From the NCBI GenBank assembly GCA_016870915.1, contig VFZY01000035.1, positions 1 to 39,822 of the forward strand: a stretch of 39,822 nucleotides of DNA. The letters are read 5' to 3'. The notes below the pieces were generated by a model. The model saw only the letters and a list, made by a program, of their open reading frames with translations, was not told the DNA's origin and ran no database searches. The stretch is from Acidobacteriota bacterium. Lineage in GTDB: Bacteria; Acidobacteriota; Terriglobia; Bryobacterales; Bryobacteraceae. A program made the translations under genes and the position numbers. Shown here piece by piece: positions 1 through 39,822 of this stretch; position 1 is the first letter of the stretch; every line of letters starts with the position of its first letter.

Positions 1-176
1 GCTCCCCATCCCCCTGCCCGGTAGGCTGCAAGCCAGTTGTAGATGCAGGCCCGGGCAAAACCCAGTGCCTGGATCACCACCTCTGGACTCTCGCCCGCTT
101 GCACTCGCTCGACGGCGCGGATGCGGATCTCTTCCAAGGTCTTGTGATCAAGAGATCGGGCATCTCGCTTGGGCAT
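1..176 (-). CDS. IS630-like transposase, N-terminal fragment cut by the window edge
   Basis: The minus strand from the ATG at 176 encodes about 58 residues that run off the left edge. They begin MPKRDARSLDHKTLEEIR and continue with a helix-turn-helix pattern (ERVQAGESPEVVIQALG, then ACIYNWLAAYRAGG). This is the usual DNA-binding N-terminus of IS630-family transposases, a short helical start followed by the W-L-x-x-Y-R-x-G-G motif. The catalytic DDE part would lie outside the window. The terminal inverted repeat should lie between about 177 and 232, but I cannot define it from one end only. The protease gene on the other strand begins right after it. Family assignment rests on motif recognition. 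Confidence 0.75.
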   Translation of the reverse strand, partial: MPKRDARSLDHKTLEEIRIRAVERVQAGESPEVVIQALGFARACIYNWLAAYRAGGWG

Positions 177-244
177 GATCCATTTTACCAGATGTCTACC
201 TACTTATGCACTCATTAATAACAAGCTTGGCTAGGGGACTTGTT

Positions 245-1804
245 ATGCGAAGTCAACCAACTAAGGGCATCAATCAATTCGAAGGCTTGGTGAAGCAGTA
301 TGACCGCCGGGGCGTGGAGGATTTTTGCAAGGACTGGCTGGCGAAGTGCCGTGCTGACGGGGTGACTCCTGACTTCAGGATGGCGAAGACCGTGGTTTCG
401 GGCCTTCGACGCAAGCGGTGGTTTCCCTTGCTCAGGCAAACGGCGCTTGAGATTTTGGAACTGGGCCAGCGGGATCCGTACATCGAGCGGATGCTGGCGC
501 AGGCGTTGATCGAGGAGAAGTTGTATGCCGAGGCTGCCGGTCTGCTTTCTTGTCTCACGGCGGGAGAACAAGGTCATGAAGCGCATGGGTTGACGGGGCG
601 GATTCTGAAGCAGATCTTTCTCGACGGCAAGGACGAAGAGGAACGGGCGCGGACCTACCGGTTGGCAATGCGCCACTATGAGTTGGGGATGAGGAAGTCT
701 CCGCCGCGTGACCTCACGACAGCGAACTGGTTCGAGATTAACCGTGTGGCCCTGTCGGCCCGCGCCGAGCGCGAAGGCCTGGTGCGGCGCGATGAGATCC
801 CGTGGAGGGATTGGGCCCGGAAGATTCTCGACGAACAGCGGCCCATAGACAACCCCTGGAGCCTCGCCACACAGTTAGAGGCTGCCGTTGCCCTGGGCAA
901 GAGTGACCTTGTGAAGAACCTGGCGGAACGGTATACCAAACACAAAGGCACCGATGCCTTCGAACTTGGTTCCACAGCGCGGCAGTTGATCGAGGTCTGG
1001 CAAGCCGAAAAGAATCAACTGGCGATGGCCGCAGCCTGCAAGTTGAACGAGCGGGCGCTCAAGCTGGGGCAAGGCAGTCTGATGACTCTCTCCGCCAGGG
1101 GACTGGCTACCGGGAAATACGAAGCCCGGTACTCAGACGCCCGCCTGTTCCAAATCGATTGGCTGAGGTTGGGCCTGGAGCGCGCCAAAGGGGTGGCTCG
1201 GATTGAGCAGCGCCAGCAGGGCCAGGGAACTGGCTTCCTTGTGAATACGGCGGACTTTTTCCCGGGCCGGAAAGGCAAGCTGCTACTGACCAACGCCCAC
1301 GTGATCCCGAAGGACGGCATTCGTCCCCCGGAGGCGTGCACGGCGCACTTCATGGCGCTTGGCGTGACGGTGCCGCTCACGCGCGTGGTTGCTACCTCCC
1401 ACCAAGAGGAACTGGACTACTCCTTCATCGAAATGGCGTCCGACGTGGGGACCGATCCGCTGCCGCTCTCCAAGAGGGCGTTGGGCGGGAGCGGCCATGT
1501 CAACGTCTACATCATTGGCCACCCGGCGGGCCGGTCACAGGAGATCGCGCTGAACGACAACCTGTTGATCGCGAGTGACGGCAGGTTGCTCCACTACCGG
1601 ACCCCAACCGAGGGGGGCAGTTCGGGCAGCCCGGTTTTCGATGAGAACGAATGGGAAGTGGTGGGGTTGCACCACGCGGGAGACGCTGAGCCGAAGCCCG
1701 GCGTGCTTGCGAACGAAGGGATCGCGATTCCGGCGATTCGCAAGGACCTGAAACGCCGGAGCAAGCCACAGCGCGCCAAGCGGGCTCGTGCGGCAGTACA
1801 ATGA
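245..1804 (+). CDS. TPR-like helical domain fused to a trypsin-like serine protease
   Basis: I chose the ATG at 245 (519 residues) because an AGGGG ribosome binding site lies at 233-237; an in-frame ATG at 206 lacks one. No signal peptide is visible, so the protein is probably cytoplasmic. Residues 1 to about 320 are alpha-helical with TPR-like spacing; the part near residues 142-175 (HYELGMRKSPPRDLTTANWF) resembles the TRAFs-binding/DUF4071 type of repeat region. The C-terminal third is a trypsin-like (S1 fold) domain with a complete triad: His352 in LLLTNAHV, Asp391 in EELDYSF and Ser460 in TEGGSSGSP. No PDZ domain follows, unlike HtrA. The fusion is reminiscent of proteins in which a repeat domain senses a partner and a peptidase is the effector, but no partner gene is next to it. 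The nearest neighbour is an insertion sequence. Protease fold is firm; role is unknown. Confidence 0.85.
   Translation: MRSQPTKGINQFEGLVKQYDRRGVEDFCKDWLAKCRADGVTPDFRMAKTVVSGLRRKRWFPLLRQTALEILELGQRDPYIERMLAQALIEEKLYAEAAGLLSCLTAGEQGHEAHGLTGRILKQIFLDGKDEEERARTYRLAMRHYELGMRKSPPRDLTTANWFEINRVALSARAEREGLVRRDEIPWRDWARKILDEQRPIDNPWSLATQLEAAVALGKSDLVKNLAERYTKHKGTDAFELGSTARQLIEVWQAEKNQLAMAAACKLNERALKLGQGSLMTLSARGLATGKYEARYSDARLFQIDWLRLGLERAKGVARIEQRQQGQGTGFLVNTADFFPGRKGKLLLTNAHVIPKDGIRPPEACTAHFMALGVTVPLTRVVATSHQEELDYSFIEMASDVGTDPLPLSKRALGGSGHVNVYIIGHPAGRSQEIALNDNLLIASDGRLLHYRTPTEGGSSGSPVFDENEWEVVGLHHAGDAEPKPGVLANEGIAIPAIRKDLKRRSKPQRAKRARAAVQ
1797..1802 (+). promoter_or_regulatory. Possible -10 element for the nitrilase-family gene
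   Basis: TACAAT lies 15 nt before the ATG at 1818, overlapping the end of the protease gene. A transcript from here would have a leader of only about 9 nt. No good -35 hexamer is visible at the expected distance, so this is a weak call. Confidence 0.25.
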
Positions 1805-1817
1805 CGCCAGGTCCCCC

Positions 1818-3137
1818 ATGCAACCACTTGCGCTGGCCGTCTTCTGCGCCGCGATAGCTTCCGCGGCCCCGCTCACCCTGCGGCAAACGGGCTTTACCGC
1901 CGGCGCCGATGGCCGTCCGGCCGGATGGACGGTGTGGAGTGCGCGGCCCGACACCATGCCTCGCACCTTCGTGGACCGGGCCCGGTCGCGAACCGGCGTG
2001 GGCTCCCTGGGTATCTCCGGGAACAGCAACGCAGCCGCGCACGGCGGCTGGGAGCACAGCGTTTCCGGCGTGAAGCCAAATGGCTGGTATCGCGTCACGG
2101 CGCACTACCGGGCCGAGGGCGTGGCGAGCGAAGCGTGGCAGATTGTGGCTCGGGTGGATTGGCGCGATACGGCAGGCAAACGCGCGGGCCAGCCGGAATA
2201 TGTCCATCGCGCCCGCCGTGAAGGCGCCTGGACTCGGGTGACGGCCGACATTCCGGCGCCCGGCAACGCATCTTCCGCCGTGGTGCAGCTTTATCTTTCG
2301 AACGCGCCGCTGGGCACAGTGTGGTGGGACGAAATCTCGCTGGAAGAGATTCCCGACCCAGGCCCCCGCAAGGTGACCGTGGCTTCGGTGAACCTGCGGC
2401 CGCGCAACACGAAGTCCTCCATGGAGAGCGTGGGGCAGTTTCTTGAAGCGATTGAAGCCAGTGTGAAGGGCAAGACCGACATCATCCTGCTGCCCGAAGG
2501 CATCACGGTGGTTGGCACACCGTCCACCTACGAACAGGTGGCGGAGCCCATTCCCGGGCCCACCACGGAGCGTTTGGCGGCACTGGCCCGGGCGCGCAAC
2601 TCCTATGTCGCGGCCGGCATCTACGAGCGCGAAGGCGCCACGGTCTACAACACCAGCGTGCTCATCGACCGGCGCGGCGAACTTGCAGGCAAGTACCGCA
2701 AGGTTTATCTTCCGCGGGAGGAAGTGGAGCGCGGACTGACCCCCGGCAACGACTATCCGGTCTTCCGGACGGACTTCGGCACCGTGGGCATGATGATCTG
2801 CTACGACGTCTTCTTCGCTGACCCCGCACGCGCGCTGGCGACCCGCGGCGCCGAGATCATTCTGATGCCCATCTGGGGCGGCAACGAGACGCTGGGGAAG
2901 GCAAGGGCGATTGAGAACGGAGTCTTTCTGGCCGCGTCGGGCTACGATTACCCGACCTATGTGATGGACCCGGATGGAGAGATTCTGTCACAAGCCACCC
3001 AGCGCGGGTCGGCTGCGATCTCGACGGTGGATCTGAACCGGCGCTATGCGCATCCACACCTGGGGGACATGCACTCACGGCGCATGAAAGAGCTGCGGCT
3101 GGACATCGCGCCGGCGCTCCCCGGGCTTGAGCAGTAG
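1818..3137 (+). CDS. Exported carbon-nitrogen hydrolase (nitrilase superfamily) with N-terminal beta-sandwich-like domain
   Basis: The ATG at 1818 gives 439 residues with a clear Sec signal (MQPLALAVFCAAIASAAP). AGG at 1809-1811 is a weak ribosome binding site. A GTG at 1788 overlaps the preceding gene and would bury the signal, so I rejected it. Residues about 20-195 look like a carbohydrate-binding or galactose-binding type beta-sandwich (WYRVTAHYRAEG, then SAVVQLYLSNAPLGTVWWDE). Residues 195-435 are the hydrolase domain with the nitrilase triad: Glu227 in LLPEGITV, Lys295 in GKYRKVYLP and Cys328 in MMICYDVFF. Such enzymes hydrolyse amide or nitrile C-N bonds. Export plus a possible glycan-binding domain suggests an amide of cell-envelope or environmental origin, which is inference. 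It follows the protease by 13 nt and is convergent with the next gene, 9 nt apart. Confidence 0.88.
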   Translation: MQPLALAVFCAAIASAAPLTLRQTGFTAGADGRPAGWTVWSARPDTMPRTFVDRARSRTGVGSLGISGNSNAAAHGGWEHSVSGVKPNGWYRVTAHYRAEGVASEAWQIVARVDWRDTAGKRAGQPEYVHRARREGAWTRVTADIPAPGNASSAVVQLYLSNAPLGTVWWDEISLEEIPDPGPRKVTVASVNLRPRNTKSSMESVGQFLEAIEASVKGKTDIILLPEGITVVGTPSTYEQVAEPIPGPTTERLAALARARNSYVAAGIYEREGATVYNTSVLIDRRGELAGKYRKVYLPREEVERGLTPGNDYPVFRTDFGTVGMMICYDVFFADPARALATRGAEIILMPIWGGNETLGKARAIENGVFLAASGYDYPTYVMDPDGEILSQATQRGSAAISTVDLNRRYAHPHLGDMHSRRMKELRLDIAPALPGLEQ

Positions 3138-3146
3138 AAGCGCCCC

Positions 3147-4112
3147 TTACTCCCGGTCGTCCAACTCGATGAGCGCCGCGGCCAGCAGCGGGACCATCAG
3201 TTCGTGGTGCCCGGTGATGGCGTGACCTTCGCCGCCCGCGTTGGCGTGCGGCCGCGACACGACGTTGGCGCGCGGACGGTAGTGCTGCAGAAAATCGAAG
3301 TTCACGGTGGTGAACTCGCGCAGCGGAACGCCCACGTTGCGCACCACGGAGACAGCTTTCAGAAACACCTCCGGCAGCACGACGGCGGACCCCAGATTGA
3401 TGTAGACCCCGCCCTGATGCAGGGCGGCCACAAGGGAGCAGAACAAGCGGAAGTCGTGATGCGTGGCGGCTCCAATGGCGGCGCCGTCGGCTTGGGGGAA
3501 CGTGTGGGGCGTGTCCGTGCCCATGGCCACGTGCACGGTGACCGGAACCCGGGCCTCGTAGGCCTGATGGAGCAGGCTGAAGGGGGCAAACTCCGGCACC
3601 GCGATCTCATGCAGTCGCGCGCCCAGCGATTCACCGATGCCGCAGCCCCGCGCGGCGCCCGCGGCGATGGCCTGATTCATTTCGCGGCCGGTCTCTTCGG
3701 CGGAGCCGAAGCGGCCATCGGGCAGCACGGACTCGACATCCTCACTGGTGCAGCCGGCGATGGCGATCTCAAAATCGTGGATTGAGGTGGAACCATTCAT
3801 GGCGAACGCGGTGGCATAGCCGCGGCGCATCAGATGGAGCAGCGTGGGCGCCAGACCGCACTTCACGACGTGGCCGCCCATGCCCCAGATGATCGGCTTG
3901 TCCTGATCGCGGGCGCGGCGAAGAGCGGCGAGAACGGCGCGAAAAGAGTCCGCGGCGAGGATGCCGGGCAATCCTTCGATGAGCGCGGCGAGGCCCGATC
4001 CCTTGCGGTAAACGCGGGCCATGTGCTCAATGCGGACCTTCCCGCCGCGGTCGCGAATGGGGATTGTGTTCAGGCCGCTCAAGTCGAACGGCTGCTGCTG
4101 GTAGATGCTCAT
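3147..4112 (-). CDS. Conserved cytoplasmic protein, possibly deoxyhypusine-synthase-like
   Basis: Start ATG at 4112 is supported by a GAAGGA site at 4119-4124, six nt upstream, inside the end of uvrA; this gives 321 residues. No signal peptide or membrane segment is seen. The middle has a Rossmann-type look: IIWGMGGHVVKCGLAPTL, then AFAMNGSTSIHDFEIAIAG, then GGVYINLGSAVVLPEVFLK. The glycine-rich turn followed by a conserved acidic stretch, and the late G-S-A-V-x-L-P-E motif, remind me of NAD-dependent deoxyhypusine synthase relatives. Bacteria lack eIF5A, so a true deoxyhypusine role is unlikely; homospermidine-type or other NAD-dependent chemistry is possible. It starts 10 nt after uvrA stops and is probably cotranscribed with it. 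The gene is certain, the function is not. Confidence 0.7.
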   Translation of the reverse strand: MSIYQQQPFDLSGLNTIPIRDRGGKVRIEHMARVYRKGSGLAALIEGLPGILAADSFRAVLAALRRARDQDKPIIWGMGGHVVKCGLAPTLLHLMRRGYATAFAMNGSTSIHDFEIAIAGCTSEDVESVLPDGRFGSAEETGREMNQAIAAGAARGCGIGESLGARLHEIAVPEFAPFSLLHQAYEARVPVTVHVAMGTDTPHTFPQADGAAIGAATHHDFRLFCSLVAALHQGGVYINLGSAVVLPEVFLKAVSVVRNVGVPLREFTTVNFDFLQHYRPRANVVSRPHANAGGEGHAITGHHELMVPLLAAALIELDDRE

Positions 4113-4122
4113 GCGGATTCCT

Positions 4123-6873
4123 TCATCGCAGGATTTTCTCCAGCGCGCGCGCGGTATAGCTGCGGCGGCTGCGCAGGATCTGTTCCGGCGTGCCGGCGGC
4201 GACGATCTGGCCGCCTTTCTCGCCACCTTCGGGGCCAAGGTCCAGGATCCAGTCGGCGGACTTGATCACATCCAGGTGATGCTCAATGACCAGCACGGTG
4301 TTCCCCAGGTCCACCAGTTTCTGAACCACTTCCAGGAGCCGGCGGACATCCTCGAAATGCAGGCCGGTGGTGGGTTCATCCAGAATGTAGAGCGTGCGGC
4401 CGGTCTGCCGCTTGCTGAGTTCACGCGCCAGCTTGATGCGCTGGGCCTCCCCGCCGGAGAGCGTGGTGGAGGACTGCCCCAGGTGGATATAGCCAAGGCC
4501 GACGTCCACCAGGGTTGCCAGTTTCGGCTTGATCTGCGGGATGTTCTCAAGCACCGCCAGGGCATCTTCCACCGTGGCCCCCAGAATGTCGGCGATGGAG
4601 TGGCCCTTGTACTTCACCTGCAGGGTTTCCGAGTTGTACCTCTTGCCGCGGCAGACGTCGCAGGTGACATAGACGTCGGGCAGGAAGTTCATCTCAATGT
4701 GCTTGAGCCCGTCGCCCTGGCAGGCTTCGCAGCGTCCACCCTTGACGTTGAAGCTGAAGCGGCCGGCCTTGTAGCCCCGTTCGCGGGACTCGGGCAGCAT
4801 GGCAAAGAGATCGCGGATGGGTGTGAAGAGCCCGGTGTAGGTGGCAGGGTTGGAGCGCGGCGTGCGCCCAATGGCGGACTGGTCGATCTCGATCACCTTG
4901 TCGATCTGGTCCTGTCCCTCAATCTCGCGGTGGGCGCCGGGCGCGGCCTTCGAGCCCCAGACGCGCTGGGCGAGCGAGCGGTAGAGAATATCGTTCACCA
5001 GCGTCGATTTACCGCTGCCTGAAACGCCGGTGATGACGGTCAGAGTGCCGAGGGGAAACTCGGCATCGACATTCTTCAAATTGTGTTCGGTGGCGCCGCG
5101 CACGATGATGCTGGCGCCGTTGCCCGGGCGGCGGCGTGCGGGCGTAGCGATGACGCGGGATCCGGCCAGATACTGGCCCGTGAGCGAGGCCTGGGTGCGG
5201 GCGACATCGCGGGGTGTGCCTTGGGCCACCACCTCGCCGCCCAGGCGCCCGGCGGCGGGGCCCAGATCGATGACGTAGTCGGCGCGCTCGATGGTGTCGC
5301 AATCGTGCTCGACGACCACGACAGTGTTGCCCAGATCCCTCAGCTTGAAGAGGGTATCGAGCAGACGGTCATTGTCGCGCGGATGCAGGCCGATGGAGGG
5401 TTCATCCAGCACGTAAAGAACGCCGCGCAGGCGGGATCCGATCTGGGTGGCCAGCCGGATGCGCTGCGCCTCGCCGCCGGAGATGGTGGAGGCGGAACGG
5501 CCCAGATTGAGGTAATCGAGCCCGACGGCCTGCAGAAATTCAAGGCGCTGCTCCACTTCACTGACGATGCGGCCGGCCACTTGAAACTCGCGTTCATTGA
5601 GGCTCCAGCCCTGCACCGTGGTGAGGGCGCGGGAGACGGGTTGCTTGACCAGTTCACTGATCGTCATGCCCTTCACTCGAACGGCGCGGCTCGATTCCTG
5701 AAGACGGTCGCCGGCGCAGGCGGGGCAGGGCGTGGCGGACATGAATTGGCCGAACCACTCCTTGTGGTTGTCGGAGCAGTCCTCGTAGACCTTGTCGAAA
5801 GCCTTGAGCAGGCCGCGGAAGGAGCCCTGGCCGTACAGCAGCGCCTGCTGCTGCCTGGGCTGCAACTTCTGCCACGGCTTACCGATGTCGATGTTCAGGC
5901 GGTAGCCCGCATCGGCCACCAGCTGGCCCACCCAGTTGGAACTGGTGAAGAGGCCCAGGGCGCCATCGTGCAGGGGCTTGGAGGGATCGGAGATGATCTT
6001 ATCGGGATCGAAGGACCACTTGTTTCCCAGGCCGGCGCATTCCGGGCAGGCGCCATAGGGGCTATTGAAAGAGAATGACCGCGGCTCAATCACCGGAACG
6101 CTCGCGCCGCAATCCGGGCACGCCAGCTTCTGCGAGTAGAGCTTCTCTTCGCCGTCCACCACGGCCACCACCACCAGGCCATCGGCCAGTTTCACCGCGG
6201 TTTCCACGGACGCTTCCAGCCGCTTCTCGATGCCGGGCTTCAGGAGAAGCCGGTCCACCACGATTTCGATGGTGTGGTTGCGCCGCTTGTCCAGCACGAT
6301 GCCGTCCTCGTCAAGTGCATGCATTTCGCCGTCGATACGCGCCTTGACAAAGCCCTGCCTGGCCAACTTTTCAAGTTCCTTCTTGAACTCGCCCTTGCGG
6401 CCACGCACGATGGGCGCCAGAATCATCACACGCTGATCCTGGCGGAGGGAGTAGATCTGATCGAGAATCTGCGCGGTGGTCTGGCGGCTGATCTCCGTGC
6501 CGCACTGCGCGCAATGGGGCACGCCAATGGCTGAATAGAGCAGCCGCAGGTAGTCGTAGATCTCCGTGATGGTGCCAACGGTGGAGCGGGGGCTGCGGCT
6601 GGTGGTCTTCTGCTCGATGGAGATGGCGGGGCTGAGGCCGTCGATGGAGTCGACATCGGGCCGCTCCATCTGGTCAAGGAACTGGCGGGCGTAGGGCGAG
6701 AGCGTTTCAACGTACCGGCGCTGGCCTTCGGCGTAGATGGTGTCAAAAGCCAGGGAGGACTTGCCCGATCCGCTCAGGCCGGTGATCACCGTGAAGGTGT
6801 TGCGCGGGATTTCAACGTCAATATTGCGAAGATTGTGCTGCCGTGCGCCGTGCACGGTGATTCGTTCGAGCAT
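4123..6873 (-). CDS. uvrA: Excinuclease ABC subunit A
   Basis: UvrA is the damage-sensing ATPase of nucleotide excision repair and loads UvrB on distorted DNA. The start at 6873 ([17 protein letters not shown]) matches the usual UvrA N-terminus and gives 916 residues, close to the usual 940. Two ABC ATPase modules are complete: Walker [10 protein letters not shown] at residues 32-40 and [10 protein letters not shown] in the second half, with signatures [14 protein letters not shown] and [15 protein letters not shown] and the paired [11 protein letters not shown] and [11 protein letters not shown] Walker B regions. Zinc-binding cysteine pairs are present (CPDCGAS and [22 protein letters not shown] and CDVCRGKRY). 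No strong ribosome binding site precedes 6873, and an upstream in-frame ATG at 6906 cannot be excluded. The first 56 nt overlap the end of the upstream PEP-CTERM gene in another frame. Confidence 0.97.
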
Positions 6874-9025
6874 CCGGTGATGACCGCCGTCCGGGGGAAA
6901 CTCCATTCTCCCATGGACCCCGCCGCCACCGCCCCATGGCCAGCAGGATCGCGATGCCGGCGGCCGCCAGGGCCACCGTTCCGGGTTCAGGCACCTCATG
7001 CCGGATGAGGGGGTTGACGGCTTCCAGGATCAGACTGGTTCCCGTGTAGACGGTCCGCCAGGTGAACGACTCCAGATCGGGCAGGATGATGGTGGAAAAC
7101 GTGCCGTGGCGGCCGGCGAAGGTCATCAGGACGAAGGCTCGCCCGTGGGTCAGAGTGCCGGGGTCGAACCCGGGGTCGAGTAAGACGTGCAGGGCCCCGT
7201 CGAGATATGCCGTGCCAAGAATGTCGAGCGTGTCGTAAGTCAACCCGCGCGTGAAGCCCGCGATGGCCAGCAGCAGGCGGCCGGCCAGCCGGGCATCGCC
7301 GGTGACGGTGTGACCGCCGCCAGCGCCAAGGGTGCCGACGCGTCCCACATTCAGATGGCCAGCGGTTGTGCCAGACCCACGATAGTGCCCGCCTTCCACG
7401 GTTACGTTGGCACGCAGGGTGCCGTTCACCACAGTTTCACCGGCAAGCTGGATGAACTCATCGGCTTGCAGCACGCCCGTGCGCGAGATCCAGATTTCGC
7501 CGCCATCCAGCGTGATGAGGCCCGCGGCGTCCAGCCGGCTGGCCCCCTCGACGCGGAGCGTGGCGTCGAGCAGCCGGAGCGGCCCGGTGGTGAGCCCCGC
7601 GCCGGCTTCCAGATAGAGCCCGCCGCGTTCCATCCCGGCGAGCGCGCCGAGGGACTGGGAGACACCATCGTGAGTGAACAGGGCGCCGGGCCCCTTCAAG
7701 CGCACGCGTGCATCCTTCATCAGGGCGATGGGTGTGCCCGCCGCAAACATAAGGGTGGAGTTATCGGCCACTTCGTAGTCGCCGCCTGTGAGGGTGCCGG
7801 TTGCGGCATCGAAGTTGCGCCATTGGGCGGCGCTAGCGATGGTGAGCGAACTGCCCTCGGAAGTGGAGAGAATGCCGGTGTTCAGAAACCATCCGCCGGT
7901 ATTCGTGATCGCGATTCCGGCGCCTTCCGCATGCAGCCATCCGGCGTTCGTCAATTCGGAGAACTCACGCATCTCGGCGGAGCCCGAGGCCAGAACGGCC
8001 AGCCGGATGCGTTCCGAACCGGTCTCGCCGCGGATGACTGCGTTGGAGAGCACTACGGTGGCGCCCTCCAGGGAGTGCATGGCTGAGCCCGCGAACTCGA
8101 CGACGCCTGAATCGACGCGGATGAGGCCCAGGGTGGCGAATCTCGCTTCAGGCAGATCCGCGGCGAACCGCAGCGTGCCGCCCACGTTGATAAATCCGTC
8201 TCCTTCCGCGGTGCCCCCGCCAGCACCGAAATTGCGCAGTTCCACCACGCCGCCGGGGGCTGCCGTCAAGGTGTCCGTATTGAAGAAGCTGCCTCCGCCG
8301 GAGCCATCCACCACCAGCGTGCCGCCGGCCGCGGCGCCCATGAGGAATCCGTTGAAGATCACAGCCGCAGGCCCGGCTTCCAGCCGGAGCACGCCGTTTT
8401 CCGCCACCGCGTGACCGGCATTGGTGAACGCCGTTCGAACAACGCCGTTGCCGGTGAGGATGCCGCTGTTCTGAACGAAGCCCGTGCCCTCAATGACGGC
8501 ACCCGGGCCATCCATGACAAGGGAGGATGCGTTGGGCGATTCGATCACCAGCGTGCCTGCGCCCGAGGCCTCAATGCGGCCACCCGTGAGATACGCCTGG
8601 GTGCTCAGGGAGAGGTAAGCGTTCGAGGCGCTGGTGTCGAAGGCGAGAGTGCCGCCGGCGAGCATGTGAAGCTCGCCGCCGGCGTTGACCATACCTGCAG
8701 CGGGATTCTCCGCGTGATTGGCGGTGCTGAGTTCCAGCCGTCCGCCGGAGCCGATCTCGGCGGCGGCCGCCGAGCCGATGGTCAGCTGGTCAGTACGCGT
8801 GGTGGTGGTTAAGATGGGCCGTCCCGCGAGCACCAGGGCGTGGAAGTTCCCGTGCGGGCCATTCATCGGGACACCGGCGGACCACAGCGCCTGGGAATTC
8901 CAGTCGCCGGAGCCGCCGATCCACTCCGTAATCGATACCGGGGAGGCAGCCAGCCGACTGCCCCAGGCGAAGGTCAGGACGAACCCTAACCACACCCTCC
9001 GCGGCGCGTACCGGGCGCGCAGCAT
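6818..9025 (-). CDS. Large secreted PEP-CTERM protein with beta-helix-like repeats
   Basis: The ATG at 9025 has a good GAGGAA site about 7 nt upstream and gives 735 residues. An N-terminal signal peptide ([14 protein letters not shown]) leads into [20 protein letters not shown], an opening seen in many PEP-CTERM and autotransporter-like surface proteins. The body is rich in Gly, Ala, Thr and Asn with short hydrophobic strands (for example [15 protein letters not shown]), as in a right-handed beta-helix. Near the C-terminus, VPEPG at residues 678-682 is followed by a hydrophobic stretch and RWRRG, the classic exosortase sorting signal. Such proteins are exported, processed by exosortase and often become part of the extracellular matrix. 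Unusually, the frame continues for about 30 residues after the basic cluster and overlaps the start of uvrA. No exosortase gene is in the window. Confidence 0.85.
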
Positions 9026-9058
9026 TCAAATTTCCTCAAATATTCCGGGCTATTTCCA

Positions 9059-9088
9059 GTGATACTACGATGGCCGCCCATAAATCAA
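9059..9088 (-). promoter_or_regulatory. Candidate sigma70-type promoter of the PEP-CTERM gene
   Basis: On the minus strand TTGATT (9088-9083) and TATCAC (9064-9059) are 18 bp apart. A start near 9052 would give a leader of about 27 nt containing the GAGGAA ribosome binding site. Both hexamers deviate from consensus, so confidence is modest. Confidence 0.35.
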
Positions 9089-9356
9089 GCGCTGTCAGGA
9101 AATGAAAACACATCAGGGAGTGAGGCGAAAGTTCCAGAAAATTACGTGAATAAAGTACTATCGACCCGAAAAACAGTTGCGGGCCCTTGTTGAACGAATC
9201 GGCAGGGGCCGCGGCGTGCGGATTGTTCTCTCACGTCGCTTCTACAGCTTTCCCGGAAAATCGGTTCGTAGAACGCGCAACGAGGTTTGGACCGTGGGAC
9301 GCCGAAGGTCCTCCTCATGAACCATATCCGAGATGCGAGTGACCTGTTGATGGCCA
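9089..9356. other. Intergenic stretch without a recognisable gene
   Basis: Between the PEP-CTERM promoter and the htrA-like remnant I see no RNA gene and no convincing repeat. A minus-strand open frame of 71 codons (9142-9357) has no ribosome binding site and a Cys/Arg/Phe-rich composition unlike a real protein here, so I treat it as chance. The sequence is slightly more AT-rich than its flanks near 9060-9170. Confidence 0.5.
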
Positions 9357-9600
9357 ACAGCCGTTCAACGGGCGTTTCCCGAGTGTGACCGGTACATTCA
9401 TGGACCGCTCGGGCTCATGTCCTGCTCGTATGAGGAACCGCGCAAGACGGACTCGCCCCGGCTCTAAGTTGATTATTTGGAGCCGCGCCGGAGCGGCCTT
9501 TGCCGGCTGGCAACCCCTTCACGCGGCATGTCGAGCGCTCAAGGCGGATCGCGGCATCGTTGCGACTCACCGGCAGCGCGGCCGAGGCTGGTCCAATGTC
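9357..9600 (-). pseudogene. Decayed fragment resembling the 3' end (PDZ part) of htrA
   Basis: Three blocks here repeat blocks of the neighbouring htrA in the same order and orientation: 9357-9367 equals 9679-9689 (11 bp), 9397-9408 equals 9720-9731 (12 bp) and 9516-9538 equals 9954-9976 (23 bp, all identical). Minus-strand translation around them gives RSMNVPVTLG beside RSMKVTVMLG of the intact protein, and LDMPREGV beside LDMPREGG. The two matching pieces lie in different frames, a TAA interrupts the upstream one, and the spacing between the last two blocks is about 115 bp shorter than in htrA. I infer a second htrA-type gene or a tandem copy that was deleted and frameshifted. The upstream limit near 9600 is uncertain. 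Confidence 0.5.
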
Positions 9601-9676
9601 ACTGCCAACGCCCGGCGCGCGCGAACCGCGAGCGTGCCTTGAGTATGCGGCTGCGCTGGGCTAGTTCAGGACCGGC

Positions 9677-10831
9677 TCACAGCCGTTCACTGGGAGCCTC
9701 ACCCAGCATGACGGTGACCTTCATGGACCGCCCGCCCCGGAAAATGGTGAGTTCCACCGTGTCGCCGGCGCGCTTCCGGTAGATCGACCGGATCACCGCG
9801 TCGCTGCGATCGCAGGGCTTACCGTCGATGGCTGTGATGAGGTCGCCGCCGATGCCCACCGGGGTGTTGCCGATGATGACTTCGCGCCGGGCGCCGCGGA
9901 TGCCAGCGGATTCGGCGGCGGAACCGGGTACGATGTCCTGCACCAGCAGACCGCCTTCACGCGGCATGTCGAGCGCCTCGGCGACATCGCCGAAGATGTG
10001 CAGCGTGGTCACGCCCAGACGGGGCCGGGCGTACTTCTTGCCGCGGATGAAATCCTCCATCATGCTCTTGGCGCGGTTGATGGGCATGGCGAACCCGATG
10101 CCGATGTTCCCGCCAGGCCCATAAATCGCGGTGTTGATGCCGATGACGCTGCCCTGCGAATCGAGCAGCGGGCCGCCGCTATTGCCCGGGTTGATGGCTG
10201 CGTCGGTCTGGATCATGCCTTCCAGCTCACGCCCGTCCTGATCTCGGATGTTGCGACCCAGCGAACTGACAATCCCCGTGGTGAGCGTGCCTTCCAGGCC
10301 GAACGGATTGCCAATGGCGAGCACCTTCTGGCCCACCTGGATATTGTCGGATTCGCCCAAGCGCAGGAAACTGATGGCGCCCTTGGGTTGAATCTGGATG
10401 AGGGCCAGGTCATTGTTGGGGTCGCGGTCGAGCAGCTTGGCCTTGTACCGGGAGCGGTCCGGCAGGGTCACCGTGATCTCGGGCGCGTTGCCTGAGACCA
10501 CGTGGTTGTTGGTAAGGATGTAGCCTTTTTCGTCGATGATGAAGCCGGAGCCGGAGTTGCTGGCCGGGTAGACCTCAAGGAACCAGTTGCGCCGGTAGAC
10601 GGTGCTCGAAATGTTCACCGTGGCGGCGTGAGCCCGCTTGTAGATGTCGATGTTGTTGAGTTCGTCGTTGCTTAAGCCGGCCGAACGGGCGACATCGGGT
10701 CCGGTCCAGCCCGCGCTTCCGCCAGTGGCGGTGGCGCTCAGCAACTGCCGAGGGTTCCAGCCGGCGCGGCCGGTGAAGTACACGAAGCCGCCCACCAGCA
10801 GGGCGGCGAGGATCAACGTTCTGGCTTTCAT
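9677..10831 (-). CDS. HtrA/DegP-type serine protease, membrane-anchored, one PDZ domain
   Basis: The protein of 384 residues starts with an uncleaved-looking signal anchor (LILAALLVGGFVYFTG), so the protease domain should face the periplasm. The trypsin-like domain carries His110 in ILTNNHVVSG, Asp141 in NNDLALIQ and Ser218 in NPGNSGGPLL. One PDZ domain follows from about residue 270 (RLGVTTLHIFGDVAEALDMP, then VPGSAAESAGI) to the end. A single PDZ domain and an anchor make it closer to DegS-like or short HtrA proteins than to DegP. Such enzymes degrade or sense misfolded envelope proteins. Its ATG overlaps the coaE stop codon by 4 nt (ATGA), so the two are translationally coupled. A decayed relative lies just downstream. 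Confidence 0.95.
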   Translation of the reverse strand: MKARTLILAALLVGGFVYFTGRAGWNPRQLLSATATGGSAGWTGPDVARSAGLSNDELNNIDIYKRAHAATVNISSTVYRRNWFLEVYPASNSGSGFIIDEKGYILTNNHVVSGNAPEITVTLPDRSRYKAKLLDRDPNNDLALIQIQPKGAISFLRLGESDNIQVGQKVLAIGNPFGLEGTLTTGIVSSLGRNIRDQDGRELEGMIQTDAAINPGNSGGPLLDSQGSVIGINTAIYGPGGNIGIGFAMPINRAKSMMEDFIRGKKYARPRLGVTTLHIFGDVAEALDMPREGGLLVQDIVPGSAAESAGIRGARREVIIGNTPVGIGGDLITAIDGKPCDRSDAVIRSIYRKRAGDTVELTIFRGGRSMKVTVMLGEAPSERL

Positions 10832-11433
10832 GCGGCGATTCTCCGTAGCGAGCCGAGAACGGCCCGTGTCTGCTCAAGCGTGCTCTCCACGGTGGTGGAG
10901 TTATCAATGACGTAGTCGGCCAAGGCGCACTTGGCGGCGGCGGACCACTGGCCAGCCATGCGAGCCTGGGCCTGCCCGGCCGTCATCCGGTCGCGGGCGA
11001 CGGCGCGCTCCACCTGTTGGTGCGCGGCGCACACCACCACCACCACCCGGTCGAAGTTCCGGTGGTTGCCCGATTCAATCAAGAGCGCGGCTTCCACAAT
11101 CGCAATCTTATCAGGGTGAAGCCGGGCGGTTTCGGCCAGCCAGGCCTCCTCTAAGTGAAAGACGGCGGGATGCACCAACTTGTTCAGCCGTTCCAGCCTT
11201 TCCGGCCGTCCAAACACCTCAGCCGCCAGGCGGCTTCGTACTATGTCTCCATTGTCATCCAAAATCCCCCGGCCGAATTCGGCCACGACGGGTGCGTAGG
11301 CTTCACCACCCCGGGCGATTGCCTGGTGTCCCAACTGGTCCGCTTTTGCCAGGTGGCAGCCCTGTGAAACCAGATACTCCCCCACCATACTCTTACCGGA
11401 TGCCAAGCCTCCGGTTAAGCCCACCCGAAGCAT
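10828..11433 (-). CDS. coaE: Dephospho-CoA kinase
   Basis: CoaE phosphorylates the 3' hydroxyl of dephospho-CoA in the last step of coenzyme A synthesis. The protein of 201 residues opens with the P-loop GGLASGKS (residues 8-15) and contains the typical KADQLGHQAIARGG segment, the LVHPAVF lid region and the late GQAQARMAGQW motif. Length is normal for the family. The ATG follows the folD stop codon directly, with no spacer, and the gene ends in a 4-nt overlap with htrA. Coupling of folD, coaE and htrA is therefore likely. Confidence 0.95.
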   Translation of the reverse strand: MLRVGLTGGLASGKSMVGEYLVSQGCHLAKADQLGHQAIARGGEAYAPVVAEFGRGILDDNGDIVRSRLAAEVFGRPERLERLNKLVHPAVFHLEEAWLAETARLHPDKIAIVEAALLIESGNHRNFDRVVVVVCAAHQQVERAVARDRMTAGQAQARMAGQWSAAAKCALADYVIDNSTTVESTLEQTRAVLGSLRRIAA

Positions 11434-12354
11434 TCAGACTCCGGCGCGGCGTTCCGCCGCGGCCACCGTGTTCACCATCAGCATGGCAATGGTCAGCGGA
11501 CCGACGCCCCCGGGCACCGGCGTGTAGGCGCCGGCCAGCCGCGCCGCATCGCCGGGGTGGACGTCGCCCACCGTGGCGCGGCCTGTCCGCCGGAAGTTCT
11601 CAAGCCGGGCGGCATCGTGCGCCAACAGGCGTTCCGCCAGATCCGCATTGGTAACCTGATTGATTCCCACGTCGATTACGGTTGCCCCGGGTTGTATGAA
11701 CTCTTCCGTGACAAACCCCGGCCGGCCGATAGCGGCCACCAGGATGGATGCCCGGCGGCACACCTCGGGAAGGTTGGACGTGCGAGAGTGGCAAATGGTC
11801 ACGGTGGCGTGCTCGTGCAGCAGCAGCATGGCCTGCGGCTTACCCACGATGTCGCTTCGGCCGATGATCACCGCTTCCTGGCCCGCCATGGGAATGCCGT
11901 CGCGGCGGAGCAATTCAATCACACCGGCTGGAGTGCAAGGGCGCGGCCCCGGCTGATTGGCCACCAGCAGGCCGGTATTGCAGGGGTGGAAGCCGTCGAC
12001 ATCCTTTTCGGGCGCGATGGCAAGCAGCACCTGTCCCGCATCCACATGGCGAGGCAAAGGCATCTGCACCAGGATCCCGTCGATATCGGGCCGGCGGTTG
12101 AGCGTTTGGACAACATCCAGCAGTTCCCCGGTGGTGATGGAAGCGGGCGGTGTGAGCTTTTCGGACCGGATTCCAAGCTCCTCACAGGCCTTTTCCTTGT
12201 TCCTTACGTAGATGGCGGAGGCGGGGTCATCACCCACAAGAACTACGGCAAGCGCCGGCGGGTGTTTGGCGGCGCGTAAGCGGGCGATTCGGGGCAGCAG
12301 TTCCAGGCGGACCTCGCTGCCGGTTTTCCTTCCATCGAGAATTCGGGCTGGCAT
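11434..12354 (-). CDS. folD: Bifunctional methylenetetrahydrofolate dehydrogenase/methenyltetrahydrofolate cyclohydrolase
   Basis: FolD interconverts 5,10-methylene-, 5,10-methenyl- and 10-formyl-tetrahydrofolate, feeding purine and formyl-methionine synthesis. From the ATG at 12354 it has 306 residues. Tyr49 and the catalytic Lys53 (YVRNK), VQMPLPRHVD, KDVDGFHPCN and PCTPAGVIELL are all present, followed by the Rossmann part with VIIGRSDIVGKP and the conserved end PVPGGVGPLTIAML. The open frame extends upstream into the permease gene, but the family N-terminus fits 12354. No strong ribosome binding site is visible. It begins 13 nt after the permease stop. Confidence 0.96.
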   Translation of the reverse strand: MPARILDGRKTGSEVRLELLPRIARLRAAKHPPALAVVLVGDDPASAIYVRNKEKACEELGIRSEKLTPPASITTGELLDVVQTLNRRPDIDGILVQMPLPRHVDAGQVLLAIAPEKDVDGFHPCNTGLLVANQPGPRPCTPAGVIELLRRDGIPMAGQEAVIIGRSDIVGKPQAMLLLHEHATVTICHSRTSNLPEVCRRASILVAAIGRPGFVTEEFIQPGATVIDVGINQVTNADLAERLLAHDAARLENFRRTGRATVGDVHPGDAARLAGAYTPVPGGVGPLTIAMLMVNTVAAAERRAGV

Positions 12355-12367
12355 GAAACTGGGGTGT

Positions 12368-13765
12368 CTAGGCGGCGCGCCGCCGCAGATGATATGAGAT
12401 GGCTCCCACGGCAGCCAGGGCGGCGGTGGCGCCCACGATGACCGGCTTGAACCACACACCCACGGCCGTGGTGACGGCGGCGAGACTGACAAACATCAGT
12501 GGGATGAGCGGATAGGCAAAACTCACCACGGCGAGCCTCTGCCACCCCGGCCGTTGGCGGAACTTGAAAATCGACGCGACGGCCATGGCAGCGAAGAACC
12601 CCAACGTGACCCCGATGAAGAGAACCAGGTCAGGGAACGGCGTGAGGGTCATGACGATGGAGCAGGCACCCTGGCAGAGAATGGCGGCGGCCGGCGTGCG
12701 CCACTTGGGGTGGACGCTGCCCGCCCAGCGGAAGAAGGCACCGTTGCGCGCCATGGCGTAGTAGACTCGCGGGCCGACAATCACCATGGCGTTCACGGTG
12801 GAAACCAGGGAGAGAGCCATCAGCGCGCTGAACACGCCGCCGATGCCGGAACCAAACAGGTTGGATGCCGCGAGCGATCCGATGGCAATGACGCCTTTCA
12901 TCTGCTCCATGGGGGCGGCGTAAAGGAACACAAAGTTGAGCAGGACGTAGAGGGTGGCAACCAGGATGGTGCCGCAGGTGAGAGCCAGGGGGAGTGTTCG
13001 CTTGGGGTCCTTGATCTCCTCGGCAACATAGGTGGCGGCGTTCCAGCCGCTGTAACTGGTGTAGATGAAGAACAGACTGATGGCGAACTGCGCCGCCAAC
13101 GGGAACGGCGAAGTGCGCACGGCGGGCTGCGAGAAGTGCGCCCAGTTGCCGGCCCCGGCCAGGAATCCGAAGACGATGAACGAAGCGATGACGGCGATCT
13201 TGATGGCTGTCAGGGCATTCTGCACGCGCGACGCCGGACGCAGCCCCACCAGGTTGAGCACGGTGAGGGCCGCCACCAGCGCGGACGCCGCCGCCTGCGC
13301 GCCGCCAATCTTGATCTGGAACCAGGCGGGTCCCAGCGTGAGCAGCGTGTTCGATTGCTTGAGAGCGGGGTTGAAGTATCCCAGGTAATCGCTGAAGGCG
13401 AGTGCGGAGGCGGCAATGGGGCCGGAGAAACCGGCGACAAACGACACCCACCCTACCATGAATCCCCAGGCGCCGCCGTAGGCTTCCGTGAGGTAGACGT
13501 ACTCGCCGCCGGAGGAGGGGAAGTTGATGCCAAGCTCCGAATAGACGAATGCGCCGGCCAGCGCGGCGACGGCACCCACGATCCAGATGCCAATGAAGAG
13601 GTTGACGTCGGCCAGATCGCCGGCCAGGAATCCACTGGTGGTGAAGATGCCGGTGCCCACCATGTTCGAGATGACGAGGGCGGCGGCGCTGCCCAAGCCC
13701 AACTGCCGTAAGAGGGCGGGTTTGCCGTCGTTCGAAGCGGCGGGGGCGGTCTTCACGGATGCCAT
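12368..13765 (-). CDS. APC-superfamily amino acid permease
   Basis: From the ATG at 13765 the protein has 465 residues with about 12 hydrophobic segments. The first helix carries the APC substrate-binding motif NMVGTGIFTTSG, and the second region has FVYSELGINFPSSGGEYVYL, typical of the L-type/amino-acid-polyamine-organocation group. It probably imports or exchanges an amino acid across the inner membrane. A TTG six nt further upstream is an alternative start. Its upstream neighbour encodes a deacylase of the AstE/AspA type, so the substrate might be an acylated or released amino acid, which is inference. A 48-nt gap before it contains a possible -10 element. Confidence 0.9.
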   Translation of the reverse strand: MASVKTAPAASNDGKPALLRQLGLGSAAALVISNMVGTGIFTTSGFLAGDLADVNLFIGIWIVGAVAALAGAFVYSELGINFPSSGGEYVYLTEAYGGAWGFMVGWVSFVAGFSGPIAASALAFSDYLGYFNPALKQSNTLLTLGPAWFQIKIGGAQAAASALVAALTVLNLVGLRPASRVQNALTAIKIAVIASFIVFGFLAGAGNWAHFSQPAVRTSPFPLAAQFAISLFFIYTSYSGWNAATYVAEEIKDPKRTLPLALTCGTILVATLYVLLNFVFLYAAPMEQMKGVIAIGSLAASNLFGSGIGGVFSALMALSLVSTVNAMVIVGPRVYYAMARNGAFFRWAGSVHPKWRTPAAAILCQGACSIVMTLTPFPDLVLFIGVTLGFFAAMAVASIFKFRQRPGWQRLAVVSFAYPLIPLMFVSLAAVTTAVGVWFKPVIVGATAALAAVGAISYHLRRRAA

Positions 13766-13774
13766 GTTCAACCC

Positions 13775-13780
13775 ATTGTA
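13775..13780 (-). promoter_or_regulatory. Possible -10 element before the permease gene
   Basis: Minus-strand TACAAT lies 9 nt before the ATG at 13765. A transcript starting 6 to 7 nt downstream would be almost leaderless. No good -35 is seen. Confidence 0.3.
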
Positions 13781-13813
13781 CCCGCTGCGGCCGGCTCGAA
13801 AAGCGGCTTTTCC

Positions 13814-14845
13814 TTACGCGAGCAATCGTTCGAGCGGCGTTTCCCTGCCGATGACGAACAGTGTCTGGCCGCGGCGCGGGCGTGCGCTCAGGTGCATCAT
13901 CAGCACGAACCCCGCCGCATGGGCTCGAATTTCGCGAGCCGGGGCGCCATGGTCCGAAAAATCGTGGAGGCGGCCGATGAGCGCGCCCGCTTCCACGCGT
14001 GCGCCTAGATCCACCACCGGTTCCCACACGCCATCGGCGGGGCAGGGGCGATAGTCGTCCAGATTCTCCGCGCTCACGATCACCGGCGGACCCGCGTCCT
14101 CCGCGCGCAGCCGGCGCACGGGCCCATCCACCAGCCCGTAGTGCCGAAGAACGTTCAGGGTTCCCTCATAGGCGTAACGCACGCCAACGGTGGAAGTGGT
14201 CTCGCCGCCGCCGAACTCGCTGCCGATGGTGATCTTGCCTTCCGCCTCGGCCTCGTCGGTGAGCAGACCGCTGGCCATGGTGCTGGCGTAGATCATGATA
14301 AACGGCGGATCGAACAGCGCCGCAACGCGGGCTGTTTCCTCGCGCTGCGCGCGGCTGGGAATCGGATGGAAAGAGGTAACGATGGGGAAAGCCCCCTCCT
14401 TGCCCCCGGAGTGGATGTCGATGACCACTCGCCCGCGCGGAAACACGAAGCGCTTCACGAAGTTCGAGATGCGATAACTGATGCTGCCACGCGGATTACC
14501 TGGGAAGGCCCGGTTCATGTTGACGCCATCCAAAGGAGATTCGCGTTGATTGGCCACGCAAGCGCTCTCGCTCAGACGCGGCATCAGCACCACGTGGCCC
14601 GACATTTCCGCCGGGTCCAGATCCGCGCACAGGCGCTTCACGCCGATCTGCCCTTCATACTCATTGCCGTGCGTGCCGCCGAAGATGAGGATGCCGTTTG
14701 GATTCGTCCCGCGATGGCCGTTGATCACCGTGAGTGGCACGAGTGAATAGCCCCAGGTGCCGTCCAGGTGGAACGCCACGTTGTAATGGTGCTTCCCGGG
14801 ACGGTCCCAGTCAATGTGCGCGGGGTCGAAAATGGTTTCCGGCAT
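13814..14845 (-). CDS. Succinylglutamate desuccinylase/aspartoacylase-family zinc deacylase (DoeB-like)
   Basis: Start ATG at 14845 is preceded by a GGAG site about 8 nt away, giving 343 residues without a signal peptide. The zinc-carboxypeptidase fold is shown by GGTHGNEYEG (His59 and Glu62) and IDIHSGG (His145), the three expected zinc ligands, plus the substrate-binding NMNRAFPG motif. Members cleave the acyl group from N-acyl amino acids. The overall pattern (H-G-N-E-Y-E-G, then the SP-x-D-G-x-N-x-N-R-x-FPG series) is closest to DoeB, the N-acetyl-diaminobutyrate deacetylase of ectoine breakdown, but no other doe gene is nearby, so I do not assign that symbol. The gene lies 5 nt after an amidohydrolase gene and upstream of an amino acid permease. 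Confidence 0.88.
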   Translation of the reverse strand: MPETIFDPAHIDWDRPGKHHYNVAFHLDGTWGYSLVPLTVINGHRGTNPNGILIFGGTHGNEYEGQIGVKRLCADLDPAEMSGHVVLMPRLSESACVANQRESPLDGVNMNRAFPGNPRGSISYRISNFVKRFVFPRGRVVIDIHSGGKEGAFPIVTSFHPIPSRAQREETARVAALFDPPFIMIYASTMASGLLTDEAEAEGKITIGSEFGGGETTSTVGVRYAYEGTLNVLRHYGLVDGPVRRLRAEDAGPPVIVSAENLDDYRPCPADGVWEPVVDLGARVEAGALIGRLHDFSDHGAPAREIRAHAAGFVLMMHLSARPRRGQTLFVIGRETPLERLLA

Positions 14846-14850
14846 GGCGG

Positions 14851-15705
14851 TTACTCCAGGCCCAACAGGGCGGTTGTCTCGCGCTGGAGCATCGCTTCCA
14901 TCTTCTCCATGTTCAACCGCGGCAGCGCCGTGCCTTCCAGCATGTTGTTCAGGGCGCGCATGCCGGCAATGCTCGCATCCACGGTGGTGAACGGGTAATC
15001 GCTGCCGAACAGAAGCTTGTTCCAGACCCCATATTCCTGCACCAGCATCAGCGAATGGTAGAGCTGGAACGGACGGTAGTGCAGCGCGGAGACATCGGCG
15101 TAAAGGTTCGGGTGCTTTCGAATGGTGGCCACGCAGTCGCCCTCGTAAGGGTGGCCGAGATGCGCCAGGATCATGTAGACCTCCGGGAATCGCATGGCCA
15201 CGCGATCGAGCAAACGCGGCAATGTGCAGTCCAGGGGCGCCTGGGAGATGAACGTCGTGCCGGTGTGCAGCAGCACCGGCAGTGCGTGCCGCGCGGCATA
15301 ACTCCAAAGATCGTCGAGTTCAGCCGAGCCGGGGTCGAAGCCGGCATACATGGGCATGAGCTTGATGCCGCGCATGCGCAGGTTGCGGTGGCCCTCTTCC
15401 ATCTCATCGCGCCAGCCGGGCTGTGTGGGATCCAGGCTCAGGAACGGGATGAGTTGGCCCGGGTGCTCATCCGCATAGGCGCGAATGGCATGGTCGGGCA
15501 CCCAGAGTCCGGCGCGGCGCGCCTTGCCGCCAAAGACCACGGTTTTGTGGCAGGCGGTGGCGGAGGCGTGATACTCCTCCCAACGGACGGTGAGATCCAC
15601 TTCCTGGTCGCCGCGGGCCCGGCGCGCCTGCGAACGGAAGTCGTCGCTGAAGTGTTCCGGATACCGCCAGAAGTGGCTGTGGACGTCGACGACCATGGCA
15701 CTCAT
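14851..15705 (-). CDS. Amidohydrolase-2 family metal-dependent hydrolase (TIM barrel)
   Basis: The protein of 284 residues begins MSAMVVDVHSHFW, with the His9-x-His11 metal site directly at the N-terminus and no signal peptide, so it is cytoplasmic. Later motifs include LPVLLHTGT, MILAHLGHP and the C-terminal metal aspartate in LLFGSDYPF. The family (ACMSD-related) includes decarboxylases and hydrolases of ring or carboxylate substrates; the exact reaction cannot be read. Its ATG overlaps the stop of the DHH gene by 4 nt, and the deacylase gene follows after 5 nt. A second in-frame ATG four codons in is possible. Confidence 0.87.
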   Translation of the reverse strand: MSAMVVDVHSHFWRYPEHFSDDFRSQARRARGDQEVDLTVRWEEYHASATACHKTVVFGGKARRAGLWVPDHAIRAYADEHPGQLIPFLSLDPTQPGWRDEMEEGHRNLRMRGIKLMPMYAGFDPGSAELDDLWSYAARHALPVLLHTGTTFISQAPLDCTLPRLLDRVAMRFPEVYMILAHLGHPYEGDCVATIRKHPNLYADVSALHYRPFQLYHSLMLVQEYGVWNKLLFGSDYPFTTVDASIAGMRALNNMLEGTALPRLNMEKMEAMLQRETTALLGLE

Positions 15706-16655
15706 GTCTTTAGTTCAGCCAGGATTTCGCTGGCCACCTGGCGCGCGCGATCGACCTCGCCGCGCTCAAAGCTGATGGCGCCCACACGCGGGTGGCCGCC
15801 GCCGCCGTAGCGTTCGCAGATGGAGGCCAGGTTGTGTTTCAGGTCGCCCGTGGCCCACGGGTTGGACCCCACCGATACCTTGGTGCGGAAGCTGGCCAGC
15901 AGAACCGACACGGTGTACACCGACTGTGGGAACAGGTGATACGGAATGAACTTGTTGTAGCCGTCCAACCCTTCGTTCACCAGGTCGAAAAACAGCACGC
16001 CGTTGTCGCAGTGCGCCGTTCTACCAATCACTTCGATCGACCGCAAGTGGCGTTCGTGCAGCGGCTCATAGATCTCGCGCACTTCCGGCATGGCGATGAT
16101 CTCATCCAGCGTATGATGGCGCATCCAGCCAATGATCTTCTGCACAATGCCGGAGCCCTTGGCGGCCTCAATCACCAGGGTCAGCTTCATGGCGGGCGCG
16201 GCCAGTCCCGTGGCTTCAGCGGCATCGCGATAGAGCGCGCCGTCGATCACATCGGCCCACTGAACGAGGTCGTCGAGATCGTTGGGCTGGTAGCCCCAGC
16301 GCTCACGGGTCATGGTGGCGATGTAGCGGGTGCAGGAGCGGTAGCCGGGGTCGAACATCTTCCGCCCGCTGACGTCGCGGGAATGATGTTCGGCGTCCTC
16401 CTGCGTGAGGAACGCACTCTGGTGATGATCGAACCACCAGGTGAGCTTGTCGTTGCTTGAGTACTTGAAATCGACGATGGCGTTCTCATCTCCGTCAAAC
16501 AGCGAGTCCTCGAAGATCTGGGAGGCCTTGTGCGCCATTCCCGTATAGAGAAACTCCGCGCCGGGATGGACGTGGTCGCCGATGAAGCGGCTGAAGTAGG
16601 CCGCCGAAGCCGCGCCGTCGAAGCAGTGGTCGTGATAAAGAATGCGAACCCGCAT
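15702..16655 (-). CDS. DHH-family phosphoesterase
   Basis: The protein of 317 residues starts with ILYHDHCFDGAASAA, a variant of the first DHH motif, then IVDFKY, then WWFDHHQS with Asp76-His77-His78, the diagnostic metal-binding triad. The C-terminal part ends with RYGGGGHPRVGAISF, the GGGH motif of the DHHA1 substrate-binding domain. The family hydrolyses nanoRNAs, cyclic dinucleotides or pyrophosphate; a two-domain protein of this length fits the nanoRNase/pAp phosphatase side, but the first motif differs from typical NrnA. It is the first gene of a minus-strand series and starts 77 nt from the divergent glycosyltransferase gene. Confidence 0.88.
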   Translation of the reverse strand: MRVRILYHDHCFDGAASAAYFSRFIGDHVHPGAEFLYTGMAHKASQIFEDSLFDGDENAIVDFKYSSNDKLTWWFDHHQSAFLTQEDAEHHSRDVSGRKMFDPGYRSCTRYIATMTRERWGYQPNDLDDLVQWADVIDGALYRDAAEATGLAAPAMKLTLVIEAAKGSGIVQKIIGWMRHHTLDEIIAMPEVREIYEPLHERHLRSIEVIGRTAHCDNGVLFFDLVNEGLDGYNKFIPYHLFPQSVYTVSVLLASFRTKVSVGSNPWATGDLKHNLASICERYGGGGHPRVGAISFERGEVDRARQVASEILAELKT

Positions 16656-16690
16656 GGGACCCCGAAAATGGAGCAGGAAAACCTCCTAGC

Positions 16691-16724
16691 TTGACGCAAA
16701 GCGGGGGTCCAGCGCAACTATACT
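16691..16724 (+). promoter_or_regulatory. Promoter elements of the glycosyltransferase gene in a 77-bp divergent region
   Basis: TTGACG at 16691-16696 and TATACT at 16719-16724 resemble sigma70 hexamers, but the 22-bp spacer is longer than usual, so the -10 may act alone. The predicted start near 16731 is only a few nt from the GTG at 16733, implying a leaderless or nearly leaderless message. A minus-strand TATAGT (16722-16717) overlaps the same bases and could serve the DHH gene. Confidence 0.4.
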
Positions 16725-16732
16725 GAAGAAAC

Positions 16733-18205
16733 GTGTCTTCATCCTTGCGGCGTGCTGCCGTTATCCTATTCACGCTGGCCGCCGTCTATGTGGTGTACTT
16801 CCATGGGCTCAATGGTGTCGGGCTGCTGGGGCCGGATGAGCCGCGTTATGCGGCTATTGCGCGTGCCATGGAACTGAGCGGTGATTGGGTGACGCCGCGC
16901 CTGTGGGGGTCGCCTTGGTTTGAAAAGCCGGCGCTCACCTATTGGCTGGGTGCGGCGGGCAGCGCGCTGGGATTGCCGGGCGACGTGGCGCCGCGAGGCC
17001 CGGTGGCGGCCTTGAGCGTTGCGTTCCTTGGGTTCTTCTATTGGATGGCGCGGCGCGAGTTCGGGCCGGGGGCGGCGGCGTACGCGACCATTGTCCTGGG
17101 CACGTGCGCGGGCTGGCTTGCCTACTCCCGGATCGCGGTGACGGACCTTCCATTGGCCGTATTCACCAGCGCGTCGCTGCTGGCGGTTCTGCCGTGGATG
17201 CGCGGGGAAAGTGGCCGATGGGCGCTGATGGCGGGCGTCCTGCTGGGTGTTGCCGCGCTGGCCAAGGGACTTGTGCCGCTGGTGCTGGCGATTCCATTCC
17301 TTTGGGCCGTATGGGTGCGCCGCAAGGCGAGCCAGCCGGTGGCACGCGGCGTTGCCTGGTTCGCCTTGGCATTCGCTGCCGCCGCGGTGCCGTGGTTCGC
17401 GCTGGTGATCGCGCGCAACGGGAATGCCTTTGTGCAGGAGTTCTTCTGGAAGCACCACCTGGAGCGGTTCGCCAGCGGGTCCCTGCAGCACGGCCAGCCG
17501 TTCTGGTTCTACTTGCCGGTTTTGCTGGGCGGCCTGTTTCCGTGGAGCGTGCTGCTGCTTCTGTTGCCGGAATCGGGCTGGCACAAGGACGCGCGACGCA
17601 AGCTGCTGCTGATCTTCGTGCTGTTCGGATTCGTGTTCTTCTCGACCTCGGTGAACAAGCTGCCCGGTTATCTCTTGCCGCTGGTACCGGCCGTTGCACT
17701 GCTTGCGGGCCTCCGGTTGGCGGAGTTGCCTGTCGCGGGCCCGTTTCTGGCAGGGTCGGGGATGCTGGTGGGGCTGGCCCCGGTGGCGGCGCGCGTGTTG
17801 CCCAAGGCCATCGAAAGCGGCATCACCAAGTCAGCACTACCGGAACTCGATATCCGGTGGCTTCTGGGAGCGGTGTTTTTCGCCGGCGCAGTGACCTGGC
17901 TTGACCGGCATGGACGCCGCGGCGCGGCGGTGGCCCTGCTTGGCACCCTTACGGCCGCCGCTGTCTGGCTGGTGCAGCGCGAGGTGTTCCCGGTGCTCGA
18001 ACAGAGGGTTTCCGCCCGGCAGGTCTGGAACACGTTCGAGGCAAAACGCGGCCAGCTCTGTATCGCCGGTATTCACCGGAACTTCCGCTACGGGCTGAAC
18101 TACTATGCGGGCGAAGAGCTGCCCGACTGCACGGCCACGCCAAAGCCCTGGCGGATCGAGCAGTCCCCGGGAGCGGTTCCCCGGCTTGTGGAAGTCCCAC
18201 GCTGA
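16733..18205 (+). CDS. ArnT/PMT-like integral membrane glycosyltransferase (GT39/GT83 type)
   Basis: The protein of 490 residues has about 11 to 13 hydrophobic segments. After the first membrane helix comes GLLGPDEPRYAAIARAM with Asp35-Glu36, the catalytic acidic motif of the periplasmic first loop, then WGSPWFEKPALTYWL, characteristic of ArnT-type transferases that use polyprenyl-phosphate-linked sugars. Likely role is adding a sugar from a lipid carrier to lipid A, another lipid or a protein on the periplasmic side. Acceptor and sugar cannot be told. The start is GTG at 16733, chosen because the motif spacing fits and the promoter lies directly upstream. A downstream in-frame start would remove the first membrane helix. 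Confidence 0.9.
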   Translation: MSSSLRRAAVILFTLAAVYVVYFHGLNGVGLLGPDEPRYAAIARAMELSGDWVTPRLWGSPWFEKPALTYWLGAAGSALGLPGDVAPRGPVAALSVAFLGFFYWMARREFGPGAAAYATIVLGTCAGWLAYSRIAVTDLPLAVFTSASLLAVLPWMRGESGRWALMAGVLLGVAALAKGLVPLVLAIPFLWAVWVRRKASQPVARGVAWFALAFAAAAVPWFALVIARNGNAFVQEFFWKHHLERFASGSLQHGQPFWFYLPVLLGGLFPWSVLLLLLPESGWHKDARRKLLLIFVLFGFVFFSTSVNKLPGYLLPLVPAVALLAGLRLAELPVAGPFLAGSGMLVGLAPVAARVLPKAIESGITKSALPELDIRWLLGAVFFAGAVTWLDRHGRRGAAVALLGTLTAAAVWLVQREVFPVLEQRVSARQVWNTFEAKRGQLCIAGIHRNFRYGLNYYAGEELPDCTATPKPWRIEQSPGAVPRLVEVPR

Positions 18206-18255
18206 AGGGATCCCTGTTGCCACGCCTCCAAAGTGTGGTTTTCACCGCGGGCTGA

Positions 18256-18261
18256 TACACT
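18256..18261 (+). promoter_or_regulatory. Candidate extended -10 element of the TonB receptor gene
   Basis: TACACT is preceded by TGA (reading TGATACACT) and lies 6 nt before the ATG at 18268. Transcription would begin at or next to the start codon, giving a leaderless message. No ribosome binding site is visible before this ATG, which is consistent. Confidence 0.4.
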
Positions 18262-18267
18262 GGCGCT

Positions 18268-21200
18268 ATGCGTTTCAGGATGTTTCTGCTCTCGCTGCTC
18301 ACCGCCACAGTCGCCCTTGCCCAGGAAACCCGGTCCACCATCGTCGGCCGCGTCACCGACGCCTCGGGAGCCGTTGTCCTCGGCGCTGAAGTCCGCGCCA
18401 CGAATGTCTCCACGGGCGTAGCCGCCGCCGCCAAAACCAACGAATCCGGCAACTTCACTCTCCCCTACCTCCTGCCAGGACCCTATAGGCTTCAAGCCTC
18501 GCTTCAGGGATTCAAGACCTTCGTTCGGGAAGGCATTGAACTCCGCACCAACGAGGCCGTGGAGGTCAATGTCTCTCTCGAAGTGGGCGCCACCAGCGAA
18601 ACCGTGGAAGTGAAAGGTGAAACGCCGCTGCTGCAAACAGTGGATGCTTCGCTCGGCCAGGTGGTTGACCAGCGCCGCGTCCAGGAACTGCCCAGCTTCG
18701 GCTCCAGCCCCATGACGCTCGTCCAACTCGCCCCCGGTGTCATCAACTCCACCGACATGCGCCTGGCCAAGGCCGGCTCATTTTCCATCAACAAGAACAG
18801 CCAGTTCTCCACCGATGGCGCGGGCCAGTACAACAACGAATTCACGCTGGACGGCGTTGCGAACACCCAGGCCCAAGGCACATCCGGCCGGGTGGGCTTC
18901 ATCCCTCCGCAAACCGCTGTTGGCGAATTCAAGGTGCAGACCGCCGCGTACGACGCCAGCGTGGGCCACACTATCGGGTCCCTGGTCAATGTCAGCACAC
19001 GCAGCGGCACCAACACACTCCACGGCGAGCTTTACCACTGGCTGCGAAACTCCGCCTTCGATGCACCCAATATCTTTCAGAACCGGGCCGGCCAGAAGCT
19101 GCCCGTCTACCAGGACAACCGGTTCGGCGGCTGGGCGGGCGGACGCATCGTCCGCAATCGCACGTTCTGGTTCTACAACTACGAAAAGAATTCGTTCGGC
19201 GTCCCGCAGTCGTTCGTCAACACCGTACCTACCGCCGCCATGCGCCGCGGCGACCTCGGCGAACTCCGCCGCCTGGGCACCAACTATCAGGTCTACGATC
19301 CACTGTCCACCGCGCCTGCGGCAGCAGGAACCTTCTCGCGCATGCCGATTCCCAACAACCTGATCCCGCCCTCCCGCATCGATCCGGTGGCCCAGAAGAT
19401 CCTGCCCTTCTGGCCCGAGCCGAACGCCGGCGGCACCGCGGAGGGGCGCCTGAATCACTTCCGCACCACCAAGGCGTTGGAGGACACCTGGGTCCATCTG
19501 ATCCGCCTGGATCACAACTTCAACGAAAACCACCGAGCCTTTGTCCGCATGTCGACTGACTTCTGGAAGGAGGACAAGAACCGTGTCTTTACCACCGGGG
19601 CCAACGGCATCATCCTCAACCGCCAGAATCGCGGGCTCACCCTTGACGACGTCAAGGTCTTCAGCCCCACCTTTCTCATGAACGTCCGCTATGGCGTCAC
19701 CTACGCGAACTTCACCGAGAAGACCATCCAGCAGGGCTTTGATCTGGCGAGCCTGGGGTTCTCGAGCCGCCTCACCGGCCTGGTGGACAGGGCGATCAGC
19801 CGCTTCCCAAACGTCGTCGTGGGGGCGTTCACGCAGCTTGGGAATTGGGAATCCGGCGACGGTGGCAATTACTCCACGGTTCATTCCAGCGGCGTGACCT
19901 TTACCAAGCTCGCCGGCGCCCACGCCATGCGCTTCGGCGCCGACTATCGCGTTTACCGCGAGAATCAGGGCCGCTATCCGCTGGATGTCGCGCCGCAGCT
20001 TTCTTTCGACACCACCTACACACGTGGACCGCTCAACACATCGGCCGCGCCCGCTCTGGGCGGCGAGCTGGCTTCATTCCTGCTGGGAGTGCCCGCCGGA
20101 GCCATGACCCGCACGGCTCGTCTGGCCGAACAGGACAAGTGGTTCGGAACATACATGCAGGACGACTGGAAGGTGACGCGCAAGCTGGTGATCAACTGGG
20201 GCATCCGCTATGAGTTGGAAACGCCCGTCACAGAACGCTACAACCGCTCCGTGGCCACGTTCGCCTTCGATCAGGCGAGCCCCATCGAAACCGCCGCCCG
20301 GAACAATTACACCCCGGCGATCGCAATCCCCGAACTGGCGCCAAGCGCGTTCCGCGTGCGCGGTGGCCTCATCTATGTGGGCCAGGGCGGCAACGGCCGC
20401 ACGTACTGGCGTGGCGAGCGCAACAACATCATGCCGAGGCTCGGCATCGCCTATCAACTCGACAGGAAGACGGTGCTGCGCACCGGCTATGGCCTCTTCT
20501 TCGATACGCTGGGCGTCAACAAGACGGACTCCATCGCCACAGGATTCAGCCAGTCCACGCCAATTCAGGCTTCGCTTGACAACGGCCTCACCTATGTCGC
20601 CACCACGGCGAATCCCTTTCCCAACGGTCTGATCGAGCCTTCCGGGGCCGCCGGCGGCCTGGCCACCAACCTGGGCCAGGCCATCAGCTTCTTCGAGCCG
20701 CGGCGCAAGCAGAGCTACACGCAACGCTGGTCGTTCGGATTCCAGCGCGAACTGCCCATGCAGTGGCTGGGCGAAGCGATGTATGTCGCCAGCCGCGGCA
20801 CCCGGATCGGCATTAATCAGAACATCAACAACACACCGGCCGAGTACCTAAGCCGGACCGGCACACGCGATCAGCGCACCATCGACTATCTGGGCGCCAA
20901 CTCACGCAGCCCCTTCTCCGGCCTGCACCCAATCTACGGCCAGAACATCTCCCGTGCGAATCTGCTGCGGCCGTATCCGCAGTTCGGCGGGATCACTGTA
21001 AACGTGCCCAACGGATACTCCTGGTACCACTCGCTCCAAACGCGCCTGGAACGGCGCTTCGCCAAGGGCTATACCCTGATGTTGGCCTACACGTGGTCGA
21101 AAACGATGGAGGCGATTGAGTATCTGAACGCCGTTGACACCGTGCCCTACGAATCGATCTCTTCGTTCCACCGGCCCCATCGTTTCGTCGTCTCAGGCAT

Positions 21201-21708
21201 CTGGGAACTCCCCTTTGGCCGGGGCCGCCACTTCGCCGCCACAGTGCCCCGCGCCTTGGACCTTCTGGTTGGAGGATGGCAATTGAACGGCGTCATGCAG
21301 CGCCAAACCGGGCCGCCGCTCAACTTCGGCGACATCTGGACCCTCTTCAGCGGAAACACCCGGGATATCGTCCTGCCCAAGTCGCAGCGCAGCCCCGAGC
21401 GCTGGTTCAACACCGCCGCCGGCTTCAACCGGAACAATGCGCAGCAACTCGCGTCGAACTACCGTGTCTCGCCGCTGCGCTTCCCGGGTATCCGAGGCGA
21501 TGGCCAATCGCGGTGGGATCTGTCGGCCATCAAGAATTTCCGTGTCACGGAAGGCATCGGCATCCAATTCCGCGCGGAGTGCCTGAACGCCATGAATCAT
21601 CCCAACCTGTTCACGCCGAACACCGCGCCGGCGAGCACTGCTTTCGGAACGATCACGGGACAGGACGTCCCGCGGTCCTGGCAGTTCGCCCTGCGCCTCA
21701 CGTTCTGA
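18268..21708 (+). CDS. Oar-like TonB-dependent outer membrane receptor with N-terminal carboxypeptidase-regulatory-like domain
   Basis: The protein of 1146 residues begins with a Sec signal (MFLLSLLTATVALAQ). Residues about 22-105 form a CarboxypepD_reg-like beta-sandwich (VGRVTDASGAVVLGAEV, then GPYRLQASLQGFKTF). A plug region follows (VVDQRRVQELPSFG, then FTLDGVANTQ, then SLVNVSTRSGTNTLHGELYH), and the rest is a long beta-barrel ending in FALRLTF, the terminal-Phe signature for outer membrane insertion. Such receptors are numerous in Acidobacteria and Bacteroidetes and import large or complexed substrates. It stands alone on the plus strand, converging on the large minus-strand operon, which has its own receptor. 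Similar to but clearly different from that one. Confidence 0.93.
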   Translation: MRFRMFLLSLLTATVALAQETRSTIVGRVTDASGAVVLGAEVRATNVSTGVAAAAKTNESGNFTLPYLLPGPYRLQASLQGFKTFVREGIELRTNEAVEVNVSLEVGATSETVEVKGETPLLQTVDASLGQVVDQRRVQELPSFGSSPMTLVQLAPGVINSTDMRLAKAGSFSINKNSQFSTDGAGQYNNEFTLDGVANTQAQGTSGRVGFIPPQTAVGEFKVQTAAYDASVGHTIGSLVNVSTRSGTNTLHGELYHWLRNSAFDAPNIFQNRAGQKLPVYQDNRFGGWAGGRIVRNRTFWFYNYEKNSFGVPQSFVNTVPTAAMRRGDLGELRRLGTNYQVYDPLSTAPAAAGTFSRMPIPNNLIPPSRIDPVAQKILPFWPEPNAGGTAEGRLNHFRTTKALEDTWVHLIRLDHNFNENHRAFVRMSTDFWKEDKNRVFTTGANGIILNRQNRGLTLDDVKVFSPTFLMNVRYGVTYANFTEKTIQQGFDLASLGFSSRLTGLVDRAISRFPNVVVGAFTQLGNWESGDGGNYSTVHSSGVTFTKLAGAHAMRFGADYRVYRENQGRYPLDVAPQLSFDTTYTRGPLNTSAAPALGGELASFLLGVPAGAMTRTARLAEQDKWFGTYMQDDWKVTRKLVINWGIRYELETPVTERYNRSVATFAFDQASPIETAARNNYTPAIAIPELAPSAFRVRGGLIYVGQGGNGRTYWRGERNNIMPRLGIAYQLDRKTVLRTGYGLFFDTLGVNKTDSIATGFSQSTPIQASLDNGLTYVATTANPFPNGLIEPSGAAGGLATNLGQAISFFEPRRKQSYTQRWSFGFQRELPMQWLGEAMYVASRGTRIGINQNINNTPAEYLSRTGTRDQRTIDYLGANSRSPFSGLHPIYGQNISRANLLRPYPQFGGITVNVPNGYSWYHSLQTRLERRFAKGYTLMLAYTWSKTMEAIEYLNAVDTVPYESISSFHRPHRFVVSGIWELPFGRGRHFAATVPRALDLLVGGWQLNGVMQRQTGPPLNFGDIWTLFSGNTRDIVLPKSQRSPERWFNTAAGFNRNNAQQLASNYRVSPLRFPGIRGDGQSRWDLSAIKNFRVTEGIGIQFRAECLNAMNHPNLFTPNTAPASTAFGTITGQDVPRSWQFALRLTF

Positions 21709-21764
21709 TCCCCGGCGCCCGTGAGTTCGCCGGACGCAAGCTTGGCAGGGTATGGGTCAGCGAC

Positions 21765-21789
21765 GCGGCTCAGCCAATGACTGAGCCGC
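21765..21789. terminator. Bidirectional terminator hairpin between convergent genes
   Basis: GCGGCTCAG (21765-21773) and CTGAGCCGC (21781-21789) form a perfect 9-bp stem with a 7-nt loop, in the 93-bp gap between the convergent stop codons at 21708 and 21802. The flanks lack a long T run on either strand, so termination would rely on the strong stem. Confidence 0.6.
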
Positions 21790-21801
21790 CGTGATCGATT
21801 T

Positions 21802-23076
21802 CTACAGCAACTTAGGCGTGCCCCAGTGCGTCCGGTACACCCGCTTCACCTGCGCGTTGGCAGCCGGGTCCGCGGGGATCGACTCCGTTTCCTGATCGAA
21901 GGTCACATTGTGGCCCGTGCGCGCCACGATGTTCGCCAGGTGGCAGTGGATGGCCGAGAGGTGGCCTTCCATGATGTCGGCCGGCGGAAGCTGGCGCGAA
22001 CGGATACACTCAACGAACTTGCGCTGGTGAATGGCATCGTCGTCGCCGGCATCATCATGCTGGATCTGCTTGCCGTCCTTATCGAACACCTTGTAGCCCC
22101 AGCGGCGGTTGTACTGGCCGATGTGCACCATGCCTTCGGTGCCGTAGACGCCGACGCCGTTCTCAATGCCGTTCATGCCGTAGGGGTTCCAGATGCGCTG
22201 CTCCCAGATCATGCTCTTGCCGTCTTCGTAGTCGAAGTTGGCCAGCATGGTGTCGGGCGTTTGCTGGTCATCCTTGAAGAAAACCTTGCGGCCCGATCCA
22301 CTGACACGCGTGGGGTAACTCACACCGAGCGCCCAGCGCGCAATGTCAATCTGGTGGGCACCGTCGTTGCCCGCGTCACCGGTGCCGAAATGCCAGTGCC
22401 AGTGCCATTTATAGTGGAAGCGGTTTTCGTTGAATGGAATCCACGGCGCGGGGCCCAGCCACGTTTCATAGTCGACGCCCGGCGGCACCGGGCCGTCTTC
22501 CTTGTGGCCGATGTCGTCGCGCAGCTGGATGTTCCAGGCCTTGGCCATCAGGACCCTGCCGATCTTGCCGGACTTGATGAGTTCGATCGCACGCACCGTG
22601 GATTCGCGGCTCCGCGATTGCGTGCCCACCTGCATCAGCCTGCCGTTGCGGCGCGCCGCGTCGATCATCAGGCGCCCTTCGCGGATGTTGTGTGAGCACG
22701 GCTTTTCGACATAGACGTCCTTGCCGGCATCGGCCGCCAGAATGGCGGCAGGCGCGTGCCAGTGATCGGGGGTGGTGACGACGACGGCGTCGATGCCCTT
22801 GTCTTCGAGCATGCGGCGCATATCGTTCGTCTCTGACGGTTTCGGGATGCCCAGCTTCAGCGCCACCGCCTGGGCCTTTTCCAGTGACGCCTTGTCGGCA
22901 TCGCAGAGAGTTTTGACGTTCACGCCGGCGATCTTGCCGTAGCTGCCCAGCAAGTGCCGGCCGCGGCCGCCCACGCCGATGATGCCGACGTTCACCTGAT
23001 CGCTGGCGGCTACCGCTTTCCGGCGCACCGCCGTGGCGGCCAGGGCCGCACCCATCATGAAGTATCTACGATTCAT
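21802..23076 (-). CDS. Tat-exported Gfo/Idh/MocA-family oxidoreductase (last gene of operon)
   Basis: From the ATG at 23076, preceded by an AAGGAAA site, the protein has 424 residues. It starts MNRRYFMMGAALAATA, a twin-arginine signal, so it should be folded with its cofactor and exported like glucose-fructose oxidoreductase. The dinucleotide-binding fold shows GIIGVGGRGRHL (residues 31-42). The catalytic lysine lies in VYVEKPCSHNI (Glu124, Lys125, Pro126) and the substrate-side acid/histidine in GNDGAHQIDIARWALG. It should oxidise a sugar or polyol, perhaps at C3, with bound NAD(P). It follows the TIM-barrel gene by 22 nt. A paralog with the same motifs is at the other end of the operon (35067-36341). 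Confidence 0.92.
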   Translation of the reverse strand: MNRRYFMMGAALAATAVRRKAVAASDQVNVGIIGVGGRGRHLLGSYGKIAGVNVKTLCDADKASLEKAQAVALKLGIPKPSETNDMRRMLEDKGIDAVVVTTPDHWHAPAAILAADAGKDVYVEKPCSHNIREGRLMIDAARRNGRLMQVGTQSRSRESTVRAIELIKSGKIGRVLMAKAWNIQLRDDIGHKEDGPVPPGVDYETWLGPAPWIPFNENRFHYKWHWHWHFGTGDAGNDGAHQIDIARWALGVSYPTRVSGSGRKVFFKDDQQTPDTMLANFDYEDGKSMIWEQRIWNPYGMNGIENGVGVYGTEGMVHIGQYNRRWGYKVFDKDGKQIQHDDAGDDDAIHQRKFVECIRSRQLPPADIMEGHLSAIHCHLANIVARTGHNVTFDQETESIPADPAANAQVKRVYRTHWGTPKLL

Positions 23077-23098
23077 CTGCAGTTTCCTTTCTTGACGT

Positions 23099-23989
23099 TT
23101 ACTTGAGGCCCTGTTCGAGATTCCGGATATGGTCGGCGGCGAGCCGGGCCACGGTCTCGCCGTCTGGCTTAAAGTCGAAAACTTCCACCGAGAGCCACCC
23201 CTGATAGTTGAGATCGCGGAGCGCTTGCAGCACGGGCATGAAAGGGAACTTCCCCGCGCCTGGGTATCTACCATCGAGCTCATTGAGGTGGACATGGCGG
23301 ATCCGGCTGAAGTGGCGCCGGATCACATCCGGGAGCGGCGCCGTTTCGGCCGTCGTGTTGTGGGTGTCGAACATCGACTGCACGGCCGGGCTCTTCACTT
23401 GCTCCACAATGGCATTGGCCTCGGCCATCGTATTGATGACATTGCACAGATGCGGCGCGAGCGGTTCCAGCAGAATCGTCACGCCCCGCCGGTTGGCGTG
23501 GGGCGCCATTTTGATCAAAGCCTCGGTCACACGCTTGGCCGCGTCCGCCGGCGTGACGCCGTCGATCGCCTGCCGCTGCCTGGACGACCCCAACACCATT
23601 ACCGGTGACGGACCGAGATCGGCGGCCAGATCGATGAGGCGCGCGAAATAGTCCAGCGTGCGTGCGCGCACGACGGCGTCTGGTGTCGTGAGATGCAGGC
23701 CCTTGGGCTCCTTGAGGAACGAATGAAGTCCGCAGAAATGCAGGCCATTCACTTTCATCTGTTGCTTCAGCGAACGGCGTTCCGCGGCGGTGAGTGCCGC
23801 GGGATCGCCACTGAGGTTTGACGGATCGATCTCCAGCCCGGTATAACCCGTGCGGCGGGCCGACTCGCAGATACCGGAGAACGACGCCCCGGAAAACGTC
23901 TCGCTGCAGATCGTCAGACGGAAGCGCCCGGCGGCGGCACCGAGGAACGGCGCTCCCGTTACACCCAGCATGGTACGGCGAGACATCAT
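23099..23989 (-). CDS. Tat-signal sugar phosphate isomerase/epimerase-like TIM-barrel protein
   Basis: The first of two adjacent ATG codons, at 23989, overlaps the amidohydrolase stop by 4 nt and gives 296 residues starting MMSRRTMLGVTGAPFLGAAA, a twin-arginine-type signal. The xylose-isomerase-like (AP endonuclease family 2) barrel shows GLEIDPSNL, VTILLEPLAPHLCN, FDTHNTTAE, HLNELDGRYPG and LSVEVFDF, which hold the acidic and histidine metal ligands. Relatives isomerise or epimerise sugars; some act as beta-eliminases on 3-keto-glycosides next to a Gfo/Idh dehydrogenase. That pairing occurs here (next gene 22 nt downstream), so a lyase role is a reasonable inference. The reaction is not proven. 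Confidence 0.88.
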   Translation of the reverse strand: MMSRRTMLGVTGAPFLGAAAGRFRLTICSETFSGASFSGICESARRTGYTGLEIDPSNLSGDPAALTAAERRSLKQQMKVNGLHFCGLHSFLKEPKGLHLTTPDAVVRARTLDYFARLIDLAADLGPSPVMVLGSSRQRQAIDGVTPADAAKRVTEALIKMAPHANRRGVTILLEPLAPHLCNVINTMAEANAIVEQVKSPAVQSMFDTHNTTAETAPLPDVIRRHFSRIRHVHLNELDGRYPGAGKFPFMPVLQALRDLNYQGWLSVEVFDFKPDGETVARLAADHIRNLEQGLK

Positions 23990-25035
23990 AAATTGAACAG
24001 CCTTTTGGCGTTGGCCGTGAATACTTTCGTTTGGTCGCCGGCGGACAGATTCAGACTCTCCACATGCCCGGCGATGAGCGATGGATCGACCCACGGATGA
24101 TCGCTGGAATAGAGCATGCGATCCACGCCGACAAAGTCAATGCCATAGCGGATCGCCATCGGGATGGGCGAGACTGTGTCGAGGTACACGCGCTTGAGAT
24201 ACTCGCTGGGCGCCATGCGGATGTTCTCCGCGCCGCGCTTGAGCACCATCGTCTGGTGATCCACGCGCCCGATGAGATAGGGCAGCGCGCCGCCCACGTG
24301 CGGGCAAACCAGCTTGAGGTTGGGGTGCTTGTCGAGCACGCCCGACAGAATCAGACGGCAGAGCGCAATGGTGGTGTCGAACATCAAGCCCAGCATCGGA
24401 GCCATCTGATACTCGCTGACGGCGCTGTAGGTCATCGGCAGGCCCGGATGCAGCAGGATCGGAACGTTGCGCCGCTCGGCCTCGGCGAAGAGGGGACGGT
24501 AGGCGGGCTCGTCGGGGAACTTGCCGTCGAGATTCGAGTAGAGCAGAATGCCCTTCATGCCGAGCTTGCCGATGGCGCGGTCAAACTCCTTGAGCATCGC
24601 GTCCGCCGAATGAAAGGGCAGCGTGGCGAGCCCGAAGAAACGCGTGGGATGCTGGCGGACGGTGCCGGCAATGAAGTCATTGAGCATGACCGCCATCGCA
24701 GTAGAATCCTGGCCGAACAGCTCCGGACCCGGATCGTTGATGCTGAGCGCGGTCATGGCAATGCCGGCCTTGTCCATGTCGGCAATCTTGGCAGCCACAT
24801 CGGTATGTTTCGGCATCAGGCGGCGATGCCAGTCGCCCACGACGACGTAGCGGTCGTCGCCCTTGCGGTACACGTAGGGTGACGTCTTGCGTTTCTCAAG
24901 GAGCTTGAGGAAGTCTTCGGAGAAGAGGTGGCTCTGCGAGTCAATGCGCGATCCGCGCGTGGCGGCCGCGGTGGAAGTGTTGATGCTGGTGGCGGCAAGG
25001 GTGCCGGCGAGAAACGTTCTGCGCTGTTGGGTCAT
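23986..25035 (-). CDS. Tat-exported amidohydrolase-2 family protein with altered metal motif
   Basis: The protein of 349 residues starts MTQQRRTFLAGTLAATS, a good twin-arginine signal, unlike its cytoplasmic relative at 14851-15705. The ACMSD/gamma-resorcylate decarboxylase-type barrel shows ILLHPGLPM, LVCPHVGGALPYL and the metal aspartate in LYSSDHPW. The first metal motif, normally His-x-His, reads Gln34-Ser-His36 (DSQSHLFS). Some decarboxylases of this superfamily use Glu-x-His, so a non-histidine first ligand can be functional. It overlaps its neighbours on both sides by 4 nt, so it is translated in tight coupling. Possible jobs are hydrolysis or decarboxylation of a ring product of the pathway. 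Confidence 0.88.
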   Translation of the reverse strand: MTQQRRTFLAGTLAATSINTSTAAATRGSRIDSQSHLFSEDFLKLLEKRKTSPYVYRKGDDRYVVVGDWHRRLMPKHTDVAAKIADMDKAGIAMTALSINDPGPELFGQDSTAMAVMLNDFIAGTVRQHPTRFFGLATLPFHSADAMLKEFDRAIGKLGMKGILLYSNLDGKFPDEPAYRPLFAEAERRNVPILLHPGLPMTYSAVSEYQMAPMLGLMFDTTIALCRLILSGVLDKHPNLKLVCPHVGGALPYLIGRVDHQTMVLKRGAENIRMAPSEYLKRVYLDTVSPIPMAIRYGIDFVGVDRMLYSSDHPWVDPSLIAGHVESLNLSAGDQTKVFTANAKRLFNL

Positions 25036-26453
25036 AAGAGCATCTGCTTAACTACTCTGCCGCCCACGTCCGTCAACCGGAAATCGCGTCCCATGTGGCG
25101 ATACGTGAGCCGGGTGTGTTCGAGGCCGAGCGTGTGAAGCATGGTGGCCTGGAGGTCGTGAATGTGCACGGGATTTTCGGCCACCTGCAGGCCGATCTCA
25201 TCCGTCTTGCCGATCACCTGTCCGCCCTTGATGCCGCCGCCCGCGGCCCAGATACTGAAGCAGTTCGGGTGGTGATCGCGGCCCGGGTCTTCGTCGACGC
25301 GCTCAAACTGGCCCACCGGCGTGCGGCCGAATTCTCCCGCCCAGACGAGCAACGTGGAATCGAACAGGCCGCGGCTTTTGAGGTCGCCAATCAGCGCGCC
25401 GATCGGTTGGTCGGTGATCGCACAGTTCTTCTTAAGCTTGCGGTTCAGTTCCTGATGATCGTCCCAACTGGCGTGCGCCAACATCACGAAGCGAACGCCG
25501 CGCTCCACCATGCGGCGGGCGAGGAGGCAATTGACCGCATAGGGATGCGTGGGTTCTTTGTTGACACCGTAGTCTTCGAGCGTCCTGGCGGACTCCTGCG
25601 AGAAATCGAGAAACCGCGGGGCGGCGGACTGCATGCGGAATGCGAGTTCGTAGGAGTGCACGCGGCTTGCAATTGAAGCATCGCCCGTATCGTACTGGCG
25701 CTCCTCGTTCAGCTTGCGGATCAGATCGAGCCGTGCGCGCTGCGTTTCGGGTGTGACGCCGGGCGGGTTGGGCAGATAGAGAATCGGCTCGCCCGAGTTG
25801 CGGAACACGGTACCGGCGTAGGTGGATGGCAGAAAACCGCTGGCCCAGTTCATGGAGCCGCCGCTGGTGCCCTTGCCGGAACTCAGCACCACGAACGCCG
25901 GCATGTCCTGCGATTCACTGCCCAGCCCGTAGGAGACCCACGCGCCCGCAGTGGGCCGCCCGAACTGCGTGGAGCCGCTAAACAGCAAGGCTTGGCCAGG
26001 ATGGTGATTGAATGCTTCCGTGTGCATTGAGCGGATGAGGCAGATGTCGTCCGCGTGAGCGCCGATGTGCGGGATGTAGTCGGAAAACTCGGTGCCCGAT
26101 TGGCCGTGGGGTGTGAAGACGCGCTCGGTACCCAGCACCTTCGCATCCGGTTTGACGAAAACGAAGTTGAGATCCTTGCTCATCGATGGCGGCAGCGGCT
26201 GGCCGTGCCATTTCTGCAGCGCTGGTTTGGGGTCGTAGAGATCGAGGTGGCTGGGGCCGCCTTCCTGAAAGAAGAAAATGACGTTCCTGGCTTTGGCGGC
26301 GAAGTGCGGCTTCTTCGGCGCCAGCGGATTGCCGCCGCCGGCCTCGGCCGCGCCCAACAGATTCGAAAGCGCGACGCCGCCGAGCATGCCGCTGAAGGAG
26401 CGAAAGAAGTCGCGGCGTTGTTGGATGCGCAGGTACTCGCGGTCGTAGTGCAT
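25032..26453 (-). CDS. DUF1501 protein, Tat-exported, first copy
   Basis: The protein of 473 residues opens with QQRRDFFRSFSGMLGG, a twin-arginine signal. The DUF1501 domain (alkaline-phosphatase/sulfatase-like fold of unknown activity) is shown by NVIFFFQEGGPSHLDLYDPK, SGTEFSDYIPHIG, LIRSMHTEAFNHHPG and VWAGEFGRTP, with PGRDHHPNCFS near the end. In planctomycetes and Acidobacteria DUF1501 genes nearly always pair with a DUF1549/DUF1553 gene, as here: the PSD1 gene is 11 nt upstream. The activity of the pair is not known. A second copy lies at 28981-30375; the two share the same motifs but are clearly diverged. Confidence 0.92.
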   Translation of the reverse strand: MHYDREYLRIQQRRDFFRSFSGMLGGVALSNLLGAAEAGGGNPLAPKKPHFAAKARNVIFFFQEGGPSHLDLYDPKPALQKWHGQPLPPSMSKDLNFVFVKPDAKVLGTERVFTPHGQSGTEFSDYIPHIGAHADDICLIRSMHTEAFNHHPGQALLFSGSTQFGRPTAGAWVSYGLGSESQDMPAFVVLSSGKGTSGGSMNWASGFLPSTYAGTVFRNSGEPILYLPNPPGVTPETQRARLDLIRKLNEERQYDTGDASIASRVHSYELAFRMQSAAPRFLDFSQESARTLEDYGVNKEPTHPYAVNCLLARRMVERGVRFVMLAHASWDDHQELNRKLKKNCAITDQPIGALIGDLKSRGLFDSTLLVWAGEFGRTPVGQFERVDEDPGRDHHPNCFSIWAAGGGIKGGQVIGKTDEIGLQVAENPVHIHDLQATMLHTLGLEHTRLTYRHMGRDFRLTDVGGRVVKQMLL

Positions 26454-26464
26454 GGTGGATTCCG

Positions 26465-28984
26465 TTACTCGCGCGTGATGAACTCGTCCAGGTTGAGAAT
26501 CGCGCTGGCGAGGCCGGTCCAGGCGGCGGTTTCGACGCGCGAGACGCCGGGGACTTCCAGGGGGAAAAGAACGGCGGCGGCCTTGGCGTCCCGCTCAAAC
26601 AGACCGGTTTGCTGCTGGTAATAGCCGCTGGCAAACTCCGCTTCGCGCCGGCTGGGCGGGCGGCTCAGGCAGATTTGAAAGAGATGCTCGATGCGCGCGG
26701 CGACCGATGGAGCGGGCTGCTCGCGCAGGAGCCGCGCCGTGAGGGCTTGCGCGGACTCGACGAAAACAGGATCGTTGAGCAGGTTCAGCGCCTGGAGAGC
26801 GGTGTTGGAGCGGTCCCGCTTGCAGGCCGCGAGGCTGGCGTCCGGCGCGTCGAAGTTCATTAGCTGCGGATACGGCACCGTGCGCTGAAAGTGGATGTAG
26901 AGTCCGCGCCGGTAACGATCGCGGCCCGTGCTCTCCGGCCAGCCTGCGTCAGTGCCATAGGCCAGTTCGATCACACCCTTGGGCATGGGCGGGCGAACGC
27001 TGCGGCCGCCAATGGCGGGATAGAGAAGTTCGCTGACGTGCAACGCCGAGTCGCGGACCAGTTCGGCCGGAAGGCGCAGGCGCGACTGATGCGACAGGAG
27101 CGCGTTGCCGGGATCGCGGGCATCCATATCCGGGCGGGCGTGCGAGGACTGGCGATACGTGGCGGAGGTCACAATGAGCTTGATCAGCATCTTCCGTTTC
27201 CAGCCAAGGTCCATGAAGCGCGAAGCGAGAAAATCCAGCAGTTCTGGATGCGATGGCTTTTCACCCTGCGCGCCGAAGTCCTCCGGAGTCCGCACGAGGC
27301 CGCGCCCAAACAATTCCTGCCACACCCGGTTGACCGTCACGCGGGCGGTGAGCGGATTCTCCGGAGACACGAGCCAGCGCGCCAGCGTCAGCCGCGGCGG
27401 GGCGGCGCCGAGAGGTGGAGCGTGGAGGAACGCTGGAACAATGGGGCTGACCGGCTCCGCAGGCTTCTTCCACTCGCCTCGCGTGAGAATGTGGGAGGGC
27501 CGGGTAGCCCCCTCGGCCATCACAGGCGCTTCGCTCAACGCGGGATAAGCGCCGCGCAGTTCGCGGAGTTGCTTCCGCGCTTCGCCCCAATTCAGTTCCT
27601 TCCACAGTTCCTTGCTGATGACGCGGTGATAGTTCTGGATGAAGTGATCGGTCATCGCGTCGGTCTGCTTCTGGGTTCGCTGCGCCGGCGGCGTGTCGAG
27701 AATCTGCAGCGCGTGGTCCAGGTACTTCGTCAATGCGTCGAAGGCGTGATCCCAATCGGTCCACTTGCCGGGAAATGCGCGCGCCTCCTTCATGCGTGCT
27801 TCCCAGGCCGGTTGGTAATCGGCCACCTTGTACCTGGCCAGGATCTCCTCGCGCTTGTTGCGATAGGCTGACAGCCGGGCGAGGTACGGGCCCATCTCGC
27901 CGGCCAGCGGCGCGTCGACGTTCATCTCGGCGGTGGAGTTGAAGAAGGCGAACATCTGATAGAAGTCGCGCTGTGAGATGGGGTCGTACTTATGGTCATG
28001 ACATTGCGCGCAGCCAAACGTCAATCCCAGCCAAACGGTGCCGACGGTGGCCGCGCGGTCGAGAACCTGTTCGACGCGAAACTGCTCGATGTTGACGCCG
28101 CCTTCGCGATTCGTGAGTGTGTTGCGGTGGAACCCGGTGGCGATGCGCTGGTTGAGCGTCGCGTTCGGCAACAGGTCACCGGCGATCTGCTCGACGGTGA
28201 ACTGGTCGAACGGCATGTCGGCGTTGATCGCGTCGATCACCCAATGCCGCCAGCGCCAGGCGTGCGGGCGCACGTAGTCTTTCTCGTAGCCGTCACTATC
28301 GGCATACCGCGCCAGATCCAGCCACGGGCGGGCCCAGCGCTCACCATAGTGCGGCGATTCAAGCAGGCGATCCACCAGGCGCTCGTAAGCGTCGCCGCGA
28401 TTATCGCCGAGGAACTCCGCCACTTCGCGGGGAGACGGCGGCAGGCCGGTGAGGTCAAGCGATACTCTGCGAATCAACGTGGTTTTGGCGGCCTCGGGCG
28501 AAGGCTCCCAGCCTTCTCGTTCCAGCCGGGCGAGGATGTAACGGTCAATCTCATTGCGCGCCCACGTCTGGTTGCGCGTGGCGGGCGGGGCGGTGCGCGC
28601 CACAGGCTGGAACGACCAGTGCTTGCTCTTCGCGCCGGTGGCGGCCGCGGCAGACACAGGCCAAACCGCGCCCGCATCGATCCATTCTCGGAGCTTGGCG
28701 ATCTCCGCCGCGGTTAGTCGCGCGCCCACCGGTGGCATCACGCGCTTGTCTTCCAGGCCCGCCACTAGGCGCAGCAGGAGGCTGGCGTCGCTCTTGCCGG
28801 GCGACAGCACTCGCACCGCATCGTTCCGGTTGTCGAGGCGCAGGCCCTTCATCTGCGTACGGGCGCCATGGCAGGACACGCAACGCGCCGCCAGGAGCGG
28901 TTCGATATCGCGCGCGAAATCCACCGCCGCCGCGGCGAGCGCCGGCAGCAGAATTCCATGCAGAGCCACGAGGAAGCTTCTCAT
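26465..28984 (-). CDS. PSD1 protein with N-terminal planctomycete-type cytochrome c domain (DUF1549/DUF1553)
   Basis: The protein of 839 residues has a Sec signal (LVALHGILLPALAAAA) and then a heme c motif, Cys35-Val-Ser-Cys38-His39, in the short PSC1-type domain with MPPVGARLTAAEIAKL supplying the likely distal Met. DUF1549 follows from about residue 145 (RRVSLDLTGLPPSP, then RPWLDLARYADSDGYEKD, then a second CxxCH in CAQCHDHKYDP), and DUF1553 fills the C-terminal part (ARWLVSPENPLTARVTVNRV, then FGAQGEKPSHPELLDFL). It is probably periplasmic. It starts in a 4-nt overlap with the upstream DUF1501 gene. The heme domain suggests electron transfer linked to the oxidoreductases of the operon, which is inference. 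Confidence 0.92.
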   Translation of the reverse strand: MRSFLVALHGILLPALAAAAVDFARDIEPLLAARCVSCHGARTQMKGLRLDNRNDAVRVLSPGKSDASLLLRLVAGLEDKRVMPPVGARLTAAEIAKLREWIDAGAVWPVSAAAATGAKSKHWSFQPVARTAPPATRNQTWARNEIDRYILARLEREGWEPSPEAAKTTLIRRVSLDLTGLPPSPREVAEFLGDNRGDAYERLVDRLLESPHYGERWARPWLDLARYADSDGYEKDYVRPHAWRWRHWVIDAINADMPFDQFTVEQIAGDLLPNATLNQRIATGFHRNTLTNREGGVNIEQFRVEQVLDRAATVGTVWLGLTFGCAQCHDHKYDPISQRDFYQMFAFFNSTAEMNVDAPLAGEMGPYLARLSAYRNKREEILARYKVADYQPAWEARMKEARAFPGKWTDWDHAFDALTKYLDHALQILDTPPAQRTQKQTDAMTDHFIQNYHRVISKELWKELNWGEARKQLRELRGAYPALSEAPVMAEGATRPSHILTRGEWKKPAEPVSPIVPAFLHAPPLGAAPPRLTLARWLVSPENPLTARVTVNRVWQELFGRGLVRTPEDFGAQGEKPSHPELLDFLASRFMDLGWKRKMLIKLIVTSATYRQSSHARPDMDARDPGNALLSHQSRLRLPAELVRDSALHVSELLYPAIGGRSVRPPMPKGVIELAYGTDAGWPESTGRDRYRRGLYIHFQRTVPYPQLMNFDAPDASLAACKRDRSNTALQALNLLNDPVFVESAQALTARLLREQPAPSVAARIEHLFQICLSRPPSRREAEFASGYYQQQTGLFERDAKAAAVLFPLEVPGVSRVETAAWTGLASAILNLDEFITRE

Positions 28985-30375
28985 GCCAAACCCTTCTTCA
29001 AGAGTTTACCGACCGGCTGGCCGGCCACGTCCGTGAGCCGGAAATTGCGGCCCGAATTGAGATATGTAAGGCGCGTGTGATCGAAGCCCAGCGTGTGCAG
29101 AATGGTGGCCTGCAGATCGTGCACGTGAATGCGATCCTCCACCGCCTCCAGGCCCAATTCGTCGGTCTTGCCGACCGTTTCGCCGGCACGGATGCCGCCG
29201 CCGGCCATCCACATGCTGTAGCAGTTGGGATGGTGATCGCGGCCGTAGCCGATGTCGGAACGCTGCTGCTGGGTCATGGGAGTGCGCCCGAACTCGCCGC
29301 CCCAGATGACCAGTGTCGAATCGAGGAGGCCACGTTGTTTCAAGTCGGCAATCAGCGCGGCCGCGGGTTGATCGGTGACTCGGCAGTTCTTCTCGAGATT
29401 CTTGTCAATATCGTTGTGGTCATCCCAACTGCCGTGCGACACCATGATGAAGCGAACGCCCCGTTCCACCATGCGGCGGGCCAGCAGGCAGTGCAGGCCG
29501 TATTGGTGCGTCGGCTCGCGATGTACGCCGTATTGGTCCAGCAGATGCTTAGGTTCGGAACTGAGGTCCAGCAACTCGGGGGCCGCCATTTGCATCCGGA
29601 ACGCCAGTTCGTAGGAGGCGATGCGCGCGTCGATCTCCACGTCGCCGGTTTCGCGGCGCCGCTTTTCATTCAAGCGCCGGATAGCGTCCAACCGCGCACG
29701 CTGCATCTCAGGCTTAAAGCCGTCCGGGTTGGACAGATACAGAATCGGGTCGCCGGTGCCGCGAAGCGGCGTGCCCTGAAAGGCCGAAGGCAGAAAGCCG
29801 TTGGACCAATCGTTGGAGCCCGCGCTGGGCCCGCTGCCGGAACTGAGCACGACAAAACCTGGAAGGTTGCGCGACTCGCTGCCAAGGCCATAGCTCACCC
29901 ACGCGCCCATGGAAGGACGCCCGGGCTGCATCGAGCCGGTCATGAGCAGAAGCTCGCCGGGATCGTGATTAAAGGCATCTGTGTGCAAGCCGCGGACGAT
30001 GCAAAGATCATCCGCGAGGCGAGCGGTATACGGCAGCAAGCCGGAAATCTCCGCACCGGACTGGCCGTGGCGCGTGAACGTTCTTGGGCTGGCCACGGCA
30101 TTGGCATTGGGCTTGATGAACGCGAGCTTGAGATCCTTGGTGACTGAGATGGGCAGCGGGCGGCCGTGCCATTTGCGGAGTTCGGGCTTGTGATCAAACA
30201 GGTCGATCTGGCTGGGTCCGCCGGGCATGAACAGGAAAATCACGCTCCGCGCCGTGGCGGGGAAATGCGGCGGTTTCGGCGAGAACGGCGTGGACTCCGT
30301 AGCCAAAAGGTCACCCAGCGCCAGGGCTCCGAAGCCAGAGGCGGCGCGCAGGAAATGGCGGCGGTTCAGCAGCAT
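28981..30375 (-). CDS. DUF1501 protein, Tat-exported, second copy
   Basis: The ATG at 30375 lies 1 nt after the stop of the upstream PSD1 gene and gives 464 residues; a GTG three codons earlier is possible. The N-terminus LLNRRHFLRAASGFGAL is a textbook twin-arginine signal. The domain shows SVIFLFMPGGPSQIDLFDHK, IVRGLHTDAFNHDPGE, VIWGGEFGRTPMTQQ and YGRDHHPNCYSMW, matching the first copy motif by motif. The pairing with a DUF1549/DUF1553 gene holds on both sides. Enzymatic activity of this family is not established. Confidence 0.92.
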   Translation of the reverse strand: MLLNRRHFLRAASGFGALALGDLLATESTPFSPKPPHFPATARSVIFLFMPGGPSQIDLFDHKPELRKWHGRPLPISVTKDLKLAFIKPNANAVASPRTFTRHGQSGAEISGLLPYTARLADDLCIVRGLHTDAFNHDPGELLLMTGSMQPGRPSMGAWVSYGLGSESRNLPGFVVLSSGSGPSAGSNDWSNGFLPSAFQGTPLRGTGDPILYLSNPDGFKPEMQRARLDAIRRLNEKRRRETGDVEIDARIASYELAFRMQMAAPELLDLSSEPKHLLDQYGVHREPTHQYGLHCLLARRMVERGVRFIMVSHGSWDDHNDIDKNLEKNCRVTDQPAAALIADLKQRGLLDSTLVIWGGEFGRTPMTQQQRSDIGYGRDHHPNCYSMWMAGGGIRAGETVGKTDELGLEAVEDRIHVHDLQATILHTLGFDHTRLTYLNSGRNFRLTDVAGQPVGKLLKKGLA

Positions 30376-30376
30376 G

Positions 30377-32488
30377 CTATTCACGGGTGATGAACTCGTC
30401 GAGGTTCAGCAGAACGCTGGCCAGCCCGGTCCAGGCCATGGCGGGCGGCTGGGTCTTCCAATATGATTGCAGCCAGTCGCGTTCGTCAGGCGCCGCCAGG
30501 CGAGCGAGGCACAGTTCAAACATGCGGTCCAGCCGCGGCCCGAAATCGCGATAGCCTTCTGTCTCGGTGCGCCATGCCAGCGTCCGGGCTGCTTCGACGA
30601 ACGCCGGGTCATTTAATAGATTCAACGCCTGGAGCGGCGTGTTAGACCGGCCGCGGCGGCATAGCGCGCCGTAGCCGTTGGGGGCGTCGAAGTTGACCAT
30701 CAACGGATACGGAGCGGTGCGGTTGAGCTGGATGTACATGCCGCGCCGGTAACGTTCGCGCCCAGTGCTTTCCTTCCAGTTTTTTTCGCCGCCCGGTTGC
30801 GGCGGGCGTACACTGGGGCCGCCGATCTCGGGCGAAAGCAACCCGCTGGCCGCGAGCGCGCTGTCACGAATCGCTTCAGCGGTCAGCCGGAGGCGCGTCT
30901 GGCGGGCAAAAAGTTTGTTCTCCGGATCGCGCCCGGCCAGATCGGCACGCGAGTGGGACGACTGGCGGTAGGTGGCTGACGAAACGACGAGGCGGTGAAC
31001 ATGCTTGAGGCTCCAGCCGCTCTCCATAAACTCAGCTGCGAGCCAGTCCAGCAATTCCGGGTGCGTGGGACGCTCACCCTGATTGCCGAAATTCTCAGAG
31101 GTTCGCGCCAGGCCGCGGCCGAAGTACTCCTGCCAGATGCGATTCACGGCCACGCGCGCGGTGAGCGGATTCTCCCGCGACACCAGCCAGCGCGCGAGAT
31201 CAAGCCGTGTGGCTCGTCCGCCCGCGGCGTCGAGTGGCGGCAGCGCGGCGGGCGTGCCGGGTTCGACGGCTTCGCCCAATTGCTTGAAATCACCTCGTAT
31301 CAGCAGATGCGTCTTGCGGTCGAGCGCGCGCAACACCGGCGCTTCGCTCACAGGCGGCAACGTGGCGTCGAGTTCACGCAGTTGCCTGGCCACTGTGTCA
31401 AACTTCAGCTCGGCCTTGCGCTCCTTGGAAATCACGCGCGCGTAGTTGCCGAGGAAATAGTCTGTAAGGATCCTGGCCTGACGCCGCGTGCGTGTGGCGG
31501 CCGGTGTGCGGAGAATCTTTTCACCATCCTCACAGTCAGTACGGAGGTCGTCAAAAGCGTGGTCCCAATCGAGGCGCTTGCCCGGGTGCACGGCCGCCTC
31601 GATCATGCCGACCTCCCATTCAGCCTGCAACCTGGGTACGCCGTGGGCCTCGAGAATTTCGCGCCGTTTCGCATCGTAGGCCGGCCGCGCTTGCAGATGC
31701 GGTCCGAGTTCGCCCGGCATCGGCGCATCCATATGGTCTTCGTCCGCGTCGTTGAAGAAGGCAAACAGCCGGTAGTAGTCGCGCTGGCTGATCGGGTCGT
31801 ACTTGTGATCGTGACACTGCGCGCACCCGACGGTGAGTCCCAGCCAGACGGTGCCCACGGTGTTGGTGCGATCGATCACCTGTTCCACACGAAACTGCTC
31901 CGGGTCAATGCCGCCTTCGCGATTGGTGAGCGTGTTGCGGTGGAACCCGGTGGCGATGCGCTGATCTCGAGTCGCGTTGGGCAGCAGGTCGCCGGCGATC
32001 TGTTCGAGTGTGAATTGATCAAAGGGAAGATCGCGATTGAGTGCGTCGATCAACCATTGGCGATATCGCCAGGCGTGTGGGCGGAAGCGATCGGAGCGGA
32101 AACCGTCCGAGTCCGCATAGCGCGCCAGATCCAGCCAGTGGCGGCCCCATTTTTCACCGTAGTGCGGCGACGCAAGCAGCCGGTTCACCTGACGCTGCCA
32201 TGCATCCGGCTGCTGGTCTTCGAGGAAACTCGCCAACTCAGCCGGCGTGGGAGGCAGACCGATCAGATCGAGCGACAGACGGCGCAGCAACACTGCCCTG
32301 GGCGCTTCGGGCGAGGAAGCGATGCCTTCTTTCTCCAGCCGCGCGCGGATGAAGCGGTCCACTTCGGGAAGCCCGGTGGCGTTGGCCTTCGGCGGCTGGG
32401 GGCGGCGCACCGGTACTAGCGACCAGTGGTCCGCCGCATGCACTGCGGAGGCCAGCAACAACACGACGATGCCAGGACGAATCGACAT
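30377..32488 (-). CDS. PSD1 protein without cytochrome c domain (DUF1549/DUF1553)
   Basis: From the ATG at 32488, 2 nt after the preceding stop codon, the protein has 703 residues with a Sec signal (IVVLLLASAVHAAD). DUF1549 starts almost at once (RRLSLDLIGLPPTP, then RHWLDLARYADSDGFRSD, with CxxCH in CAQCHDHKYDP), and DUF1553 follows (ARWLVSRENPLTARVAVNRI, then FGNQGERPTHPELLDWL). It lacks the roughly 110-residue N-terminal heme domain of its paralog at 26465-28984, although the internal CxxCH is kept. The longer open frame upstream of 32488 is not protein-like. The shortened form may be a natural variant of the family or the result of a deletion that also affected the genes upstream. Confidence 0.9.
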   Translation of the reverse strand: MSIRPGIVVLLLASAVHAADHWSLVPVRRPQPPKANATGLPEVDRFIRARLEKEGIASSPEAPRAVLLRRLSLDLIGLPPTPAELASFLEDQQPDAWQRQVNRLLASPHYGEKWGRHWLDLARYADSDGFRSDRFRPHAWRYRQWLIDALNRDLPFDQFTLEQIAGDLLPNATRDQRIATGFHRNTLTNREGGIDPEQFRVEQVIDRTNTVGTVWLGLTVGCAQCHDHKYDPISQRDYYRLFAFFNDADEDHMDAPMPGELGPHLQARPAYDAKRREILEAHGVPRLQAEWEVGMIEAAVHPGKRLDWDHAFDDLRTDCEDGEKILRTPAATRTRRQARILTDYFLGNYARVISKERKAELKFDTVARQLRELDATLPPVSEAPVLRALDRKTHLLIRGDFKQLGEAVEPGTPAALPPLDAAGGRATRLDLARWLVSRENPLTARVAVNRIWQEYFGRGLARTSENFGNQGERPTHPELLDWLAAEFMESGWSLKHVHRLVVSSATYRQSSHSRADLAGRDPENKLFARQTRLRLTAEAIRDSALAASGLLSPEIGGPSVRPPQPGGEKNWKESTGRERYRRGMYIQLNRTAPYPLMVNFDAPNGYGALCRRGRSNTPLQALNLLNDPAFVEAARTLAWRTETEGYRDFGPRLDRMFELCLARLAAPDERDWLQSYWKTQPPAMAWTGLASVLLNLDEFITRE

Positions 32489-32490
32489 GT

Positions 32491-32757
32491 CTACTGAGCC
32501 GCGGCAAACTCCTTCCAATACGTCTTCGGGTCGCTGCCTTCGTGAATCGCGACGCCGTAGCGGAAGCGCAACGTGCCGCCCGCCGGATTTTCCATTTTCC
32601 CATCCATTGTTCTGTCTTTGGTGAAGCCGCGCACGCCGAACGGATTGGCGGTGTGGACGCCGTAGTCGCACGTATGCCGGTAGGTCGGGTAGCGGGGCTT
32701 GGACGGATGATCGAGGATTCCCACGCCGCGTCTCGCCCTTTCAATCCAGCCACTCAT
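32491..32757 (-). CDS. Truncated DUF6807 (PmoA-like) protein, C-terminal part only
   Basis: The open frame of 88 residues from the ATG at 32757 reads RGVGILDHPSKPRYPTYRH, then DYGVHTANPFGVRGFT, then PAGGTLRFRYGVAIHEG. These are the conserved C-terminal motifs of DUF6807 proteins, normally about 300 residues and common beside DUF1501/PSD1 and Gfo/Idh genes. The N-terminal two thirds are absent; directly upstream is an intact cupin gene, 2 nt away. The start codon lies inside one unit of a 19-bp tandem duplication. It still fits the operon spacing (2 nt on either side), so it may be translated, but function as a hydrolase or binding protein is doubtful. A GTG at 32772 would add five residues. 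Confidence 0.7.
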   Translation of the reverse strand: MSGWIERARRGVGILDHPSKPRYPTYRHTCDYGVHTANPFGVRGFTKDRTMDGKMENPAGGTLRFRYGVAIHEGSDPKTYWKEFAAAQ

Positions 32758-32777
32758 CTTCAATCCACCCACTCATC
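32740..32777. repeat. 19-bp tandem duplication at the cupin/DUF6807 junction
   Basis: Units 32740-32758 and 32759-32777 are directly adjacent and identical except one base (G at 32749, C at 32768). The right-hand unit encodes the last residues and stop of the cupin, the left-hand unit supplies the start codon and first codons of the DUF6807 fragment in another frame. Confidence 0.85.
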
Positions 32778-33107
32778 CGCCGGGTCGAACTTCGGCATCG
32801 CCACGATCAGCACCTTCATCCGGCCAATCGCGCGATGCCTCACACCGGGAGGGATCAACACACAGTGGCCGGGCCGCACCGCCTCCACCGCGCCGTCGAG
32901 TTCCATTCGGGCGTCGGGACCGCACTCCAGGAAGTAATAGGTCTCTGTGAGCCGCTTGTGATAATGCAGCGCCGCATCCTCACTGATCTCCGTCACGTGG
33001 ATCGTGGCCGGGAAGTCGGGTACGTCGGCAAATGCCCGGCGCGCGGTGCCGCACGGACAAGGCACGCCTGGTATAGACGCGAAATCCACGATCATGGGCT
33101 GCAACAT
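32760..33107 (-). CDS. Small cupin-fold protein
   Basis: The ATG at 33107 overlaps the NHL gene stop by 1 nt (TGATG) and gives 115 residues; a TTG at 33110 is also possible. The single cupin barrel shows the two motifs, HYHKRLTETYYFLECG and GHCVLIPPGVRHRAIG, with the His-x-His, Glu and late His that bind a metal. A CPCG pair lies near the N-terminus (GVPCPCGTARRAF). No signal peptide is visible. It may be a sugar isomerase, dioxygenase-like enzyme or a ligand-binding protein of the operon; the sequence does not decide. Confidence 0.88.
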   Translation of the reverse strand: MLQPMIVDFASIPGVPCPCGTARRAFADVPDFPATIHVTEISEDAALHYHKRLTETYYFLECGPDARMELDGAVEAVRPGHCVLIPPGVRHRAIGRMKVLIVAMPKFDPADEWVD

Positions 33108-34147
33108 CAAACCCGCCTCAATTTAGTGACTCGCCCCACTTCCACCCACTCGGTGACAAAGATGTTGCCGGCGTGGTCGAACCAAGCGCCGTGCGGGCTT
33201 ACGAATTTTCCGGCGCGAAACTCGCTGCGCGGTCTCTTGCGCAGTTCCTGCCAATCGCCCGTTGTGTCTTCGCCGAGGTGCGTGATGACATTGTTGTCGC
33301 GGTCGAGCAGGGTGACGCGCGCGGCGAGATCAGGGATCACGGCCACGCCCTTGCGCTCATGAAAATGGCAGGGCAGGTTGACGCCGCCGGCAAAGCCAAT
33401 ATTCCGCCCATCCAGCGTGAATTTCTGCAGCCGGTTGTTGGAGCGATCCGCCACCAACAAGTAGGGCTCCTGGCCGCGCGTGTCGATCATCAAGCCATGC
33501 GGCGCGGCGAGCTGACCCGGGTCCTTGCCGTTGCCGCCGAAGGAGCGAACAAACTTCCCCCGCGTGTCGTACTGATTGATGTAGTAAGAGCCGTAGCCGT
33601 CGGCGAGATAAACATCCCCATTCGGCGCGATCGCCACATTCGTCGGACTGAACTTGGTGGAACCATCGGGCTTGTAGCCGGGCGCTTCCTTCGGATAGCC
33701 GATGCGCAGGACTTCCTCGCCCTGGAGCGTCATCTTCACCATCCACGTGTCCTTGGCGCTGATGCCGCCGCCCGGGCGCCCCTTGCCGGTGTCGACAAAG
33801 TAGAGAAACTCGTCGCGGCCCTCTTTGCGCAGATGCAGGCCGTGCGCCCCGCCACGAAACGCCGCGCCCCAGCTCCGGATGTACTTGCCCTTGCGGTCAA
33901 ACACCACCAGCGTGTCGTGGCGCTCGGCAGAGGCGTGGCTGGTGTGCGCGATGTAAATGTGGCCTTGCGAATCCTCCACCACGCCGTGCGTGTTGCCCCA
34001 GCGAATGCCGGCGGGCAGTTCGCCCCAGTCGTGAATCGCCTCGTAGGTGTGCTCGCCGGAACCAAGGATGGGCGGGCGCGTGCCGGACTTGGCGGCCGCT
34101 CCCAGGATGGCGGGCGCCGCGGATAGCAGCAGGCTTCTTCGTTTCAT
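33107..34147 (-). CDS. Exported NHL-repeat beta-propeller protein
   Basis: An AGGAG site about 8 nt before the ATG at 34147 fixes the start (346 residues). The N-terminus MKRRSLLLSAAPAILGAAA is a twin-arginine-like signal. At least four NHL-type blades are visible, each with a G-V-x-x-D-x-x-G-x-I-Y or N-R-L-Q-K-F pattern: THGVVEDSQGHIYIAHTSH, TNVAIAPNGDVYLADGYG, LLVADRSNNRLQKFTLDG and GAWFDHAGNIFVTEW. Six-bladed propellers of this kind act as binding platforms or as lyases of the peptidyl-hydroxyglycine or streptogramin type. It lies in tight linkage between the TIM-barrel and cupin genes. Confidence 0.9.
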   Translation of the reverse strand: MKRRSLLLSAAPAILGAAAKSGTRPPILGSGEHTYEAIHDWGELPAGIRWGNTHGVVEDSQGHIYIAHTSHASAERHDTLVVFDRKGKYIRSWGAAFRGGAHGLHLRKEGRDEFLYFVDTGKGRPGGGISAKDTWMVKMTLQGEEVLRIGYPKEAPGYKPDGSTKFSPTNVAIAPNGDVYLADGYGSYYINQYDTRGKFVRSFGGNGKDPGQLAAPHGLMIDTRGQEPYLLVADRSNNRLQKFTLDGRNIGFAGGVNLPCHFHERKGVAVIPDLAARVTLLDRDNNVITHLGEDTTGDWQELRKRPRSEFRAGKFVSPHGAWFDHAGNIFVTEWVEVGRVTKLRRV

Positions 34148-34161
34148 CGGTCAGTCTCCTG

Positions 34162-35064
34162 TCAGTCGGTGCCCAAGTGGCGCTTCAGAAACTGCAGGTC
34201 GCGCGCCGCGGCCTCGTAGCTACGATCATATCGTTCGGTCTTCGTCTTGCCGCCGGGATCGTATTCAATGTGGAGCGAGATGGGACCGGCAAACGGCGTC
34301 GACTTCAGCAGCGCACAGAAGGCGGGCCAATTCACCAGTCCTTCGCCGAGCGGCACCCAGCGCGTGCGCCAGCCCTGGTTGGTTTTCTCCCAGACAAAAT
34401 CCTTGATGGCCACCATGAGCAGCTTGGGCGCAATGCGTCGGAAGTTGAGGGTCCAACCGGTCTTGCCCCCTTCAATCGTGGCGTGCGACGGATCGAAGAA
34501 GAAGCCGACGCGATTCGGGTCAACGCCCTGCATCGCCTCCCAGGAGTCCCAGAGCGAACAGCCCACCGAGTCGCCCGCGTGATTGTGCATGCCGGCGCGC
34601 AGGTTGAGCCGCGCACCCAGTTTGGCCAGCCCTTGCAGCGCGGCGCGGGTGGAATCGATCGTCTCGCGCCAGCGCGCCAGATCGTCGTAGTGATAGTAGC
34701 CGAGCTTGTAATAGCGAATTCCCAGTTTGGATGCCGTCTCCAGCACGCTGCGCGACACCGGGTCGTCGGCGGACAGCACGGTGGTGGTCATCATCGGAAC
34801 GGTCAGCGAGTACCTGCTGAACGTCTCCACCGCGCGCGGCAGATCGGAGGCCACACTGGCAGGTTGGACCAGGCCGCCCTTGCGCACCGTGAGGTCAGGC
34901 CCGGTGACGCCGAGATCCTTCAGCATCCGGCCCACTTCCTCGTAGGAGAACGCCGCCAGATGATCGGTGAACAGGCACACGCGGGAGGCGAGGTCCGACG
35001 GAGCCGCGGAGGCTGCGGAGGCGGCGCCCGCCATGGCGAGCATCGTGCGACGCGACAGATCCAC
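34162..35064 (-). CDS. Tat-signal sugar phosphate isomerase/epimerase-like TIM-barrel protein, second copy
   Basis: I place the start at the GTG at 35064, two nt after the upstream stop, because an AAGGGAG site lies about 8 nt before it and because this keeps the twin-arginine-type signal VDLSRRTMLAMAGAASAA. That gives 300 residues. The xylose-isomerase-like barrel shows RAGMHNHAGDSVG, GFFFDPSHATIEGG, KDFVWEK and ISLHIEYDPG. The HNH motif replaces the Glu-containing strand seen in the copy at 23099-23989, so the two are different subgroups. It lies beside a Gfo/Idh gene in the same way as the other copy. It may be the second lyase or isomerase of the pathway. Confidence 0.86.
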   Translation of the reverse strand: MDLSRRTMLAMAGAASAASAAPSDLASRVCLFTDHLAAFSYEEVGRMLKDLGVTGPDLTVRKGGLVQPASVASDLPRAVETFSRYSLTVPMMTTTVLSADDPVSRSVLETASKLGIRYYKLGYYHYDDLARWRETIDSTRAALQGLAKLGARLNLRAGMHNHAGDSVGCSLWDSWEAMQGVDPNRVGFFFDPSHATIEGGKTGWTLNFRRIAPKLLMVAIKDFVWEKTNQGWRTRWVPLGEGLVNWPAFCALLKSTPFAGPISLHIEYDPGGKTKTERYDRSYEAAARDLQFLKRHLGTD

Positions 35065-35066
35065 CG

Positions 35067-36341
35067 CTACACTCCCTTTGGCGTGGACCAGTGTTGCCGG
35101 TACTGGCGCGCAACCAGGCGCTGAGCCTCGGCGTCCCCCACGATTCGCTCGGCGTTCGCATCGTAGCGGATCGCGCGCCCGGTGCGCGCCACAATGTTGC
35201 CCAAGTGGCAGAGCACGGTGGAGAGGTGGCCCGCCTCGATATCGGCAGTGGGCGGTTTGCGGCTCTTGACGCAATCGATGAAGTTGCGGGCGTGGTAGTT
35301 GAAATCGGGCGACGGCTCGCGGTCGGAATGAATCAGCTTGCCCGTGTTGTCGAAAACGCGGAATTCATGATGGCTGCCCTGCCAGCGGCCCACCTGCGCC
35401 ATGCCCTCATCGCCATAGACGGCTACGGCGTTCTCGGAGCCTTCCATCCGATAGCGATTCCACAGGCGCTGCTCGAAGTGGATCAGCCTGTCGCCGTAGT
35501 CATAGGTGATATTCATCGTGTCGGGCGTTTGCTGATCGTCGTCGAAGTACAACTTGGAACCCATGCCGGAGACCTGACGTGGAACGCCCGCGCCCATGGC
35601 CCAGCGCGCGATGTCCAGCCAGTGCACGCCATCGTTGCCGATGTCGCCGGTGCCATAGTGCCAGTGCCAGTTCACTGTTGCGTGATAGCGGTTGCGGTTG
35701 AATGGCATTTTGGGCAGCGGGCCCGTCCAGATGTCGTAGTCCACTCCGGCGGGCACCGGCTCGTCGGCCTTGCGGCCGATGTTGCGCCGCATTTGCACGT
35801 TCCACACCTTGGCCATCAGCGTCCTGCCGAGTTTGCCGGATTGCACGTACTCGACGAAGCGCTGCGTCACCGGGCGGCTCCGCGCCTGGATCCCCATTTG
35901 CACAATCCGCTGGTTGCGCCGCGCGGCATCCACCATGAGACGCCCTTCACGGATGTTGTGCGAGGCGGGTTTTTCGACGTAGACATCCTTGCCCGCGTCG
36001 CAGGCGAGGATGGTGCCGGGGGCGTGCCAGTGCAGGGGAGTGGCCATGACAATCGCGTCTACGCTTTTGTCGTCGAGCACACGACGGATGTCGGTGACCA
36101 GCCGCGGCGCCTGACCCTGCGACTCGGTCACCATCTTCATCACCTTGCCGATGACATTCTCGTCGACATCGCAGATCAACGGAATGCGCACGTCCGGCAG
36201 CGCGCCGAACCACTGCGCCATGGCCTGCCCGCGCCCGCCGACGCCCATCAGGCAGACTGTGACCTTGTCGCTGGCTGCGGCGGCCCGGCGGCGCCCGGCG
36301 ACTGCTGCCGCGCCCATTACGAAGTACCGCCGGTTTACCAT
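35067..36341 (-). CDS. Tat-exported Gfo/Idh/MocA-family oxidoreductase, second copy
   Basis: The ATG at 36341 follows a GGAGG site and gives 424 residues, the same length as the paralog at 21802-23076. It starts MVNRRYFVMGAAAVAG (twin-arginine). The nucleotide-binding loop is LMGVGGRGQAM (residues 31-41), the catalytic lysine is in VYVEKPASHNI (Glu123, Lys124, Pro125) and GNDGVHWLDIARWAMG carries the acid/histidine pair. Both copies share the unusual W-H-W-H-Y/F-G-T-G-D stretch. It is probably a periplasmic sugar dehydrogenase with tightly bound cofactor. It lies 19 nt after the TonB receptor gene. Confidence 0.92.
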   Translation of the reverse strand: MVNRRYFVMGAAAVAGRRRAAAASDKVTVCLMGVGGRGQAMAQWFGALPDVRIPLICDVDENVIGKVMKMVTESQGQAPRLVTDIRRVLDDKSVDAIVMATPLHWHAPGTILACDAGKDVYVEKPASHNIREGRLMVDAARRNQRIVQMGIQARSRPVTQRFVEYVQSGKLGRTLMAKVWNVQMRRNIGRKADEPVPAGVDYDIWTGPLPKMPFNRNRYHATVNWHWHYGTGDIGNDGVHWLDIARWAMGAGVPRQVSGMGSKLYFDDDQQTPDTMNITYDYGDRLIHFEQRLWNRYRMEGSENAVAVYGDEGMAQVGRWQGSHHEFRVFDNTGKLIHSDREPSPDFNYHARNFIDCVKSRKPPTADIEAGHLSTVLCHLGNIVARTGRAIRYDANAERIVGDAEAQRLVARQYRQHWSTPKGV

Positions 36342-36360
36342 CGCCGCGTTTCCTCCCGTT

Positions 36361-39300
36361 CTAAAACACGAACCGCGCGTTGAGCTGAATCTCTCTGGCG
36401 CCAGCCGTGCTTGTGATGCGTCCGAAATTGGCAGACTCCACGTTGGTGTCGGGATTGTTGTAGTTGGTGTGGTTCAGCGAGTTGAACAGATCCGCGCGGA
36501 TCTGGAGGCGATAGCGCTCCTTGAACGTTACGTTCTTGCCAAAGCTCACGTCGGAGTTCCAGCGGCCGGGGCCGCGCAGCGCATTGCGGCCCATATTGCC
36601 GAGACGGATCGCATTGCCGAGGTTGTTCTCCGGTACGGCGGCGAAGGCCGAACGGTTCAGATAGACGAGCGTCTGGCGGTAGTCGCCGAGGATGGGCTGG
36701 CCGCCGAGGTAGTCCGGACGCGTGCCGCCGATGCCGGTGGGGTGGCTCAGATTGATGGCGCCGCCCGTTTGCGCGGTGATGATCGTCGACACCTGCCAGC
36801 CGCCGAACGCTTGACGCACCACGGCGTTTGCGTTGGCGAGGCGCGGCAGTTCATACACCGCATTCACATTGACCACATGCAGGATGCTGCCGTCGGCGAT
36901 GCCGCGGTTCGAACGGAGATCGTAAAAATTCGGCGTGTTGGTGGACGTCCAGCCGATGTCGCCGGCGCCGTAGGCGAGCGCCTTGGACCAAGTGTGATGG
37001 AAGTTCGCCGTCAGCTTTTGCGACATCCGGTAGCGCAGCGAAGTCTGCCAGGAGTTGTACCAGGTGCTGTCGGAATTGTCCCAGTAGTCCATGCGCGCAA
37101 ACAGCGGGTTCGGCCGGATGCCGGTGAGCGGGTTCACCTCGTTGGCGTTGCGGGCGGTATGCCACTTCACGCCGCGGTTACCCGCGTAGGCCGTCTCCAG
37201 AGCGAGCCTGGTGGAAATTTCGCGCTGGTAGCCGAGATAGAGGTTAAACGCATAGGCGGACTTCAACTGCGGATTGATCACGCGCGGCGAGCCGCCGCTG
37301 GCGCCACCGCTAACGAGCCTGATGACGTCTTCGTTGTATTGGGGATACTTCAGGTTGAACCGCAAGGCTTCGGCGCGGCTGAACTGCGAACGGAACGGGT
37401 CGGTGAGTGAATTCTGCACCGTCTGAGTCACGGTCTCGCCGGCGAGGTTGCTGAACATCGTGCTCGCGCCGCCGCGAATCACACTCTTGCCGCGGCCATC
37501 GGGATTGTAGCTGAAGCCCAGCCGCGGGGCAATGTTGATGGCATCGCTGTCGTAGGGGTTGTCGATGGGGCGAATGGGCGTGTGCACAAACGTGCCGAAG
37601 TCGACAAAGCCGCGGTTGTAGGCGTGCGGCGGACCGCCGTTGGCGGCTCTTGCGACGTAATTGCCGAAGTGGTCGTTGCGGACGCCTAGATTGATCACCA
37701 GCTTCTTGCTGACGCGGAAATCGTCCTGCATAAAAAATCCCCACTCCCTGGACTTGGCCGTGTAGAGGTCCGTCCCAAACGTCATCTGCACCAGGTTGGG
37801 AATGTTGGCCAGCAGATCCGCTTCGTTCTGGAAGCGAATGGAGGGATTCTCGATGTTGGCCCGTCCGATGGAGCGCCGGAAAAACACGCCTCCGAACTTG
37901 AACGAGTGGCGGCCGCTGACAATAGCGACCTTCTGATCGAACGAGTGATTCGGAGCGCCGAGGGTGAGGATCTCGCCGCCGCCGCCAAACCCCAGAGCGT
38001 TGATTTCGGGAATGCGGCGTCCGCCGAACTTGCCTTCCTGCTTGCTGGGATCCTTCAGGTTGAAGATCGCATCCAACCGGTCGACGACGTTCTTGTTATA
38101 GCCATAGCGGCTTTCCGACGTCCAACGGCTCTTGAAATAGGTGAAGATGCCCGACACGCGGTCCGTCACGCCGGTGAATTCGCGCGAATTGACCGTCTGC
38201 ACGCGCGGTTGCACACGAGAAGGACGAAAGCGGGTAACGGTGACGGAGGCGCTCATGTTGTCCTTGATGCGCCAATCGGGCTTGATCACCATGTGGTTGT
38301 CTTGGTTCTTGAGTGACCCGGCGCCGAGGTATTGTCCTGTCTGTCCGGCCAGGTTGTGCGGCTGATTCGGCAGGGGAAGCGTGTCGAGAAAGATCTTGTA
38401 CGCCGGAACGGCGCGCAGCATGTCGGCACGGAGGCGCTCGGTGGGCACGTTGCCGCTCACAGCCGCGAAGGCGCGCTCGCGGTAGCCTTCGTACACGAAG
38501 AAGCCGAACAGCCGGTCCTTGAGAATGGGGCCGCCCAACGAACCGCCGAACTGGTTGAACGTGACGCCCGGCTTGTTCCGGAGGAATTGCAGGCGGGCGT
38601 TGAGATTCTCGGCGCGGAAGTTCTCAAACAGGCTGCCGTGGAACTGATTGGTGCCAGACCGGCTAAGGATGTTGAGATTGCCGCCCATGGACCGCGTGTA
38701 TTCAGCCGGGATCACGCCTTTGACAATTTGCACCTCGCTGACGGCTTCGATGCTGATGCCGTTGATGTAGTTGAAGTCGCCGAACATGGCCAGCGACGGG
38801 CGTTCCGGATTGCCCGTGGCGTCGGTCCCATCCACCGAAACGCTGGTGCCGCCGCGGCCCGCGCCGTTCAGGTAGACATCGCCGCCGCTCCGCGTGACGC
38901 CGCTACTCAGCGTGACCAACCCAGCAACATTGCGGCGCGATAGCGGGAGTTCATTCACCTGGGTGGTGGTAATCGCCTCGCGCTGCTCCGCAGACACGGT
39001 GTTCACCAGGGCGACGGCCGAGGTCACTTCCACCGACTCGGCAACCGTGCCCACTTCGAGCGCAAACGTGCGGCGCAAGCTCTCTGCGGCGCTCAGCGGA
39101 ATGCTCTTATTCAGGGACGCCTTGAACCCGTTCGCCTGGATTCGGAGCGTGTACGTTCCTGCGGGTACGAAGTTGAAGGCGAACTCACCCGAGCCGTCGG
39201 TGGTTTGTTTCAGGGTGCCTTGCGTTCCCTCGTTGGTGAGCGTGGCTTCTGCGCCGGCAATCACCGCGCCCGTGGGGTCCGTGACGATGCCGTAGAACGT

Positions 39301-39381
39301 GGCCGTCGTGACTTGGGCGTGCAGCGCGGGCGTGGCGAGCAGCAGAGCGATGGCAAGTTTGTTTTTCGGATAGCGAAGCAT
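36361..39381 (-). CDS. Oar-like TonB-dependent outer membrane receptor, first gene of the operon
   Basis: An AGGAAAA site six nt before the ATG at 39381 supports this start (1006 residues). A Sec signal (LAIALLLATPALHAQ) is followed by a CarboxypepD_reg-like domain (YGIVTDPTGAVIAGAEATL, then AGTYTLRIQANGFKA), a plug (TTTQVNELPLSRRN, then SVDGTDATGN, then EYTRSMGGNLNILSRSGTNQ) and a barrel ending in IQLNARFVF. It should import the operon substrate across the outer membrane with TonB energy. The other genes of the operon encode mostly periplasmic enzymes, so the cargo is probably a sugar-containing compound. It differs in length and sequence from the receptor at 18268-21708. Confidence 0.94.
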   Translation of the reverse strand: MLRYPKNKLAIALLLATPALHAQVTTATFYGIVTDPTGAVIAGAEATLTNEGTQGTLKQTTDGSGEFAFNFVPAGTYTLRIQANGFKASLNKSIPLSAAESLRRTFALEVGTVAESVEVTSAVALVNTVSAEQREAITTTQVNELPLSRRNVAGLVTLSSGVTRSGGDVYLNGAGRGGTSVSVDGTDATGNPERPSLAMFGDFNYINGISIEAVSEVQIVKGVIPAEYTRSMGGNLNILSRSGTNQFHGSLFENFRAENLNARLQFLRNKPGVTFNQFGGSLGGPILKDRLFGFFVYEGYRERAFAAVSGNVPTERLRADMLRAVPAYKIFLDTLPLPNQPHNLAGQTGQYLGAGSLKNQDNHMVIKPDWRIKDNMSASVTVTRFRPSRVQPRVQTVNSREFTGVTDRVSGIFTYFKSRWTSESRYGYNKNVVDRLDAIFNLKDPSKQEGKFGGRRIPEINALGFGGGGEILTLGAPNHSFDQKVAIVSGRHSFKFGGVFFRRSIGRANIENPSIRFQNEADLLANIPNLVQMTFGTDLYTAKSREWGFFMQDDFRVSKKLVINLGVRNDHFGNYVARAANGGPPHAYNRGFVDFGTFVHTPIRPIDNPYDSDAINIAPRLGFSYNPDGRGKSVIRGGASTMFSNLAGETVTQTVQNSLTDPFRSQFSRAEALRFNLKYPQYNEDVIRLVSGGASGGSPRVINPQLKSAYAFNLYLGYQREISTRLALETAYAGNRGVKWHTARNANEVNPLTGIRPNPLFARMDYWDNSDSTWYNSWQTSLRYRMSQKLTANFHHTWSKALAYGAGDIGWTSTNTPNFYDLRSNRGIADGSILHVVNVNAVYELPRLANANAVVRQAFGGWQVSTIITAQTGGAINLSHPTGIGGTRPDYLGGQPILGDYRQTLVYLNRSAFAAVPENNLGNAIRLGNMGRNALRGPGRWNSDVSFGKNVTFKERYRLQIRADLFNSLNHTNYNNPDTNVESANFGRITSTAGAREIQLNARFVF

Positions 39382-39723
39382 ATGTTTTCCTGGACTGGAT
39401 GAATGCTATCACATCGTTTGCCTATCAAGGAGGGTTGAGCATTCCGCTTGTCGCGGCCACGTGAAAAGTTCCTAATCGAGCCAAGTAGACCGGGATTTCC
39501 ATTTTGGGCCTCCCGGACGCCCACAGTGTACACCAACGCCTCACTCCCGTGCCGGAGTTGATCAGAATCCCCTTTCCGAGGGCGGGCCAGTGCCTGCGGA
39601 TGGCTTCTTTCGACCATCGCACAAAAACGAAAACTGACAACATGCCTGTTTCCAGCAGTTCTTTCGACACCTCTCCCTCCCAGCCTCCTTTCTCTCAAGA
39701 TTTCCACCTCTCCGGGCCGATCT
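39382..39723. other. Intergenic region upstream of the operon, with a possible LacI-type operator
   Basis: The 342 bp before the receptor gene hold its ribosome binding site and presumably the operon promoter, though no clear -35/-10 pair is visible (TTGATA near 39423-39428 on the minus strand is the best -35). At 39409-39422 the minus strand reads GGCAAACGATGTGA, which matches 7 of 10 fixed positions of the LacI/GalR operator pattern with its central CG; weak evidence only. Small open frames here (for example 39425-39670) have no ribosome binding site. The far side should include the end of the neighbouring IS element. Confidence 0.4.
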
Positions 39724-39822
39724 TCACCCCGCCGGCAGCGCCTCGATCCGCCGCACCATGCTCCCGAACAGCCGGCGCGTCAGATGGCTCTCAGCCAACA
39801 TCAGCCAGTAGTAGCGGGCGTG
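39724..39822 (-). CDS. Transposase C-terminal fragment, IS1380-like, cut by the window edge
   Basis: The last 32 codons of a minus-strand gene enter from the right edge, beginning HARYYWLMLAESHLTRRLFG and ending in RRIEALPAG before a TGA. The pattern Y-x-x-x-L-A-E-x-x-L-x-x-x-L-F-x-x-M/I-x-R-I-x-x-L is what I know from the C-terminus of IS1380-family transposases. With so few residues the family is tentative. Confidence 0.55.
   Translation of the reverse strand, partial: HARYYWLMLAESHLTRRLFGSMVRRIEALPAG

Follow-up and report, generated by a model that had tools for sequence, protein, structure and literature searches.

The open reading frame of 88 codons found between a cupin gene and a PSCyt2/PSD1 gene is very probably, as judged from sequence comparison, the 3' remnant of a deleted DUF6807 gene, a relic that is perhaps still translated. 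It is a case of ordinary gene decay, involving a known family and a known kind of event, in which the small twist is the origin of the start codon. The frame lies in a 39,822-nt stretch of DNA (the whole stretch analysed is here called the window) belonging to G000, a draft genome of 6.6 Mb in 367 contigs, 97% complete. DUF6807 is Pfam family PF14100, earlier labelled methane oxygenase PmoA.

Results

Organisation of the operon and domain content of the frame

The genes follow each other on the minus strand in the order NHL, cupin, 88-codon frame, PSCyt2a, DUF1501, PSCyt2b and DUF1501 (Table 1), PSCyt2b being a second PSCyt1/PSCyt2/PSD1 gene downstream in the operon. From NHL to PSCyt2b each junction is either an overlap or a 2-nt gap. 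The likely ATG start of the cupin gene overlaps the stop codon of the NHL gene, and the cupin stop codon TGA (32762-32760) is followed by a 2-nt gap and by the ATG of the frame (32757-32755), whose stop codon TAG (32493-32491) is in turn separated by 2 nt from the ATG of PSCyt2a (32488-32486). The spacing on both sides and the absence of internal stops in the 88 codons agree with what the preliminary description had reported. PSCyt2a lacks a PSCyt1 cytochrome domain in the domain search, a difference from its paralogue at 26465-28984. No promoter or terminator was found at 32300-33200 by a scan for consensus sequences, and no Rfam match at the gathering threshold was obtained between 30000 and 35500.

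Table 1. Features of the remnant and of its surroundings (positions in the window)
Feature	Position	Strand	Basis
Open frame, 88 codons, holding the DUF6807 remnant	32491..32757	-	ORF list; PF14100 match
DUF6807-homologous part, 80 codons, RRGVGILD...FAAAQ	32494..32733	-	Alignments with G235, G058, G066 and G047
Cupin gene, upstream of the remnant	32760..33107	-	PF07883
PSCyt2a, downstream gene, PSCyt2 (DUF1549) and PSD1 (DUF1553)	30377..32488	-	Domain search
NHL-repeat protein gene, operon anchor	33107..34147	-	Domain search and orthologues
19-bp copy 1, tail of the cupin gene as used (encodes DEWVD and stop)	32759..32777	-	
19-bp copy 2, repeated cupin tail (reads DEWLD-stop), giving the ATG of the remnant in another frame	32740..32758	-	
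Deletion junction zone, native-like intergenic AAAGGGCGAGA meeting the DUF6807 interior	32728..32742	-	Comparison with G235, by eye

Residues 5-75 of the frame match positions 196-259 of the 270 of PF14100 (E = 2.5e-8) with a score of 34.3 bits, above the curated cut-off of 27 (32.2 bits when the profile is searched against the whole genome). Profile positions 1-195 and the signal-like N-terminus of the family are absent; compared with full-length orthologues, about 220 codons are missing upstream of the remnant, signal peptide included. The frame had been described as the last 88 residues of a DUF6807 protein; indeed it holds the C-terminal part only, but the DUF6807-derived share is about 80 of the 88 residues, the rest coming from a duplicate of the cupin tail (see below). 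AlphaFold modelling gave a mean pLDDT of 33.5 for the remnant and an equally low 32.7 for a 150-residue control. For the intact DUF6807 protein of the related genome G066 no matching solved structure was found at E values up to 10, and NCBIfam holds no model for this protein or for the remnant.

The DUF6807 gene at the same place in related genomes

A search for the gene was carried out in 237 genomes of the bacterial family of G000, 191 of which, G000 included, had a match; 150 matches are listed, and 26 genomes without a match are absent from them. Outside G000, the best among the matches listed were in G235 (65%), G066 (65%), G058 (59%) and G047 (54%), with the match starting at residue 8 of the remnant in the first three and at residue 10 in G047; a second genome of the genus of G000 did not occur among them. 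A tree built on four proteins of the operon separates G000 and G235 from four others with a support of 100.

Full-length DUF6807 genes were found at the place of the remnant, as the comparison of orthologous operons proposed in the preliminary description would require for a relic. G235 has NHL, cupin, DUF6807 and PSCyt2a all on one strand, with a full-length DUF6807 exactly at the place of the remnant, 10 nt behind the cupin gene with a different start codon of its own, 1 nt before PSCyt2a and with an N-terminus that is signal-like as judged by eye; this gene is frameshifted in its middle (L121:7490-7530), which may be real decay or an assembly error. G058 shows the same succession, its DUF6807 being intact and oppositely oriented, and G066 an intact one at the same place, likewise on the opposite strand, without the cupin gene. 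G047 is rearranged and has no cupin gene there; its intact DUF6807 adjoins NHL on the opposite strand, 1.8 kb from PSCyt2a. An opposite-strand DUF6807 adjoining NHL is also present in G091 and G094, and G218 has neither cupin nor DUF6807, NHL being next to PSCyt2a. About 50 bp separate the NHL and PSCyt2a matches at the G218 locus (L171:8843-8896).

Five relatives (L123, L122, L124, L173 and L174) thus carry DUF6807 on the strand opposite to the operon, and G235 (L121) and the window carry it on the same strand as the operon. This difference is a single-gene inversion in place; by parsimony, the gene would have been inverted in the common ancestor of G000 and G235 and later truncated in the window lineage. 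No 8-mer shared as an inverted repeat was found within 80 bp on either side of the gene ends in G058, G066 and G235. The absence of DUF6807 from G218, its reduction in the window and perhaps its frameshift in G235 suggest that it is dispensable in this operon.

A family of naturally short DUF6807 proteins, which the preliminary description had named as an observation that would speak against a truncation, was considered and rejected, as no other intact short copy occurs among the 150 matches listed. In 145 of these the open frame is at least 290 aa; the five shorter ones are those of the window (93 aa), G235 (169), G002 (146), G070 (226) and G075 (207), where the last four are explained by the frameshift (G235), an in-frame stop (G002) or matches running to contig ends (G070 and G075). 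The window copy is the only one below 100 aa, and none of the 149 other matches listed is below 140 aa. The in-frame stop of the G002 gene lies in mid-gene (L191:6049-6921), making it another possible pseudogene of the family.

Origin of the start codon

The ATG of the remnant and its first residues lie inside the second of two 19-bp copies of the cupin tail (Table 1). In the window, GATGAGTGGGTGGATTGAA is directly followed by GATGAGTGGCTGGATTGAA; the two copies form an imperfect tandem duplicate with 18 of 19 bases identical, and the ATG is out of frame relative to the cupin tail. Copy 2 matches the cupin tail of G235 at 17 of 19 bases and the DUF6807 genes of G235, G058 and G066 at 13 bases at most, at any place. 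On its 3' side there is an intergenic stretch like that of G235, then the DUF6807 interior, entered a few codons before residue 225 of G066 (break judged by eye). In the 61 full tails among the loci of cupin relatives, the penultimate residue is F in 40, L in 12, M in 5 and V in 1, so that the letters of the two copies say little about which is older.

Three observations run contrary to a cupin origin of the first residues: the Pfam match begins at residue 5, many weaker family matches begin at residue 2 or 3, and MAFFT aligns W4 of the remnant with the W of the DUF6807 WxDY motif. We read this last pairing as a coincidence. An in-frame fusion of cupin and DUF6807 through the TGG-GTG-GA stretch present in both was discarded, since copy 1 ends in a stop codon and copy 2 is nearer to cupin tails.

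The ancestral gene would thus have been a full-length, probably secreted DUF6807 between the cupin and the PSCyt2/PSD1 genes. In the window lineage, after the split from G235, a deletion of about 670 bp, as the comparison shows, took away the 220 or so codons together with the original start codon and the signal-like N-terminus, and the imperfect tandem duplication of the cupin tail would have placed an ATG, out of the cupin frame and by chance in that of the remnant, 2 nt past the cupin stop; the anatomy of the junction can be read directly, the order of the events being the probable one. Ribosomes ending the cupin gene may restart at this ATG, and a short peptide may thus be made. Since the ATG is inside the duplicated cupin tail, the idea that the truncated gene was kept in operon phase holds for its 3' side, where PSCyt2a follows at an inherited distance (1 nt in G235 and 2 nt in the window), and fails for its 5' side, where the spacing is newly made (10 nt in G235).

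Selection on the remnant

Window-only changes were counted at comparable sites, i.e., those where G235, G058 and G066 agree, over 78 aligned codons of the remnant, which align without gaps. Codon positions 1, 2 and 3 were changed at 12 of 60, 7 of 68 and 4 of 31 sites, versus 57 of 2241, 40 of 2468 and 208 of 990 in seven neighbouring genes pooled (cupin compared with G235 and G058 only, as G066 lacks it; oxidoreductase over 158 codons, up to the contig end of G058). The remnant thus differs from its neighbours at positions 1 and 2 taken together (odds ratio 8.3, Fisher p = 9e-11) and not at position 3 (p = 0.37).

G091, G094 and G218 were left out of the codon-based tests. The dN/dS of the fragment, another check that had been proposed, is raised: with some branches saturated, the codon model gave an omega of 0.36 on the window branch versus a background of 0.105 (p = 0.02), and no raised omega on this branch in six neighbouring genes fitted in the same way (PSCyt2b left out). 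In the free fit the omega of the window branch does not differ from 1 (p = 0.12), in a test that is weak, as it also leaves omega = 1 standing for TIM (p = 0.10) and for oxidoreductase (p = 0.05). When the branch lengths of three neighbours, one at a time, were imposed, omega was 0.39-0.51 on the window branch and 0.06-0.07 in the background. An omega of 1 throughout the window branch was then rejected (2dlnL of 5.8, 6.9 and 11.1), indicating that constraint either acted along part of the branch or persists to some degree. Most simply, selection acted for part of the window branch and the sequence was free afterwards. When the G235 branch was left free, the cupin fit reached an odd optimum, with an omega of 8.4 on a near-zero branch, and was disregarded.

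Out of 26 near-invariant columns (at least 90% conserved), six are changed in the window, including a W-to-R and an R-to-C replacement, versus one in G235 and none in G058, G066 and G047; only two of 34 other sequences, both remote G000 paralogues, have a higher fraction of conserved columns changed. The near-invariant C-terminal residues of DUF6807 are, that is, not kept by the remnant. With most of the domain lost and this pattern of substitutions, the remnant would not be expected to work as a DUF6807 protein, and the sequence of any peptide made from it would no longer, or barely, be under selection.

The relaxed constraint expected of a gene remnant is thus found, with an omega that stays below 1 for the branch as a whole and a relaxation partly common to G235. 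In G235 the same stretch gave omegas of 0.21, 0.21 and 0.47 in the three fits with neighbour-derived lengths, the value with NHL branch lengths being above the 0.39 of the window, and has more change at positions 1 and 2 than the neighbours (p = 0.003); since it is also fast there, some relaxation may predate the deletion or belong to the break of G235 itself. Window-only versus G235-only amino-acid changes were 16 versus 6 (p = 0.053), or 9 versus 6 when agreement of G047 was required as well, and 10 versus 2 (p = 0.04) in NHL. Over the whole G235 gene there is likewise more change at positions 1 and 2 than in six neighbours (p = 1.3e-7), with a ratio of positions 1 and 2 to position 3 of 0.33 versus 0.18. 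The N part is strongly divergent in the DUF6807 genes of G058 and G066 too, so that part of this excess is the own rate of the gene, and the only sharp sign of decay in G235 is the frameshift.

Discussion

Full-length orthologues at the same place and lineage-specific substitutions showing weak protein-level constraint support the relic by deletion that had been offered as one of two explanations of the short frame. The frame is intact, and one may ask whether this calls for an explanation. In a simulation with substitutions only, the probability of no stop in this frame was 0.51 after 25 and 0.45 after 30 random substitutions; as it stays free of stops about half the time by chance, its being intact does not argue strongly for a function.

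This figure bears on a translational bridge, an explanation we regard as unlikely, in which the peptide is useless and the frame is kept open so that ribosomes ending the cupin gene can travel on to the start of PSCyt2a. The tight layout of the operon and the stop-free frame would fit it, as would the constraint on PSCyt2a (omega 0.085) and the weak Shine-Dalgarno pairing of PSCyt2a, -1.7 kcal/mol in the last 20 nt, compared with -6.7 for the start of the remnant. However, a stop-free frame is expected about half the time anyway, and the pairing of PSCyt2a is equally weak in G058 (0.9) and G066 (-2.3), where no coupled gene stands in front, and stronger in G235 (-5.0, coupled) and G218 (-8.0), so that no clear rule emerges; moreover, G235 tolerates a frameshift in DUF6807, if the frameshift is real. 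In its full form, which we likewise consider rather improbable, selection would ignore the amino acids and remove stops and frameshifts, and the new start codon in the duplicated tail would have restored the chain that the deletion had broken. If true, the bridge would be a concrete case of selection on an open frame and not on a protein.

Much less probable still is a functional minimal DUF6807, the second explanation of the preliminary description, in which the C-terminal segment would still act as a short peptide: the open frame, the plausible restart site and the omega below 1 in the fits with neighbour-derived lengths are compatible with it, but the change rates are similar at the three codon positions, near-invariant residues are lost, three quarters of the domain are gone along with the signal-like N-terminus, and no other intact short member occurs among the 150 matches listed. 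A peptide may still be translated; it is its working as a protein that the substitution pattern opposes.

That the assembler made the deletion or the 19-bp repeat and the genome carries the full gene is very hard to credit, as, despite a draft of 367 contigs and a repeat located right at the junction, the two copies differ by one base, the remnant carries accumulated relaxed-constraint substitutions that would be unexpected of an intact gene, and no 5' part was found. Indeed, the PF14100 search of the 97%-complete assembly returned four matches, namely the remnant and three diverged full-length copies, and no orphan 5' part of the gene elsewhere. A sequencing error hiding the N-terminus, which had also been considered, does not fit with a distance of only 2 nt between cupin and remnant.

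The 3' remnant of a deleted gene, the reading we prefer, can be set beside three known systems. With the DUF6807 family it shares a match above the Pfam cut-off and the operon place of the full-length copies of relatives, and it differs in lacking most of the domain and the signal-like N-terminus, and in the replacement of a conserved W and a conserved R. Like bacterial deletion pseudogenes it is truncated with respect to intact orthologues and under relaxed constraint, with a further relative, G218, having lost the gene; unlike them it has, by chance, a start codon and lies close to the genes on either side. Its layout, with 2 nt between stop and start codon at either end, recalls translationally coupled cistrons; in the remnant the upstream spacing arose with the duplication. 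A caution follows for annotation: with a fortuitous start codon and short spacers to its neighbours, a remnant resembles a real small operon gene, and a gene caller may annotate it so.

In the literature searched, a limited collection, DUF1501, DUF1549 and DUF1553 were not found named together. DUF6807 occurs in one paper of this collection, as a number reached by Pfam (PMC10971088).

Among the loci of relatives of the cupin gene, 51 of 67 are titled Planctomycetota and, apart from that of G235, they do not have the gene order of this operon, a distribution that suggests horizontal transfer or strong conservation.
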